64,000 nt of DNA from an uncultured Opitutaceae bacterium (GTDB lineage: Bacteria > Verrucomicrobiota > Verrucomicrobiia > Opitutales > Opitutaceae), in the NCBI GenBank assembly GCA_903952145.1, contig CAJBES010000202.1, forward strand, positions 1 through 64,000. The letters run 5' to 3'. This document shows, in pieces, positions 1 through 64,000 of this stretch. The position numbers were made by a program, and so were the translations under genes. Position 1 is the first letter of the stretch, and each line of letters starts with the position of its first letter. The notes beneath the pieces are model-generated. The model had not been told where the DNA came from, did not search any database, and worked only from the letters and a program-made list of their open reading frames with translations.

Positions 1-43
1 AAGATCCGCCGATGGCTGATCACATGCGTATTCCGTGGCCGGG

Positions 44-709
44 TTACGCCGCGGGAGAGGGAACAAGATATTTAGCTCGATAGACGACGGCCAGCAGTGC
101 ACCGTCGGGCAGCACATGCACATCCCCCCACCACACCACGGGAAAGACGCCTTCCACGGTGTAGCGCAGCAGTTCCGGATCATCCAGCCGGGCGCGCTCG
201 ATGATCCACTCCGATCCGCCGCGAGGGAACCGGGCCAAGGGCACGCCCTGCAGTTCGGGAGGCAGTTCATCATGACGAAAATAATCAAAGCGCTGCTGCC
301 CATAGGTCCCGATGTCGGTGCCAACCAGTCGTGGGAGCTTCAGCCCTTTTACGGGCTGCGCCCGCGGATTGACCCCCGCGTCTCCGGCGCGCAGACGCTC
401 GCCATTTGGCAGCAGCAGACCGGCGACCGGTTCCACCGAACGACCGAGGCTCCAAGTGCCGCCGCCATCGGCCGAGATCCCGCGATTGGGTTGCCTGGGC
501 GTGACACCATAACTGAGCGCACTGTCGGCCTGCACATGGAAAGTGACGGCGATGCGCCCATCGAGCAGGCGGTCGATCACTGGAAACTGATACTGGCCCC
601 AGCGGTCCACGCCGGTTTCCTCAAGGAAGGGTGCCTCGGCGACGAGGATGGGATCGGAAAGTGAGAGGTGCATCGGCCGAACATGCTGACGCATCAGGCG
701 GGACCGCAA
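44..709 (-). CDS. sialidase/BNR-repeat-like protein, probably truncated or frameshifted at its 3' end near the window edge
   Basis: ORF with an Asp-box-like motif (SADGGGTWS) and beta-propeller-like sequence; stops at TAA (44-46); likely start may be the internal Met near 673. Confidence 0.5.
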   Translation of the reverse strand: MRSRLMRQHVRPMHLSLSDPILVAEAPFLEETGVDRWGQYQFPVIDRLLDGRIAVTFHVQADSALSYGVTPRQPNRGISADGGGTWSLGRSVEPVAGLLLPNGERLRAGDAGVNPRAQPVKGLKLPRLVGTDIGTYGQQRFDYFRHDELPPELQGVPLARFPRGGSEWIIERARLDDPELLRYTVEGVFPVVWWGDVHVLPDGALLAVVYRAKYLVPSPAA

Positions 710-759
710 TCCTAACCCAAACGGAGCGGGGAAATATTGCCCGGCAGGATGAGCGCGGC

Positions 760-2991
760 TTACCCCGCGACCTGCGCCGCGAGGTCACGGCAGCCCTTGA
801 GGTCGAGCTTGCCGGTGCCGAGCACGGGAATGGCCTCGACCCGGTAGATGCGCTTGGGCACCCAGAGTGCCGGCAGCCCGGCGGCGAGCAGTTTCTCCCG
901 GAGCTGGTCGCTCGTGATGTCGCGGGTGGTCAGCAGGACGAGCGCCTCGCCCTTGACGATGTCGGGCACACCCATGACCACGACGCTGTAGCTCTCATGC
1001 TCTTCCCAGCCAAAAACCTCGGCAATCTTCTGCTCAATCGTGCCGTGGGGCACCATCTCGGCGCCGATCTTGGAGAAGCGCGAGACGCGGCCCTCGATGA
1101 AAAGGAAGCCCTCGTCGTCCAGGCGGCCAAGGTCGCCGGTGATGAACCAACCGTTGCGGAAGGCGGCCTGGGTCTTGTGCGGGTCGTCGAGGTAGCCGCT
1201 GAAGACGTTGGCGCCCTTGAACCACACGATGCCCTGATCCCCGGTGGGCACCTCTTCGCCGGACTCGGGATGCACGATGCGCACCGTCATGCCGGGCAGC
1301 AGGCGGCCCGTGGAACCGGTGCGCTTGCCCACCTGCGGCTCGGCCGTCGCGGTGGTGATCGGCGGATGCGGCTGGTTGATGTTGCTCGCCGGGGTCGTCT
1401 CGGTGAGCCCGTAACCCTGCAGGATCTCGATATTGAAGCGTTCGAGAAAATCCTTGTAGAGGTCGTCCGGCAGCTTCTCGGCCCCGGTCACGACGAGTTC
1501 CAGCGAGCGGAGCTCACTCGGCTGCGCCTTGCGGAGAATGGGCCGGATGAAGGTGGGCGCGCCCAGCAGCACGGTGGCCTTTTCATCGCGGATGGCCTCG
1601 ATGATGCGGCGCGTGTCGAGGGGGCTCGGCACGGTGACGACGCGGCAGCCGCGGATGAGCACATACCAGAGCGTGACGGTGAAGCCCATGCTGTGGAAGA
1701 GCGGCAGGCAGCCCAGCATGGAAGCGGTATCGGGCAGGATGGAGAGCGAGGAAATCTGCGCGCAGTTGGCGAGGATGTTGCGGTGCGAGAGCGCCACGCC
1801 CTTGGGTTCACCGGAGCTGCCACTCGTGAAGAGCAGGCCCGCCTCGGCGCGGTCGCCGACCTTGGGCAGGCCGAGCAGGCTGGCATACCATTGGTTCGGC
1901 AGCACCCACGCCGCCAGCAGCCAGGGCAAAATCGCCTTTTTGCCGCCCATCTCGGCGAGCACGGCGCGCAGGTCGAGGGTGCGCTCGGGCCAGGGGAAAT
2001 TGGGCACCTTTTGGCGGACGGCGTCGGCGGAAAGGACGGTCACCACCCCGGCGAGCTTCATGCTGGCCTCGAGCGCGGTGCGACCGGCGGTGAAATTGAG
2101 GTTCACGGGAATCTTGCCCGCACAGAGCACCGCGAGATTGGCGATGAAGGCGCCCATGCCCGCCGGCAGCACGATGCCGACGCGCTTTTCTGGGATGGTG
2201 CGGCGGAGGTGGCGCGAGAGCGCCGCCGCGGCGGCCACCAGCTGGCCGGCCCTGACCTCTCGGCGCTCCGCGGTGCGGTCAACAATGGCCAGTCTTCCCG
2301 GATGCCGCACGAGGGCGCGCACACACTCGCGGCCGAGATGCCGGCGCAGCACGGGACGCTCGTCAAAGGCTTCGGCCCCGAGGTCCAGCAGGACCTTGCG
2401 CGCATAGGCGGAATTGACCTGGTCCGGTGGCAGGGGTGCGCCGAACTGCACAAACACATGGGTCGGCATGAGCCGGGGGGATTTCCACAGGTAGGAGTTG
2501 CCCGCAAAGGAAAACACGGAGCCCCAGATGCCGTCGATGGCCGCGGGGATGACCGGCACCCCGGCCTTCCGCGCAATCACCTCAAACCCGCGCCGAATCG
2601 TCATGAGCTGGCCGATGCGAGAGATCTGTCCCTCGGGAAACACCACCACCACCTCGCCTGCCGCCACCGCCTTGATCGCGAGGCGAATCGCCTCGGTCGG
2701 CTTGTCCGCCGAGATGGCCAGCGCGCCACTCAGCCGGAAAACAAAGTCAAAAAACGCATTGGCCCGCAGGCTGTTGTGTCCGATGAAACGGATGGGGCGC
2801 GGGCAGGCCAGCTGGAGCAAGACCGGGTCCACATAGGAGAGATGGTTGGCAATGATGAGCACCCCGCCCTGGGCGGGGATATGCTCGCTGCCGCGCGTGC
2901 GCACCCGGTAAAGCGTCCGGGCGAGAGCTGTGGCGATGACTTCCCAAAACACGGGCAGGTAGGAACGCCGGGGGGTAAATGGAGGGAGCAT
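760..2991 (-). CDS. aas: bifunctional acyltransferase / acyl-[ACP] (AMP-forming) synthetase, Aas-like
   Basis: N-terminal PlsC-type acyltransferase (NHLSYVDP, FPEGQIS) fused to an AMP-binding domain (LLFTSGSSGEPKGVALSHRN, GYGLTETTP, TGDLGRLD). Confidence 0.85.
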   Translation of the reverse strand: MLPPFTPRRSYLPVFWEVIATALARTLYRVRTRGSEHIPAQGGVLIIANHLSYVDPVLLQLACPRPIRFIGHNSLRANAFFDFVFRLSGALAISADKPTEAIRLAIKAVAAGEVVVVFPEGQISRIGQLMTIRRGFEVIARKAGVPVIPAAIDGIWGSVFSFAGNSYLWKSPRLMPTHVFVQFGAPLPPDQVNSAYARKVLLDLGAEAFDERPVLRRHLGRECVRALVRHPGRLAIVDRTAERREVRAGQLVAAAAALSRHLRRTIPEKRVGIVLPAGMGAFIANLAVLCAGKIPVNLNFTAGRTALEASMKLAGVVTVLSADAVRQKVPNFPWPERTLDLRAVLAEMGGKKAILPWLLAAWVLPNQWYASLLGLPKVGDRAEAGLLFTSGSSGEPKGVALSHRNILANCAQISSLSILPDTASMLGCLPLFHSMGFTVTLWYVLIRGCRVVTVPSPLDTRRIIEAIRDEKATVLLGAPTFIRPILRKAQPSELRSLELVVTGAEKLPDDLYKDFLERFNIEILQGYGLTETTPASNINQPHPPITTATAEPQVGKRTGSTGRLLPGMTVRIVHPESGEEVPTGDQGIVWFKGANVFSGYLDDPHKTQAAFRNGWFITGDLGRLDDEGFLFIEGRVSRFSKIGAEMVPHGTIEQKIAEVFGWEEHESYSVVVMGVPDIVKGEALVLLTTRDITSDQLREKLLAAGLPALWVPKRIYRVEAIPVLGTGKLDLKGCRDLAAQVAG

Positions 2992-3002
2992 GGGTTGGCG
3001 GG

Positions 3003-3032
3003 AAAAAAGCAGGGCAAGCGCCGGCCGCTTGC
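3003..3032 (-). terminator. putative Rho-independent terminator of the DUF2339 gene
   Basis: Perfect 7-bp inverted repeat GCAAGCG-CCGGC-CGCTTGC (3014-3032); on the minus strand followed 5 nt later by TTTTTT. Confidence 0.5.
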
Positions 3033-3045
3033 AAGATTTTCAATC

Positions 3046-5841
3046 TTATTTCGGCGGGGCCGGGTCGGGTGCCGCTTCATCGGCGATCAGATGCCGGAAA
3101 CGATGATAGGAAAAACCCACCCAAAGCAGCACCAACCCGAGCACGACAAACGCCACGATGCGGTATAGGGTGGAATCGATGTCCACCAGGAAGACGCGCG
3201 GCACGCACGCCGCGAGTCCGAGCAGCCCGAGGAGACGATAGACACGCTCGCGGGCAAACAGGCCGAGTGCAAACACGACGATGGCCGCGCTGCCCCACAG
3301 CACCGTGGCATAGGGCGCGAGCAGGCCGCGTTGCGCTGCAAAAAACCAGAACAGCACCGCAAGTGCGCCCACACCGTGGCCCCAAAGCGCAAACCGCCGC
3401 CAGCCCGTCGCCGCCGCCATGGCACCGCGCCGCGCCAGGATGGGCAAGGCCAGGGCCACCATCGCGAGCACAACCACCGCGGCCAACACCGGCCAGGTTG
3501 CCGTCAGCAACCAGGCGGATTGATGCCGGAGCCCGGCAGCCAGCCACCACGCCCCGGCCGACAGCAGGACGGACGACGAGGGCAGCGCCGACCAGACCCC
3601 CAACCGCCACGCGAGCACAAACACCGCCAGCGCCTCCCCCGTCGTTGCGGCCAGCAGGGCCGGGCCGGTGAAATTCGAGCGCAAGGCCAGGAGGGTGATC
3701 CACGTCGCGAGGATTGCCTGCACCACGGCAATAATCCGGCGGTGGTTCAGGCCGGCGACCAGTTCCCGCCGGCGCACCGAGAGTTGTAATATCACCGGCA
3801 ATGCCCAGGCCCCGGCGGCGGCAGCGAAGAGCCAGACATCGTCCGTCATGACCCGCAGCGGTCGATGCAACCACCAGCCGGAGACAAGGCCAAGGGTGCC
3901 GGCGCCAATCAATGGCCAGGCGCGGGCCCATGGGCTCAGCACCAGCAGGACGAGCGCCGCCCCGGCCGAAGCCGCCAGCGCCTCACCCCGGGCCAAACCC
4001 TTGAAAAACACGGTCTGCAGCACCAGCACCGCGACCAACGCCAGCCCCACCCGCAACTGCCGCCAGACTTGGGCCGCATCCACCGCCGGTCCCATCCGCG
4101 CCAACGCCACGCCGATCAACGCCACCCCGAGCAACAGCACGCTTTCATTGGCCCACAGCCACCACTCAGGGTGAAGGTGAACCTTGAACACCAGCATCTC
4201 CAGATGTGCGCCGGCCAACATCAAACCGGCGGCGACGGCCGGGCCGCGCCAGCCACCGCTTGGCCGACCGGCCACTGCCAGCAGGCCTGCCATGCCCATG
4301 AGCGCGGCGGGAGCCCAACCCGCGGGTGCAATCGCATCGCCGGCATAGCCCGCGACCAGGCCCAAAAGCGCACCGCCGAGCAGGCTGAAAATCCGCGGGG
4401 CGCCGAGCCACCGCTGGTCATAGCCGAGCAGGACGGCTGAAAGCGTCAGGTAAACCAGCGTGCCAAACGCCGGCAGCGGCGCACCGGTGGAGAGGTCCCG
4501 GGCCAGCAGCAGCAGGGACAGACCCCAGACCACCACCATCATGCCGCGCAATCCGCGAATGGCCGTGATCCGAGCCGCCGTGAGCAGCACGAAGGCCTGC
4601 ACCAGCAGCACCAGCCAGCGCAGGTGGCCGTCGCATTCCGTGATGATGCCGAGCGCGAGCAGACCCGCGGCCTTGCACGCCGCGACCGGCACCAGCGACC
4701 CCGGCTGTGCGAGCCGCCACCAGCCCAGCGTGACGGCAACCATGATGCCGCCGCTCCAGAACCAGAACGCCGCCAACTCATCGGGCAGCACGCGTGCGGT
4801 CACCAGAAAGCCCGCGGCGACCGCCGCACTGGAGTTGAGATTCTGCACGATCCGGTCGTCCCGCGTCAGCGGCGGGCCGCCCCGCCACGCCCCGGGTCCG
4901 TCCCGCAGCAGAAAGAGGCCGAACGCCGCCAGCAGGGGCAGCCATAGCTCAAGGGGTGACGGCGCGGGGGCCACGCCACTCCAGACGGCAAAGCCGATCA
5001 CCCCATACACGACATAGGTCAGCGGGAGCGCCACGAGCGAGGGGCTGCGCCAACCCGAAGTGAACTTCAGTCCCACGGCGGCGGCACCGAGCGCGAGGGC
5101 GGACCAGAGTGAAAACATTTCCAAACCGGAATAGCCGGCAAAAAAGGCCGTCACGTAGCCGAGCCCCACGGCCATGGTTGCAGTGGTCTCGGACCGGCGC
5201 CAGGCGGCGAACCCCAGAATAAAACCGGCAACCGACAGCTGTGCGACGGCAGCGGCCAGCGGCTCAGTCAGCACCTTGGTCGCCGGCACGGCATAGGCGG
5301 CGAACGCGGAAAAATACAGCAACGCAAGTCCCGCGCCGGCCACCACCGGACCGAAGCGCGGCACCCGGCGTTCCAGCCACAGGCCGGCGCAAAGCACGGC
5401 CAACGCGACGCCGATGAGCTCCGCGAGCTTCACCACCGGCGGAGTATTGCGGGAAACATAGAGGCCAAAAAAGACGACGCCAATCACCGCGAGCAGGGCG
5501 CCCACCCGGGTAGCCCACCAGGCGCCCAGCCGCGCCTCGGTATTGGCATCGCCCCGCGGTGGCCATAGCCCGAAACCCTCAAGCCAGACGCGCAAACCAC
5601 CCGGTGCGTGCGGCGGTGGCACTACTGCGGGTGGTGCCGGCGGGATGAACAAAACCGGTGGCAGCAGCGGCGGTTCTGCGGCGGGACCCGGTGGTGTCGC
5701 CACGGCGGGCGCAGCCGGCGGCGGCAATGCGTTCGCCGGGACGGCCGCAAGCCGGGCGAGCTGGCGTTTGGTCTCGGCCAGCTCCTCCTCGATGCGACCA
5801 AGTTTGCGCTGCAACTGCTCCAAATCGTAGTCGTGGGGCAT
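3046..5841 (-). CDS. DUF2339 domain-containing multi-pass membrane protein
   Basis: 931 aa; N-terminal coiled-coil/Pro-rich segment followed by many TM helices; motif region WLEGFGLWPPRGDANTEARLGAWWATRVGALLAVIGVVFF typical of DUF2339. Confidence 0.8.
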   Translation of the reverse strand: MPHDYDLEQLQRKLGRIEEELAETKRQLARLAAVPANALPPPAAPAVATPPGPAAEPPLLPPVLFIPPAPPAVVPPPHAPGGLRVWLEGFGLWPPRGDANTEARLGAWWATRVGALLAVIGVVFFGLYVSRNTPPVVKLAELIGVALAVLCAGLWLERRVPRFGPVVAGAGLALLYFSAFAAYAVPATKVLTEPLAAAVAQLSVAGFILGFAAWRRSETTATMAVGLGYVTAFFAGYSGLEMFSLWSALALGAAAVGLKFTSGWRSPSLVALPLTYVVYGVIGFAVWSGVAPAPSPLELWLPLLAAFGLFLLRDGPGAWRGGPPLTRDDRIVQNLNSSAAVAAGFLVTARVLPDELAAFWFWSGGIMVAVTLGWWRLAQPGSLVPVAACKAAGLLALGIITECDGHLRWLVLLVQAFVLLTAARITAIRGLRGMMVVVWGLSLLLLARDLSTGAPLPAFGTLVYLTLSAVLLGYDQRWLGAPRIFSLLGGALLGLVAGYAGDAIAPAGWAPAALMGMAGLLAVAGRPSGGWRGPAVAAGLMLAGAHLEMLVFKVHLHPEWWLWANESVLLLGVALIGVALARMGPAVDAAQVWRQLRVGLALVAVLVLQTVFFKGLARGEALAASAGAALVLLVLSPWARAWPLIGAGTLGLVSGWWLHRPLRVMTDDVWLFAAAAGAWALPVILQLSVRRRELVAGLNHRRIIAVVQAILATWITLLALRSNFTGPALLAATTGEALAVFVLAWRLGVWSALPSSSVLLSAGAWWLAAGLRHQSAWLLTATWPVLAAVVVLAMVALALPILARRGAMAAATGWRRFALWGHGVGALAVLFWFFAAQRGLLAPYATVLWGSAAIVVFALGLFARERVYRLLGLLGLAACVPRVFLVDIDSTLYRIVAFVVLGLVLLWVGFSYHRFRHLIADEAAPDPAPPK

Positions 5842-5870
5842 GGGGTGACGGTGGATTGGACTGCTGGGGC

Positions 5871-6524
5871 TTAGTTTTCGTTCGAAGATGACCGGTGCCA
5901 GTCGCGCAAATCACGGACGAGGGCGCCAAAGCCACCGGGAAAATCCCCTTCCAGCCGGCGGATGTCGTGGCGGTGGCGGCGCACCTCGCGGAGGGCGCAT
6001 TCAATCTCATGGGGCAGCGTGGGCCGGTCGGTGCCGTAAACCCGCCATTTCAGCTCGGCGCGCGTATAGGGCGGACGACCTGTTTCCTGTCCCTGCAGCC
6101 AGGCCGCCTCCGTCACGCGTTCATCCCGGCCGCAGAGATACCAGGCCTCCACGGCGGGCACGGCCACCCCCACGCAGCGCAGGACGCGTTTGCGGCCGCG
6201 CGCCGGCGGCAATTTTTTCACGGTCTGGCGGTAAACCGCGCGCAACTGGCACAGCCGGCACTGCGGATGGAAATAATTCTCCGCCTCGTGGTCCGTCGTG
6301 TGCACCACGCTGTCGTCGGAATCCACGACCACCACGAGGCCGTCGGTGTTGGTGTTGAAATGGAGGTGGCGCAGCACGGGCGGCAAAACCTGCGCCACAT
6401 TGGGCCAGCCGCGGGCGCGCAACGCCGGCTGCACCTGGGCAATCGGTCCGCCCAGCACGGCCTCGACGAGCACCTTCACGGCGATTTCATCCGCGGGCGA
6501 TTCGCTGAGCAACGCGACCCTCAT
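5871..6524 (-). CDS. TOPRIM-like (DUF4276-like) protein, partner of the upstream AAA ATPase
   Basis: MRVALLSESPADE... with a conserved-looking Glu (E8) and D68-S-D70 (VVVVDSDDS) after a hydrophobic strand; VPAVEAWYL motif; start ATG overlaps the stop of the ATPase gene (ATGA). Also contains CRLC. Confidence 0.55.
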   Translation of the reverse strand: MRVALLSESPADEIAVKVLVEAVLGGPIAQVQPALRARGWPNVAQVLPPVLRHLHFNTNTDGLVVVVDSDDSVVHTTDHEAENYFHPQCRLCQLRAVYRQTVKKLPPARGRKRVLRCVGVAVPAVEAWYLCGRDERVTEAAWLQGQETGRPPYTRAELKWRVYGTDRPTLPHEIECALREVRRHRHDIRRLEGDFPGGFGALVRDLRDWHRSSSNEN

Positions 6525-7540
6525 GGCTCGTCCGGCACGCCGCCCAAAATGCCGCTGAACCACATGTCGCCCAACGCGCCCTCCGCCAGCAATTCCTTCA
6601 GGTCCTTCCGGTCGGACAGCCGCTCGAAATACGCCGCGTTGCCCTGCTTCTGCGCGATCACCACCTCCTCCGGATGTTCCCTGAACAGGTCGAGCAGGTA
6701 GGGCGAATGCGTCGTTGCCACCACCTGCACGGGGGCCCGGGCCTCGCCAAGCTCGGCGGGATAACTGAGCCGGTAGAGCATGTCGCGCACCTCGCGCAAA
6801 ATGCGCGGATGAATCCCGCGGTCGATCTCCTCGATGCACACCACCGTGGGCGGCGCCGGCTGCAAGGTCAGGGTGAGCAGGGCCAGCAGGTAAAGCGTGC
6901 CCTGCGAGAGATTTTCAGCCGTCACCGGCTGGGGCTGATCCTTGAGCCGCAGCGCCAGCTCGACGCGGCCGTCGGCCTGGTCAACCAGCACGATGGCGGA
7001 AAATTCGGGCGCGATGCGGGACAGCTCCGCCTGCAGGCGGCTGAAGGTCCCGGGGTGACGCGCCTGCAGCCCGGCCAGGACGGCGGCCAGGTTGCCCCCG
7101 TTGCCAGCGAGTTCCGCGGTGTCATCACGCGGCACCGGTAGTGGAATCGCCGCGTGGTCGAAACGAAAGGCGCGAATCCCGTCGATGCGCGCCTTCAGTT
7201 CCGACCAGCCGGGCGGGACGGGCGGGTCGAGCGCCAGCAGGTCGCAGACCGATTCGGAGATGCAGACCAGCCGGGCGGTGACCCCCTCGTTGGGCTTGGC
7301 GAAATGAAATGCCATCTCCGGCCCACCGGCCCGCCGGGCCTGCTTTTCGGGGTGATCGACCAGGGGCAGCCGGGCGAGCGTGCGCAAACGCAACAGCGCT
7401 TCCATGAGACTCGTCTTGCCGCTGCCGTTGGGGCCGATGACGAGATTGAACGGGAGCAGGGCGACGTGCGCGTTGCGCAGCGCCTTGAAATTCCGGAAAG
7501 CAACGGAGGCGATCACCTGCACAGCATGGGGCTCCGGCAC
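6521..7540 (-). CDS. AAA family ATPase (AAA_21/SMC-RecF-like, ABC-type)
   Basis: Walker A GPNGSGKTS, ABC signature LSQGT, Walker B VVCIEEIDRGIHP, H-loop ATTHSPYLLD; 339 aa. Confidence 0.85.
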   Translation of the reverse strand: MPEPHAVQVIASVAFRNFKALRNAHVALLPFNLVIGPNGSGKTSLMEALLRLRTLARLPLVDHPEKQARRAGGPEMAFHFAKPNEGVTARLVCISESVCDLLALDPPVPPGWSELKARIDGIRAFRFDHAAIPLPVPRDDTAELAGNGGNLAAVLAGLQARHPGTFSRLQAELSRIAPEFSAIVLVDQADGRVELALRLKDQPQPVTAENLSQGTLYLLALLTLTLQPAPPTVVCIEEIDRGIHPRILREVRDMLYRLSYPAELGEARAPVQVVATTHSPYLLDLFREHPEEVVIAQKQGNAAYFERLSDRKDLKELLAEGALGDMWFSGILGGVPDEP

Positions 7541-7628
7541 CCTGACGACAAGCCATCCCGGCGGTCACCACCGCGACCGGCCTGATGCTTCGCCTTGACG
7601 TGTGGTGTCACCTCAGTTTCACGCCCCC

Positions 7629-7691
7629 GGGGACAAATTTCGCATCATCTCCGCCAGTCTGATGAACCGCAAAGAACGCACCGTTTATGCC
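7629..7691 (+). pseudogene. C-terminal remnant of BrnT-family toxin
   Basis: In-frame segment GDKFRIISASLMNRKERTVYA resembles the BrnT C-terminus (RIISARxxxxxERxxYE); the N-terminal part and the usual stop are missing. Confidence 0.55.
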
Positions 7692-7974
7692 ACGCGCCAA
7701 CGCCAAGATCCGTCCACCCGCCACCGTGGCCCGCATGCCCGCCACAGAGGGGGCCAATTTCGATTGGTCGGCCGCCCCGCCGGCCAGTTTTCCAAAGCTG
7801 CAGCCCAGTTCGGGAACCATCTCGCGGCGCATGCCCGTATGGATGCGGCACAAGCTGAAATCACGTGCCAACTCCCTCGCGACTGAAGGCGGGATATTGC
7901 GCCTCTATTCCCCAAGCCAGACCCCGTTCCTTTGCCCGGCAGCCACGCCGGTTGACTTTGGGTCACGGCCTTGA
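7687..7974 (+). pseudogene. degenerate CopG/BrnA-type antitoxin
   Basis: FDWSAAPPASFPKLQPSSGTISRRMPVWMRHKLKSRAN (7759-7872) resembles ribbon-helix-helix antitoxins (FPNLKPSTKTISLRLPEx...LKxxAN); the expected VPYQSL tail is absent. Confidence 0.6.
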
Positions 7975-7978
7975 AAAA

Positions 7979-8980
7979 ATGGCCGGGATGGAATCCTCCG
8001 ATTCGGCCCGCTGCAGCCGGCGCAATTTCCTCAAAACGGCCGCCCTGTCCACCGCCGCCCTGGCGGTTGATGCCGCGTTCGCAAAACCCGGTGCAAGTAT
8101 GATGCCTTCCAATCCCCCCGTCCTGCCGCGCCGGCCGTATGGCCGCACCGGCATCCAGCTTTCGATCATCGGCATGGGCGGGATTGTCGTGCAAAACGCC
8201 GCGCCGGCGCACGCCAACCGTCTGGTGGCCGAATTCGTGGAGCGGGGCGTGAACTATTTCGATGTGGCGCCTTCGTATGGCGACGCGGAGCAGAAGCTGG
8301 GCCCGGCACTGGAACCGCACCGCCAGAAAGTCTTTCTTGCGTGCAAGACCACCCAGCGCCACCGCGCCGGCGCCAGCGCGGAGCTGCAGCATTCACTCGC
8401 CACGCTGCGCACCGACTACTTCGACCTTTACCAACTCCATGCGGTGACCGATGTCGCCAAGGATATTGACGCGGTCTTTGCCCGGGGCGGGGCGATGGAG
8501 GCCTGCATCGAGGCAAAGAAATCAGGGCAGGTGCGTCACCTCGGGTTCTCGGCGCATTCGGTGGCGGCGGCCTTGGCGGCCATGGATCGCTACGAGTTCG
8601 ATTCGATCCTGTTCCCGGTGAATTTTGCCACCTATCACACCGGCAATTTTGGGCCACAGATCATGGAGCGGGCCCAGGCCAAAGGTCTGGCGCGGCTGGC
8701 CCTGAAGGCCCTGGCGCGGCAGAAATGGCCCCCGGGCAACACCGAGCGGCAGAAATATCCAAAGTGCTGGTATCAACCGCTGACCGATGCGCATGAGGCG
8801 GAATTGGCCCTGCGCTTTACCTTGAGTCAGCCGGTCACCGCGGCGCTGCCGCCCGGCGACGAGTCCTTGTTCCGCCTCGCGCTCGGTCTGGCGGAGAAAT
8901 TCAGGCCCCTGTCCGAGCCGGAGGCAAAGGAACTGCAAAGCCTGGCCGCCGGCCTCGACCCGGTCTTTCGCGCCACCTGA
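7979..8980 (+). CDS. aldo/keto reductase with Tat-type signal
   Basis: RRNFLKTAALSTAALAVDAAFA signal; PYGRTGIQLSIIGMGGI, FDVAPSYGDAEQKLGPAL, LYQLHAV motifs of the AKR family. Confidence 0.8.
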   Translation: MAGMESSDSARCSRRNFLKTAALSTAALAVDAAFAKPGASMMPSNPPVLPRRPYGRTGIQLSIIGMGGIVVQNAAPAHANRLVAEFVERGVNYFDVAPSYGDAEQKLGPALEPHRQKVFLACKTTQRHRAGASAELQHSLATLRTDYFDLYQLHAVTDVAKDIDAVFARGGAMEACIEAKKSGQVRHLGFSAHSVAAALAAMDRYEFDSILFPVNFATYHTGNFGPQIMERAQAKGLARLALKALARQKWPPGNTERQKYPKCWYQPLTDAHEAELALRFTLSQPVTAALPPGDESLFRLALGLAEKFRPLSEPEAKELQSLAAGLDPVFRAT

Positions 8981-9142
8981 CCAAGGGACCGATGGGCGGC
9001 ATGGATGATCCCCGGACGGTCTGGGTGTGGGCGTACCGCGCCGGTGATTTCCATGACCGCGCGATTGCAGTCAATGCAGGGGGAGCAAGTGCCAGCCGGA
9101 TTTCGTGTCGAGGCAGATCGCCTGCCCCAACAGGAGAACCCA

Positions 9143-10237
9143 TCATTCCGTCTGCACCACCACGAGATCGTCGAAGTGCAGGCCGCAGTAGACCTGGTCG
9201 CCCTCGTGGAAGGCCTCGCTGATCGCGCTTTCGTTGGCCACCAGCGCATGGAACCGCGTGCCGTGCTCGGTGGCCAGCAGGAGCTGGTCGGTCGCCCCTT
9301 GGAAAATCTCCTCCTCGATGCGGACCTCGAAGACGTTTTCCGCCTCCGGGCGCTGCCGGGAGATATGGATCTTCTCCGGCCGGATGGAAATCAGCGCCTT
9401 GACCGCGGCCGGCGGCAATTCGAGCGCAGAAATGGTCAGTTCGAGCCCGGAGGCGACGCGGACGCGGGCGGTGAGACCGTTGCGTCCGGTCACCGTGACG
9501 CTGAGCAGGTTGGCTTGGCCGATGAAATCGGCGGCAAAGGGCGAGCGCGGCCGGTGGTAAATCTCCGCAGCGCCTCCCAACTGCTCGATCCTCCCGCGAT
9601 TGATGACCGCAATGCGGTCACTCATCGTGAGGGCCTCCCCTTGGTCGTGTGTCACAAAGACAAAGGTGATCCCGAGGCGGCGTTGCAGCCGTTTCAGCTC
9701 GAGTTGCATCGTGTGGCGCAACTTGGCATCGAGGGCCGAGAGGGGCTCATCGAGCAGTAGCACCTTGGGCCGGCAGATGATCGCGCGGGCCAGGGCCACC
9801 CGTTGGCGCTGGCCACCCGAAAGCTGGTGCGGGTGGCGGTCGGCCACCTCGCCAAGCGACACGAGGTCGAGCGCATCACGGATGCGACCGGCCGCCTCCG
9901 CCGGCGGCACGCGCTGCATGCGCAAGCCGAAGCCGACGTTGTCGCGCACCGTGAGGTGAGGAAAGAGGGCGTAACTTTGGAACACCTGGTTGACGCTGCG
10001 GTGGTAAGGGGGGAGCGACGTGACGTCGCTCCCGTCCAGCAGTATGGACCCGGCATCCGGCGCCTCAAAGCCGGCCAGCAGGCGCAGCAGCGTGGTTTTG
10101 CCGCAACCGGAAGGTCCGAGCAGGGTGATGAATTCACCGGCGCGCACCGTGAGGCTCACATCGTCCACAGCAGTGAAGTCACCAAAGCGCTTGGTGACCC
10201 CGCAGAGCTCAATCATGGCGGAAGGGGCCGGTTTCAT
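9143..10237 (-). CDS. potA: spermidine/putrescine ABC transporter ATP-binding protein
   Basis: GPSGCGKTTLLRLLAGFE, LSGGQRQRVALARA, LLLDEPLSALD; TOBE-like C-terminus; overlaps the permease gene by ATGA. Confidence 0.9.
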   Translation of the reverse strand: MKPAPSAMIELCGVTKRFGDFTAVDDVSLTVRAGEFITLLGPSGCGKTTLLRLLAGFEAPDAGSILLDGSDVTSLPPYHRSVNQVFQSYALFPHLTVRDNVGFGLRMQRVPPAEAAGRIRDALDLVSLGEVADRHPHQLSGGQRQRVALARAIICRPKVLLLDEPLSALDAKLRHTMQLELKRLQRRLGITFVFVTHDQGEALTMSDRIAVINRGRIEQLGGAAEIYHRPRSPFAADFIGQANLLSVTVTGRNGLTARVRVASGLELTISALELPPAAVKALISIRPEKIHISRQRPEAENVFEVRIEEEIFQGATDQLLLATEHGTRFHALVANESAISEAFHEGDQVYCGLHFDDLVVVQTE

Positions 10238-11118
10238 GCGGCCAGTCGCGCCCCGCGGCGCTGCAGCAACACATAGGTCAGCGCGAACATGAGCATGAAC
10301 ACCACCCCGAGCGCCGCACCGAACGGCCAATCGCGGGCCTGCATGAACTGGTTTTGGATCACATTGCCGATCATGGGCACTTTGGCCCCGCCCATCAAGT
10401 CGGTGATCGCAAACATGCCGATCGCCGGCACGAAGACCAGCAGGGTGCCGGCGGCGATGCCTGGCATCGTGAGTGGGATGATCACTGAGGAAAAGGCCCG
10501 CAGGGGGCCCGCCCCCAGATCGTAGGCGGCTTCGACCAGGGCATGGTCAAGTTTCTCGGCGCTGCCGTAGATGGGCAGGATCATGAAGGGCAGATAGGCG
10601 TAAACGAGGCCGATCACCACGGCGGTGGGCGTGTAGAGCAGGCTCAGCGGTGTGACGGTCAAGTGCAGCGACTGCAGGAGGCCGTTCAGCAGCCCTTCCT
10701 GCTTGAGGATCGTGATCCAAGCATAGGTGCGAATGAGAAAACTCGTCCAGAATGGCACCATGACCAGCAGGAGCAGCTGGTTGCGCCGTTGCTCGCCGGC
10801 CCGGGCGATATAGTAGGCCACCGGGTAGCCGAGCACCACGCAGAGGAGCGTGGTGAGCCCGGCATAACCGATGGAGCGGAGAAAAATCCGGAGGTAAACC
10901 GGATCCAGCACGCGCTGGTAGTTTTCCCACGTGAAGGTGAAGATGACACCGCCGACCTCGTCGCGCTCGCAGAAACTGTAGACGAAAAGGATGGCCGCCG
11001 GCACGACGACAAACAGCAGCAGCCAGAGAACCATGGGGGCCAGCAAGGCCCAGGCCCGCCACCCCGGGGGGCGGCGGTCCGGGCCCGACGGCACTGCGGC
11101 GCTGGCGTCGGCGCTCAT
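10234..11118 (-). CDS. potB: spermidine/putrescine ABC transporter permease
   Basis: BPD-transporter permease with EAAYDLGAGPLRAF loop; adjacent to potA. Confidence 0.85.
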   Translation of the reverse strand: MSADASAAVPSGPDRRPPGWRAWALLAPMVLWLLLFVVVPAAILFVYSFCERDEVGGVIFTFTWENYQRVLDPVYLRIFLRSIGYAGLTTLLCVVLGYPVAYYIARAGEQRRNQLLLLVMVPFWTSFLIRTYAWITILKQEGLLNGLLQSLHLTVTPLSLLYTPTAVVIGLVYAYLPFMILPIYGSAEKLDHALVEAAYDLGAGPLRAFSSVIIPLTMPGIAAGTLLVFVPAIGMFAITDLMGGAKVPMIGNVIQNQFMQARDWPFGAALGVVFMLMFALTYVLLQRRGARLAA

Positions 11119-11221
11119 GCGGGTGGCAGGCTGCGGCGGCGGGGAGCGCCGCCTCCGGTCCGCGGCGGGCCCGGCCGCCCCGCCCTGCCCGCGCCGCGTG
11201 GCACACCGTAGGATTGCTCCT

Positions 11222-12244
11222 TCACAGGGCGCTCTTGAGATCGGTGACGAGCTTGTCGATCACCGTGGCCGTCTTGCCGATGTCGCGAAAGGTTTCGAGC
11301 CGGCCCCCTTTGGGGTAGCTGGCGGGATTGGCCAGCTCTTCGGGCGTGAGCAGTTTGCGCGCCGCCAGGTTGGGATTGGTGTAGGGAAAGGCCGCGGAAA
11401 TGAGGCGCGAGACCTCGGGGCGCAGGATGTAATTGATGAACGCGTGCGCCTCATCCCGGTTTTTCGCCTTGGCGGGGATGGCGAGCACATCGACGAACTG
11501 GTGCGCACCCTCGGCTGGGAGCACATACTGGAACTTGCGGTCCTGGGTCCAGAGGATGGCCGCCTCGCCGCTCCAGACGACGCCGATATCCACGTCGCCA
11601 TTGAGCAGCGCGGTCTTGGGACTGTCGGAGTCGAAGACCTTCACGAGCTTGACCCACTCGGCGAGAAGCGGACGCACCTTGGCGAGGTTGGCGGGGGTGA
11701 CGTCATTGGCGGCGAGACCCTGGGCATAGAGCGCCCAGGTGACCAGCTCCCGGCTGTCGTTGAGCACGACGAGGCGGTTTTGGAACTTCGGCTGGAAAAT
11801 GTCGCGGTAGCCCCGGATGGGCTCATGCACCTTCCCGGTGTTGACCACGATGCCGACGGTGCCAGTCATGTAGGGCACGGTGTAGGCGCCGGCCGGATCA
11901 TGCGGCAGCCGCATGAGCGCCGGGTCGATGTTTTTGAGATTGGGCAACTTGGCGGGATCGAGCGGTGCCAGCATCTGGCGGCGGATCATCACCTCGGCCG
12001 CGTAGTCGGAGGGCTGGACGAGGTCGTAGGCTCCGCCCCCGGCCACGAGCTTGGAAAGCAATTCCTCGTTCGAGGCGAAGGTCTCGAAGTTCACCTTGAT
12101 GCCGGTTTCCGCGGTGAAACCGTCGAGGACGGCCTGCGGCACGTATTCGGACCAGCCGAACAGATTGACGACACCAGCGGCGGTCAAAGCCGAGGGCGCG
12201 AGGAGCACCGACAGCGCGAGGAGGCTGGATATGGGCAGTTTCAT
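11222..12244 (-). CDS. potD: spermidine/putrescine-binding periplasmic protein
   Basis: Signal peptide; VVNLFGWSEYVPQAVLDGFTAETGIKVNFETFASNEELLSKL; YDLVQPSDY. Confidence 0.9.
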   Translation of the reverse strand: MKLPISSLLALSVLLAPSALTAAGVVNLFGWSEYVPQAVLDGFTAETGIKVNFETFASNEELLSKLVAGGGAYDLVQPSDYAAEVMIRRQMLAPLDPAKLPNLKNIDPALMRLPHDPAGAYTVPYMTGTVGIVVNTGKVHEPIRGYRDIFQPKFQNRLVVLNDSRELVTWALYAQGLAANDVTPANLAKVRPLLAEWVKLVKVFDSDSPKTALLNGDVDIGVVWSGEAAILWTQDRKFQYVLPAEGAHQFVDVLAIPAKAKNRDEAHAFINYILRPEVSRLISAAFPYTNPNLAARKLLTPEELANPASYPKGGRLETFRDIGKTATVIDKLVTDLKSAL

Positions 12245-12261
12245 GGATGAGGTGGAAACAG

Positions 12262-13143
12262 TCAGCGATGGTTGAGTTTTCTCAGGTAAGCGGAAAAAAG
12301 GACGAAGGCCACGGTCGCAAGGATGAAGACGGCGGAAAGCGCATTCAGCATGGGATTAAGCCCAACGCGTGCCAAACCGAAGACCTGGATCGGCAGGGTC
12401 GTGGAAGCGGCGCTGCGGGTGAAGAACGTGACGATGAGTTCGTCCATCGAGAGGGTGAAGGCCATCAGCGCCCCGGCGACGATCGCCGGCCGCAGGCAGG
12501 GCAGGATGACGAACCAGAAGGATTGCAACGGGGTGGCCCCCAGATCCAGGGCCGCTTCCTCCAGCGCAGGGTCGAGGCCCTGCAGCCGCGCCTGCACGGC
12601 CACGAGCACAAACGGGAAACTGAAGGTCACATGCCCGATGATGACGGTCGTGAAGCCAAGGTTGAAGCCGATGGTGGCAAAAAGAATCAGCAGGCTGATG
12701 CCCATGAGAATCTCCGGCATCACCATCGGGATCGCCACCAGCGTCTGGATGCTGCGGGCCAGCCGGAAGCGGTAGCGGTGCAACAGCCAGGCGCCGACCG
12801 TGCCGAGAATGACGGCGAGCAGGGTGCTGATGCTCGCGATGATGAGGCTGTTTTTCGCCGCCCTGATGATCGGTCCGTTCTCCAGCAGCCGGACATACCA
12901 ATCCAGCGTGAAACCCGCCCAGAGGATGTTCAGCCGCGACGCGTTGAACGAATAGACCACCAGAATGACGATCGGCAGATAGAGGAAGCCGAAAACCAGC
13001 GCCGTCCAGAAGCCAAGGGTCCGGTGCAGCAGGACAATCCCGGAAGGAAGCCGGGGGCGCGGAGCTTGGAACGGAAACGCGGTGGGCAAGGTGCACTTTT
13101 TCACCGCATCGCCCCCGGCAACGCAAGCGGTTTGACTGGGCAC
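12262..13143 (-). CDS. potC: spermidine/putrescine ABC transporter permease
   Basis: GFLYLPIVILVVYSFNASR; EEAALDLGATPLQSFW permease loop. Confidence 0.85.
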   Translation of the reverse strand: MPSQTACVAGGDAVKKCTLPTAFPFQAPRPRLPSGIVLLHRTLGFWTALVFGFLYLPIVILVVYSFNASRLNILWAGFTLDWYVRLLENGPIIRAAKNSLIIASISTLLAVILGTVGAWLLHRYRFRLARSIQTLVAIPMVMPEILMGISLLILFATIGFNLGFTTVIIGHVTFSFPFVLVAVQARLQGLDPALEEAALDLGATPLQSFWFVILPCLRPAIVAGALMAFTLSMDELIVTFFTRSAASTTLPIQVFGLARVGLNPMLNALSAVFILATVAFVLFSAYLRKLNHR

Positions 13144-13144
13144 C

Positions 13145-16138
13145 TCATTTCCCGCCGCCGAGCAGCTTGTTGAGGAGCTCGCCCGCGCCGGATTTGTCGA
13201 TCGCGAGATTGGTCAGGGCGCGGTTCAATTCGCCGGTGTCGGGCTGGCTGAGGGTGCCCCCGATGCGCAGCGGGAGATTGCACGCCGCGTAACCGAGTTC
13301 GTCGGGTTCCGCTTCCAGGGCCCCGAGAAATTTCAGCAGGTGCGCCGTGCGGCCGCGGGCGCGGAGTTTGAACTCCATCGCCAACGGACCGTCGAGCAGG
13401 GAGGTGCCGGGTTTCGCCCCGGCCTCGCCCACCCCGGTAAGGCGCAACTCGGGCGAGATGAGCGTGAAATTTTTCAACACGGCGGCCAGCGTGTCGTCCC
13501 GCACCACGATCACGCTGAGCTGGTCGTAAGGAATCGCCGACAGGGTTTTTGACAACTCGGACACCGCCTGCGCCCGGCTGGCGATGTCGCCGTATTCTTT
13601 CCTGCCGGTCATGGAGCCCAGCAGACTGCCCACGGCGGCGACGCCGGAGGCAATCCGGTTGGTGGTTTCGACCTTGCCTGCCACGCTGACCGGCAGGCCG
13701 TGGAACACCCCGCCCTTGCTCGTGAGCTGGAAATTGCCCCGGGTGGCCGCGGTGAGATTCGCCAGGGTTGCCGCGCGGCCGGTGAGCTGGCTGGTGATGT
13801 TGAAATTGCCGTCAACCGTGGCCGTCTGGCCGGGGTTCAGCGCCAGAAAAAGCGGCCTGGAATTGAAATTCCTGACGTCGAGGTCGGCGTTGATGGTGTA
13901 GGGCTGCGCAGACTGGGCGTCGAACAAAAGCCCGCCGGAAGCATTCGCCGAGGCACCCTCCCCCAGTCCGGCGCGGATACGCTCGAACTTCAGCGCCCCG
14001 CGCTCGATGAGCACGGTGCCCTGCACATCTCCAACCTCAAACTGGTCGTGGTAGTGCAGCTTTTTCAGGGCCACGGCGAGTTGGCCGCTGACGCCGTGCC
14101 AGAACGGTTGCGTTTCCTCCCGCCGGGGTTGGTCCGGCGCCGGCGTCGAGACCGGTGGACTGAGCAAGGCTGCGAGCAGCTGCACATCTTCAATGAAAAT
14201 CTCCTGACTTGTCACGCGGGCATCGGCTTTCAGGCCCTCCGGCCGCACCTGCAGCGTGCCCGCCAGTCCAATATCAGAGCGGCGCGCCTTCGCCTGGTTT
14301 TCAAAGGCCAGGGGCATATTAAAGGTGATCTGTCCTGCACCGGCGACATCCGCCCGGAGTTCGGCCGTGATGATGGGCAGCACCTCACCGGTGGACACGG
14401 CGAGATCGTCGGCACGGAAGCTGGCCTGCAATTCCTGGCGCAGGCCAAGACTGCCGGTGAATGCCCCCTGCAATTGGCCGCGCGTAAGGTTCGTCGAATC
14501 CTGCGCAAATGGCTGTTGCAACAGGCCGGGCAGTGCTGCACGCCAGCGGCCGGTGGCCTTGGTCAACTGGTCCCGGCCGGCCAGCCGACCGGCCTTGGCG
14601 GACAGGCTCAGCCATGGCACACCGCCACTGCTCGCCCGCAGTTCGGCGAGGTCAACCTGCCAACCTTGGGGCGAGTAGTCCGCCGAAAAATCCAAGGCCA
14701 GATCGAGCTTCGCGAGCAGGGGCCGGCCCGCCTCGGCCAGCGCCAGGCCGTCGATCTGCAGGGGAGCTCCGGACCGCAGCGCCAGCCCGCCTCCGGCCGC
14801 CCCAGCCTTGAGTTCGCCGCGCACCGCTCCGCCGGAAAGGGTATAGGGTTGGACAAAGGGGGCCACCCAGCCAACGGGCACGCCCTGCAGGTTGATCACG
14901 AGCAAATCCGCAGCCGGGTTGGCGACTTTGAGTTCGCCGGTGCCGGGGTTGAACACAAAGGCCTGCAGCGACTGGACGGTCAGCACGGGCGCGGCGGAGC
15001 TCACGTTCACCTTGAGCTGGTCGATGCGCACGGCACCGTCATGGAGGGTGACATCAAATTCGCCAAAGAGGCTGAGCGCGCCGACCGCGGCCAGTTCCGG
15101 CCGGAAGCTGGCGAGCCGGTCGGCGGAAGATTGCAGACGGCCGGCGGCATGGATGGCCTTGAAACCCGTGTCCGTTTCGAACATGCCCGCGCCCACGGCC
15201 GCAAAGGTGGGCAGCGACTGCCCGAGGACAAACGGCGCGAGGTCGGTGTCGCGCACGTCAAGTTTCCAGACGCCGCCGAGTCGGGCGCTGTCGGCCGGGA
15301 AGCTGGCCTGCAAGTCCACAAGGCGCTTGCCGACGGACTGGACGTTGAATGTGTAATTTTCGCCACCGGCCACACGGGCTGCGACCGCCTCAGCGGTGAG
15401 GTGCACCGCCTGCGGCAAAGCCGAACCGCCGGCAATGGCGTCAACTTTGGCGGCGAGCCGCGTGAAAGTGCGCGCCGTATCCATCGTCGCCTCCACGCTG
15501 CCGCTGACCTCGAGTTTGTTGACGGGCGACTCCCTGCCCGCGAGGGCGATGTCGGCGGCGAAAACGAAGCGACCGTCGCGGCCGGCGGCAAGCCCGCCGC
15601 CATGCAGCGTGACCGCAGCCCGGGCGGGGGCCTGGCCCGGGGTTCCGGGCAGCACCAGTTCGCCTTCCAGTTCGACGCCGTCGAGCGCCAGATCCACGGG
15701 AAGCTTGAGTTGTTCAAAGACCCCGCGGAAAACCAACGCCACGGCGGTGGCAGCCGCCTCAGCGGCGGGACTGGCAGGAGCAACGGCGCCGGCGCCCGGA
15801 GCGGAATACTTGGTCAGGTCGAGCGTCCAACCTTTGGCGATCAGGCGGGAGACCGTCACGCGTTCATGCAGCGCCGCGTCGAGCACCGACAACTGCACCT
15901 CGGCCACCGGCAGGGTCAGCACGGCGCCGCCATAGCCGGCTGACAATGTCTCCACCCGCACGCGCTGCCATCCGGCTGCGAGGCGCCCAAGCGAAACCGT
16001 GGCGCCCGGTTGCGCCGTCAGCATCCGGCGGGCGGCCCAGGTTTGGAAGGCCGGAGTGAGGGCCACCCCGGCCACCGCCAGGAGCAGGACCGCCAGCAGG
16101 GCGACGCCGAACAGGAGGAGGCGGATGAACTTCTTCAT
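13145..16138 (-). CDS. AsmA-like / DUF748-type large envelope protein
   Basis: MKKFIRLLLFGVALLAVLLLAVAGVALTPAFQTWAARRML N-terminal TM anchor and long beta-rich body; start chosen at MKKF within the longer ORF. Confidence 0.65.
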   Translation of the reverse strand: MKKFIRLLLFGVALLAVLLLAVAGVALTPAFQTWAARRMLTAQPGATVSLGRLAAGWQRVRVETLSAGYGGAVLTLPVAEVQLSVLDAALHERVTVSRLIAKGWTLDLTKYSAPGAGAVAPASPAAEAAATAVALVFRGVFEQLKLPVDLALDGVELEGELVLPGTPGQAPARAAVTLHGGGLAAGRDGRFVFAADIALAGRESPVNKLEVSGSVEATMDTARTFTRLAAKVDAIAGGSALPQAVHLTAEAVAARVAGGENYTFNVQSVGKRLVDLQASFPADSARLGGVWKLDVRDTDLAPFVLGQSLPTFAAVGAGMFETDTGFKAIHAAGRLQSSADRLASFRPELAAVGALSLFGEFDVTLHDGAVRIDQLKVNVSSAAPVLTVQSLQAFVFNPGTGELKVANPAADLLVINLQGVPVGWVAPFVQPYTLSGGAVRGELKAGAAGGGLALRSGAPLQIDGLALAEAGRPLLAKLDLALDFSADYSPQGWQVDLAELRASSGGVPWLSLSAKAGRLAGRDQLTKATGRWRAALPGLLQQPFAQDSTNLTRGQLQGAFTGSLGLRQELQASFRADDLAVSTGEVLPIITAELRADVAGAGQITFNMPLAFENQAKARRSDIGLAGTLQVRPEGLKADARVTSQEIFIEDVQLLAALLSPPVSTPAPDQPRREETQPFWHGVSGQLAVALKKLHYHDQFEVGDVQGTVLIERGALKFERIRAGLGEGASANASGGLLFDAQSAQPYTINADLDVRNFNSRPLFLALNPGQTATVDGNFNITSQLTGRAATLANLTAATRGNFQLTSKGGVFHGLPVSVAGKVETTNRIASGVAAVGSLLGSMTGRKEYGDIASRAQAVSELSKTLSAIPYDQLSVIVVRDDTLAAVLKNFTLISPELRLTGVGEAGAKPGTSLLDGPLAMEFKLRARGRTAHLLKFLGALEAEPDELGYAACNLPLRIGGTLSQPDTGELNRALTNLAIDKSGAGELLNKLLGGGK

Positions 16139-16217
16139 GAACGCAGGGCAATGACACCGCAGGGCGGCGAGAGTTGCGGTAAGGCCAAATGAAACCGCGC
16201 AACAGGGCGTGCGGGGT

Positions 16218-17588
16218 TCAGCCCTGCAGCAAAGGATCGGCCTCCCCGACGGCCTTGCGCATCGCGGCGAGCGCGATGTTGTAATTAAAATAGGCGACGA
16301 GCTGGTTGAGCCGGGCCTCAGTGAGCGCAACCTGACTGGTCAGCACATCCAGCTGCGTCGCGGTGCCGGCGCCGTAGCGGACATTCGCGAGGCGGAGGGC
16401 CTCGTTCGCCTGTTCGACGACCTTGCCGGAAGCATCGACGAGTTCCCATGCCTCGGTGAGCGAGGAGTGAGCCCGGCGGACCTCGACATCGATCGCGAGG
16501 GTGGTCTCATCCACGGCAAGCTTGGTCTGCATGAGCTGGGATTTCGCCTGCGCCACCCGGCCGGCGGTGGCGCGGCCGTCAAAGATATCCCATTGGGCCT
16601 GCAGGCCGGCGGTCCAACCATCGCGACGGTCGCCCCAACCGTTCGACGGACCGCCGCGCACCCAGTCATAGCGTCCGAAAGCCGCCACCTGCGGCAGCGC
16701 GCCGGCGCGGGAAACGACGACCCGCTGCTCGCCGGCGCCTTCGAGTTTGGCGAGACGCTGCAGTTCGGGGCGGTTGGCCCGGGCGCGGGTGAGGGCATCG
16801 CGCATATCGTAGGCCTTCTGCTCAATCTCGGAAAGCGAGCCGACGAACTGGGGGGTCTTGGAGATATTGGCACCGCTGACATTGGTGAAGCCGATCACCT
16901 GCCGGAGCTCCTCGATGGCGATGCGCAGGAAATTGCGCGAGGTGATCAGGGCGGGCCGGCCGTTGGCGAGCGCGACCTCGGCGCGGAGCACCTCGAAGTT
17001 CGAGACGGCCCCGGCCTCGAAACGGTTGCGGGCGTCTTTGAGCTGCTCCTCGAGCAGCTTGACGTTCTCCTCCTGCACCCCGATGCGCTGTTGGGCCAGC
17101 AGCACGGCAAAGAAACGGGTGCGCACAAGCAGGAGCTGTTCATTGATGACGCCCTGGAGTTCGAGGGCGGCCGCCTCGCGGACCAGCGTGGATCCCTTCA
17201 CCGAGGCCCGGACCCCACCGCCGGCGTAAACAACCTGGGTGGCCTGCACGGCGAAGCCCCAGTCGCGGTTCTGGGCGGGCATGGCGGAAGAGACCTCCTT
17301 GTCATTGCCGGAAAAGTCGCCGTTGGCACTGACGTTCGGAATCTGCCGGGAGCGTACCTCAAGGATCACGCCCTCCTGCTCCTTGATGCGCTCCTGTGCC
17401 TGGCGGATGGCATAGTTGTTATCGAGCGCAAAGGACAGGGCGTAGGCGAGGTTGAGCTCCTCCGGCACCTCATAGCTGGGGTCGGGCCGGCCGTCGCGCT
17501 GGAAGGGCGGTGGTTCCGCCATCAGGACGCAGACGGTGACCACGGGCAGGGCAAGAGCAAGAACCAGGGAGCGAAGGGACGTTTTCAT
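16218..17588 (-). CDS. TolC-family outer membrane efflux protein
   Basis: 456 aa with signal peptide and repeated TolC-type coiled-coil segments (LNLAYALSFALDNNYAIRQAQERI; RLANVRYGAGTATQLDVLTSQVALTEARLN). Confidence 0.85.
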   Translation of the reverse strand: MKTSLRSLVLALALPVVTVCVLMAEPPPFQRDGRPDPSYEVPEELNLAYALSFALDNNYAIRQAQERIKEQEGVILEVRSRQIPNVSANGDFSGNDKEVSSAMPAQNRDWGFAVQATQVVYAGGGVRASVKGSTLVREAAALELQGVINEQLLLVRTRFFAVLLAQQRIGVQEENVKLLEEQLKDARNRFEAGAVSNFEVLRAEVALANGRPALITSRNFLRIAIEELRQVIGFTNVSGANISKTPQFVGSLSEIEQKAYDMRDALTRARANRPELQRLAKLEGAGEQRVVVSRAGALPQVAAFGRYDWVRGGPSNGWGDRRDGWTAGLQAQWDIFDGRATAGRVAQAKSQLMQTKLAVDETTLAIDVEVRRAHSSLTEAWELVDASGKVVEQANEALRLANVRYGAGTATQLDVLTSQVALTEARLNQLVAYFNYNIALAAMRKAVGEADPLLQG

Positions 17589-20500
17589 GCGGGAGAGGGA
17601 CTGTGGGTGGAAGCCGCGCCGGCGGGGGCGGGCTCTTTGGCATGGTCGCGGGCGATCAGCATGTAGACGGACGGCACGACGAACAGGGTGAACAAGGTGC
17701 CGACGGACATGCCGGTGGTGATGACGATGCCCATGCTGTAACGGCTGGCGGCGCCGGCGCCGCTGGCGAACACCAGAGGCATGACACCAAAGACCATCGC
17801 GGCGGTCGTCATGAGGATCGGACGCAGGCGCACCCCGGCGGCGTGCTGCACGGCCTCGCGTTTGCTATAACCCTCGCGCTGGAGCTGATTGGCGAACTGC
17901 ACGATGAGGATGCCGTGCTTGGAAATCAGTCCGACCAGGGTGATGAAGCCGACCTCGGTGTAGATGTTGATCGAGGCGGCGCCAAGGAAGAGGAAGACGA
18001 GTGCGCCCACCAGCGTCATCGGCACGCTGCCGAGCAGGATGATGAACGGGTCGCGAAAGCTTTCGAACTGCGCGGCCAGCACGAGGAAGATGATGATCGC
18101 GCCAAAGACGAAGGCGAGGATCAGCGAGCTGCCCTCCTGCACATACTGGCGGGACTGGCCCCCGTAATCGATGGCGTAGCCCTGCGGCAGGATGCCCTTC
18201 GCCTCCTGGTTGAAGAAATCGAGCGCCTGGCCGAGCGAAACGCCCTGCCGGGGCACGGCGGAGATGGTGGCCGCACCGAGCTGCTGGAAGTGTTTGAGCG
18301 CCTGCGGCTGCACCGAGGGCTTCAGGGTGGCGAAGGTGGAGAGTGGCACGAGCGAGCCCCGGCCGGTGCTGACATAGTAGTTGCCGAGCTGCTCGGGGTT
18401 GAGCCGGCGGACGCGTTCGACCTGCGGGATGACCTTGTAGCTGTTGCCCTGGATGTTGAAGTAGTTGACGTAGCCGCCGCCGAGCAGCGAGCCGATGTCC
18501 GCGGCGACCTGCTGCATGTTGACGCCGAGGTCGGCCGCCTTGTTGCGGTCAATCTGGATGTCGACGCGCGGTTGGTCGAACTTCAGGTCGCTGTCGGCAA
18601 AGTAGAACAGGCCGCTCTTGACGGCGCGGAGCACGAGTTCGTCGGCCACTTGGGCGATGCGCTCGGGCTGGTCGGTCGAGAGCAGCACGAACTGCACGGG
18701 CGTGCCGCCGCCGCCGCCGGGGAGCGACGCAGGCAGGACCGCGAAGGTCTTCAGCCCGGCCACGGTGTTCAACTTGCCCGTTAGTTCAGGCAGTACCTGC
18801 GGGGCACCGCGCTGGCGCTGGTTCCAGGGTTTGAAAACCATGCCCGTAAAGGCCCCATTGCTGGCCGGGAAACCGACGGCCTGGAAGACGCCGGCCGTCT
18901 CGGGGAAACTCTGGATGATCTTGACATTTTCCGCGGCGAACATGCCGACCTGGTCGACGTTGGCGTTGGGCGCCCCGGTGGAAACCGTGATGATGAAGCC
19001 CTGGTCCTCGTCGGGCGCCAGTTCCTGCTTCGTCATCGACCAGAACGGCACGATGAGGATAAGCGCCACCACGGGGATGATGAGCATCACGGGCCAGGTA
19101 TCCATCATACCGTGCAGGAACCGCTCATAGCGGGTGCGCAACTTGTCAAAGGTGACATCAAGGAAGTGGGCAAAGCCCTGCTTCTGCTCGTCATGCCTGA
19201 GGAGTTTCGCGCACATCATGGGCGAGAGCGTGAGCGCCACGATGCCGGAGATGATGACGGCGCCGACCAGCGTGAAGGCGAACTCCCGGAAGAGCGTGCC
19301 GGTGAGTCCCTCCTGGAAACCGATGGGCGCGTAGACGGCGGCGAGGGTGATCGTCATGGCGACGACGGGGCCGGCCAGTTCGCCGGCCCCCTTGAGGCTG
19401 GCCGCCAGCGGGGAAAGACCTTCCTCGATGTGGCGGTGGATGTTCTCCACGACGACGATGGCGTCGTCGACCACCAGGCCGATGGCGAGCACCATCGCGA
19501 GGAGGGTGAGCAGGTTGATGGTAAAGCCCATCACGAGCATGATGAAGCATGCGCCGACCAGCGACAGGGGCATGGCCACGAGCGGAATGATGACAGACCG
19601 TATCGAACCGAGGAAGAGGAAGATGACGACGATCACAATGGCCAGGGCCTCGCCGAGCGTCAGCACGACCTCGTCGATGGCGCTCTTGATGTAGGCGGTG
19701 GCGTCGTAGGGAATGATGATGTGCAGACCGGCGGGGAGCTGGGCCTCGATCTCAGGGACGACCTTGCGCACATCCTGGATGACGGTGAGAGCGTTGGCCG
19801 TGGGCAGCACGTTGATGGCCATGAATGTGGCGTTGTTGCCGCCAAAGTTCACGCTGCTGTCGTAGTTCTCCGCGCCGAGCACGACGTCGGCCACGTCCTG
19901 CACCCGGATTTGCACGCCGTTCTGCTCCTTGATCACCAGCCGCTTGAACTCTTCGGCCGTATGCAGGTCCGTGGCGGCGTTGAGATTGACGGAGATGAGC
20001 GACCCCTTGGTCGCGCCAACGGCGGCGAGTGAATTGTTGCGGGCGATGGCCGCACGCACCTCGTAGGGACTGAGGCCGTAGGCGGCCAGCCGGTCCGGTT
20101 TCAGCCAGATGCGCATCGCGAACGTGCGCCCGCCCATGATCTGCGCACTCTGCACCCCGTTGACCGCAGCCAGCTTGGGCTGGACGACACGGGTGAGGTA
20201 GTCGGTGATCTGGTTGGTCTCCATCTGGTCGCTGTAGAAGCTGATATACATCGACGCGGTGGACTGCGTCTGCTGCACATCGATCGTGGGATCGAACGCG
20301 TCGGCCGGAAGCTGATTGCGCACGCGGTTGACCTTGGAGGTGATCTGCGTGAGCGCGGCGTTCGGATCGTAGTTGAGCTTCAGATGGACCGTGATGGTGC
20401 TGACACTCGGCAGGCTGCTCGACTCCATGTAGTCGATGCCGTCGGCACTCGCGATCTGCTTTTCGAGTGGCGAGGTGATGAAGCCCTGGATGAGGTCGGC

Positions 20501-20665
20501 GCTCGCGCCGGTGTAGACGGTCGTGACCGTAACGATCGCACTGTTGCTGACCGGATACTGGCGCACGTTGAGCAGGTCGATCGACCGCCAGCCGACCAGC
20601 AGGATCAGCAGGTTGACCACCGTCGCCAGGACGGGGCGTTTGATGAAGAGGTCCGTAAACTTCAT
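17585..20665 (-). CDS. RND (HAE1/AcrB-type) efflux permease
   Basis: 1026 aa; MKFTDLFIKRPVLATVVNLLILLVG; VGLVVDDAIVVVENIHRH; GGQSRQYVQEGSS; gene overlaps the TolC gene by ATGA. Confidence 0.93.
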   Translation of the reverse strand: MKFTDLFIKRPVLATVVNLLILLVGWRSIDLLNVRQYPVSNSAIVTVTTVYTGASADLIQGFITSPLEKQIASADGIDYMESSSLPSVSTITVHLKLNYDPNAALTQITSKVNRVRNQLPADAFDPTIDVQQTQSTASMYISFYSDQMETNQITDYLTRVVQPKLAAVNGVQSAQIMGGRTFAMRIWLKPDRLAAYGLSPYEVRAAIARNNSLAAVGATKGSLISVNLNAATDLHTAEEFKRLVIKEQNGVQIRVQDVADVVLGAENYDSSVNFGGNNATFMAINVLPTANALTVIQDVRKVVPEIEAQLPAGLHIIIPYDATAYIKSAIDEVVLTLGEALAIVIVVIFLFLGSIRSVIIPLVAMPLSLVGACFIMLVMGFTINLLTLLAMVLAIGLVVDDAIVVVENIHRHIEEGLSPLAASLKGAGELAGPVVAMTITLAAVYAPIGFQEGLTGTLFREFAFTLVGAVIISGIVALTLSPMMCAKLLRHDEQKQGFAHFLDVTFDKLRTRYERFLHGMMDTWPVMLIIPVVALILIVPFWSMTKQELAPDEDQGFIITVSTGAPNANVDQVGMFAAENVKIIQSFPETAGVFQAVGFPASNGAFTGMVFKPWNQRQRGAPQVLPELTGKLNTVAGLKTFAVLPASLPGGGGGTPVQFVLLSTDQPERIAQVADELVLRAVKSGLFYFADSDLKFDQPRVDIQIDRNKAADLGVNMQQVAADIGSLLGGGYVNYFNIQGNSYKVIPQVERVRRLNPEQLGNYYVSTGRGSLVPLSTFATLKPSVQPQALKHFQQLGAATISAVPRQGVSLGQALDFFNQEAKGILPQGYAIDYGGQSRQYVQEGSSLILAFVFGAIIIFLVLAAQFESFRDPFIILLGSVPMTLVGALVFLFLGAASINIYTEVGFITLVGLISKHGILIVQFANQLQREGYSKREAVQHAAGVRLRPILMTTAAMVFGVMPLVFASGAGAASRYSMGIVITTGMSVGTLFTLFVVPSVYMLIARDHAKEPAPAGAASTHSPSPA

Positions 20666-20675
20666 GGCGGCGGGC

Positions 20676-21809
20676 TCAGTGGTTCGCCGGAGACGGGGCC
20701 GGGTTGTTGGCGGGCGTAACCGCGTTGTTGATCGCGATGGCGGCGCCGTTGCGGAGTTTAAGCTGGCCGGAGGTGACGACCTCTTCGCCGGCCTTCACCC
20801 CCTTGAGGATGGCCACCTGGTCGCCGCGCGTGTCGCCCATCTGGACGAAGCGCTGACGCGCGACGAGCCCGCTGTTGCTGCCCTCAGCCGCCGGCTCGAC
20901 GATGTAGACGGTGTTGCCGTAGGGATTGTAGACGATCGCCGTCTGCGGCAACGTGACGACGTTGTCGGTTTGCGGAAGCAGGATGTCGATCGTCCCGAAC
21001 ATGCCGGCGCGGAGTTTTTCGTCGGCATTGCGCACGGTGGCCTGCACCTGGATGTTGCGGTTCGCATCGTCGACCTTGGCATTAATCGCCGTGATCGCAC
21101 CGGCAAAGATCACCCCGGGATAGGTGTCGACGGTCACATGGACCACCTGCCCGACGGTGAGGTCTGATACATCCTGCTGGGGCAGTGAAAAATTTGCATA
21201 GAGCGGGTCCATCACCTGCAACGGGACGATCGCCGTGCCGGCCCTGATGAATTGGCCGAGATTGACCTGGCGGATGCCGGTGCGCCCCGCGAACGGCGCA
21301 CGGATGGTCTTCTTCGCAATCGTGGCGCGGATGGCAGCGACGTTGGCGGCGGTTTGCCGCGCCTGGGCCTCATTGGAATCGAGGTCGGCCTGCGAATTCG
21401 TGTCTTTTGTCCGCAGTTCCCGCGCCCGGTTCAGGTTGATGCGGGCGAGGTCGGCGCCGGCCTCGGCGCTGGCCAACTGGGCCTGCTCCGTGGAAACGTC
21501 GAGTTGCACCAGCAGGTCCCCTTTGTTCACCTGGGCGCCCGACTCGAAAGCGAGCTCGATCACGGTGCCATCAAGCTCGTTGGCGACGGTGATGCCTTCC
21601 GCGGCCGCAAAACTACCCACGGCTTGATAACGACGTTGCCAGCTCTCCTCCGCGGCTTTCAGCGAGGAGACAAAGGTCGGCGGCGGCTTCTGCATCGACA
21701 TTTTGGCGATCATGGCGCGGACAGTAATGATCTTCCAGGCGGCGATTACGCCGATAACTAAGATCACACCGACGACCATCCAGATGGAACGCTTGGCTGT
21801 TAGGGTCAT
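20676..21809 (-). CDS. RND efflux periplasmic adaptor (membrane fusion protein)
   Basis: Lipoyl/HlyD signatures: VTVANELDGTVIELAFESGAQVNKGDLLVQLD; RAPFAGRTGIRQVNLGQFI. Confidence 0.9.
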   Translation of the reverse strand: MTLTAKRSIWMVVGVILVIGVIAAWKIITVRAMIAKMSMQKPPPTFVSSLKAAEESWQRRYQAVGSFAAAEGITVANELDGTVIELAFESGAQVNKGDLLVQLDVSTEQAQLASAEAGADLARINLNRARELRTKDTNSQADLDSNEAQARQTAANVAAIRATIAKKTIRAPFAGRTGIRQVNLGQFIRAGTAIVPLQVMDPLYANFSLPQQDVSDLTVGQVVHVTVDTYPGVIFAGAITAINAKVDDANRNIQVQATVRNADEKLRAGMFGTIDILLPQTDNVVTLPQTAIVYNPYGNTVYIVEPAAEGSNSGLVARQRFVQMGDTRGDQVAILKGVKAGEEVVTSGQLKLRNGAAIAINNAVTPANNPAPSPANH

Positions 21810-21870
21810 GATAGAACAGTTTTTTAGTGAATGAGCTTGGGAGAAAAGGATCAGGCGCGTGGAGAACCAA

Positions 21871-22443
21871 TCAGGTGGCGGCGGCAGGATCAGACCTCAG
21901 GGCAGCGCACTGCTGCTGCACTTTGGCCAGGAGTCGCACCAGAACTTTCCGCTCCGCCTCGGAAAGTGCACTCATGATGGCAGAGTGAATCCTGAAATGG
22001 CCGGGAAGAAAACCGTGCAGAAATTCCTCGGCCTTGGCGGTCAGACGCACGGACATCATGCGCCGGTCAACCGGATCCGGTTCGCGCTTTACAAACCCAT
22101 CGCGTTCAAGGGTGTCGATGAGACCGGTCATCGTGGCACGCGTAACCCCGCAATTGTCCGCCAATTCGGCCGGAGTGTGCGGACTGCACGCGCAGGTGAC
22201 GGTCCCGGCAGGGGCGGCGGCTTTGATCTGGTCACCGTGCCACAGCAGCATAAGCACCATGAAACGGCCCGGGGAAATGCCGTGGTCGCCCATGTTGCGT
22301 GAACTTACCGCGTAAGCCTCATCACTGGTTCTAAGCAGATGTAACAGCGCCTCGGCCGCCGAGGGGTCGAGATCGGGAAATTCCCGGGCAGCCTCCAAGA
22401 GGCACTCGTAGCGCGGCAGGTCTTTGAGGAGCAGTAATGGCAT
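21871..22443 (-). CDS. MarR-family transcriptional regulator
   Basis: winged HTH: TPAELADNCGVTRATMTGLIDTLERDGFVKREPDPVDRRMMSVRLTAKAEEF. Confidence 0.88.
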   Translation of the reverse strand: MPLLLLKDLPRYECLLEAAREFPDLDPSAAEALLHLLRTSDEAYAVSSRNMGDHGISPGRFMVLMLLWHGDQIKAAAPAGTVTCACSPHTPAELADNCGVTRATMTGLIDTLERDGFVKREPDPVDRRMMSVRLTAKAEEFLHGFLPGHFRIHSAIMSALSEAERKVLVRLLAKVQQQCAALRSDPAAAT

Positions 22444-22461
22444 CGAATGATCAGATATGAA

Positions 22462-22497
22462 AACTATCAGGAAGCTGATAGTTAGGAAGCTAACTAT
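22462..22497. promoter_or_regulatory. two overlapping palindromes, candidate MarR operator
   Basis: AACTATCAG-GAAG-CTGATAGTT (22462-22483) and ATAGTTAG-GAAG-CTAACTAT (22478-22497), both perfect, same GAAG spacer, immediately upstream of the marR start. Confidence 0.7.
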
Positions 22498-22595
22498 TAT
22501 TGCAAGCCCGGTTTGCGCTTTGGATACCTCCCCTGCCCTTGTGCATGGAAAAGCGGTCGTTCACGTCTTCAGCTCCTACCGGCGGGCGATACGGT

Positions 22596-24584
22596 TTAGA
22601 GGGACCGCGCTGCGGCTACGACCGCAGCAGCCGTCACTCCCAGTTCCTGATAAATCTGCGGAGCCGGTGCGCTAAGACCAAAGCGGTCGATGCCGACGAC
22701 CTTGCCATCGAGACCGACATATTTGGACCAGAGGCCGGTCACCCCCGCCTCAACGGCCACACGCTTGCGGCAGGATGAAGGCAGGACGCTCTCGCGATAC
22801 TCGACTGACTGCCGGTCAAAGCGGAAGAAAGACGGCATCGAAACGACCCGTGTGCCGGCGCCGAGTTCCCTGGCCGCGGCCATGGCGAGTTGCAGTTCAC
22901 TACCACAGGAAAGGATGAGGTGGGTGAGCGGCGCAGTTTCCGGCCAGGCGACATAACCGCCCTTGAGCACCCCGGTCCGGCGGGTCTGGACGGGAATGTC
23001 ATTGAGCATCGGCAGGGCCTGCCGGCTGAGGGCCAGCAAAGTCGGACCGTCGGTGCGCGCCAAAGCCGCGGCGAAAGCCCCGGCAGTCTCCTCCGGATCC
23101 GCGGGGCGGATGACGTCGAGATTGGGGATTACGCGGAGGCCGGTAACCGTTTCTACCGGCTGGTGGGTCGGGCCGTCCTCTCCCACGCCGATGGAGTCAT
23201 GTGTGTAGACGTAGACGACCGGGAGTTTCGCGAGGGCCGCGATGCGCATGGCGGGTCGGGAGTAGTCGGCGAAGACCAGGAAGGTCGCGACCGAGGGCCG
23301 GAACAGCCCGTCGTAGGCGATGCCGTTGGCGATGGCCGCCATGCCGTGCTCGCGGATGCCAAAGCGGATGTTGCGACCGGCGCGGTGGCCCGCATCAAAA
23401 TCCTGGTCGGCTGCGATGTAGTTAAGGGTCGAGCCATAGAGATCGGCGCTGCCGCCAATGAGAAGCGGCATCTCGGCGGCCACGGTTTGAAGCACATCAC
23501 GTCCGACGGCGCGGGTGGCAAGTTTGGCGTCAGCCGGGAAGGGTGGAATTTTCTCCAACAGTTGGGCGGCACCGGATGGTTTCCCGGCGGAGTCTAGGAG
23601 CGCAGCCTTTTCCGGGTTGGCCTCCCGCCAAGCCTTGTAGGTTTTGTGCCACTTGTTGCAGGCGCGCACGAGCCGGGCCTTATGGCTGGCGAAGTAGGCC
23701 CGCACTTCGTCGCTTACATAAAAATGCTGGTCGGCCGGCAGACCCAAGCCGGCGCGGGCGCCGGCGGAAAACTTTGCCCCACCCTCGCCGTGACCCTTGG
23801 CGGTGCCGGCAACCTCAGGGATGCCGCGTGCAATCTGCGTCTTGGCAATGATCAGCTGCGGTTTGCCGCTCCCGGCCTTCTTCGCCTTGTTGAAAGATCT
23901 CAAAAACAGCGGCATGTCATGGCCGTCTACGGTTTGCACGTCCCAGCCGATGGCCTTGAAACGTGCGACGGTGTTTTCGCTCTGCGTCCTGTCCGCCATG
24001 GCATCAAGTGTCACATCGTTCGAGTCATAGATGAGGATGAGGTTGTTGAGTTTCTGGTGGCCGGCGAAAGCCACAGCCTCCATCGCCACGCCCTCCTGCA
24101 TGCAGCCGTCACCTGCCAGGCAGACAACGTGGTAATTGAAAACCTCATGTTCCGGCGTGTTGAAACGCGCGGCGGCCATCTGGCCGGCGACCGCCATGCC
24201 GACCGCGTTGGCAATGCCCTGCCCCAGCGGGCCGGTCGTGCTCTCGACTCCCGGGGTTTCGCCAAACTCGGGATGCCCGGGCGTGATGCTATGCAGCACG
24301 CGAAACTTCTGCACGTCCTCCCGTGCCACCGCATAGCCGCTGAGATGCAGCCAGCCGTAAAGAAACATGCTGCCATGCCCAGCCGAGAGAATGAAGCGGT
24401 CGCGATTGAGCCAGCGCGGACGCTCGGGATTGTGCACCAGTGCGTGGCCGAAGAGCACCGCGCCGATCTCGGCCGCGCCGAGGGGCAGTCCGAGATGGCC
24501 CGAGGAGCAGGCATGAATCGCATCGATGGCCAGGCCGCGGGCTTGGTTCGCCGCTTGGGCGAGGAGGAGAGTTTGAAGTTTCAT
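22596..24584 (-). CDS. tkt: transketolase
   Basis: 662 aa; [47 protein letters not shown]. Confidence 0.95.
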
Positions 24585-24642
24585 GAAATAAACTCAAAAG
24601 ACCTAGGCTGGCCGCTGGTGCCGTGGAAGCAGATTCTGCCAA

Positions 24643-24669
24643 TAAAAAAGCGGGCCCGCTGGGGCCCGC
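24643..24669 (-). terminator. Rho-independent terminator downstream of rplS
   Basis: GCGGGCCC-GCTG-GGGCCCGC perfect 8-bp stem (24650-24669); on the minus strand followed by TTTTTTATT. Confidence 0.85.
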
Positions 24670-24695
24670 CGGGAAAAGGAAACCGGAGCGCTTGC

Positions 24696-25070
24696 TCAGC
24701 TGGCGGGCGCACTCTTGCGCTCGAAACGCTTGACCTTGATCGCCATGGCGGCCTTGCCCTTGCGGTCGCGCAAGTAGTAGAGGCGGGCCTTCATCGGCTC
24801 GGACTCGCGCTCGATCTCGATTTTCTCGATCATCGGCGAGTTCACCGGGAACACGCGCTCGACGCCCTCACCGTAGCTGATGCGGCGGACCGTGAACGTC
24901 TCGTGGATGCCATGACCCTTGCGGGCAATGACGATGCCGGAGAAAATCTGGATGCGCTCCTTGTCGGCCTCGCGGACCTTGGTGTGCACTCTGACGCCGT
25001 CGCCAACGCGAAACGCCGGGGTGTCTGTCTTAACCTGCGCGGAGGTGATTTCTTTGATAATCGGGTTCAT
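24696..25070 (-). CDS. rplS: 50S ribosomal protein L19
   Basis: [60 protein letters not shown]. Confidence 0.95.
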
Positions 25071-25080
25071 GACTGTGGCT

Positions 25081-25749
25081 TTATTTGAGTAAATCTGGGC
25101 GGACCTGACGGGTTTTTTCCACCTGTCGCGCGTGTCGCCACTTCTCGATCTCGTCATGATTTCCGGAAAGCAGGACCTCCGGAATGGACATGCCCCGGAA
25201 TTCGGCGGGACGCGTGTATTGAGGAAAGTCGAGCAACTTGCTGTTGAAACTTTCGTGCGTCAATGACTTTTCCTCCCCGAGCACGCCAGGGATAAAACGG
25301 GCCAGTGCATCGATCAAAACCGCGGCCGCCAAGCTGCCGTTGGTCAGGACGTAATCACCGATGCTGATCTCCATGTCGATGATGTGGTCCCGGATGCGCT
25401 GGTCGATGCCCTCGTAATGGCCGCTCAGCAGGATGAGATGCGACTGTCGCGACAGTCCCTCCGCCAGCGCCGGCGACAGGGGGACTCCGTCCGGAGTGAG
25501 GTAGATGCGACGGCAGCCGGGCGACTGCAGTTGCTCCATCGCGGCGAATACCGGCTCGGGTTTCATCACCATCCCCGCCCCGCCGCCAAAGGGCCGATCG
25601 TCAGCCGTGCGGTGCTTGTCCGTCGTCCAGCCGCGGAGATCATGGACCTTCACCGTCAGCCGGCCGGCCTCGATACCCTTGCCGAGAATGCTCTCGGTCA
25701 GGAACCCGTCCAGCATGCGCGGAAACAGCGTAAGGACATCGATGTGCAT
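25081..25749 (-). CDS. trmD: tRNA (guanine37-N1)-methyltransferase
   Basis: [55 protein letters not shown]. Confidence 0.95.
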
Positions 25750-25771
25750 GGTTTGTGAGGATGGGTGGAAA

Positions 25772-25808
25772 TGAAAAATCGCCCGGGCCGGGAAAGGCGG
25801 GGGCGATT
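25772..25808 (-). terminator. intercistronic hairpin with T-run between rpsP and trmD
   Basis: AATCGCCC (25777-25784) pairs with GGGCGATT (25801-25808); minus strand continues with a T-run. Confidence 0.55.
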
Positions 25809-25833
25809 GAGCGAAGAAAAGCGGAGGACGGAA

Positions 25834-26115
25834 TCAGGCCGTCGTCGCGGAGGTCGTGGCGGCCGGTGCGGCAGCGGCGCGGCGGGCCCGCTTGATCATT
25901 GCATGGAGCGTATCGGTCGGCTTGGCTCCCTTGCTCAACCAGTAGTCCACACGGGCGAGATCGACCTTGAAGCCCTTGTCTTTCGCCCGCGGATCGTAAG
26001 TGCCGATCGACTCGACCGGATCGCCATCGCGGCGCGAACGGGCTTCGGCAACAACCACACGGTAATGCGGCTGGTGGATGGCACCAACGCGGGTAAGACG
26101 GATTTTAAGAGCCAT
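25834..26115 (-). CDS. rpsP: 30S ribosomal protein S16
   Basis: MALKIRLTRVGAIHQPHYRVVVAEARSRRDGDPVESIGTYDP. Confidence 0.95.
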   Translation of the reverse strand: MALKIRLTRVGAIHQPHYRVVVAEARSRRDGDPVESIGTYDPRAKDKGFKVDLARVDYWLSKGAKPTDTLHAMIKRARRAAAAPAATTSATTA

Positions 26116-26219
26116 GGGCGGTGTTTTTCAGAGCGTTACTTGTTTGGAAAAGCCGTGCAGGAGACCGCCCGATAAATGGCTTGTCAAGCCCCGAGTCCCC
26201 CCGCTCCTTCAAACCCTTT

Positions 26220-27320
26220 ATGAAAGCCGGAATCGTCGGTCTCCCCAATGTGGGCAAGTCCACGCTCTTCAATGCCCTCACCCGCTCCCGCAAGGCGGAG
26301 GCCGCCAATTACCCGTTTTGCACCATCGACCCGAATGTAGGCGTGGTGACAGTGCCCGATGAACGCGCTTATGTGCTGCAAAAGATCGCCAAGACCAATG
26401 TCGTCATCCCGGCGGTCATTGAGTTCGTGGATATCGCCGGCCTCGTCGCCGGCGCCAGCCGGGGCGAGGGCTTGGGCAACCAGTTTCTGGCCAGCATCCG
26501 CGAAGTGGACGCCATCGTGCAAGTTGTCCGCTGCTTTGAGGATGCCGATGTGATCCACCCCATGGGGGGCGTCGACCCGGTGCGCGACATCGAAGTCATC
26601 ACCACCGAGTTGGTGCTCGCCGACTTGGAAGCGGTGGCCAAGCGGCTCGAAAAAAACCAGAAAAAGGCCAAATCGGGCGACAAGGAAGCCTTCACCGAGA
26701 TGGCGCTGCTCGAGAAACTTTCGCCCCACCTCAACGCTGGCAGACCTGCCAATACCTTCCCGGCCACACCCGAGGAAGTCGCGCTGATGAAGTTCTTCCA
26801 GCTCCTCACCGCCAAGCCCGTGCTCTTCGCCTGCAACGTCGCCGAGGGCGACCTCGCCAACGTCGAGGAAAACAAATTCGTCCAGCAGGTGGCCGGTTAC
26901 GTGCGGACCCACCACGATGCCGCCTACGTGCCGATCAGCGCCCGCATCGAGGCCGAACTCATCGATCTCACCCCGGAGGAGGCGAAGGAATTTCTGCAGG
27001 ACCTCGGCGTGGCCGACTCCGGTGTCTCCAGCCTTATCCACGCCAGCTACCAACTGCTCGGCCTCCAGACCTTTTTTACTGCCAGCGAGAAGGAAGTCCG
27101 CGCCTGGACCATCAAGAAAGGTTGGAAAGCACCGCAGGCCGCCGGCATCATCCACACCGATTTCGAAAGGGGCTTCATCAAGGCCGAGATCGTGTCCTAT
27201 GCGGAACTCGTGCGCCTCGGCAGCGTGGCGGCCACCCGCGAGGCCGGAAAATACCGGCTCGAAGGCAGGGATTACGTGTTTCAGGACGGCGACGTCGCGT
27301 TGTTCAGGTTTAGCAGCTAG
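26220..27320 (+). CDS. ychF: redox-regulated ribosome-binding ATPase YchF
   Basis: MKAGIVGLPNVGKSTLFNALT; FVDIAGLVAGASRGEGLGNQFL; TGS-like C-terminus. Confidence 0.96.
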   Translation: MKAGIVGLPNVGKSTLFNALTRSRKAEAANYPFCTIDPNVGVVTVPDERAYVLQKIAKTNVVIPAVIEFVDIAGLVAGASRGEGLGNQFLASIREVDAIVQVVRCFEDADVIHPMGGVDPVRDIEVITTELVLADLEAVAKRLEKNQKKAKSGDKEAFTEMALLEKLSPHLNAGRPANTFPATPEEVALMKFFQLLTAKPVLFACNVAEGDLANVEENKFVQQVAGYVRTHHDAAYVPISARIEAELIDLTPEEAKEFLQDLGVADSGVSSLIHASYQLLGLQTFFTASEKEVRAWTIKKGWKAPQAAGIIHTDFERGFIKAEIVSYAELVRLGSVAATREAGKYRLEGRDYVFQDGDVALFRFSS

Positions 27321-27550
27321 TTAAACGACCACAGCCGCTTTCGGCACTATCTTGCAGGGGGGCCTGCCTTGCGCTTCAGGGCCGACGGTGGTGCGGGTCG
27401 TGCTGATGGCTGCCTGAATCGCACCTCTGCTGAGATGGGGAAGCTCCTGCGTAACTCACACCGCCCTGAGGAAATCGCCCCCAAAGCCCTTGGAAATGAA
27501 CCTTACGTCCTTGGGCTTGCTGCGAAAAAACGGGCACCCAGCATCGCCCC

Positions 27551-28042
27551 GTGGCAAGGCTTCCATTTTCGTTCAATGCCATCGGGTTGTTCAGCCTGAT
27601 CGCCCTGTGTCCAACGGTTTCGGCCACACCGCGGCACGAAACTTACATTGCCGGCCATTATGTGGCCGCCTCGCCTCAACCCGATTTGCGCCCGGCCGCG
27701 GAGGTCGCGCGGCTCGCCTGCCAGCTCGCTACCGCCCACCCCGGGGCTTTTGTCGTTCGGGGAGAGGGCAAATCCATGCAACCGCTCTACCCCAACGGCA
27801 CTTTGCTCGTCATCCAGCCCCGGCCCTTTGAGACGCTGGCGCGCGGTATGACCGTGGTGTTCCGCGACGACGCCAATCGTTTCATCGCCCACGTGCTCGT
27901 CGCCCGGACTGGGGACGGCTGGCGCACCGCCGGCCTCAACAACCGCCGCGACGACTACATCTGCGTGAAGGCCGACAATATCGCCGGAGTGGTCATCGCG
28001 GCTTACACCGAGATCAAAGACCGGTCTTTGGCCATGAACTAG
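27551..28042 (+). CDS. S24/S26-like (signal peptidase-like) protein with its own signal sequence
   Basis: GEGKSMQPLYPNGTLLVI (Ser motif) and GMTVVFRDDANRFIAHVLVA. Confidence 0.6.
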   Translation: MARLPFSFNAIGLFSLIALCPTVSATPRHETYIAGHYVAASPQPDLRPAAEVARLACQLATAHPGAFVVRGEGKSMQPLYPNGTLLVIQPRPFETLARGMTVVFRDDANRFIAHVLVARTGDGWRTAGLNNRRDDYICVKADNIAGVVIAAYTEIKDRSLAMN

Positions 28043-28134
28043 CCCGGGGCTATTTGCCGGCACTTTTCATAGCCAGCACGGAGAATTATCGCCTTTGTCT
28101 GCTGCCGGTCGAAGTCGTTTCCTTCCCTGAACTG

Positions 28135-28785
28135 TCAGTGCGTCTGGCCGCCCTTGGCCTGGATGTCCCGCTGCGTCCCCAGCGACACTGCCACCGTTTT
28201 TTCGATGGCGTCGATCATCACGCTCAATACGAGGCTGGGCTGTCCGTCGCGCGCCTGCTCCGGCAGGAAGGGCACGTGCACAAAACCACCCCGCACCTGG
28301 GGCCGGGTGCGCAACGCATGCATCAGACCGTAGAAAACGTGATTGCACACGAAAGTGCCCGCCGTCTGCGAAACCGCCGCCGGGATGCCGCGCTTCCGCA
28401 ACGCGGCCACCACGGCCTTGATCGGGAGGGTGGACCAGTAAGCCGCCGGCCCGTTCTTCACGATCCGGACGTCCACCGGCTGCCGGCCGGCGTTGTCGGG
28501 GATCTGCGCGTCGTCAACATTGATGGCGATGCGCTCCGGTGTAATCTCCGCCCGGCCGCCCGCTTGGCCGACGCAAACCACCAGGGCCGGATCCAGCGCC
28601 AGCAGGTGTTTTTTCAAAGCGGCGACCGCCGCATCGAACCGGCACGGCAGCACCATCCCGGCAATCTCGTGCCCGCCGATGCGCCGGCCGTGCATGTGTC
28701 GGGCGATATCCGCCGATGGATTTACGGTGGCCCCGCCAAACGGTTCAAATCCGGTCACGAGGACTTTACGGGCTGCTTTCTTCAC
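28135..28785 (-). CDS. pcp: pyroglutamyl-peptidase I
   Basis: C15 family: VLVTGFEPFGGATVNPS, AGTFVCNHVFYGLMH. Confidence 0.93.
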   Translation of the reverse strand: MKKAARKVLVTGFEPFGGATVNPSADIARHMHGRRIGGHEIAGMVLPCRFDAAVAALKKHLLALDPALVVCVGQAGGRAEITPERIAINVDDAQIPDNAGRQPVDVRIVKNGPAAYWSTLPIKAVVAALRKRGIPAAVSQTAGTFVCNHVFYGLMHALRTRPQVRGGFVHVPFLPEQARDGQPSLVLSVMIDAIEKTVAVSLGTQRDIQAKGGQTH

Positions 28786-28788
28786 GGT

Positions 28789-29751
28789 TCAAAAACGATA
28801 GACGCACAAATACATCACGACGACATTGAAAATCCAGATGGCCGCCGCCATGGGGAGTTGCGTCTTGATGACCGCGTTCCGGTCTTCGAGTTCGAGCAGG
28901 AGCGCCGGCACCAAATTGAAATTGGCCGCCATCGGCGTGACGAGTGTGCCGCAGTAACCCGACAGCATGCCCAGGGCCCCCATGATGGCCGGATTGCCCC
29001 CTTGGGCTGTGACGATGAAGGGCAGGCCGATACCCAAGGTGACCACCGGGAACGCGGCAAAGGCATTGCCCATGATCATCGTGAACAGGGCCATACCGCC
29101 GCAGTAAGCCACCACTGCCACCAGCGGCAATTCCACAGGCAGGCCGGCTGCGACCAATCGCGCCACCACCTCACCCACTCCCGCCCTGCCGAAAATGCCA
29201 CCGAGGGCCGCAAGCATCTGGGGCAGCAGGAGCGTCCAACCCAGCACCTGCAGCAGCCGCCCGCCCTCCTGTAACGGCACGCGGGCCGGTGCCCGGGTGA
29301 TCCGCAACGCCAGCGCCAGCCCCGCCAGCACCGCCAACCCGAGCGATACCTGCGTCACTTGGGCCGGCGCCACGAGCATGACGGTCCCGCAACGCACCTT
29401 GTCCAATGTGAACCCGCCCACGAGCACGATGGCCGGGATCAGCACTGCCGGCGCCAACAGGCGGTTGCCGATGCGCTCCCCCGCCGCGGACCGCGCGGCG
29501 GTATCGGGCTTGGCGGCGAACGGCGCCGACACTTGATGCATCGCCGCAAGGAGCACCAGCAGCACAACGATGTAGCCTACCGCCACCGGTGGCAGAACCT
29601 TGCCCGCGGCAAAAACCACCGCCAGCAACCCCCAGAATATGGCCGAGCCCCAGCGGCGCGGATGCGCGGCATCCCGCGCCACCTGGAGGGCGGTAAGCGC
29701 CAGGAAAAAACCGGCGATGACGAAAAAATACTCCAGTCGCAGCAGCGTCAT
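28789..29751 (-). CDS. DUF979 family membrane protein (candidate 5-oxoproline transporter component)
   Basis: MTLLRLEYFFVIAGFFLALTALQVARD...; multi-pass; paired with DUF969 in a pxp/pcp cluster; start overlaps the DUF969 stop. Confidence 0.8.
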   Translation of the reverse strand: MTLLRLEYFFVIAGFFLALTALQVARDAAHPRRWGSAIFWGLLAVVFAAGKVLPPVAVGYIVVLLVLLAAMHQVSAPFAAKPDTAARSAAGERIGNRLLAPAVLIPAIVLVGGFTLDKVRCGTVMLVAPAQVTQVSLGLAVLAGLALALRITRAPARVPLQEGGRLLQVLGWTLLLPQMLAALGGIFGRAGVGEVVARLVAAGLPVELPLVAVVAYCGGMALFTMIMGNAFAAFPVVTLGIGLPFIVTAQGGNPAIMGALGMLSGYCGTLVTPMAANFNLVPALLLELEDRNAVIKTQLPMAAAIWIFNVVVMYLCVYRF

Positions 29752-30434
29752 GGGGGCCCCTTCCGGGCCGGTGCGCCGCCGGCGGCCAGCTTGCGGTCCA
29801 ACGCGCGGTAACGCCACCAACCCACGCCCAGCACCCACAGAGCAGTCGGCAACCCCCACCAAGCAAGATGCATGAGCTTAACCTCCACCCCGACCGAGTC
29901 GAAAAATCCCTTCATCAGCAGCACCGGCCCTACGGCCACAAGAATGTCATCGGCAAAAAAATTTCCCGTGTTTTCGGCCGCCGCAGCCTGAGCACGGATG
30001 GCGGCGGTCGCCGCTGCACTCAGTTCGCCGTGCTGGGCCTGTGCGGCTCCTTCCGCCATCGGCGCGATCAACGGCCGCACCATCGAGGCGTGCCCGCCCA
30101 CATTCAGCCCCAGCATACTCGTCCCCTCGCGTATCGCCTGGTAGAGCAATAGCACCCGGCCTGCCGTCGCGGCCCCGGCCTGTTTGATGAGCACCGCGGC
30201 GCGCTCCTGCAGCCCGTGCTTCTCCAGCAGGCCGATGACCGGCATCATCAGAATGACAGGCAGGGTCATGAACCGGTTGTCGATGAAGAATTCCCCGAGC
30301 ATCCTCATGATCGCTTCGAACGAAAAGCCCGCGATCAGCCCCGTCACCACTCCGGCAGCCAGCACTGAAAGCAGGGTGTTGAGCCGCAGGGCGAAGCCCA
30401 GCGCGACCAGCAGGATGCCGGTGAGCTTGATCAT
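29748..30434 (-). CDS. DUF969 family membrane protein
   Basis: MIKLTGILLVALGFALRLNTLLSVLAAGVVTGLIAGFSFEAIMRMLGEFFIDNRFMT; ATGA overlaps at both gene ends. Confidence 0.82.
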   Translation of the reverse strand: MIKLTGILLVALGFALRLNTLLSVLAAGVVTGLIAGFSFEAIMRMLGEFFIDNRFMTLPVILMMPVIGLLEKHGLQERAAVLIKQAGAATAGRVLLLYQAIREGTSMLGLNVGGHASMVRPLIAPMAEGAAQAQHGELSAAATAAIRAQAAAAENTGNFFADDILVAVGPVLLMKGFFDSVGVEVKLMHLAWWGLPTALWVLGVGWWRYRALDRKLAAGGAPARKGPP

Positions 30435-31180
30435 GCCATGGGCGCCTGAATCCGGATCCCCTCCGCCGCCAGCTCCCGGCGCAGCCGGTGCGCCAAAGCG
30501 ACCGCATGCGCGCCGTCACCATGAAGACAGACGGTTTCCGCCGCGATTGGCACCTCGGTGCCGTCCGTTGCCCGCACGCAGCCGGTTTTGATCATGCGCA
30601 CCAGTTGGGCGACCATGGCCGTTTCGTCAGCAATCAGTGCATCGGGCCGGCTCCGCGGAGTCAGTGAGCCGTCCCGCTGGTAGGTGCGGTCGGCAAAAAT
30701 CTCCGGCACAACGCGAAGATCAGACTGAGCCCGCGCCACCCGCTCAAGCTCGCTGCCGGCCAGGACAAAGAAACGCAGCCGCTCCCCGGCTGCCTTGACC
30801 GCATCGGTGACTGCCCCGGCCAGCTCGCGGTCCCGCGCAGCCATGTTATAGAGCGCACCGTGAAGTTTCACGTGGCTTAAGCACAATCCCGCATTTACGG
30901 CCACTGCCTGCAAAGCTCCGATCTGCTCCAGGACCAACGCGGCCGCGGCCCGGGGTGTGATGCAGATTTCCCTGCGCCCAAAGTTCTCCCGGTCGGCAAA
31001 GCCGGGATGCGCCCCGATGGCCACCCCGTGCCGTTTTGCCAGCGCCACGGTCGCCGCCATCGTCGCGGCGTTGCCCGCATGCTGGCCGCACGCGATGTTG
31101 GCCGACGTGATCAGCGGCATCAGTGCGGCGTCATGCCCCGCGCCCTCGCCAAGATCGCAATTGATATCGATGGATTTCAT
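30431..31180 (-). CDS. pxpA: 5-oxoprolinase subunit A (LamB/YcsF family)
   Basis: IDINCDLGEGAGHDAALMPLITSANIACGQHAGNAATMAATVALAKRHGVAIGAHPGFAD. Confidence 0.93.
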   Translation of the reverse strand: MKSIDINCDLGEGAGHDAALMPLITSANIACGQHAGNAATMAATVALAKRHGVAIGAHPGFADRENFGRREICITPRAAAALVLEQIGALQAVAVNAGLCLSHVKLHGALYNMAARDRELAGAVTDAVKAAGERLRFFVLAGSELERVARAQSDLRVVPEIFADRTYQRDGSLTPRSRPDALIADETAMVAQLVRMIKTGCVRATDGTEVPIAAETVCLHGDGAHAVALAHRLRRELAAEGIRIQAPMA

Positions 31181-32103
31181 CGGTGCTTCTGCGCCAGTCC
31201 CTGGCGCAAAATTGCCAGGGCGTGCTCGCGCGCAAGGGTTAAACGGTGCGCCTCCGTCAGCGTGACTTCGATAAATCGCACTTGGTCTCCCGGCCGTAGT
31301 TGCGCCAGGAGGGGCAGATCCGCACTGATCACATGCGCCACCAGCGGGTAGCCGCCGATCGTCTGTGCATCAGCCGCCAACACGATCGGCTGGCCGTCAG
31401 GCGGCACCTGCACTGCGCCCGGCGCCACGGCGGATGAAATCAAATCACCCGAAACCGCCCGCACCAATGGCGCACCTTGCAGCCGGATCCCCATGCGATC
31501 GGACTGCCGCAGGACTGCGTATTCCCCCCGCCACCATTCCCGGTCGAATTCACCACCCTGGGCGCCCTGCACCACCCGCAGGGTCGGACTCGCCGCATAC
31601 GCCGGCATGATCCGGGGATCGAGCCGCCAGTTTTCGACGGACAGTGTATTGGCCGGACGCGCCACCGTGATGACATCACCAGCCCGCAGTGCCCGGCCCT
31701 GCCCGCCGCCCCAGCCGCCGCGCAGATAGGTTCCGCGGCCGCCCAAAGTGACAGGCACATCGAAACCACCCGCCACCGCCAGATACAAGCGGCAGCCGGC
31801 ATCAAGCCTGCCCCAGCGCAGGCGCGTGCCCGCCCTCAAACGGTGCGGCCTCCATGGCTCCAATTCTCCTCCGGCTGCCCCGGTCACCGCCACGAAAGCA
31901 TCCTCCAGAAATTCCAGTTCCGCGCCTACCATGGTCATTTCCAAACCCGCCGCATCCTCGGCATTGCCCACCAGCAGATTGGCCACGCGCATCGCAAAAC
32001 CGTCCATCGCCCCGCCCACCGGCACGCCCATGGCCCTCAGGCCTGGACGACCGAGATCCTGGATCATCGAGAGCATGCCGCCGTGGACGACTTTTATTTC
32101 CAT
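31177..32103 (-). CDS. pxpC: 5-oxoprolinase subunit C (biotin-dependent carboxyltransferase-like)
   Basis: MEIKVVHGGMLSMIQDLGRPGLRAMGVPVGGAMDGFAMRVANLLVGN; VPPDGQPIVLAADAQTIGGYP. Confidence 0.92.
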   Translation of the reverse strand: MEIKVVHGGMLSMIQDLGRPGLRAMGVPVGGAMDGFAMRVANLLVGNAEDAAGLEMTMVGAELEFLEDAFVAVTGAAGGELEPWRPHRLRAGTRLRWGRLDAGCRLYLAVAGGFDVPVTLGGRGTYLRGGWGGGQGRALRAGDVITVARPANTLSVENWRLDPRIMPAYAASPTLRVVQGAQGGEFDREWWRGEYAVLRQSDRMGIRLQGAPLVRAVSGDLISSAVAPGAVQVPPDGQPIVLAADAQTIGGYPLVAHVISADLPLLAQLRPGDQVRFIEVTLTEAHRLTLAREHALAILRQGLAQKHR

Positions 32104-32765
32104 GTCGCGAACTCCTCCTGCGAGATGGACCGAAATCGCACCCGGTCGCCGACGCGTAATAGCGCCGCCCGGACTGCAGCCGCGTTGAACAAGGTCATCG
32201 GCGTGCGACCAATCAGATTCCAGCCGCCCGGCGAAGCCAGCGGGTAAATCCCGGTTTGCGCCCCACCTAGGCCCACGCTGCCGGCCGGGACTGCGGTGCG
32301 TGGTTTCGCCAGTCTGGGCGTGTGCAATCCCTCCGGCAGGCCGGCCAGATAGGGGAAACCCGGGGTGAAGCCGACCGCAGCGACCCGATACTCCGCCCGA
32401 CAGTGCAGCGCCGCCACCTCCGCCGGTTCCAAGCCGGTATGCATCGCCACACGCCGGAGGTCGGGGGCATACTCCGCCGCATAACAAACCGGGATGACCA
32501 CCTCGCGGCCCTCCGACCGCACATTTCCGCTCAGCCGGCTCACGCGCTGCTCGAGGGCGGTACGGAGCTCGTTATAGTCACGCAGCTTCAGGAGGTCATA
32601 AAAAACCGTAACAGTGCCAAAAGCCGGCACCACGTCCACCACCCCGGGAAGCGGTTCCATGGCCAGTGAGTCCGCCAATACCCGCGCCTGATCAAGCATC
32701 GCAGCATCCATCCCGGCCCCGAACTCGATCATCAGTGCCGTATCGCCGAGTGGTGCGAGTCGCAT
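32094..32765 (-). CDS. pxpB: 5-oxoprolinase subunit B (KipI-like)
   Basis: MRLAPLGDTALMIEFG; VAAVGFTPGFPYLAGLPEGLHTPRLAKPRTAVPAGSVGLGGAQTGIYPLASPGGWNLIGRTP. Confidence 0.92.
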   Translation of the reverse strand: MRLAPLGDTALMIEFGAGMDAAMLDQARVLADSLAMEPLPGVVDVVPAFGTVTVFYDLLKLRDYNELRTALEQRVSRLSGNVRSEGREVVIPVCYAAEYAPDLRRVAMHTGLEPAEVAALHCRAEYRVAAVGFTPGFPYLAGLPEGLHTPRLAKPRTAVPAGSVGLGGAQTGIYPLASPGGWNLIGRTPMTLFNAAAVRAALLRVGDRVRFRSISQEEFATWK

Positions 32766-32870
32766 TGCGCCATTTTCGGCCCCGGCGCGCAGCTGGCAAG
32801 TCCCGAACCTAACGCCCATCACCGGGCGGGCATCGGCCGGCGCCACCGCCTTTCCCCACCCGTTCCAGCC

Positions 32871-32931
32871 AAGCAGTCGGATATGACAAATGCAAATACC
32901 CGGAATGCGCCCGTCTCATATCAGACTGCTT
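32871..32931. promoter_or_regulatory. interrupted inverted repeat in the pxpB / PocR-AraC divergent region
   Basis: AAGCAGTCGGATATGA (32871-32886) vs TCATATCAGACTGCTT (32916-32931): 15/16 complementary positions, 29-nt spacer. Confidence 0.7.
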
Positions 32932-32973
32932 ACTCATTGCGCGCTGAACCCTCCCTCGCCTAACCTCAGGCCA

Positions 32974-33882
32974 ATGGAAGCAACCAAACCGACCAGATAC
33001 AGCCAAACTCTAGTCGGACAGCTGCGCACCTTGCAGATCTACCGCGACTACGAAAAGGCCTTCCGGGACACCACCGGCCTGCCGCTCAGCCTCCGTCCCA
33101 CCGATGCCTTCGACCGCCCCCATCACGACGATCCCAATGAAAATCCGTTTTGCACCCTGATCGCCCAGACCAACCAGAGTTGCGCGGCCTGTCTCCAGTT
33201 GCAGCGCAAGGTTGAGGAGGCCGCCAAATCCGATTCCAAAACACTGAAGTGCTTTGCCGGCCTCTGCGAATCCGCCGTGCCCATCCGCGTGGGCGAGAAC
33301 CTCATCGCCTTCCTGCAGACCGGCCAAATTCTCCTCCACGAGCCCACCAAAGCGCAGTTCACTCAGACCACCCGGCAGCTCCTCAAATGGGGCACCCAGG
33401 TGGATTTGAAGCAACTCGAGGAGGCCTATTTTCAGTCCCGTGTGCTCACCAAGCAGCAATACGAGTCCATCGTCCGCCTCCTCACGATCTTCGCCCAGCA
33501 TCTCTCCAGCCTCAGCAATCAGCTCACGGTGCGTGACCAAATGGCGGAATCACCCACGGTCACCAAAGCGCGGGCCTATATCACCAAACACCAGGACGAG
33601 GCCATCTCGCTCAACCAGGTGGCGCAAGCCGTCAACATGAGTGCGTTCTACTTTTGCAAGACCTTCAAGAAGTCCACCGGCCTGACCTTTACCGACTATC
33701 TTGCCCGCGTGCGCATCGAAAAGGTGAAAAACCTCCTGCTCAACCCGCACAAGCGCATCAGCGAGGCCGCCTATGAGGCCGGCTTCCAATCGCTCTCCCA
33801 GTTCAATCGTGTCTTCCGCAAAGTCGCCGGCGAAGCCCCGACGGCCTACCGCGAGCGGATCCACACCACCTCAATGCACTGA
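32974..33882 (+). CDS. PocR-domain AraC-family transcriptional regulator
   Basis: PocR sensor with Cys cluster (C..SCAACLQLQ..CFAGLCESAVPI) and AraC HTH (LNQVAQAVNMSAFYFCKTFKKSTGLTFTDYLARVRIEKVKNLLL). Confidence 0.85.
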   Translation: MEATKPTRYSQTLVGQLRTLQIYRDYEKAFRDTTGLPLSLRPTDAFDRPHHDDPNENPFCTLIAQTNQSCAACLQLQRKVEEAAKSDSKTLKCFAGLCESAVPIRVGENLIAFLQTGQILLHEPTKAQFTQTTRQLLKWGTQVDLKQLEEAYFQSRVLTKQQYESIVRLLTIFAQHLSSLSNQLTVRDQMAESPTVTKARAYITKHQDEAISLNQVAQAVNMSAFYFCKTFKKSTGLTFTDYLARVRIEKVKNLLLNPHKRISEAAYEAGFQSLSQFNRVFRKVAGEAPTAYRERIHTTSMH

Positions 33883-34317
33883 GGCCGCAGCGCTCGGCCG
33901 CGCATGTTTGTTATGCTGGCAGAGGGCGCAGAACACCCCGATTTCGCGGCCCGCTACCTGTTCGATGGCGCGCTTGAGCAGCGCGAGATCCGTTTCGTGG
34001 CAGCCTGCCGGCCCGTGGGAGATGTCCACCTGGGTCAGCACCAACCCCTCGTTCAGCACCTGCTCCATCGTGCGGAAATAGACCAGCAATGGGTTCAGCC
34101 CGCAGGTGCACTCGGGCCTTGGTTGGGCCGCATGAAGTCGCCCGGGGGTCGCTTTCAAGGCTTCAAAGACCTGGCCGAGGGTCCAGTCCATCATGAAGAC
34201 CAGGGCCTCAGGATTAGCCAAAGGCGACGAGGCCCGTTCAGTGCGCAGCAGGGTTTCCCATTGGCGCCGCAGTTGCGGACGCCGGGCGCACAGCGAGCTA
34301 TACACTTCATCCTGCAT
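33871..34317 (-). CDS. hypothetical Cys-containing protein
   Basis: MQDEVYSSLCARRPQLRRQWETLL...; ECTCGLNPLLVYF and FCALCQHNKH motifs; convergent with, and overlapping the end of, the AraC gene. Confidence 0.55.
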   Translation of the reverse strand: MQDEVYSSLCARRPQLRRQWETLLRTERASSPLANPEALVFMMDWTLGQVFEALKATPGRLHAAQPRPECTCGLNPLLVYFRTMEQVLNEGLVLTQVDISHGPAGCHETDLALLKRAIEQVAGREIGVFCALCQHNKHARPSAAASVH

Positions 34318-34723
34318 AGCTCCCACTATGTCAGGTCCCGGCCACAACTGCTTCGCATCGATTGCCCAAGCGTGCGCATCTTTTGCGTGCGCAAATCTTG
34401 ACTAGAACATTGGATGCACAACTCTGGCCAAGTTCTGCGGAGTGAATATGGCCCCCTCAATCAACCTGCCATCGTGAGAATATCGCCACATTAACCCATG
34501 AGCGCTGCCCATAAACCAGCCGAGGCCGAAAGCCGGCAGACTGCCTGCAACCTCTGGCAGGCCGGCGGTTGCATCCCCGGAAGCGGCCTGAAAAACCGGC
34601 TGGCCGCCAGGGGATTTCACCCGCAACATCTTGGCCGCGGCAGCGATCACAGAAAACGAGCCGCCTCTCTCGCAAGCGCCCTACTGCTCTACCCTCAACC
34701 CAAAAGCCGTTAACTCGCCCACC

Positions 34724-34927
34724 ATGTCCGTCATCCCTCTCACCCTCACGATCAGCCTGTGCCTGGTCTTTACCTTCCTCGTATTCTTCCTGCGGGAGAA
34801 CTCCCGCCGCCGCTTCAGCAGCGCCGAACGCGATTCCCTGCTGCCGTTGGCCGAGGAAACCCCGCACGTGATGTCATCCCCCCACACCGACTCGGCCGGG
34901 AATGATTGCGGCCCCGACCTGCGTTAA
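34724..34927 (+). CDS. small single-TM protein upstream of cbb3 oxidase (CcoS-like position)
   Basis: MSVIPLTLTISLCLVFTFLVFFLRENSRRRFSSAERDSLLPLAEE; directly precedes ccoNO. Confidence 0.5.
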   Translation: MSVIPLTLTISLCLVFTFLVFFLRENSRRRFSSAERDSLLPLAEETPHVMSSPHTDSAGNDCGPDLR

Positions 34928-34977
34928 GCCTGCTGCCGGCTTGATCCGCGGTTTCACCTCCTAAAGTATCCACACCC

Positions 34978-37287
34978 ATGTCCGAACAAAAAGTCACCAT
35001 CCAGTATAACGACCGCATTGTCCGCCAGTTTCTCCTCGCCACCGTCATATGGGGTGCGGTGGGCATGCTCGTCGGCGTCATCGTGGCGTCCCAGCTGAAC
35101 TTCTGGCGTCTCAACTTCGACCTGCCTTGGCTGACCTTTGGTCGGTTGCGTCCCCTGCATACCAACGCCGTCATCTTCGCCTTTGTCGGCAACATGATGT
35201 TCGCCGGGGTTTACTACTCCACCCAGCGGCTGGTAAAGGCGCGCCTTGCCAGCGATTTCCTCTCGAACCTCCATTTCTGGGGCTGGCAGCTCATCATCGT
35301 CGCAGCCGCCATCACCCTCCCTCTTGGGTTCTCCCGGGGCAAGGAATATGCCGAACTTATCTGGCCCATCAACATCGCCGTCGCGCTCATCTGGGTCGTC
35401 TTCGCGGTGAACTTCTTCTGGACCCTCGCCCGCCGCAACGAACCCTCGCTGTATGTCGCGCTCTGGTTCTACATCGCGACGATCATCACGGTGGCGATGC
35501 TCTACATCGTCAACCACCTGTCGATCCCCACGTCGCTGCTGCACAGTTACCCGGTCTTTGGCGGCGTCCAGGATGCACTCGTGCAATGGTGGTATGGGCA
35601 CAACGCCGTGGCCTTCTTCCTCACGACGCCGATTCTCGGCATCATGTATTATTTCATGCCGAAGGCGGCGGAGCGACCGGTCTACAGCTACCGCCTGTCC
35701 GTGGTGCATTTCTGGTCCCTTGTGTTTCTCTACATCTGGGCCGGTCCGCACCATCTCCTGAACACCGCCCTGCCCGCATGGCTGCAGATGCTCGGCATGA
35801 CGTTCTCCCTCATGCTCTGGGCCCCGTCCTGGGGCGGCATGCTGAACGGCCTGCTCACGCTGCGCGGCGCGTGGGACAAGTTGCGCACCGACCCGGTGCT
35901 GAAGTTCTTCGCGGCGGGCGTCACTTTCTACGGCATGGCCACCTTTGAAGGCCCGCTCCTTTCCATCCGCTCAGTCAATGCCCTCGGCCACTACACCGAC
36001 TGGATCATCGGCCACGTCCACGGCGGCACCCTCGGATGGAACGGCTTCATGGCCGCAGGTCTGATCTACTGGCTCCTGCCCCGCCTCTGGAACAAGCCGC
36101 TGTATTCCACCGCCCTGGCCAATCTCCACTTCTGGATCGGTCTGGTCGGCATCCTGCTTTACGTCGCCGCCATGTGGGTCAGCGGCATCTCCCAGGGCCT
36201 GATGCTCAACGCTACGGCCGAGCATGGCACCGTGCTCGCCTACCCCAATTTCCTGGACACCCTCAACGCCATCCGCCCGCTGATGCTCATGCGCGTCATC
36301 GGCGGCAGCCTCTACCTCGTCGGCTGGGTCATGCTGGCCTACAATTTCTGGCGGACCGTCCGGGGTGCCCAGCCGGTCGATGGCACGATTGAGGTCTTTG
36401 TCGAAAAACCCTCCGCCTCCGACCATTTGGGCTTCAGCGGCACCTGGTTGAACGCCCCGGTGCTACTCTCGCTCTTTCTGGTTGGTTTCTCCACCCTCTG
36501 GATGCTCGGCACCGATCTGGTCAGCATCGCGGGCCTGATCGGGGCCATCATCACCTGCGTCGCCGGTTATGCGTTGCTCTTCTCCCGCGGCAAACAGTGG
36601 CAGGACTGGTATGAGCGCCTGTTGCTCAATGCCCTGCCCTTCTCCATCCTGACCTTCATCGCGGTGGCCGCCGGCGGCCTGATCCAGATCATCCCCACCG
36701 TGCTCATCAGCAAAGCCGCCAACGTCGAGGACCGCCTGCAGGTCCCCTATACGCCCCTCGAACTGGCCGGCCGCGATATCTATGTGCGGGAAGGCTGCTA
36801 TAACTGCCACTCCCAGATGATCCGCACGTTGGTGCCCGACGTGCTGCGCTACGGCGACTACTCGCGCTTGGGCGAATCCATCTACGACCATCCATTCCAA
36901 TGGGGCTCCAAGCGCACGGGCCCCGATCTCGCACGCGAAGGCGGCAAATATCCCGATGTCTGGCACCTCCGGCACATGGAAAATCCGCGCAACATCTCGG
37001 TCGGGTCCAATATGCCTTCCTATCCCTGGCTGCTTGCGGACAACACCAATCTTGCCACCCTGCCCGCCAAGATCAGGGTCCAGCGCATGCTCGGTGTGCC
37101 CTATGGTCCGAGCTCTGCTCAGCAGATCTTCGATGAGGCCAACCAGCAGGCCAAGGCCATCTCCCTGGGCCTGCGCGAAGCCGGCGCCTACATCGCCCCC
37201 GAAAAAGAGGTCGTGGCCCTCATTTCCTACCTGCAGAAACTGGGCCAGTCCGAACCGGTCGCACCCAAAGCCGCCGCCACCAGGTAA
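34978..37287 (+). CDS. ccoNO: fused cbb3-type cytochrome c oxidase subunits I and II (CcoN-CcoO)
   Basis: Heme-copper oxidase core (HTNAVIFAFVGNMMFAGVYY, WWYGHNAVAFFLT, GPHHLLNTALP) followed in frame by a CcoO cytochrome c domain (GCYNCHSQMIRTL, GPDLAREGGKYPDVWHLRHMENPR). Confidence 0.94.
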   Translation: MSEQKVTIQYNDRIVRQFLLATVIWGAVGMLVGVIVASQLNFWRLNFDLPWLTFGRLRPLHTNAVIFAFVGNMMFAGVYYSTQRLVKARLASDFLSNLHFWGWQLIIVAAAITLPLGFSRGKEYAELIWPINIAVALIWVVFAVNFFWTLARRNEPSLYVALWFYIATIITVAMLYIVNHLSIPTSLLHSYPVFGGVQDALVQWWYGHNAVAFFLTTPILGIMYYFMPKAAERPVYSYRLSVVHFWSLVFLYIWAGPHHLLNTALPAWLQMLGMTFSLMLWAPSWGGMLNGLLTLRGAWDKLRTDPVLKFFAAGVTFYGMATFEGPLLSIRSVNALGHYTDWIIGHVHGGTLGWNGFMAAGLIYWLLPRLWNKPLYSTALANLHFWIGLVGILLYVAAMWVSGISQGLMLNATAEHGTVLAYPNFLDTLNAIRPLMLMRVIGGSLYLVGWVMLAYNFWRTVRGAQPVDGTIEVFVEKPSASDHLGFSGTWLNAPVLLSLFLVGFSTLWMLGTDLVSIAGLIGAIITCVAGYALLFSRGKQWQDWYERLLLNALPFSILTFIAVAAGGLIQIIPTVLISKAANVEDRLQVPYTPLELAGRDIYVREGCYNCHSQMIRTLVPDVLRYGDYSRLGESIYDHPFQWGSKRTGPDLAREGGKYPDVWHLRHMENPRNISVGSNMPSYPWLLADNTNLATLPAKIRVQRMLGVPYGPSSAQQIFDEANQQAKAISLGLREAGAYIAPEKEVVALISYLQKLGQSEPVAPKAAATR

Positions 37288-37294
37288 TCCATCC

Positions 37295-37486
37295 ATGTTC
37301 CACCGACTCCTTTTTGAAGATTACGCCACCCTCTGCACCGCGGCGGCTTTCGCCGTCTCGGCGACGATTTTTCTGGCGATTTCGTGGCGGGCCCTGCGCA
37401 TGCCGCGTGAACAGACCAACCGACTCGCCAACCTTCCCTTCACCCCCGATACCGCGCATACCCGCCATGACGAACGAGCCCAATAG
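37295..37486 (+). CDS. ccoQ: small CcoQ-like membrane protein
   Basis: MFHRLLFEDYATLCTAAAFAVSATIFLAISWRALRMPREQTNRLANLPF between ccoNO and ccoP. Confidence 0.55.
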   Translation: MFHRLLFEDYATLCTAAAFAVSATIFLAISWRALRMPREQTNRLANLPFTPDTAHTRHDERAQ

Positions 37487-38018
37487 CACCCCGCCCGAAG
37501 ACGCGCTCCGCGAGCATTCCTTCGACGGCATCCAAGAATACGACAAACGCCTGCCCAACTGGTGGCTCTTTACCCTCTATGCCACCATCATCTTCTGGGT
37601 CGGCTACTGGTTCTACTATCAGCGCGCCCACATCGGTCTCACCGACATCGCCGTCCTCCAGCAGGAACTCGCCCGCATCGAGGCGGCCAAGCTGGCCGAC
37701 CCCGCCAACCAGCTCGATGACGCCACCCTCTGGAAAATGAGCCGCAATGCCGTTTTCGTCGACGCCGGCCGCAGCACTTTCACCACCACCTGCGTAAGCT
37801 GCCACAAGGAAAGCCTCAGGGGCGTGGATGAGGGCGGCATCGGCGCCAATCTCACGGATAACGTCTGGATCCACGGCAGCAAGCCGACCGACCTGCTGAA
37901 GGTCGTGGACAAGGGGGTCTTGGCCAAGGGCATGCCCGCGTGGGGTCCGATCATCGGGGCGAAAAAAACCTCTGAAATGGTGGCCTATGTCTTGAGTCAC
38001 CACCAGGAACCAAAGTAG
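37467..38018 (+). CDS. ccoP: cbb3-type cytochrome c oxidase subunit III, mono-heme
   Basis: N-terminal DGIQEYDKRLPNWWLFTLYATIIFWVGYWFYYQ typical of CcoP; a single CxxCH (CVSCHK). Confidence 0.88.
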   Translation: MTNEPNSTPPEDALREHSFDGIQEYDKRLPNWWLFTLYATIIFWVGYWFYYQRAHIGLTDIAVLQQELARIEAAKLADPANQLDDATLWKMSRNAVFVDAGRSTFTTTCVSCHKESLRGVDEGGIGANLTDNVWIHGSKPTDLLKVVDKGVLAKGMPAWGPIIGAKKTSEMVAYVLSHHQEPK

Positions 38019-38031
38019 GCTGGGCCTTGTA

Positions 38032-39432
38032 ATGGCCACTCCCGCCCGCCCGACTCTCGAATCCGTCACCACCATCAACGCGGACGGCTCGCGGCCCTTT
38101 CTATATCCTGCCGATGTTTCCGGGCGTTTCACCCTGATCCGCAAGGTCTCGGCGCTGTTCCTGATCGCGTTCTATCTCTCCCTCCCGTGGATTAGGCTCG
38201 GTGATTACCCGGCGGTCTTTTTGGATATCGCCGAACGCCGATTCCACCTGTTCGGTCTGACCTTTGCGGCCCAGGACATGTGGCTGACGTTCTTCTTCAT
38301 CACCGGGCTCGGGTTTTCGCTGTTCTTCATCACCGCCCTGCTGGGCCGGGTATGGTGCGGCTATGCCTGCCCGCACTCGGTGTTTCTCGACCATGTCTAT
38401 CGCCGCATCGAGCGTTGGATCGACGGTGATTCGCTAAGTCGCCGCACCCTCACAACGGCTCCGCTCACGGTTGGGAAAGTGCTCAAACGCATGCTCAAAC
38501 ACGGTCTCTACATCGCGGTTTCGCTCGTCATCACCCACCTCTTTCTCGCCTACTTCGTGTCCCTGAGCGAGCTCTGGGTCATGATGCAGGAGCAACCGAC
38601 CGAGCATTGGGGCGCCTTCGTCTTCGTCTTCATCTTCGCCGGTATCCTCTACTTCAATTTTGCGTGGTTCCGTGAGCAGATGTGCATCGTCATCTGCCCC
38701 TATGGGCGCATGCAGTCAGCGTTGATCGACAACCATTCGCTGGTCATCGGTTATGACGCCGTGCGCGGCGAACCCAGGGGCAAGCTGGGCACGACCGGCG
38801 CCGGTGACTGTGTCGCCTGCAACCGCTGCGTGCAGGTCTGCCCCACCGGCATCGACATCCGCCAGGGTCTGCAACTGGAGTGCATCGGCTGCACCGCCTG
38901 CATCGATGCCTGCGATGAAGTGATGACCCGCGTCCATAAGCCACTTGGCCTCATCCGTTACGACTCACAAAAGTCCTTTGCCGGCGGCGTCACCCGCTGG
39001 CTGCGGCCCCGCACCGCCCTCTATGGAGTCTTGCTCGTGGTCGGAGCCTCGGTCGCCGGCTGGGCGATCTCCACGATCCAGTCTGCGAATGTAAGCATTA
39101 CCCGCATGACCGGTGCGCCGTATTTCGTGGATGCATCGTCCGTGCGCAACCAGTTCCTGGTCCGCCTCATCAACAAGCGCTCCACCCCGATGGCTTTCGT
39201 TGTCAGCGTCGCGGCGGCGACTGCCGTGCACCAGAATGGCCTGGAGACCGCGGTGACGGTCGCCTCGATGGGCGAGGAGGTCCGCCCCCTTGTGCTGCAG
39301 GTGCGACGCGCGGTCTATGCCGGTCCGTTCAAGTTCAAGCTCCGGGCCGCTGATGACGCCGGTACCTTCACCATTGACCGTGAGGTTGAATTTCTCGGCC
39401 CTGATCCTGGGCTCCTCCGCGAGGACGAGTAG
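38032..39432 (+). CDS. ccoG: cytochrome c oxidase accessory protein CcoG (4Fe-4S)
   Basis: GRVWCGYACPHSVFLDHVYRRIERWI; CVACNRCVQVCPTGIDIRQGLQLECIGCTACIDACDEVM. Confidence 0.93.
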   Translation: MATPARPTLESVTTINADGSRPFLYPADVSGRFTLIRKVSALFLIAFYLSLPWIRLGDYPAVFLDIAERRFHLFGLTFAAQDMWLTFFFITGLGFSLFFITALLGRVWCGYACPHSVFLDHVYRRIERWIDGDSLSRRTLTTAPLTVGKVLKRMLKHGLYIAVSLVITHLFLAYFVSLSELWVMMQEQPTEHWGAFVFVFIFAGILYFNFAWFREQMCIVICPYGRMQSALIDNHSLVIGYDAVRGEPRGKLGTTGAGDCVACNRCVQVCPTGIDIRQGLQLECIGCTACIDACDEVMTRVHKPLGLIRYDSQKSFAGGVTRWLRPRTALYGVLLVVGASVAGWAISTIQSANVSITRMTGAPYFVDASSVRNQFLVRLINKRSTPMAFVVSVAAATAVHQNGLETAVTVASMGEEVRPLVLQVRRAVYAGPFKFKLRAADDAGTFTIDREVEFLGPDPGLLREDE

Positions 39433-39446
39433 TCACCGCACCACCC

Positions 39447-39602
39447 ATGAACTCCCCCGCCGCTCCCCGCCGCAGCTGGTTGTGGCTCTGGATCCTCTTC
39501 GCTTTCATCCTGCAGCTTGCAGCCTGGGGCGCATGGCTCTACGTTGCCTCCCGGCACAGGGTTGACGAGGTCCCGCTCGCCACCCCGCGTGCCGCCTCTT
39601 GA
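39447..39602 (+). CDS. small single-TM protein in cco cluster
   Basis: MNSPAAPRRSWLWLWILFAFILQLAAWGAWLYVASRHRVDEVPLATPRAAS, 51 aa, between ccoG and the SafE-like gene. Confidence 0.5.
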   Translation: MNSPAAPRRSWLWLWILFAFILQLAAWGAWLYVASRHRVDEVPLATPRAAS

Positions 39603-39603
39603 A

Positions 39604-40302
39604 ATGGAAATGGCCGCTGTCAATTCCCCCGCCGCCGCCTTCGTGGCCGGCCTCATCACGAGCCTGCACTGCGTCGGCATGTGCGGCCCGCTCGCCTGTG
39701 CGCTGATGCCGGTGCGCCGCGACCAGGGCGACCCGCTGACCGTCAGCAGTGTCTACCACCTCGCACGCCTCGCCAGCTACGCGGTCCTTGGCGGTCTCGC
39801 CGGCGGTCTCGGCCAGGCCCCGCTCCATTGGCTGAACCACGACGTGCTGCGTTGGCTGCCGTGGGTGCTGGTGCTGTTCTTTGTCGCACTGGCCTTCCGC
39901 TGGGACCGCCTGCTCCGCAGGCCCGCCCTCCTCGGCGGCCTCACCCTGCGGCTCAGCCAATGGGCCGGCCGCCGCCCCCGACTTGAGGCCGCCGCCGCCC
40001 TCGGCTTCGCCACCCCGCTGCTCCCCTGCGGCCCGCTCTACTTCATCGTCTCGCTCGCGCTGCTGTCCGGCTCGGCCCTGCGCGGCCTCGAGTTCATGCT
40101 CGCCTTCGGCCTCGGCACCGTGCCGCTGCTCTGGCTCGCCCAGTCGCAATTCCAGTGGATCCGCCGCAAGCTCTCACCGCTGTGGCTCGACCGCCTGCGT
40201 CTCGGCTTCGCCCTCGGCACCGCATTGATCATCGCCTGGCGGCTCCGTAGCACGCTCGGCTTCAACGGACCGGACGTGAACAATTTCGTGTGCTGCTTCT
40301 GA
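39604..40302 (+). CDS. sulfite exporter TauE/SafE-like (CcoH-type) membrane protein
   Basis: AFVAGLITSLHCVGMCGPLACAL; multi-pass; GFATPLLPCGPLYFI. Confidence 0.85.
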   Translation: MEMAAVNSPAAAFVAGLITSLHCVGMCGPLACALMPVRRDQGDPLTVSSVYHLARLASYAVLGGLAGGLGQAPLHWLNHDVLRWLPWVLVLFFVALAFRWDRLLRRPALLGGLTLRLSQWAGRRPRLEAAAALGFATPLLPCGPLYFIVSLALLSGSALRGLEFMLAFGLGTVPLLWLAQSQFQWIRRKLSPLWLDRLRLGFALGTALIIAWRLRSTLGFNGPDVNNFVCCF

Positions 40303-40303
40303 A

Positions 40304-42703
40304 ATGCCGTCCGTCGTCACCGCGTCCTCTGGTCAGGGAGGTTCATGCCCAGCTACCGCCTGCCGCCACTGCGGTGCCCCGTTGTCCGGTGCGGCCCTGT
40401 CGGTCTCCGGTTTTTGCTGTGCCGGCTGTGCCTACGTCTACCGACTCGTGCACGAGCAGGGGCTCGACGCCTACTACCGCATCAAGGATACCGTCACCAC
40501 CCCGGTTGATAGCATGGTGTTCCACCCGCGGGACTACACCTGGCTTGAGGCCGCGCAGCGCGGGGCCGAACAGGCCGCCGGCGACCGGCCGCCGGCGCTG
40601 ACGCTCGCCGTGCAGGGCATATCCTGTGCCGGCTGTGTTTGGCTCATTGAGCGGATTTTCCAACAGCAGGAAGGGGCCCGCGATATCATCGTCAACGCCC
40701 AACTCGGTCAGTTGCGCCTGCGCTGGCTTCCCGGCCGCTTCGATGCGGCGGAGTTCGCCCGCACACTGCAAGTGTTCAACTATCTGCTCGGCCCGGTCGG
40801 TGAGGACTCAGGCGAACCCGAAAGCCGCGCCCTCATCCGCCGGCTCGGTCTCTGCGCAGCATTCGCCATGAACGTCATGCTCTTCACCCTCCCCGTGTAT
40901 TTTGGTATGAAGGAGGATTTCGAGTATGCCCGGCTCTTCGGCACACTCTCGATGCTGTTTGGCACCCTCAGCATGCTGGCAGGCGGTGGCTACTTCCTCG
41001 GCCGCGCCGTACAAAGCCTGCGCCTTGGGGCCATTCACATCGACCTGCCCATCGCCATTGGCATCACCGGCGCCTACCTTGGTTCCTTCTACGGCTGGAT
41101 CACCAGCCGCGAAGCCTTCGTCTACTTTGATTTCGTCAGCGGATTCATCCTGCTGATGCTGATTGGACGCTGGGCGCAGGTTGTCGCAGTGGAACGAAAC
41201 CGCCGGCGCCTGCTCGCGCAGCAGCCCAGACCCCAGCACATCAGCCTGCTCACTCCCGGCCAGCCTGCCCGTGACATTCCGCCCGAAGAGTTGTTGGTCG
41301 GGGCGGTGTTTGCCTTGCAGAGTGGCCAAACCGTTCCCGTCGAAACACAGCTCCGCGATGGTCCCGCGATTTTTTCCCTCGCTTCGATCAACGGCGAGTC
41401 CGAACCACGGTTGTTCCAGACCGGTCAGGGCGTGCCGGCAGGTGCCGTCAATGTCGGCCGCGCCGCCGTCGAACTGACCGCCCGGCAGCTCTGGTCGCAA
41501 TCTCTCCTCGCGGAGTTGCTCAAGCCACAGGAACGCGCCAGTTACCGCCACCGTTGGCTGGAGCACATCATCCGCGGGTATCTGATCGGCATCCTCGCCA
41601 TCGCGGCACTGGCAGGACTGGGCTGGTGGCTTGGCACCGGCGATCCCCTGCGCACTTGGTCAGTCGTCACAGCCGTTCTGGTAGTCTCCTGTCCCTGTGC
41701 CATTGGTCTGGCCTTTCCTTTGGCGGACGAGATGGCAACCGTCGCCCTGCGGCGGCGCGGCGTATTTGTGCGGGAAGCAGATCTTTGGTCAAGAATCACA
41801 CGTGTGCGCCATCTCGTTTTTGACAAGACCGGCACCCTCACGCTCGAGACGCCGGTCCTGCTGGATCCCAACACCGTCAGCCGGCTCGATGCCGCTACTC
41901 GTTCCGCACTATATACGCTGGTGCGGGACAATCCGCATCCGGTCAGCCAGTGCCTCCTCGAAAACCTGCTCACAGTCGACACCCCGCCGGCGTTTCCAGG
42001 CGTATTGAGGGAAACTATCGGCGCCGGCGTTGAGATCGGTCCATGGTCACTCGGTCGTGCCGGCTGGCGCGAGCAGACACCCGCGGATGGCGCCACAGTA
42101 CTCGCGCACAACGCCAAGGCCGTGGCCCGATTTCATTTCCGCGATACTGTCCGCCCGGATGCCGCCCGCGAACTGGCCGCCCTCCACAAACGCGGACTGC
42201 GCATTCATATCCTGAGCGGCGATCAACAGGGGAAAGTCGCCGCAATGGGCCGACAACTTGGCCTGCCGGCCGGGCAATGCCATGGTAATTGCGCCCCCCA
42301 GGACAAGGCTGCGTGGTTCGGCCAGCCCGGCCATGCCGACTCGCTCATGCTCGGCGATGGTGCGAACGACAGCATCGCCTTTGATCGCGCCCTCTGCCGG
42401 GGCACGCCGGTGATCCACCGCGGCGTGCTCGAGCAAAAGGCGGATTTTTACTATCTTGGTCGGGGTATTGCCGGCATCCGGGTGCTCTTCGAGGTAAACG
42501 ACCTCCACCGCCGCACGCAGTTCGTGATTCTCGTGTTCTCGGTGCTCTACAATCTCCTGGCAGTCGGCATGGCCGTGGCCGGGTGCATGAACCCCCTCCT
42601 CGCCGCCATCCTCATGCCCGCGAACTCCCTTGCCACCCTCGCCCTTGTCACCGCCGGCATGCGCCGCGCTGCCTGCCCTGCGCCCGCTGCAGCCTCCGGC
42701 TGA
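40304..42703 (+). CDS. ccoI: heavy-metal (copper) translocating P-type ATPase of cbb3 assembly
   Basis: CxxC-type metal-binding regions (GISCAGCVWLIERIF), CPC in VVSCPCAIGLAFPLA, DKTGTLT, GDGANDSIAF. Confidence 0.92.
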   Translation: MPSVVTASSGQGGSCPATACRHCGAPLSGAALSVSGFCCAGCAYVYRLVHEQGLDAYYRIKDTVTTPVDSMVFHPRDYTWLEAAQRGAEQAAGDRPPALTLAVQGISCAGCVWLIERIFQQQEGARDIIVNAQLGQLRLRWLPGRFDAAEFARTLQVFNYLLGPVGEDSGEPESRALIRRLGLCAAFAMNVMLFTLPVYFGMKEDFEYARLFGTLSMLFGTLSMLAGGGYFLGRAVQSLRLGAIHIDLPIAIGITGAYLGSFYGWITSREAFVYFDFVSGFILLMLIGRWAQVVAVERNRRRLLAQQPRPQHISLLTPGQPARDIPPEELLVGAVFALQSGQTVPVETQLRDGPAIFSLASINGESEPRLFQTGQGVPAGAVNVGRAAVELTARQLWSQSLLAELLKPQERASYRHRWLEHIIRGYLIGILAIAALAGLGWWLGTGDPLRTWSVVTAVLVVSCPCAIGLAFPLADEMATVALRRRGVFVREADLWSRITRVRHLVFDKTGTLTLETPVLLDPNTVSRLDAATRSALYTLVRDNPHPVSQCLLENLLTVDTPPAFPGVLRETIGAGVEIGPWSLGRAGWREQTPADGATVLAHNAKAVARFHFRDTVRPDAARELAALHKRGLRIHILSGDQQGKVAAMGRQLGLPAGQCHGNCAPQDKAAWFGQPGHADSLMLGDGANDSIAFDRALCRGTPVIHRGVLEQKADFYYLGRGIAGIRVLFEVNDLHRRTQFVILVFSVLYNLLAVGMAVAGCMNPLLAAILMPANSLATLALVTAGMRRAACPAPAAASG

Positions 42704-42756
42704 ACGGTGGCGCCGTGTCCAACTTTCGGGCTCCACTTCTCTATGCAGTGGGAAAG

Positions 42757-42842
<86 letters not shown>

Positions 42843-42963
42843 AAAAAAAGGGAAGGCGGAAACTCACGACTCAAACGGGGAAGTTCAAGTTCTTTTTACC
42901 CCCGTCTTGCCACTGGGCGGCGCAGCGTTTGTCTGAATCACATCCGGCCCCCCGGGCCGTGCC

Positions 42964-44403
42964 ATGAAAGCCCTGCTTGAGCATCCATTTGCCAGTGGTG
43001 TGCTGCCTCACCTCCTCACGGTGGGCGGTTTCCTGCTTGCCCTGTTCCTGATCGCGCGGCTGATGAGCGAGAAACGCCAGCCCACCAACACGGTCGCCTG
43101 GCTGCTTGTCATCCTCCTCATCCCTTACCTGGGCGTGCCTTTCTATCTGATTTTCGGAGGCCGGAAACTTAAACGGCTGGTCGCCCGGAAGGCCCCGCTG
43201 CCCCCGGGCCTCGCCGGCACCGGCATCATCCCGTCACCCGTCGCCGACCGCCCGGTCGCGCGCACCTTGACCGCCAGCGGCGCGCCGCCACCCGTGGCCG
43301 GCAATCGGTTGCGTTATCTGACCTTCGGTGAGGAGGCATACGCGGCCCTTGAGGAACAAATCCGGAGCGCGCAGCACTCGATCAGCATCATGACCTTCAT
43401 CCTCGGTCGCGATGACACGGGGCGTCGGATTGTCGCACTGCTGGCCCAACGCGCCCGGGAAGGCGTCAAGGTCCGTCTGCTACTCGATAGCGTGGGCAGT
43501 TTTTTTTCCAGCCGCCATTTCGTCCAGCCCCTGCGGAAGGCCGGGGGCGAGGTCGCGCGGTTCATGCCGGTGCTGCCCTTCACCACCCCGGGCTGGGCGA
43601 ACCTGCGCAATCACCGGAAAATCGCGCTCTTTGACAACTGCACTGCACTCGTCGGCGGCCACAATCTCGCCCGCGAATACATGGGTCCGGTGTTCCGCAA
43701 GAAACGCTGGGCTGATTTCGGCGCCGTGATCGAGGGGCCCGCCGTCGCACTCCTAGACGAAGTGTTCGCCGCCGACTGGTGCTTTGCCACCGGCCAGCCC
43801 AAGGAGCGGTTGCAGCAATCCAGCCCTCCCCCCGGTGCCACGCAGCCAGCCGGCAGGAGTGAACTGCAGATTGTCGCTAGCGGCCCCGATACACCGGGCG
43901 ACGCCCTTTACGAAGGCATCATCGAAATGATCCAGGAGGCCCGGAAAAGCATCTGGATCATCACCCCGTATTTCATTCCCGATGAGGTGCTGTATCGTTC
44001 GCTGCTGGTGAAAGCCCGCGCCGGCTGTCCGGTGACCCTGATTCTGCCGGCGCGCTCGAACCATCGCATCGCCGATTTCGCCCGCCGCCATTATGTGCGT
44101 GAACTCCGCTCCGCCGGAGTGACCGTCATGCACTACGGGCCGGGGATGTTACACGGCAAGACGGTCATCGTGGACGACCGCATCGGCCTGTTCGGCTCCG
44201 CCAATTTCGACCACCGCAGCCTGTTTGTGAACTTTGAGATCGGTGTTCTCGTGCATACGGAATCCGATGTCCTGGGCATGAAAACTTGGGCGGAGAAGCT
44301 CCTGCAATCCTGCCATCCGCCCAAACCGGAACGGCAAAGAAAACACCGTTTCATGGGCAACATCGCCGAAGATCTCTGCCGGATGCTGGCTCCCCTGCTC
44401 TGA
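42964..44403 (+). CDS. cls: cardiolipin synthase
   Basis: Two PLD motifs: NHRKIALFDN and HGKTVIVDD; N-terminal TMs. Confidence 0.9.
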   Translation: MKALLEHPFASGVLPHLLTVGGFLLALFLIARLMSEKRQPTNTVAWLLVILLIPYLGVPFYLIFGGRKLKRLVARKAPLPPGLAGTGIIPSPVADRPVARTLTASGAPPPVAGNRLRYLTFGEEAYAALEEQIRSAQHSISIMTFILGRDDTGRRIVALLAQRAREGVKVRLLLDSVGSFFSSRHFVQPLRKAGGEVARFMPVLPFTTPGWANLRNHRKIALFDNCTALVGGHNLAREYMGPVFRKKRWADFGAVIEGPAVALLDEVFAADWCFATGQPKERLQQSSPPPGATQPAGRSELQIVASGPDTPGDALYEGIIEMIQEARKSIWIITPYFIPDEVLYRSLLVKARAGCPVTLILPARSNHRIADFARRHYVRELRSAGVTVMHYGPGMLHGKTVIVDDRIGLFGSANFDHRSLFVNFEIGVLVHTESDVLGMKTWAEKLLQSCHPPKPERQRKHRFMGNIAEDLCRMLAPLL

Positions 44404-44423
44404 CCTGCTCCGGTTGGCCGGCT

Positions 44424-45782
44424 TCAAACCGCGTGCGCCTCAATGAATGAGCGAATCGCCGCTGCAGTCGCCGGCAGCCGGTGTTTGATGACCGGCTTGG
44501 CTTTCAGCACTTCCAGGCTCGGGTCCACGGGCACTTCACCGGTCGCCGACTGGATGGTTTCGGGAAACTTGGCTGGGCTGGCGGTCGCGAGCACGATGTT
44601 GACCCGCTGCGGATTCAAATCCCTGAAGGCACAGGCCGTGTGCGGATCGACGATATAGCCGTATGCTTGCTTCACCCGTTGGATGATCCCCGGAATTTCG
44701 CCATCATCGCAATGGGAGGCAGTGAAGGTGCCACGGTCCAGTTCAGTGAACCGGCAGCCGCCGTTCGTTTTGAATTCACGCATGATGGCGCGAACCTTGG
44801 CCCCGTCGCACCCCATCCTGTAATATAGGTAACGCTCGAAGTTTGAAGCCGCCTGGATATCCATGGACGGAGCGAGGCTCGGTGCGACTTGGCCCACCCG
44901 GTAATCGCCCGTGGTGAAGAACCGGTAGAGAATGTCATTCTGATTGGTCGCCACCTTGAAGCCGCTGATCGGGACGCCCATCTGCTGGAGCATCCAGCCG
45001 GCGAGGATATTGCCAAAGTTGCCCGTCGGCACGACAAACTCGACCTTCGCCTGCTCCGCGGCGGACAGGTGCAGCCATGCGTGCAGATAATACACGCACT
45101 GCGCCAGCACGCGGGCCAGATTGATCGAGTTCACCGCCGAAAGCCGGTGCCGGACCCGAAAATCCTGATCGCCGAAAATCTCCTTCAAGGCGGCCTGGGC
45201 GTCATCAAAGGTGCCGTCGACCGCGATCGCATGGACGTTTTCCGCACCGGTGCAGGTCATCTGCCGCTCCTGCAGGGGTGACACCCGCCCGTCCGGATAC
45301 AGGATGAAGATGGCCGTGCCGGGCTTGCCCAGCAGTCCGTGGATGGCCGCCGCGCCGGTGTCGCCCGAGGTGGCCCCCAGCACATTGATCGTCTCCTGCC
45401 GCACCCGGCACTGGCGTTCGTAGAGGTTGCCCAGCAATTGCAGGGCAAAATCCTTGAAGGCCAGGGTCGGCCCGTGGAAAAGCTCCAACACGTAAAGACC
45501 GTTCGCGAGCCGGCGGAGCGGCGCGATCTCCGTCCGGGCAAATTTGGTATACGAGCGCCGCACAATCTCCCGAAACTCCACTGCAGGAATGTCCGTTGCG
45601 AATAGGCGAAGAAACTCGAAACACAGGTCTGCGTAGGACAGCCCGGCCCATCCCGGCCACCGGCCGCGCAGATCGGGCAGTTGCTCCGGCAGGAAGAGCC
45701 CCCCGTCAGGCGCCAGTCCGGTCGCAACGGCTTCGGAGAAGCCGAGGGGCGCGGTCTGTCCACGGGTCGAGATGTAGCGCAT
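44424..45782 (-). CDS. thrC: threonine synthase
   Basis: MRYISTRGQTAPLGFSEAVATGLAPDGGLFLPE; FHGPTLAFKDFALQLLGNLYE; GATSGDTGAAAIHG. Confidence 0.94.
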   Translation of the reverse strand: MRYISTRGQTAPLGFSEAVATGLAPDGGLFLPEQLPDLRGRWPGWAGLSYADLCFEFLRLFATDIPAVEFREIVRRSYTKFARTEIAPLRRLANGLYVLELFHGPTLAFKDFALQLLGNLYERQCRVRQETINVLGATSGDTGAAAIHGLLGKPGTAIFILYPDGRVSPLQERQMTCTGAENVHAIAVDGTFDDAQAALKEIFGDQDFRVRHRLSAVNSINLARVLAQCVYYLHAWLHLSAAEQAKVEFVVPTGNFGNILAGWMLQQMGVPISGFKVATNQNDILYRFFTTGDYRVGQVAPSLAPSMDIQAASNFERYLYYRMGCDGAKVRAIMREFKTNGGCRFTELDRGTFTASHCDDGEIPGIIQRVKQAYGYIVDPHTACAFRDLNPQRVNIVLATASPAKFPETIQSATGEVPVDPSLEVLKAKPVIKHRLPATAAAIRSFIEAHAV

Positions 45783-45815
45783 CGTGTCTGCGCCGTGCGG
45801 CGCTTTACCCGGAGC

Positions 45816-47039
45816 TTACATGCTGAGCTGACTCAATTGGAACGCCTCGTGGGCCACGCGCGCCGCCTCATCCGCCCGCTCGAGATCCACCACGATGGAG
45901 ATCTTGATCTCCGAGGTGGTGATGAGCTCGATGTTGATGCCGACATCGGCCATCGCCTGGAAGAGCGTGGCCGCGACACCCGTGTGGGTTTTCATGCCGA
46001 CACCGACGACGGAAAGCTTGGCAATCTGCTCGTGGATGGCGACCTGTCCGCCGCCGATCTCGGCCAGTGCGGGTTCGAGCGCCTTCTGGGCGCGGTGTGA
46101 GTCACCCTGCGGGACCGTGAATGAAAGGTTGGCCACGCCGTGGCGGCCGACATTCTGCACGATCATGTCGACGATGACGTTGGCATCGGCGAGGGTGCGG
46201 AACACCTTCGCCGCCGAGCCCGGTTTGTCCACGATGTTGCTGACGATAATCTTGGCCTGGTCCTTGTCCACGGCCACGCCGCGGACAACGACCTTTTCCA
46301 TATATACGACTTCTTCTTTCACGATGGTTCCTGGGTTATGGTTGAAACTGGAACGGACGACGAAAACGACGTTGTATTTCTTGGCGAACTCGACGGAGCG
46401 CGACTGCATGACCTTGGAGCCGGACGAAGCCAGCTCCAGCATCTCGTCGTAGGAGATTTCGGTCAGTTTCCGGGCGTTTTTTACGACCCGCGGGTCGGCG
46501 GTGTAAACCCCGTCCACGTCGGTGTAGATCTCGCACAGATCAGCCTGCACGGCCGCCGCCAGTGCAATGGCGGTAAGGTCCGAGCCGCCGCGACCAAGCG
46601 TGGTGATATGGCCGTCGTCGTTGATGCCCTGAAATCCGGCCACAATGACCACCTTGCCTTCTTTGAGGTCCTTCTCGATGGGCTTGGCGTTGATCTTCTT
46701 GATCTTCGCCTTCGTGTGGAACCCGTCGGTGAAAATCCCTGCCTGTGCCCCGGTGTAGCTGACGGCGTCCACCCCTATTCCGTGGAGTGCCATGGCGGTG
46801 AGCGCAATGGTCTCCTGCTCACCGGTGGCGAGAAGCATGTCGAGCTCGCGCTCGCTGGGATGCTCGCAGACCGCCTTGGCACGGGCAATGAGCTCGTTGG
46901 TGACGCCGGACCGGGCCGAGACGACGACAACGACTTCGTTGCCGTCATCGCGTGTGGCCTTGATGCGTTCGGCGACCTTCTTGATGCGTTCGACGTCACC
47001 CACGGAGGTGCCGCCGTATTTTTGGACGATGCGTGCCAT
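45816..47039 (-). CDS. lysC: aspartate kinase
   Basis: IVQKYGGTSVGDVERIKKVAERI; TLGRGGSDLTAIALAAA; ACT domains. Confidence 0.95.
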   Translation of the reverse strand: MARIVQKYGGTSVGDVERIKKVAERIKATRDDGNEVVVVVSARSGVTNELIARAKAVCEHPSERELDMLLATGEQETIALTAMALHGIGVDAVSYTGAQAGIFTDGFHTKAKIKKINAKPIEKDLKEGKVVIVAGFQGINDDGHITTLGRGGSDLTAIALAAAVQADLCEIYTDVDGVYTADPRVVKNARKLTEISYDEMLELASSGSKVMQSRSVEFAKKYNVVFVVRSSFNHNPGTIVKEEVVYMEKVVVRGVAVDKDQAKIIVSNIVDKPGSAAKVFRTLADANVIVDMIVQNVGRHGVANLSFTVPQGDSHRAQKALEPALAEIGGGQVAIHEQIAKLSVVGVGMKTHTGVAATLFQAMADVGINIELITTSEIKISIVVDLERADEAARVAHEAFQLSQLSM

Positions 47040-47054
47040 GGTCGGGATGAAATT

Positions 47055-48377
47055 TTAGTCGTTGAAATCGCCGATGCGCAACAGCACAGGCCGTTCCAAG
47101 ACGCTGGCGAGCCGGGCCAGGTCGCGGAGCGTGGAGCGCATGGCCCGTTCATGGCTCTGGTGGGTGGTAAGCACGAGCGAGGCGGCGTCGGCCACCTCGG
47201 CGGGATTCTGGATCACACTGGCGATGCTAATGTGATGACGCGCCATGACCGAGGCCACGCGGGCGAGCACGCCCGGCTGGTCCCGGACGGTGAGCCTCAG
47301 GTAGTAACGGCACTTGATGTGTTCCGGGGGAGCCAACCGACAGCCGTTGCGTGCGGGCAGGGTCTCGGCGGCAGGCTGATACGCACTTTTGCCGCCCCGC
47401 AACAGGGCTGCCGCGTCAACAATATCACTGATGACCGCACTCGCAGTGGCGTCCTGCCCCGCCCCGCGCCCTATATAGAGCGTTGTCCCCACCACGTCGC
47501 CCGTAACCGAGATGGCGTTGAACACGCCGCTGACGTTGGCGATCACATTGCCCACAGGCAGCAGGGTCGGATGCACGCGCACGGAGAGTTCGTCGGACGA
47601 AAAATCCCGCGCGATCACGGCGAGCAATTTGATGCCGTAGCCCAGCACGGCGGCATTTTTGAAATCCGCGGGGGTAATGCGGTCGATGCCCTCGACCACC
47701 ATCTGCGCGGGTTTCACCCAGACCCCATGCGCGAGCCAGGCTAACACCGATGCTTTGTGGGCGGTGTCCCAGCCTTGCACGTCCAGCGCCTCGTCGGCCT
47801 CCGCGTATCCCATGCGCTTGGCCTCGGCGAGCACGCTCTTGTAAGGCGCATCCTGTTCCTCCATTTGGGTGAGGATGTAGTTACAGGTGCCGTTCAGGAT
47901 CCCGTAGATGTGCGGGAAACGGTTGGCGACGAGACCCTCGCGCAGGGCCTTGATGATCGGGATGCCGCCGGCGACGCTCGCCTCAAAAAGGAAATGCCCC
48001 CCGTGCCTATGCGCCGTCGCAAATATTTCCGCGCCGTGGGCACAGATCAGAGCTTTGTTGGCCGAGACGACACTCTTGCCCAGCCGCAACGCCGCGAGGG
48101 TCAATTCGCGGGCCAGCCCCGTGCCGCCAATCAGTTCGCACACAATCTGAATGGAGGGATCCGTGGCGACCGCCAGCGCGTCTACCGTCAGACGGGCGGC
48201 CGGAATCCTGACGCTGCGCGCCTTGCGCAATTTGCGCACGGCCACGCGGTGCAGTTCGAGCCTGACCCCCAGCCTGTTTTCTAACTCGGTCCGGGAGCGG
48301 GTGAAGTGCTTCCACACACCCTGGCCGACGGTGCCAAACCCACACAATCCGATTCTGATGACAGGTGTCTGGCTCAT
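47055..48377 (-). CDS. hom: homoserine dehydrogenase
   Basis: IGLCGFGTVGQGVWKHF; VSANKALICAHG; GILNGTCNYILTQME; ACT C-terminus. Confidence 0.95.
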   Translation of the reverse strand: MSQTPVIRIGLCGFGTVGQGVWKHFTRSRTELENRLGVRLELHRVAVRKLRKARSVRIPAARLTVDALAVATDPSIQIVCELIGGTGLARELTLAALRLGKSVVSANKALICAHGAEIFATAHRHGGHFLFEASVAGGIPIIKALREGLVANRFPHIYGILNGTCNYILTQMEEQDAPYKSVLAEAKRMGYAEADEALDVQGWDTAHKASVLAWLAHGVWVKPAQMVVEGIDRITPADFKNAAVLGYGIKLLAVIARDFSSDELSVRVHPTLLPVGNVIANVSGVFNAISVTGDVVGTTLYIGRGAGQDATASAVISDIVDAAALLRGGKSAYQPAAETLPARNGCRLAPPEHIKCRYYLRLTVRDQPGVLARVASVMARHHISIASVIQNPAEVADAASLVLTTHQSHERAMRSTLRDLARLASVLERPVLLRIGDFND

Positions 48378-49054
48378 AATTTGGACTCTTCCTGACTTTT
48401 CTCCACAAAGCGATTCTCCGTGCCGTTCAGCAACCGCCGGATATTCTCCCAGTGCCGGATGCTGACAAACAACGCACTGGCCCCAGCGATTCCGACGATA
48501 AACGCGGGCCGGTCACGGAGCCAGGCCGTCAGTGGCAAAGAGGCGGCAGCCAACATCGAGGCCAGGGAAACATATTTGGTCGCAAAAAACACCAGCGCCC
48601 ACACCACCGCACCGATGAGGATGCTGACCGGAATGATGACGAAAAGCCCGCCGGCGCCGGTGGCCACGCTCTTGCCGCCACGGAACCGGGTGAAACAGGA
48701 GAAACTGTGCCCTAGCATCGCGCACACCAAACCGGTCACCCCGAGATGCATCCAGTCCTCGCCAGAGATGCGGCCGGCAACAACCACGCCCCATTGTTCA
48801 AAGTCATAGCTCACACTCACGCCGGTGCGGCCAAGGAGCGCCCATGATGCGGCCAACGCACCCTTCAACGCATCCAGCGCAAGGACAAGGTTACCAGATC
48901 CCTGTCCCAGCACGCGACGGACATTGGTCGCACCGGGGTTCCTGCTGCCTACTGAAAAGATATCCACCCCCTTGGCTCGCGCGACGAGATAGCCGAAGGG
49001 TAGCGCACCCAACAGGTAGCCGAGGATCGCGACGATAAGGAAGGGAATGAGCAT
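48374..49054 (-). CDS. plsY: glycerol-3-phosphate acyltransferase PlsY
   Basis: LGYLLGALPFGYLVARAKGVDIFSVGSRNPGATNVRRVLG; FRGGKSVATGAG. Confidence 0.93.
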   Translation of the reverse strand: MLIPFLIVAILGYLLGALPFGYLVARAKGVDIFSVGSRNPGATNVRRVLGQGSGNLVLALDALKGALAASWALLGRTGVSVSYDFEQWGVVVAGRISGEDWMHLGVTGLVCAMLGHSFSCFTRFRGGKSVATGAGGLFVIIPVSILIGAVVWALVFFATKYVSLASMLAAASLPLTAWLRDRPAFIVGIAGASALFVSIRHWENIRRLLNGTENRFVEKSQEESKL

Positions 49055-49063
49055 GAGCCGGAG

Positions 49064-50653
49064 CTAGAGCTGGACAAATTTTGCCAGCTTGATGGCAGGG
49101 TGCGATTTTAATTCACGACGGACGGCCTCACTGGGCTCGCTGTCGAGGTTGATCATGAGGAGAGCGGTCTCACCCGGCTGTTGGCGGCTGAGCGACATAT
49201 TGGCGATGTTGACGCCATCCCGGCCCAACAGTGTGCCGATGTAGCCGATCATGCCCGGCTGGTCATGATTCTCGATGACGAGCAGCTTGCCCTGCGCTTC
49301 GACCTCCACCTCGCGATGGTTGAGCTCGACTATCCGCGGCCGCGCGGCCTTGCCGATCAGCGTGCCGGCGACTGAAATCACCGAACCATCCGCGGCCACC
49401 GCCTCGACTGCCATCAGTTCGGTATAGTCGACTTCATCGGTGGACTTGAGCACTTCCATTTTCACCCCGAGGCGTTTCAGGACGACCGGAGCATTCACGA
49501 AATTAACCGAGTCACCACTGATCCGCCGCAGGAAACCGCGCTGGATGGCGAGCGCCACCGGATTGGCGTCAAGGTCAATGAGTTTGCCCCAGTAAGTCAC
49601 CCGGAGTGTCGCGATCTGCGCCGGCCCGATTTGCTGGACGAAGGCGCCCAGTTTTTCGCCCAGATCAAGATAGGGGCTGAGCACCTTGAGCACGGCCGCG
49701 TCGATCGAGGGCATGTTGACCGCATTGCGAATGCCGCCGCCCTTGAGCACGTCGGTGATCTGCTCCGCAATCTCGAGCCCCACGCTTTCCTGCGCCTCCG
49801 CCGTAGAGGCCCCCAGATGCGGGGTCAGGGTGACATTGGGCAAACAACGCAATTCGCTGTCAGCCGCGAGCGGTTCGTCCTCGAACACATCCAGTCCGGC
49901 CGCTGCGACCCGGCCCGACTTAATCGCGGCAATGAGCGCCGTCTCCTTGATGATGCCGCCGCGGGCGCAATTGAAAAGCCGCACGCCATTTTTGCACTTC
50001 TCAAGGGCCTTCTCGTCGATCATGTGATGCGTCGAGTCGGTCATCGGCATGTGCACCGTGATGTAGTCACTTTCGGCTAAAAGTTGCTCAAACGACACGG
50101 CTTCCACCTGCATCGCCTTGGCCCGGCTGGGGGCAAGATAAGGATCGTAGGCGACCACGCGCATGCCGAATGCCTGCGCGCGTCTGGCCACCTCACCTCC
50201 AATACGACCAAGGCCGACGATGCCGAGGGTTTTTCGGAACAACTCGATGCCGGAAAAACTCTTGCGGTTCCACTGTCCGGCTCGCATCGAGGCTGCAGCC
50301 TGCAACACCGGCCGCGCCCCACATAGGAGGTGGGTGAAAGTAAGTTCGGCTGTGGCAATGGTGTTGCCGGAGGGCGTGTTCATCACGATGACACCACGCT
50401 CGGTGGCGGCTTCCACATCGACATTGTCGACGCCGACGCCCGCCCGACCCACGACCTTGAGCTGCGGAGCGGCCGCGAAAACCGCAGCGGTGATATTGGT
50501 CTCACTGCGCACCACGATGGCCTGCACGTCGCCGACCAGGGAAAGCAGTTTCTCCGGGCTGGAGCCGTAAGCCTCAATCACGGTCAGACCGGCCTGCTGG
50601 CGCAAATACTCCACTCCCTTGGTTGAGATTTTGTCGGCAACAAGAACTTTCAT
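49064..50653 (-). CDS. serA: D-3-phosphoglycerate dehydrogenase
   Basis: MKVLVADKISTKGVEYLRQQAGLTVIEA; LGIVGLGRIGGEVARRAQAFGMRVVAYDPY; ACT domain. Confidence 0.94.
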   Translation of the reverse strand: MKVLVADKISTKGVEYLRQQAGLTVIEAYGSSPEKLLSLVGDVQAIVVRSETNITAAVFAAAPQLKVVGRAGVGVDNVDVEAATERGVIVMNTPSGNTIATAELTFTHLLCGARPVLQAAASMRAGQWNRKSFSGIELFRKTLGIVGLGRIGGEVARRAQAFGMRVVAYDPYLAPSRAKAMQVEAVSFEQLLAESDYITVHMPMTDSTHHMIDEKALEKCKNGVRLFNCARGGIIKETALIAAIKSGRVAAAGLDVFEDEPLAADSELRCLPNVTLTPHLGASTAEAQESVGLEIAEQITDVLKGGGIRNAVNMPSIDAAVLKVLSPYLDLGEKLGAFVQQIGPAQIATLRVTYWGKLIDLDANPVALAIQRGFLRRISGDSVNFVNAPVVLKRLGVKMEVLKSTDEVDYTELMAVEAVAADGSVISVAGTLIGKAARPRIVELNHREVEVEAQGKLLVIENHDQPGMIGYIGTLLGRDGVNIANMSLSRQQPGETALLMINLDSEPSEAVRRELKSHPAIKLAKFVQL

Positions 50654-50881
50654 ATGGGCAAAAATGGCCCGAAAGCGAAAGCACCGCCCCACCAAAACGC
50701 AATTAAACAAAAGCCAGCGGTCCCGGCGATGTTTCGTTATGACACGAATGTCTCCACGCCGGCGGTCCACTGCCGGGTCAAACTCGAGGTGCCGCCTCGC
50801 TGGTGGAATCTGGTCGCCGGCCGGCCTGATCAGCATGGAAGCGGGCTTGCCCGCCCTGGTATTCAACCCTTGCATCCTGGC

Positions 50882-51499
50882 ATGGACTCCCCTGCTGACC
50901 GCCTTTGCCGCCAGATCGAATTTATTGTCGAGGTGGACAAGCTGAAGGAGGTCTTTCGTCAGACCGTGCTGACGCGCAGCCATCGAGCCGAAAATAGCGC
51001 CGAACACTCATGGCATTTCGCACTCATGGTCGTCATTCTGGCGGAGCACTCGAACCACCAGCCACTGGACACGCTCCGCATCCTCAAAATGGTGCTCATC
51101 CACGACCTCGTTGAAATCGACGCTGGAGACACCTTCGCCTACGACACCAAAAACATGGCGGACCAACATGAGCGCGAAGCCCGGGCCGCCGACCGCATTT
51201 TCGGGCTGCTACCGCCCGATCAGACCGCAGCATTCCGCGCCCTCTGGGATGAATTCGAGGAAAGGCAGACGCCCGAGGCCAAGTTCGCCGCCGCCTGCGA
51301 TCGGTTCCATCCCATGCTGCTGAACTGCCGCACCCAGGGCCACGCATGGCAGAAGCACGGAATCACACGGGACCGTGTCCTTGCCCGCAACGCCCACGTT
51401 GCCGACGGCTCCCACCGGCTCTGGGAATATGCCGTGCGCATGATCGACGAAGCGGTGACGGCAGGCCATCTCTCCCGGGCAGGGACCACCGGGGACTAG
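50882..51499 (+). CDS. HD-domain phosphohydrolase (YfbR/HDDC2-like)
   Basis: RAENSAEHSWHFALMVVILAEH...VLIHDLVEIDAGDTFAYD. Confidence 0.8.
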   Translation: MDSPADRLCRQIEFIVEVDKLKEVFRQTVLTRSHRAENSAEHSWHFALMVVILAEHSNHQPLDTLRILKMVLIHDLVEIDAGDTFAYDTKNMADQHEREARAADRIFGLLPPDQTAAFRALWDEFEERQTPEAKFAAACDRFHPMLLNCRTQGHAWQKHGITRDRVLARNAHVADGSHRLWEYAVRMIDEAVTAGHLSRAGTTGD

Positions 51500-51620
51500 C
51501 ACTACTCAGCTAACTACACCTCTCAAACCTGCACGAAGCCAAGTGTCACCTATTATAAAACCCTCCCCCTGTAAATTTTGGGGACCGATGGCGCCATGAC
51601 CGAGTCGTGCTAGCTGGGGT

Positions 51621-52889
51621 TCAACTCAAATCGCGGATGCTGCCAAATTCGAGATCGAATAACCGCCGGTAGGTGCGGACGACGGTGCCGTCGGTCAGAC
51701 CGCAGAGATAATCGCAGATGCGCCGGGCTTTGCCTTGGCGCGTTTTCTCCGCATTGATCAGCCGGCCGACCTGCGGCGGCAGGATATTGATGACGCGCGC
51801 GCCTTTTTCCACGTAGTTGTTCCAACAGGATTGCCACAGCTCGAACAACACCCGGCGGGCCTTGTGTTCCATCTGCTGGAGCTGGGGACTCTCAAAGATA
51901 ATATCGTTGGCCATGCGCTTGAAGAACAGTGCCTCGCGCTGCGCGGCTTCGCCCACCACGAGTTCGTAGCGGTAGCGATTGGTCCGCGCGGCCATGAAAT
52001 TGTCGCGCTCGCGGAGCTGGCTGGCCTGGATAAATCCGCCGATGCGGGCACCGAAGACGCCTTCCAACCGGTCGGTGCGAATCGCATGGAACAACCGGTC
52101 GAGGTGCTGCTGTTCCTCGGGGTCAATCGCCCGTTCATCGGCCCAGGCGTTGATGCTTTCGTGGTTCAGGAAACCCGCCTTCACGCCATCCACGATGTCG
52201 TTGAGCGAATAGGCGGCATCGTCGGCCCAGTCCATGATCTGGCATTCGATGCTTTTGAATTGGTTCAGGCCTTCACCCAAAAGGAGCGCCTTGGGAACAG
52301 CGGCACCGCCGAAGACAAATCTACGATATACCTGTTGGGTGTCGTAGAGAAAATGGTTGCTCGGCGGGCGCGGAAACTCACGGAAGAGCTTCTTGTATTT
52401 CAGCACGCCATCCAGCAGCGCCCGCGTCGGTCGCAGGCCGCGCACACCGGATTCGTTCTGGAAAATTGTCTCGGTCAACAGGTGCAGCGTCTGCGCGTTG
52501 CCCTCGAAGCCGCCCCATTTGATCATCAACTCCTGCAGGGTGCGTTCACCCGAGTGGCCAAACGGCGGATGCCCGAGATCATGCGCCAGGCAAACCGCTT
52601 CCACCAGATCACTGTCGATGTAGAAATCGGCTCGCAGCGGGCCGCCGCGGGAACGCAGGAAATGACAGATTGAGCGTCCGATCTGTGAAACCTCGATGGA
52701 GTGCGTCAGCCGCGTGCGGTAGAAGTCGTATTCGCCCGAAAGAAAAACCTGGGTCTTCGATTGCAGTTTACGGAAGGCATGGGCGTGGATGATCCGGTCG
52801 CGATCGATCTGGAAGGCATTACGGTAGTCCGGCTTGCGCCCGCCGCCAAAGGGCTCGCTGTCGAAGGCATTGTAGAAGCGGTTTTCCAT
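51621..52889 (-). CDS. dgt: deoxyguanosinetriphosphate triphosphohydrolase-like protein
   Basis: RDRIIHAHAFRKLQSKTQVF; RLTHSIEVSQIGRSI; AVCLAHDLGHPPFGHSGE; DWADDAAYSLNDIVDG. Confidence 0.92.
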   Translation of the reverse strand: MENRFYNAFDSEPFGGGRKPDYRNAFQIDRDRIIHAHAFRKLQSKTQVFLSGEYDFYRTRLTHSIEVSQIGRSICHFLRSRGGPLRADFYIDSDLVEAVCLAHDLGHPPFGHSGERTLQELMIKWGGFEGNAQTLHLLTETIFQNESGVRGLRPTRALLDGVLKYKKLFREFPRPPSNHFLYDTQQVYRRFVFGGAAVPKALLLGEGLNQFKSIECQIMDWADDAAYSLNDIVDGVKAGFLNHESINAWADERAIDPEEQQHLDRLFHAIRTDRLEGVFGARIGGFIQASQLRERDNFMAARTNRYRYELVVGEAAQREALFFKRMANDIIFESPQLQQMEHKARRVLFELWQSCWNNYVEKGARVINILPPQVGRLINAEKTRQGKARRICDYLCGLTDGTVVRTYRRLFDLEFGSIRDLS

Positions 52890-53390
52890 GGCCGTCTCCG
52901 ACAGGAAGGTCTACCCGCCCACGATGCAAACTCATATCTGGTCAACACCCACATTATGCCGTTCGCTGACTTGGCCACCGCCATCAGGATCTGCCGTATT
53001 CACGGGCACGAAACCGGCCTGATTGGGTTTCGGCATCTACGGACAGTGGTGATCACTCCATTGCTTCCGCAACGTTACCGCCGCAATGGGTGACTGGCAT
53101 CATCGCAGGCGTAGAGCATCATTTCGCCGCTCCGCTGCAGATTTTTCCCAAACTGCCCAATGATGTTAGCCGCTTCGTCGCCAGCGATGAGCGGACGACC
53201 GCCTTCTCCGGGCCGGGAGAGATCGGGACCAAGCTCCGTCTGCTCGCCATTGATGGTGCGCAGTTATTCGCCAAATAAGCGCACCCATTAACTCCGCCAG
53301 ACTGAGCCCCGGAAACGGCTTAGAGATTGTTTCGCCGCCTCCGTCAGTCACACTTTCCATTAAATCAGTTCAGCCCTGCCCACCCAATCC

Positions 53391-54422
53391 ATGCGCGCCA
53401 TCGCCAAACTCACTCCCGGACCCGGATTGCAAATGACCGAAGTCCCCGTGCCGGTGCCCGGAATCAACGACGTCCTGATCAAGATCAAGAAGACGTCCAT
53501 CTGCGGCACCGATGTGCATATCTACAACTGGGACGACTGGTCGCAAAAGACCATCCAACCGCCCATGGTCATCGGCCATGAATTCGTCGGCGTGGTCGAG
53601 CAGGTCGGCGCCAATGTGCTCCATTTCAAGCCCGGTGACCTCGTGGACGGTGAAGGCCACATCGTCTGCGGCACCTGCCGCAACTGCCTCGCCGGCCGGC
53701 GTCATCTCTGCAAGGACACCAAGGGCGTAGGCGTCAACCGCCAGGGTGCGTTCGCCGAATACCTCTGCATTCCTGCCAGCAACGCCGTACACGTCGATCC
53801 GACCATTCCGCTCGACGTCCTCTCCTGTTTCGACCCACTCGGCAACGCCGTCCATACCGCGTTGAAATACGATCTGATCGGTGAGGATGTGCTGATTACC
53901 GGCGCGGGCCCCATTGGCTGCATGGCCGCCGCCATCGCCCGACAAATCGGCGCCCGCAAAGTGGTCGTCACCGATGTTAACCCCACCCGCCTCGCCCTGG
54001 CCAAGCGCATGGGCGCCACGCGCGTTGTGGATGTTTCCAAGGAAAAGCTCCCCGACGTGCAGCGGGAACTCGGCATGCGCGAGGGCTTTGACATCGGGCT
54101 CGAGATGTCGGGCAATCCGAAGGCCCTCGCCGAGATGATCGACAACATGTGTCATGGCGGCCGCATCGCTCTCCTTGGCATCATGCCCGGCGCCGCCGCC
54201 GTCGATTGGAACAAGGTTGTGTTCAACATGATCACGATCAAGGGCATTTACGGCCGGGAAATGTACGAGACCTGGTACAAGATGACCGCATTGATCCAGA
54301 GCGGGCTCGATATCTCGCCGGTCATCACCCACCGCTTCCACTACACGGACTTTCAGCAGGGTTTCGACCTGATGCGCTTGGGCAAGAGTGGCAAAATCGT
54401 GCTGAACTGGGATGAATCATGA
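53391..54422 (+). CDS. tdh: L-threonine 3-dehydrogenase
   Basis: [41 protein letters not shown] family Zn motifs. Confidence 0.95.
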
Positions 54423-55609
54423 TCCCTGCCTACCAAGCCTACCTGCAAAAAACCCTCGCGGAAATCGAGCACGCGGGACTGTTCAAGCGCGAGCGCATCA
54501 TCACCACGCCGCAGCGGGCTCACATTGTCGTGGCCGGCGGACGGCCCGTGCTGAATTTTTGCGCCAACAACTACCTGGGCCTCGCTGACAATCCAGAGAT
54601 CATCCAAGCCGCCCACGCCACCCTCGACCGCTGGGGTTACGGCCTCGCGTCCGTGCGCTTCATCTGCGGCACTCAGCAGATCCACAAGGACCTTGAAACC
54701 AAACTCAGCGCGTTTCTGGGCTCCGAGGACACCCTCCTCTACAGTTCCTGTTTCGACGCCAATGGCGGCGTCTTCGAAACCCTGCTGGGTGCCGAGGATG
54801 CGGTCATCAGCGATGAACTCAACCATGCCTCCATCATCGACGGCATCCGCCTCTGCAAGGCGCAGCGTTTCCGTTACCGGAATGGCGATATGACCGACCT
54901 TGAGGCGAGGCTGCAGGAGGCCGACGACGCCAAGGCGCGTTTCAAGCTGATCGCTTCCGACGGCGTGTTTTCCATGGATGGCTTCATCGCCAATCTGGGC
55001 GCCATTTGCGACCTTGCCGACAAATACAGCGCCCTGGTCATGGTCGACGACAGCCATGCCGTGGGCTTCATGGGTAGGACCGGACGCGGCACCCATGAGC
55101 ACTGCGGCGTCATGGATCGCGTGGATATCATCACGGGCACGCTGGGCAAGGCCTTAGGCGGTGCTAGCGGAGGTTACGTCAGCGGGCGGAAGGATATAAT
55201 TGACCTGCTGCGCCAGCGCTCGCGGCCCTATCTTTTTTCCAACAGTCTCGCACCGGTCATCGCCGCCGCTTCCATCACCACCCTCGATCTCATCACCCGA
55301 TCGACCGCGCTGCGCGACAAGCTCGAAGCGAACACGCGGTATTTCCGGGAGGGACTCACCCGGATCGGCCTCACCCTCCGTCCGGGCACCCATCCCATCG
55401 TGCCAGTGATGCTGGGGGATGCCGCTTTGGCCCAGCAGTTCGCCACCCGCATGCTCGACCACGGTGTTTACGTCGTCGGATTCTTTTATCCTGTCGTGCC
55501 TCAGGGCATGGCACGCATCCGCACACAGGTCAGCGCCGCACACAGCCGGGAGGACCTCGACTGCGCAATCAATGCTTTCGCCGAGGTCAAAAAAGAACTA
55601 GGGCTGTAG
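54419..55609 (+). CDS. kbl: glycine C-acetyltransferase (2-amino-3-ketobutyrate CoA ligase)
   Basis: [48 protein letters not shown]; overlaps tdh (ATGA). Confidence 0.95.
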
Positions 55610-55611
55610 CC

Positions 55612-56034
55612 ATGTCCGCCACTCCGACCGCCGCAGTCATTCGACGTCTGGAAAAAACCGCACGCGCCGCGGCGCAGAAGTCTTATTCGCCTTATTCCAG
55701 GTTCCGGGTCGGCGCCGCGATACTGGCCGGATCCGGCAGGATTTACACCGGCACGAACGTTGAAAACGCCAGCTTCGGCTTGTGCAATTGCGCCGAGCGC
55801 ACCGCGATTTTCACGGCGGCCACCCAGGGTGAGCGTGTCGTGCGGGCCATCGCAGTTTACACGCCCACCCAAACCGCAACCTCGCCCTGCGGGGCCTGCC
55901 GCCAGGTCCTTAATGAATTTGGCCCGGACGCCCTAGTGATCAGCATATGTGACGGCCAGGATCGCATCGAGGCCACCCTCGCGCAATTGCTCCCCGCCGC
56001 CTTTGGTCCGAAAAACCTGAAACCTAGGTGCTGA
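55612..56034 (+). CDS. cdd: cytidine deaminase
   Basis: YSPYSRFRVGAAILAGSGRIYTGTNVENASFGLCNCAERTAIF; PCGACRQVLNEF. Confidence 0.93.
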   Translation: MSATPTAAVIRRLEKTARAAAQKSYSPYSRFRVGAAILAGSGRIYTGTNVENASFGLCNCAERTAIFTAATQGERVVRAIAVYTPTQTATSPCGACRQVLNEFGPDALVISICDGQDRIEATLAQLLPAAFGPKNLKPRC

Positions 56035-57334
56035 AAAAGTCCCGCACGACGGTCACGAGTTGGGCTGACGGCACTTCGTGTTCGGTACGGTCGGTCAGAT
56101 CGCGGATCTTGACCACCCCTTTCGCAAGTTCGTCCGTGCCATAAATGAGCGCCAGCTTGGCCTGCGATTCGGCGGCGGCTTTGAATTGTTTGCCAAAGGC
56201 GGAGTCCTTGAGCGGATATTCGACGCGATACCCTGCCGTGCGCAGCAGGTGGATGTCTGCAAAGGCCGCCATGCGCTCCCTCTCGCCCCCAATCACACAA
56301 TAGATATCGGGCGCCGACCCGATCGCCGGCAACAGACCGCGCTGTTCCAGCAGCAGAGCGAAGGTCATGTCGCCGATGGCAAACCCGACCGCCGGCAGGG
56401 CCGGACCGCCGAGTTTCTGCACGAGATCGTCGTAACGTCCGCCACCAGCCAGCGCACGCAACGCGCCCTTGCGGTCAAAAGCTTCGAAAACAAAACCTGT
56501 GTAATAGGCTAGGCCACGGACCACGCCGAGATCGACCTCAACATAGCGCGCTAGCCCCATGGCCTCAAGTCCGCCAAGCAATTTACGCCAGTCCGCGAGC
56601 CGCGGGCCCAACTTGTCACCTCCGATGGTCGCGAGGGTCCGCTCAAGCCCCGCGAGCGACTTTATCTGCAGGAAAGCGAGAATTTTCCCCTGCAACGCTG
56701 CATCGAGCGCACCGAATTTCTCAGTGTAGGCCTTGAAGGCCTCGTCGCCGTATTTTTCATGACGGTCCACCACCCCCAGCACGCCATGGATCCGCGCCTC
56801 ATCGAGTCCGAGTGCTTCAAGGTAGTAGAACCAGAGGTTGCGATCGCTTAACCGGATGTAGAAATCCTGCTCGGTGAGTCCGAACGAGCAGAGACACTGG
56901 ATCAGGAGGGCGATCAGCTCAATCTCCGCCTCGGGTCCCGGCTCGCCAAAAATATCAGCGTTGAACTGATTAAAACTCCTCCCCCGCCCCTTCTGCATCC
57001 GTTCATAGCGATAAAACTCGGCGATACTGAACCATTTGATGGGACGTTTCAGCGCATTGGCCCTAGCTCCGACCAGTCGGCAAATGGTTGGAGTCATCTC
57101 CGGACGCAGTGCCACCTCGCGCCCGCCTTTGTCGACAAAGCTGAATAGCTGGGCCTCAATCTCCTCACCGGACTTGGCCTTGTAGAGTTCAAGCGGTTCT
57201 AAAATCGGGGCGTCATATTCAGCGAAACCAAAGACCTGCGCCGACTGCCGCCAGAGACGGAAAATATGGTTACGGCGTGCGAGGTCTTCGGGATAAAACT
57301 CGCGAAAGCCGGGCAATGTCTGGAACGTGGCCAT
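56024..57334 (-). CDS. hisS: histidine--tRNA ligase
   Basis: GFREFYPEDLARRNHIF; ALRPEMTPTICRLV; FNQFNADIFG; GGGRYDDLVQKLGG. Confidence 0.93.
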   Translation of the reverse strand: MATFQTLPGFREFYPEDLARRNHIFRLWRQSAQVFGFAEYDAPILEPLELYKAKSGEEIEAQLFSFVDKGGREVALRPEMTPTICRLVGARANALKRPIKWFSIAEFYRYERMQKGRGRSFNQFNADIFGEPGPEAEIELIALLIQCLCSFGLTEQDFYIRLSDRNLWFYYLEALGLDEARIHGVLGVVDRHEKYGDEAFKAYTEKFGALDAALQGKILAFLQIKSLAGLERTLATIGGDKLGPRLADWRKLLGGLEAMGLARYVEVDLGVVRGLAYYTGFVFEAFDRKGALRALAGGGRYDDLVQKLGGPALPAVGFAIGDMTFALLLEQRGLLPAIGSAPDIYCVIGGERERMAAFADIHLLRTAGYRVEYPLKDSAFGKQFKAAAESQAKLALIYGTDELAKGVVKIRDLTDRTEHEVPSAQLVTVVRDFFST

Positions 57335-57389
57335 GAGATCGGCAAATTGCTGCGCCAATTGCTGCGGCGCGACTCAATTTTTGCCCAGA

Positions 57390-57415
57390 AAAAAGGCCGG
57401 GATCATTCCCGGCCC
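57390..57415 (-). terminator. Rho-independent terminator downstream of HU/IHF-like gene
   Basis: GGCCGGGA-TCAT-TCCCGGCC perfect 8-bp stem (57396-57415); minus strand continues TTTTTT. Confidence 0.85.
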
Positions 57416-57437
57416 ATAGTGATATCACCTGTCCAGA

Positions 57438-57776
57438 CTATGAAATGGGGGGGGAAGGCGGTGGAGCCTGCAACTTGACGAGATCAATCATCTTGAGCTG
57501 CTGCTTGAGAATCTTGCCTGACTTGAACTTGACGACAGCACGCTGCGGGATGACTACTTCCGCTTCGGGTTTGTTGGGATTGCGGCCGATGCGTGCTTTA
57601 CGCACCTGCACCTCAAGCACTCCGAAGTTGCGCAACTCGACATTGCGGCCGTCTGCCAAGGCCTTCTGGATGATGTCGAGCGTCAATTGCACAGTATCCA
57701 CGACCTGCTTTTGGGGAAAGCCGGTCTTGTTGTAGATTTCAAGGACGATTTCTCGTTTCGTCAGGTTATTGGACAT
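57438..57776 (-). CDS. HU/IHF-family DNA-binding protein
   Basis: MSNNLTKREIVLEIYNKTGFPQKQVVDTVQLTLDIIQKALADGRNVELRNFGVLEVQVRKARIGRNPNKPE. Confidence 0.93.
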   Translation of the reverse strand: MSNNLTKREIVLEIYNKTGFPQKQVVDTVQLTLDIIQKALADGRNVELRNFGVLEVQVRKARIGRNPNKPEAEVVIPQRAVVKFKSGKILKQQLKMIDLVKLQAPPPSPPIS

Positions 57777-57830
57777 ATGATTCCTTTCTCGCTGTAAAAC
57801 AGGGTGAGGGTTTGTTAAAGTATTTTCAGT

Positions 57831-57872
57831 TCTGCGATTGCGTCAATAAATATGACTGTTTTATCGCAGAAT
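57831..57872. promoter_or_regulatory. inverted repeat in the HU/IHF-menG divergent region
   Basis: TTCTGCGAT (57831-57839) and ATCGCAGAA (57864-57872), perfect 9-bp arms, 24-nt AT-rich spacer. Confidence 0.5.
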
Positions 57873-57902
57873 AAAGAGTAAATTGCATAATAGACTTCAG
57901 CC

Positions 57903-58604
57903 ATGCCTGAACCAACCGCCGTCAATTCAATGTTCGCGAGGATAGCCCGCCGCTATGATCTCGCCAACCGCTTACTCAGTGGTGGATTGGATATGTGGTG
58001 GCGTTGGCGACTGGTGCGCAACATGAGGGCCTGCACTCCCACCGATATCCTAGACCTCGCCACCGGCAGCGGTGACGTTGCCTTTTCAATTTCTCGCAAC
58101 ATACCGTCCGCCAATAGGATAGTTGGTATGGATTTCTGTCAACCCATGCTTGATGAAGCCATTGATAAACAGGCTGACGACTCCAAAAAGCGCTATGGAA
58201 ACATCAGTTTTAGACAGGGAGATGGTCTTGATCTACCCCTACAAGACAACGAGTTTGATGCGGTCGCAATTTCCTTTGGTCTGCGTAACATGGGCGACCG
58301 GCACCGCTCACTCACTGAGATGAAGCGGGTGTTAAGGCCCGGAGGACGGCTGTTTGTGTTGGAATTTTCACAGCCCATTTGCTGGTTCCGACCTATTTAC
58401 CTGTTCTATCTTCGTCATATCCTTCCTTGGCTCGCGGGAATTCTTAGCGGCGACCGCACCGCTTATGTCTACCTCAATGAGACGATCGAAGCATTTCCCA
58501 ACCGCGATGCGTTATCCGCCGAATTTCTGGCGGCTGGTTTCAACCGCGTGCAAGCTCAGGGATGGACTTTTGGCGTGGTCGCGTTGCACACCGCCGTGAA
58601 ATGA
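57903..58604 (+). CDS. ubiE: demethylmenaquinone/ubiquinone methyltransferase
   Basis: FARIARRYDLANRLLSGGLDMWWRWRLV; DLATGSGDVAF; ISFGLRNMGDRHRSLTEMKRVLRPGGRL. Confidence 0.93.
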   Translation: MPEPTAVNSMFARIARRYDLANRLLSGGLDMWWRWRLVRNMRACTPTDILDLATGSGDVAFSISRNIPSANRIVGMDFCQPMLDEAIDKQADDSKKRYGNISFRQGDGLDLPLQDNEFDAVAISFGLRNMGDRHRSLTEMKRVLRPGGRLFVLEFSQPICWFRPIYLFYLRHILPWLAGILSGDRTAYVYLNETIEAFPNRDALSAEFLAAGFNRVQAQGWTFGVVALHTAVK

Positions 58605-58806
58605 AGGTTACGCCGCTGAAGACAGCTGAATAACCAGCCGCAAGTGCTTGGTGCGTTGTGGGTCTGGATTGCAAAGCCCTTTGATCTAAAGCTTCGGTAA
58701 AACCCAGCGATGACTGGTGAAACTGGGCCCGACCGACAGATCGGGCGCAGCCGGCTTGGTTTGCGCAAAAGCAAAGCGGTGCGGCTGATAAACGGCGCGG
58801 CTGCAT

Positions 58807-59865
58807 ATGGCAGGAATCGGGCCGGACAAGATTTCATTACTTGCCTGTCCCGACGGCGAACCCTTTGCTGGTTCCGTGGCGAGCATCCAAGAAATTACCA
58901 CAGAGATTAACTATGAAATGGTCCGCAAGATCGCTGATGGCGGCATGGGCATCGTGTATGAAGCCATGCAACTCGGTGTGGGTAATTTCCGCAAGGTGGT
59001 CGCCATTAAGCTCATTCGCGAAGAATACTCGACCATCCACGAATTCCAAAATAACTTCATCGGCGAGGCCCGTCTTGTCGCCGACTTGATCCACACCAAC
59101 ATTGTCCAGACCTACCATCTCGGGCAAATCGGAGGCCAATATTTCATGGTGATGGAGTATGTGCGCGGCGTGAACTTGGAGCAGTTCCTCGACCGCCATC
59201 GTGCCACCGGCAAGGCTATCCCAGCGGATCTGGCCGCTTTCATCATCTCCCGCATCGCCCGCGGCCTGACCTACGCCCATACCAAGTGCGACCGTGACGG
59301 CCGCCACCTGAACATCGTGCACCGTGACATCGGGCCGAAAAATGTGCTCATGGCCTACGAAGGCGACGTGAAACTGACCGACTTCGGCATCGCGAAAGCC
59401 CTAGACCTCATGTATAATGAGGAAGGCAAGGTGATCGCAGGAAAGGACGAATATCTTTCCCCCGAGCAGGCCACCTACGCCATCACTGACGCCCGGGCTG
59501 ACCTCTTTGCTCTCGGTATCGTGCTAACTGAGCTACTTCTGGGTCGGAATATTTTTCGTGCGGTGGACCGGGCGGAATCGCGCCGCAACATCCTGAGCAT
59601 GCCCATCCCACGTTTTGGGACACTCCGGGCAGACATCGATCCCCGACTTGAGGCTATCATCCAAAAGGCGCTGCATCGCGACCGCGACAGGCGCTACCAA
59701 TGCGCCGCGGATATGATGACCGAACTCGAGCTCTATCTTTACAGTGACGGCTACGGTCCCACCAACGAAAAGCTCGGTGTCTACATCAAGGAGCTCTTCA
59801 GTGTGCGTGATCCCAGTCCTGCCCCCACCCCCTCTCACCCCGGTTCCATCAGCTCGCAAAAATGA
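58807..59865 (+). CDS. serine/threonine protein kinase (soluble)
   Basis: [49 protein letters not shown]; no TM segment recognised. Confidence 0.9.
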
Positions 59866-59889
59866 ACTGCTTTCACCCTTCCCACGTTC

Positions 59890-61356
59890 ATGAGCGGGCC
59901 AAGACTTAGCCACGACCTCCGCCAGCGCCAGTCACAATCACTTGTACTCGCGCCCCAGCTGCGGCATTCCCTGAAAATACTGCAGGTCGCGGCCCTGGAC
60001 CTGCGGTCAGTGATTCAGGAGGAACTCCAGAGCAATCCCACGCTTGAGGAACTGCCCTTGGAATCCGCCGACCTCGACAAGTCGGAAACCGCCGACACCA
60101 AGGACGAAACCAGTGATAAGGATCAAGACGGTGCCCGCGAGGAAATGGATTTTACCAAGGAATTCGAAATTCTGGGCAAACTGGACGACGATTGGCGCGA
60201 CTACCTGGCAAACACCGGGGGTAACCAGCCTCAGTCGGCGGAAGCTGCCGAAAAGCGACAACACTTTTTCGATTCATTGGTCAGCGCCCCATCACTTCAG
60301 GCGCACTTGATGCAGCAGGCCGACATTGCCGACCTATCCCCGCAGGTGCGCGATGCCATCAGGCACCTTATCGGCAGCCTGGATGATCGCGGTTTCCTGA
60401 CCCAATCCTTGGCTGACGCCGCCTTGCAAGCCCGACTGCCGCTGGCGGCGTTGCAAGAAGCCCACTCCGTCCTGTTGGGCTTTGATCCTCCCGGCATTGG
60501 CAGTCAAACTCTGGTCGACTGTCTCCTGACCCAGTTGGCCGGAACAGGGCGCGGCACCTCACTGGCCACCCGAATTGTCCGCGATCATTTTGCACTGCTG
60601 GCCCGGCGCCGCATCCCCGAGTTGGCGCGTAAACTCGGCGCAAATCCCGACGACATCCAGAAAGCGGTGGAGGAAATCGGCAAACTCGATCCTGCGCCGG
60701 GCCGGCGCTTCGCCGAGGACACCAACCGCGTAGTTGTGCCGGATGTGACCGTGGAAAAGGAAGGTGCTAGCTGGAAGATCAGCCTAAACAGCGACTACAT
60801 TCCGCGTCTGCGTATTTCCAGCACCTACCGCGACATGATCGCACGGGGCACATTATCAAGGGACGAGCGCGACTACCTCCGTGAACGGATCCGTTCGGGG
60901 AAATTTCTCATCGACTCGATTGAACAGCGCCAGCGCACCATCGAACGCATCACCCGGGAAATCCTCACGGCCCAGGGCGAGTTCTTCGAACATGGGGTTT
61001 CGCACCTCAAACCACTGACCATGACCCAAATCGCTTCCGTGGTCGGCGTGCATGAGACCACCGTGAGCCGCGCCATCGCCAACAAGTTCATCAAAACACC
61101 CCATGGAGTGTTTGATCTTAAATATTTCTTCACCACCGGCTATCAAGCTGACAGCGGAACCGCCGTCTCCAACACCAGTGTGAAGGAGATGATCGCTGAT
61201 CTGGTCACCTTGGAAAATCGCTCCACCCCGCTTAGCGATCAGGAACTGGTAGTCAAACTGCAGGGGAAGGGAATCAAACTTGCCCGCAGGACTGTGGCTA
61301 AATATCGTGAAGAACTTGGCTTACTGCCCAGTAATTTGCGTCGGGATTACGGTTGA
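59890..61356 (+). CDS. rpoN: RNA polymerase sigma-54 factor
   Basis: QSLVLAPQLRHSLKILQVAALDLRSVIQEELQSNPTLEE; LTMTQIASVVGVHETTVSRAIANKFIKTPHGVFDLKYFF; RPN-box-like LARRTVAKYREELGLLPS. Confidence 0.96.
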   Translation: MSGPRLSHDLRQRQSQSLVLAPQLRHSLKILQVAALDLRSVIQEELQSNPTLEELPLESADLDKSETADTKDETSDKDQDGAREEMDFTKEFEILGKLDDDWRDYLANTGGNQPQSAEAAEKRQHFFDSLVSAPSLQAHLMQQADIADLSPQVRDAIRHLIGSLDDRGFLTQSLADAALQARLPLAALQEAHSVLLGFDPPGIGSQTLVDCLLTQLAGTGRGTSLATRIVRDHFALLARRRIPELARKLGANPDDIQKAVEEIGKLDPAPGRRFAEDTNRVVVPDVTVEKEGASWKISLNSDYIPRLRISSTYRDMIARGTLSRDERDYLRERIRSGKFLIDSIEQRQRTIERITREILTAQGEFFEHGVSHLKPLTMTQIASVVGVHETTVSRAIANKFIKTPHGVFDLKYFFTTGYQADSGTAVSNTSVKEMIADLVTLENRSTPLSDQELVVKLQGKGIKLARRTVAKYREELGLLPSNLRRDYG

Positions 61357-61365
61357 AAAACCAGC

Positions 61366-62409
61366 TTAGCCGGGAGTTTCCACCGGTGCCAAGTTTGGTT
61401 TGACGGTAAGCCCGAGACCCGACGTCCGGTCTACCCCCATCCGATCACACCAGGCGGCAAAGGCAATCATACCGGCATTGTCTCCCGTGTGCGCTGGCAA
61501 CGCCGCGAGGAGGGGAACGCGGTGTTCTGCGGCCAGCGTTCCGACCGCTGCACGCAGCCTGTGATTATTAGCCACACCGCCGGATAGCCCAAGACTGGCA
61601 TACCTGCGCTGGGCGAGTGCCGTACGGGTCTTGCGTCCCAGCGCATCAATCACGGCTTGCTGGTAACTGGCGCACAAATCCGGCAGGCTTGCCTCCACCT
61701 CGCCGGTGGTCAGTTTCTCGACGGTGTAGCGCAGACTCGTCTTGAGCCCCGAAAAACTGAAATCCATTTCATCCCGGCGACTGATGCCGCGCGGAAAATC
61801 ATAGGCGTCGGCTCGTCCGGTCGCCGCAATTTTTTCTATCAGTGGGCCGCCCGGATAACCCAAACCGAGCAGCTTGGCGCCCTTGTCCAGGGCCTCCCCC
61901 GCTGCGTCGTCCCGGGTGGCTGAGATCACGTTGATCCGACGGTCGCTTTCGAGGACGCATAGCAGCGTGTTGCCGCCGGAGACCACCAGGGCCAGATGCG
62001 GGAGCAAATGCGCGAAGCGACGCTCGAATTCAGCCGGCGCTGAGGCATGCAGGGCCACAAATGGTGAGAAGACGTGCGCACGAATGTGATTCACGCCCAG
62101 CACCGGGACTCGCAGGACCAGCGCCAGTGACTTCGCCGCCGCCAGACCGATGGCCAGACAAGCCGCAAGGCCCGGCCCTTGGGTCACGGCCACCTGTGTA
62201 ACGCCGGTCAAGCCGATTTCATCCCGCGCCCGAGCCAACAAGGGCGCAAAATGCCGGACATGCTCGCGGGTCGCGAGGTCAGGCACAACGCCCCCGTGGC
62301 GTTCATGCAGCGCAACCTGGGTGTGGAGCCACTCTCCGGCGAGGCCGCGTTGCGGATCAAACAGCGCGACCGCCGTCTCATCACAGGAACTCTCCAGCGC
62401 CAGTATCAT
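61366..62409 (-). CDS. tsaD: tRNA N6-adenosine threonylcarbamoyltransferase
   Basis: MILALESSCDETAVALFD; GVNHIRAHVFSPF; LVVSGGNTLLC; LGLSGGVANNHRLR. Confidence 0.95.
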   Translation of the reverse strand: MILALESSCDETAVALFDPQRGLAGEWLHTQVALHERHGGVVPDLATREHVRHFAPLLARARDEIGLTGVTQVAVTQGPGLAACLAIGLAAAKSLALVLRVPVLGVNHIRAHVFSPFVALHASAPAEFERRFAHLLPHLALVVSGGNTLLCVLESDRRINVISATRDDAAGEALDKGAKLLGLGYPGGPLIEKIAATGRADAYDFPRGISRRDEMDFSFSGLKTSLRYTVEKLTTGEVEASLPDLCASYQQAVIDALGRKTRTALAQRRYASLGLSGGVANNHRLRAAVGTLAAEHRVPLLAALPAHTGDNAGMIAFAAWCDRMGVDRTSGLGLTVKPNLAPVETPG

Positions 62410-63716
62410 GGCAGAGAGGCAGGGCGCGCGGCCACACGCGTTGAAAAAAGTTCAGCCGCCCTGAGCACATCAAGGGCGGCCTGCAACTGCCGGTCTTCAA
62501 TGGGGACAAACCCAAACCGTTCGCTGAATTCCTGCGGATCCTTCACATCCCGCCGGTTCCGCTGCAGACGCAGCTTGTTGTCCTCTTCCGGCGTCATCAT
62601 GACTTCGATCTGCGGGATGATGCCCTTCTCGTGAATGCTGAACCCCCCCGGCGTGAAATAACGCGCTGTGGTCAGTCGGACGCCCGTGTCATTCCGGAGT
62701 TTGATCAGTGACTGGACAGAACCTTTGCCAAAGGAGCGCTCCCCCACGATTACCGCCCGTCCCGTGTCTCTCAGCGCGCCGGTGACCACCTCGGCCGCAC
62801 TCGCCGTGCCAGCGTTGATCAGGACCACCATGGCCGGCGTTACCGGCTCGCCGTCAAGTTCAGCGCAGAAGTCTTCGCGGCTGCCGGGTTTGCTGCCTTG
62901 CGTGAAGACAATCAGTTCATTGGTGCGAAAAAACGGTTCCACCACCGCCACAGCGGCCTCCAGCAAACCGCCAGGATTATTGCGCAGATCAAGCACCAGG
63001 CTGTCCACTCCCTGCCGGAGGAGGCTGTCCAGGGCCTCGCTGAATTCCTGACCGGTTCTGGCGGAGAAATCTGCCAACTGAATGTAGCCAATGCGCCCTT
63101 CCAGCACACTCACTTCCCTGACGCTCTGCTGTTTGATCTGCTCACGCACCAGCGTAAATTCTAGTTTCCGCTGCGTTCCCGGGCGGAAAATACCCAGTTT
63201 GACGATTGAGCCCGGCTTGCCGCGCAACCGGTCAATCACCTCGTCCAGACCCAGGCTGGCCCGCAAGTCCTTGCCGTCGGCGGTCAGGATTTCATCAGCG
63301 CGCTGGATCCCAGCCCGTTCCGCCGGGGTGCCCGCGATTGGGGCGATCACAACCACCCGGTCATGGCGGGATTCCACTTGGATGCCAACGCCGCCAAATT
63401 CACCCTCAAGATCGGCTTCAAATCTGGCCAAATCCGCCTCTTCGAGAAACTCCGAGTGCGGGTCCAGCGTTTCCACCAAGCCATGAATCGCCTCACGCGC
63501 CAGCCGGCCATACGCCGCCCGGTCCGGGTCCACGAAATTTTCATTCACCAATTTCAGCACTTCGCGCACCTCGGCACTGGCGCGGTCCAATTCGCGGTTG
63601 GGCCACAGGCTCCAGGCCAAGGAGAGCCGCATGGCGCCCGCCGCCAGCAGCAGACCGACCAAGGTCCCTGCCGCCACTGTGAGAAAGCGTTTGAGCATAT
63701 CGGCGACAGTGTGCAT
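62406..63716 (-). CDS. S41 family carboxyl-terminal processing protease
   Basis: PDZ (GVGIQVESRHDRVVVIAPIAGTPAERAGIQRADEILTADGKDL) and S41 core (LDLRNNPGGLLEAAVAV, NAGTASAAEVVTGALRD, GERSFGKGSVQ). Confidence 0.92.
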   Translation of the reverse strand: MHTVADMLKRFLTVAAGTLVGLLLAAGAMRLSLAWSLWPNRELDRASAEVREVLKLVNENFVDPDRAAYGRLAREAIHGLVETLDPHSEFLEEADLARFEADLEGEFGGVGIQVESRHDRVVVIAPIAGTPAERAGIQRADEILTADGKDLRASLGLDEVIDRLRGKPGSIVKLGIFRPGTQRKLEFTLVREQIKQQSVREVSVLEGRIGYIQLADFSARTGQEFSEALDSLLRQGVDSLVLDLRNNPGGLLEAAVAVVEPFFRTNELIVFTQGSKPGSREDFCAELDGEPVTPAMVVLINAGTASAAEVVTGALRDTGRAVIVGERSFGKGSVQSLIKLRNDTGVRLTTARYFTPGGFSIHEKGIIPQIEVMMTPEEDNKLRLQRNRRDVKDPQEFSERFGFVPIEDRQLQAALDVLRAAELFSTRVAARPASLP

Positions 63717-63732
63717 CTGCTTCGGTTTGTAA

Positions 63733-64000
63733 ATGGGTTCGTCATCCAACACCAAGATCAAGCCCGTGCCCTTCCAGGAGGTGTTTCGCGAACATGCCGG
63801 CGCGCAGGGGGTGTTACGTTTCGACCGCTTCATGGCGTTGGCGCTCTATCATCCCACAGTGGGCTATTACCGGCAGGACCGGCCGCGGGTGGGCTATGGC
63901 CATGGCACGGATTTTTTCACCGCCGCCACTTCTGGTCCGATTTATGGAGAAATGATCACCGCCGCCTGCCGCTCGCTGATGCCGGGAGCAGAGTTGCAAC
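63733..64000 (+). CDS. partial SAM-dependent methyltransferase (MidA/NDUFAF7-like), runs off window
   Basis: MGSSSNTKIKPVPFQEVFREHAGAQGVLRFDRFMALALYHPTVGYYRQDRPRVGYGHGTDFFTAATSGPIYGEMITAACRSL; open to the window end. Confidence 0.7.
   Translation, partial: MGSSSNTKIKPVPFQEVFREHAGAQGVLRFDRFMALALYHPTVGYYRQDRPRVGYGHGTDFFTAATSGPIYGEMITAACRSLMPGAELQ

Follow-up and report, generated by a model that had tools for sequence, protein, structure and literature searches.

The window (the whole stretch of 64,000 nucleotides that was analysed, from an Opitutaceae genome, G000, whose closest named relatives are Opitutaceae MAGs) carries on its reverse strand a gene for an ABC/SMC-head-type ATPase that overlaps a gene for a smaller TOPRIM-like partner, with genes for a DUF2339 membrane protein and an Aas-like protein beyond them (Table 1). 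As these four genes share a strand and are separated by short gaps at most, they probably form one transcript in the window. The DUF2339 gene is found at the same place in few relatives only. The two-gene unit is real and a chance pair of ORFs is ruled out, as 141 relatives of the partner were confirmed in named genome contigs and, among the best 80 of these, the ATPase lies directly upstream in the same order and strand in 78 loci. A preliminary description of this DNA had proposed a candidate defence module made up of an AAA-ATPase and a TOPRIM-like protein. The ATPase motifs, strand, coordinates and ATGA overlap that it gave were all found, as were residues E8 and D68/D70 and the VPAVEAWYL and CRLC motifs of the partner, but the length of that protein had to be corrected from 213 to 217 aa.

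Table 1. Features of the ATPase/partner locus and its surroundings (window coordinates)
Feature	Position	Strand	Remarks
Aas-like PlsC acyltransferase + AMP-binding ligase	760..2991	-	743 aa; 54-nt gap after DUF2339
DUF2339 membrane protein	3046..5841	-	next gene past partner, 29-nt gap
TOPRIM-like partner	5871..6524	-	217 aa, ATG start; no Pfam/PADLOC/NCBIfam family
Glu126 in VPAVEAWYL of partner, after strand 4	6147..6149	-	invariant; aligns with Glu of DUF4276 HEFEAL/ELEAWYL
His/Cys cluster H75, H79, H86-P-x-C89-R-x-C92 of partner	6249..6302	-	invariant; putative metal-binding insertion
D68-S-D70 of partner, end of strand 3	6315..6323	-	invariant DxD
Glu8 of partner, after strand 1	6501..6503	-	invariant; putative TOPRIM catalytic Glu
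ATGA overlap, ATPase stop/partner start	6521..6524	-	4 nt; suggests translational coupling
ABC/SMC-head-type ATPase	6521..7540	-	339 aa, GTG start; Pfam AAA_21, PADLOC best HEC-01A
H-loop His278 (TTHS) of ATPase	6707..6709	-	motif reading and relatives' alignment
Walker B VVCIEEID, ATPase residues 233-240	6821..6844	-	motif reading and relatives' alignment
ABC signature LSQGT, ATPase residues 211-215	6896..6910	-	motif reading and relatives' alignment
Walker A G36PNGSGKTS44, ATPase residues 36-44	7409..7435	-	motif reading and relatives' alignment
Divergent aldo/keto reductase	7865-8980	+	between AsmA and pair in window
potABCD-like transporter operon	9143-13143	-	between AsmA and pair in window
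AsmA-family protein	13145..16330	-	upstream site boundary in many relatives

The Walker A, SQG, EE/D and H-loop positions of the ATPase are invariant or nearly so across 61-74 relatives, and the conserved blocks of the alignment consist of these catalytic motifs and a C-terminal GDMWFSGILGGVP, whereas residues ~61-120 and 136-210 are variable. The protein matches Pfam AAA_21 (1.6e-30) and, among PADLOC models, scores best with HEC-01A (6.9e-43), the ATPase of HEC-01, a PADLOC candidate defence system (HEC-01A, an AAA_21 ATPase, with HEC-01B, a DUF4276 protein). AriA (3.7e-30), PDC-M07A, MAD3 and AbiLi follow, and PtuA also scored. With its AF2 model (pLDDT 91.3) the best PDB matches in Foldseek were PtuA of retron Ec78/Eco7 and Septu, Rad50 and SMC heads (E down to 1e-13, TM about 0.5-0.6); a PDB sequence match to an OLD protein is weak and covers the Walker A region only. 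To judge from these matches the ATPase is of the DNA-repair/defence type and its closest named relatives are the HEC-01A proteins, not specifically OLD or PARIS. The earlier suggestion of a minimal split OLD/PARIS-like system thus holds for the conserved split layout of ABC-type ATPase and TOPRIM-like partner, which is that of PARIS, AbiL and HEC-01, but not for the relatives that it named.

In the partner, residues E8, S9, D12, E13, D68, D70, H75, H79, H86, C89, C92 and E126 are identical in 80/80 sequences. The AF2 model (68 sequences; pLDDT 90.6, pTM 0.87) predicts a strand at 2-7 with E8 at its end, a helix at 10-24, a strand at 29-31, a helix at 43-57, a strand at 62-67 with D68 and D70 at its end, helices at 77-80 and 90-102, a strand at 116-121 and a helix at 122-129 that contains E126, followed by further helices. 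This topology, b1(E8)-a-b2-a-b3(DxD)-a-b4-a(E126), is the TOPRIM strand/helix order, so that the core anticipated in the preliminary description is indeed predicted. Neither the protein nor its alignment matched anything in Pfam, PADLOC, NCBIfam or PDB sequences, and a Pfam search of 68 relatives recognised none. With PADLOC, HEC-01B was unmatched at E<=1 by the window partner and by two divergent relatives, and PF14103 (DUF4276) likewise had no match at E<=1, let alone one above its gathering cut-off; as had been supposed, no HMM places the protein in DUF4276 or DUF4435. Foldseek of the model against PDB and BFVD gave nothing at E<=0.001, the highest TM listed among viral structures (0.39-0.40, not significant) belonging to an RloB-like phage protein. 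As Foldseek gave no significant match, it is predicted topology, motifs and gene position that underlie the TOPRIM assignment, and on these grounds the partner is probably a TOPRIM-type nuclease that has had no name until now.

Profile-profile comparison (hhalign) aligned the partner with a DUF4276 alignment (A3) at E 4e-4 (probability 34%) and with a second DUF4276 subgroup at E 7e-3 (probability 5%), compared with E 0.48 for an unrelated control. Both alignments are collinear over the N-terminal acidic residues, the DxD motif and E126, and the His/Cys stretch, which is absent from the DUF4276 alignments, appears as an insertion relative to the second subgroup. In related genomes a related ATPase is followed by a genuine DUF4276 gene (PF14103 6.6e-47 in G104 and 1.8e-24 in G056), and in a third, G085, an ATPase match has a DUF4276 gene (3.7e-49) just downstream; PADLOC labels such neighbours HEC-01A/HEC-01B. 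The ATPases of G104 and G056 have the C-terminal lGxxWxxGxlGG motif in common with the window ATPase. Because these sister ATPases adjoin DUF4276 genes, the partner can be said to occupy the DUF4276 slot. The pair is thus a HEC-01-like ATPase/TOPRIM pair with a His/Cys-bearing partner that models do not recognise, and the partner, which had been thought a possible distinct branch, is best seen as a far-diverged DUF4276 relative with an extra His/Cys module. The lack of any significant Foldseek or family match would also suit an alpha/beta protein of a different (Rossmann-like) kind that carries a metal site, for example a regulator of the ATPase and not a TOPRIM nuclease, but we regard this as improbable given that topology and collinear acidic motifs fit DUF4276 and that the genomic position is that of DUF4276 beside sister ATPases. 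A search of a limited literature set for HEC-01 or DUF4276 returned no relevant paper. We also observed a second HEC-01-type pair in two Opitutaceae (L200 and L203, from G056 and G079), with a diverged DUF4276-like protein starting RIYIEGGGDT/RIYLEGGGDT; in both it is inserted beside apparent NADH dehydrogenase (nuo) genes, a neighbourhood that is possibly an insertion hotspot.

The partner is a single-copy gene in 62/90 Opitutaceae genomes of a 141-genome sample, about 31% (28/90) having no pair and no obvious replacement, and across the phylum it was found in 28/388 genomes (28/37 Opitutaceae, 0/351 others). The conserved pairing that had been predicted is borne out by the 78 adjacent loci and by a 79th genome (G742) that has both genes unlinked, an intact partner (L070) and an intact ATPase (L274; 65% identity, with no partner beside it) lying on different contigs. 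In the remaining genome, that of L049, an assembly of unassessed quality, the partner is present and the ATPase was not detected. Outside Opitutaceae a relative of the pair was found only in G097, from another family of the same order, where an ATPase homologue (39%) precedes a 108-aa ORF (L198:2367-3697). Both ends of the partner survive in this ORF, the N-terminus in alignment (MKIAFYSESEADEE; 41% over 32 aa) and the C-terminus as judged by eye, whereas the core with DxD, His/Cys and EAW is gone, by appearance removed in frame; the ORF is a copy in decay or else encodes a stripped-down regulator. The flanks of the G097 locus resemble prfA, a thioredoxin-domain (DUF255-like) gene and serS. 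These exceptions bear on a toxin-antitoxin reading of the NetFlax D29/D44 type, in which the partner would be toxic alone and the ATPase would neutralise it. The gene order (ATPase first, genes overlapping) would suit such a unit, and AAA D29 with TOPRIM_OLD/RloB toxins has been validated (PMC10440598). However, the intact partner of L049's genome argues mildly against it, as do the unlinked genes in L070's genome and the fact that no plasmid, phage or mobile context of the pair was seen, and we consider it unlikely.

The pair nearly always occupies the same chromosomal site, the family order being TolC-AsmA-[pair]-Aas: Aas follows downstream, on the strand of the pair, in 70/80 loci (about 72 having enough flank to tell) and TolC-AsmA upstream in about 40 of 80. 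Seven genomes free of the pair (G019, G062, G027, G029, G021, G067 and G042) keep TolC-AsmA-Aas with an AsmA-Aas gap of ~80-650 bp, and another (G087) has AsmA-potCDBA-Aas, which is the window arrangement minus the pair. Presence is mixed inside genera g2, g16, g21, g26 and g38, with clean empty sites, and a single genus holds both G024 with the pair and G067 without. Distances among relatives for each gene of the pair track those for Aas (Spearman 0.47 and 0.64) about as Aas follows AsmA (0.61). Against RecA, a single and possibly poor marker, the distance correlation was weak but positive (0.39-0.40) with 15-20 supported tree conflicts. The simplest account is one old acquisition followed by mostly vertical descent and many clean losses, perhaps with some exchange of the pair within Opitutaceae. 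In many relatives (loci L041, L042, L056, L071 and others) the Aas-like protein is about 1150-1200 aa long, with ~400 extra N-terminal residues, perhaps a putative MFS/LplT-like domain, that the window copy does not have.

Two purposes for the pair have to be weighed against this background, and they overlap with each other and with the mechanistic reading given below. An anti-phage role of abortive-infection type, in which the ATPase would sense a phage product and unleash the partner nuclease as in PARIS, is possible, but we hold it with reserve. Defence is suggested by the relatives of the ATPase, whose best-scoring named models are defence or candidate-defence ones, and by the presence/absence polymorphism; the strong variation of the ATPase beyond its motifs and the tree conflicts that suggest exchange within the family point the same way. 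Yet no defence neighbours were seen in the window or in relatives, the neighbours being envelope, lipid, transport and housekeeping genes, and the viral contigs searched contained no relatives of the partner (nor any for two DUF4276 queries). The partner is moreover conserved like the neighbouring Aas (mean pairwise identity 69%, compared with 65% for Aas and 57% for the ATPase), and the pair is kept in the reduced 2.1-2.4 Mb genomes of Cephaloticoccus. The defence label of the preliminary description, which had itself named the absence of a defence island as grounds for giving it up, therefore fares poorly: no such context was found, and what was found is one family and one site between envelope and lipid genes. 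Given the family restriction and the fixed site, the pair is probably not a typical mobile anti-phage gene, a reading that absence from viral contigs and slow evolution of the partner also disfavour.

The same fixed site and retention in reduced genomes, together with strong purifying selection on the partner (80 sequences) and distances in step with those of Aas, would suit a lineage-specific housekeeping or stress role (DNA gap repair or RNA processing). The RecF-RecR-like pair would then descend from a defence-type ancestor through domestication, and might be coupled to the lipid/envelope genes beside it; the RecF-like architecture and the TOPRIM-like partner with its His/Cys cluster would agree with this. 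We find such a role doubtful, as nearly a third of Opitutaceae manage with neither the pair nor an obvious replacement, it is absent from same-genus species (G067 compared with G024), and almost every genome has RecR whether or not the pair is there. Substitution for RecR was considered and rejected for this last reason (RecR was detected in 122/141 genomes, independently of the pair); RecR was not found in the window's own genome, probably because the assembly is incomplete. A fuller version, in which a defence-type pair was captured once by an Opitutaceae ancestor, gained the metal-binding insertion and, at the envelope/lipid locus, was domesticated to serve the cell in a lineage-specific way (RNA or DNA cleavage triggered by stress, or repair) in place of phage defence, seems to us rather unlikely.

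Whatever its purpose, the pair is in our judgement somewhat more probably than otherwise a regulated ATPase-nuclease module of the HEC-01/PARIS/AbiL type. In PARIS, AriA holds the TOPRIM tRNase AriB sequestered until infection sets it free (PMC12409363), and there are AAA-ATPase/TOPRIM pairs in which the TOPRIM protein is the toxic effector, ATPases neutralising TOPRIM_OLD/RloB toxins (PMC10440598). In our reading, the small SMC/PtuA-like ABC ATPase would bind the partner, restrain it or switch it on, and couple it to a trigger. The partner would be a metal-dependent TOPRIM-type nuclease (E8, D68xD70 and probably E126) with its own His/Cys metal site and, once released or activated, would cut nucleic acid (tRNA or DNA). 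Nuclease activity, metal binding and control by the ATPase are what we infer beyond the results themselves, which comprise the conserved co-occurring genes, the ATPase fold, the predicted TOPRIM-like topology of the partner, the fixed locus and its empty sites. By homology, an ATP-gated, trigger-released metal nuclease is to us the likeliest mechanism. The module would be resident in Opitutaceae and mostly vertically inherited, with clean losses in roughly one species in three. Points against this reading are the insignificant fold matches and low hhalign probabilities of the partner, the L049 partner with no detectable ATPase, the G097 ATPase with its core-deleted partner, and the context, family restriction and viral searches discussed above.

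Bacterial immunity makes repeated use of ATPase + TOPRIM pairs, and most of the described ones are mobile. A pair that stays at one site within a single family, and has been cleanly lost there several times, thus offers a natural test of how such modules turn resident, for which the same-genus empty sites provide ready comparison strains. The partner family, with its invariant His/Cys module, escaped every model searched and is a missing model for defence-finding libraries. The benefit may be anti-phage or concern another stress; a regulated ATPase-nuclease module is the best reading.

Among known systems, Gabija GajA and OLD proteins also combine an ABC ATPase with TOPRIM, but the window has two ORFs overlapping by 4 nt in place of a fusion and no adjacent helicase. 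AbiL/RloAB and NetFlax D29-D44/D60 have an ATPase with a separate TOPRIM_OLD/RloB-like protein, and an RloB-like protein gave the top, though not significant, TM among the listed viral matches; the window partner, however, has no RloB Pfam match and the pair is not linked to plasmids or R-M genes. PARIS (AriA ATPase + AriB TOPRIM tRNase) is likewise an operon of split ABC ATPase and TOPRIM-like effector, but its AriA model is weaker for the window ATPase than HEC-01A, the partner has no AriB or DUF4435 match in Pfam or PADLOC, and there is no PARIS-like mobile context. In RecF-RecR a RecF-type ATPase works with a TOPRIM protein bearing a Cys metal site, which resembles the window pair, but pair-bearing genomes keep their own RecR, and domain order and motifs differ. 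HEC-01 is set apart by its HEC-01B partner, which the window partner resembles only weakly in profile-profile comparison, by the extra invariant H/H/HPxCxxC module of the latter, and by the fixation of the window pair at one locus in one family, away from defence islands. It nevertheless comes closest: its ATPase gives the best match and has the C-terminal GG motif in common with that of the window, its two genes are likewise adjacent and begin with the ATPase, and the window partner shows the E...DxD...E order of DUF4276.
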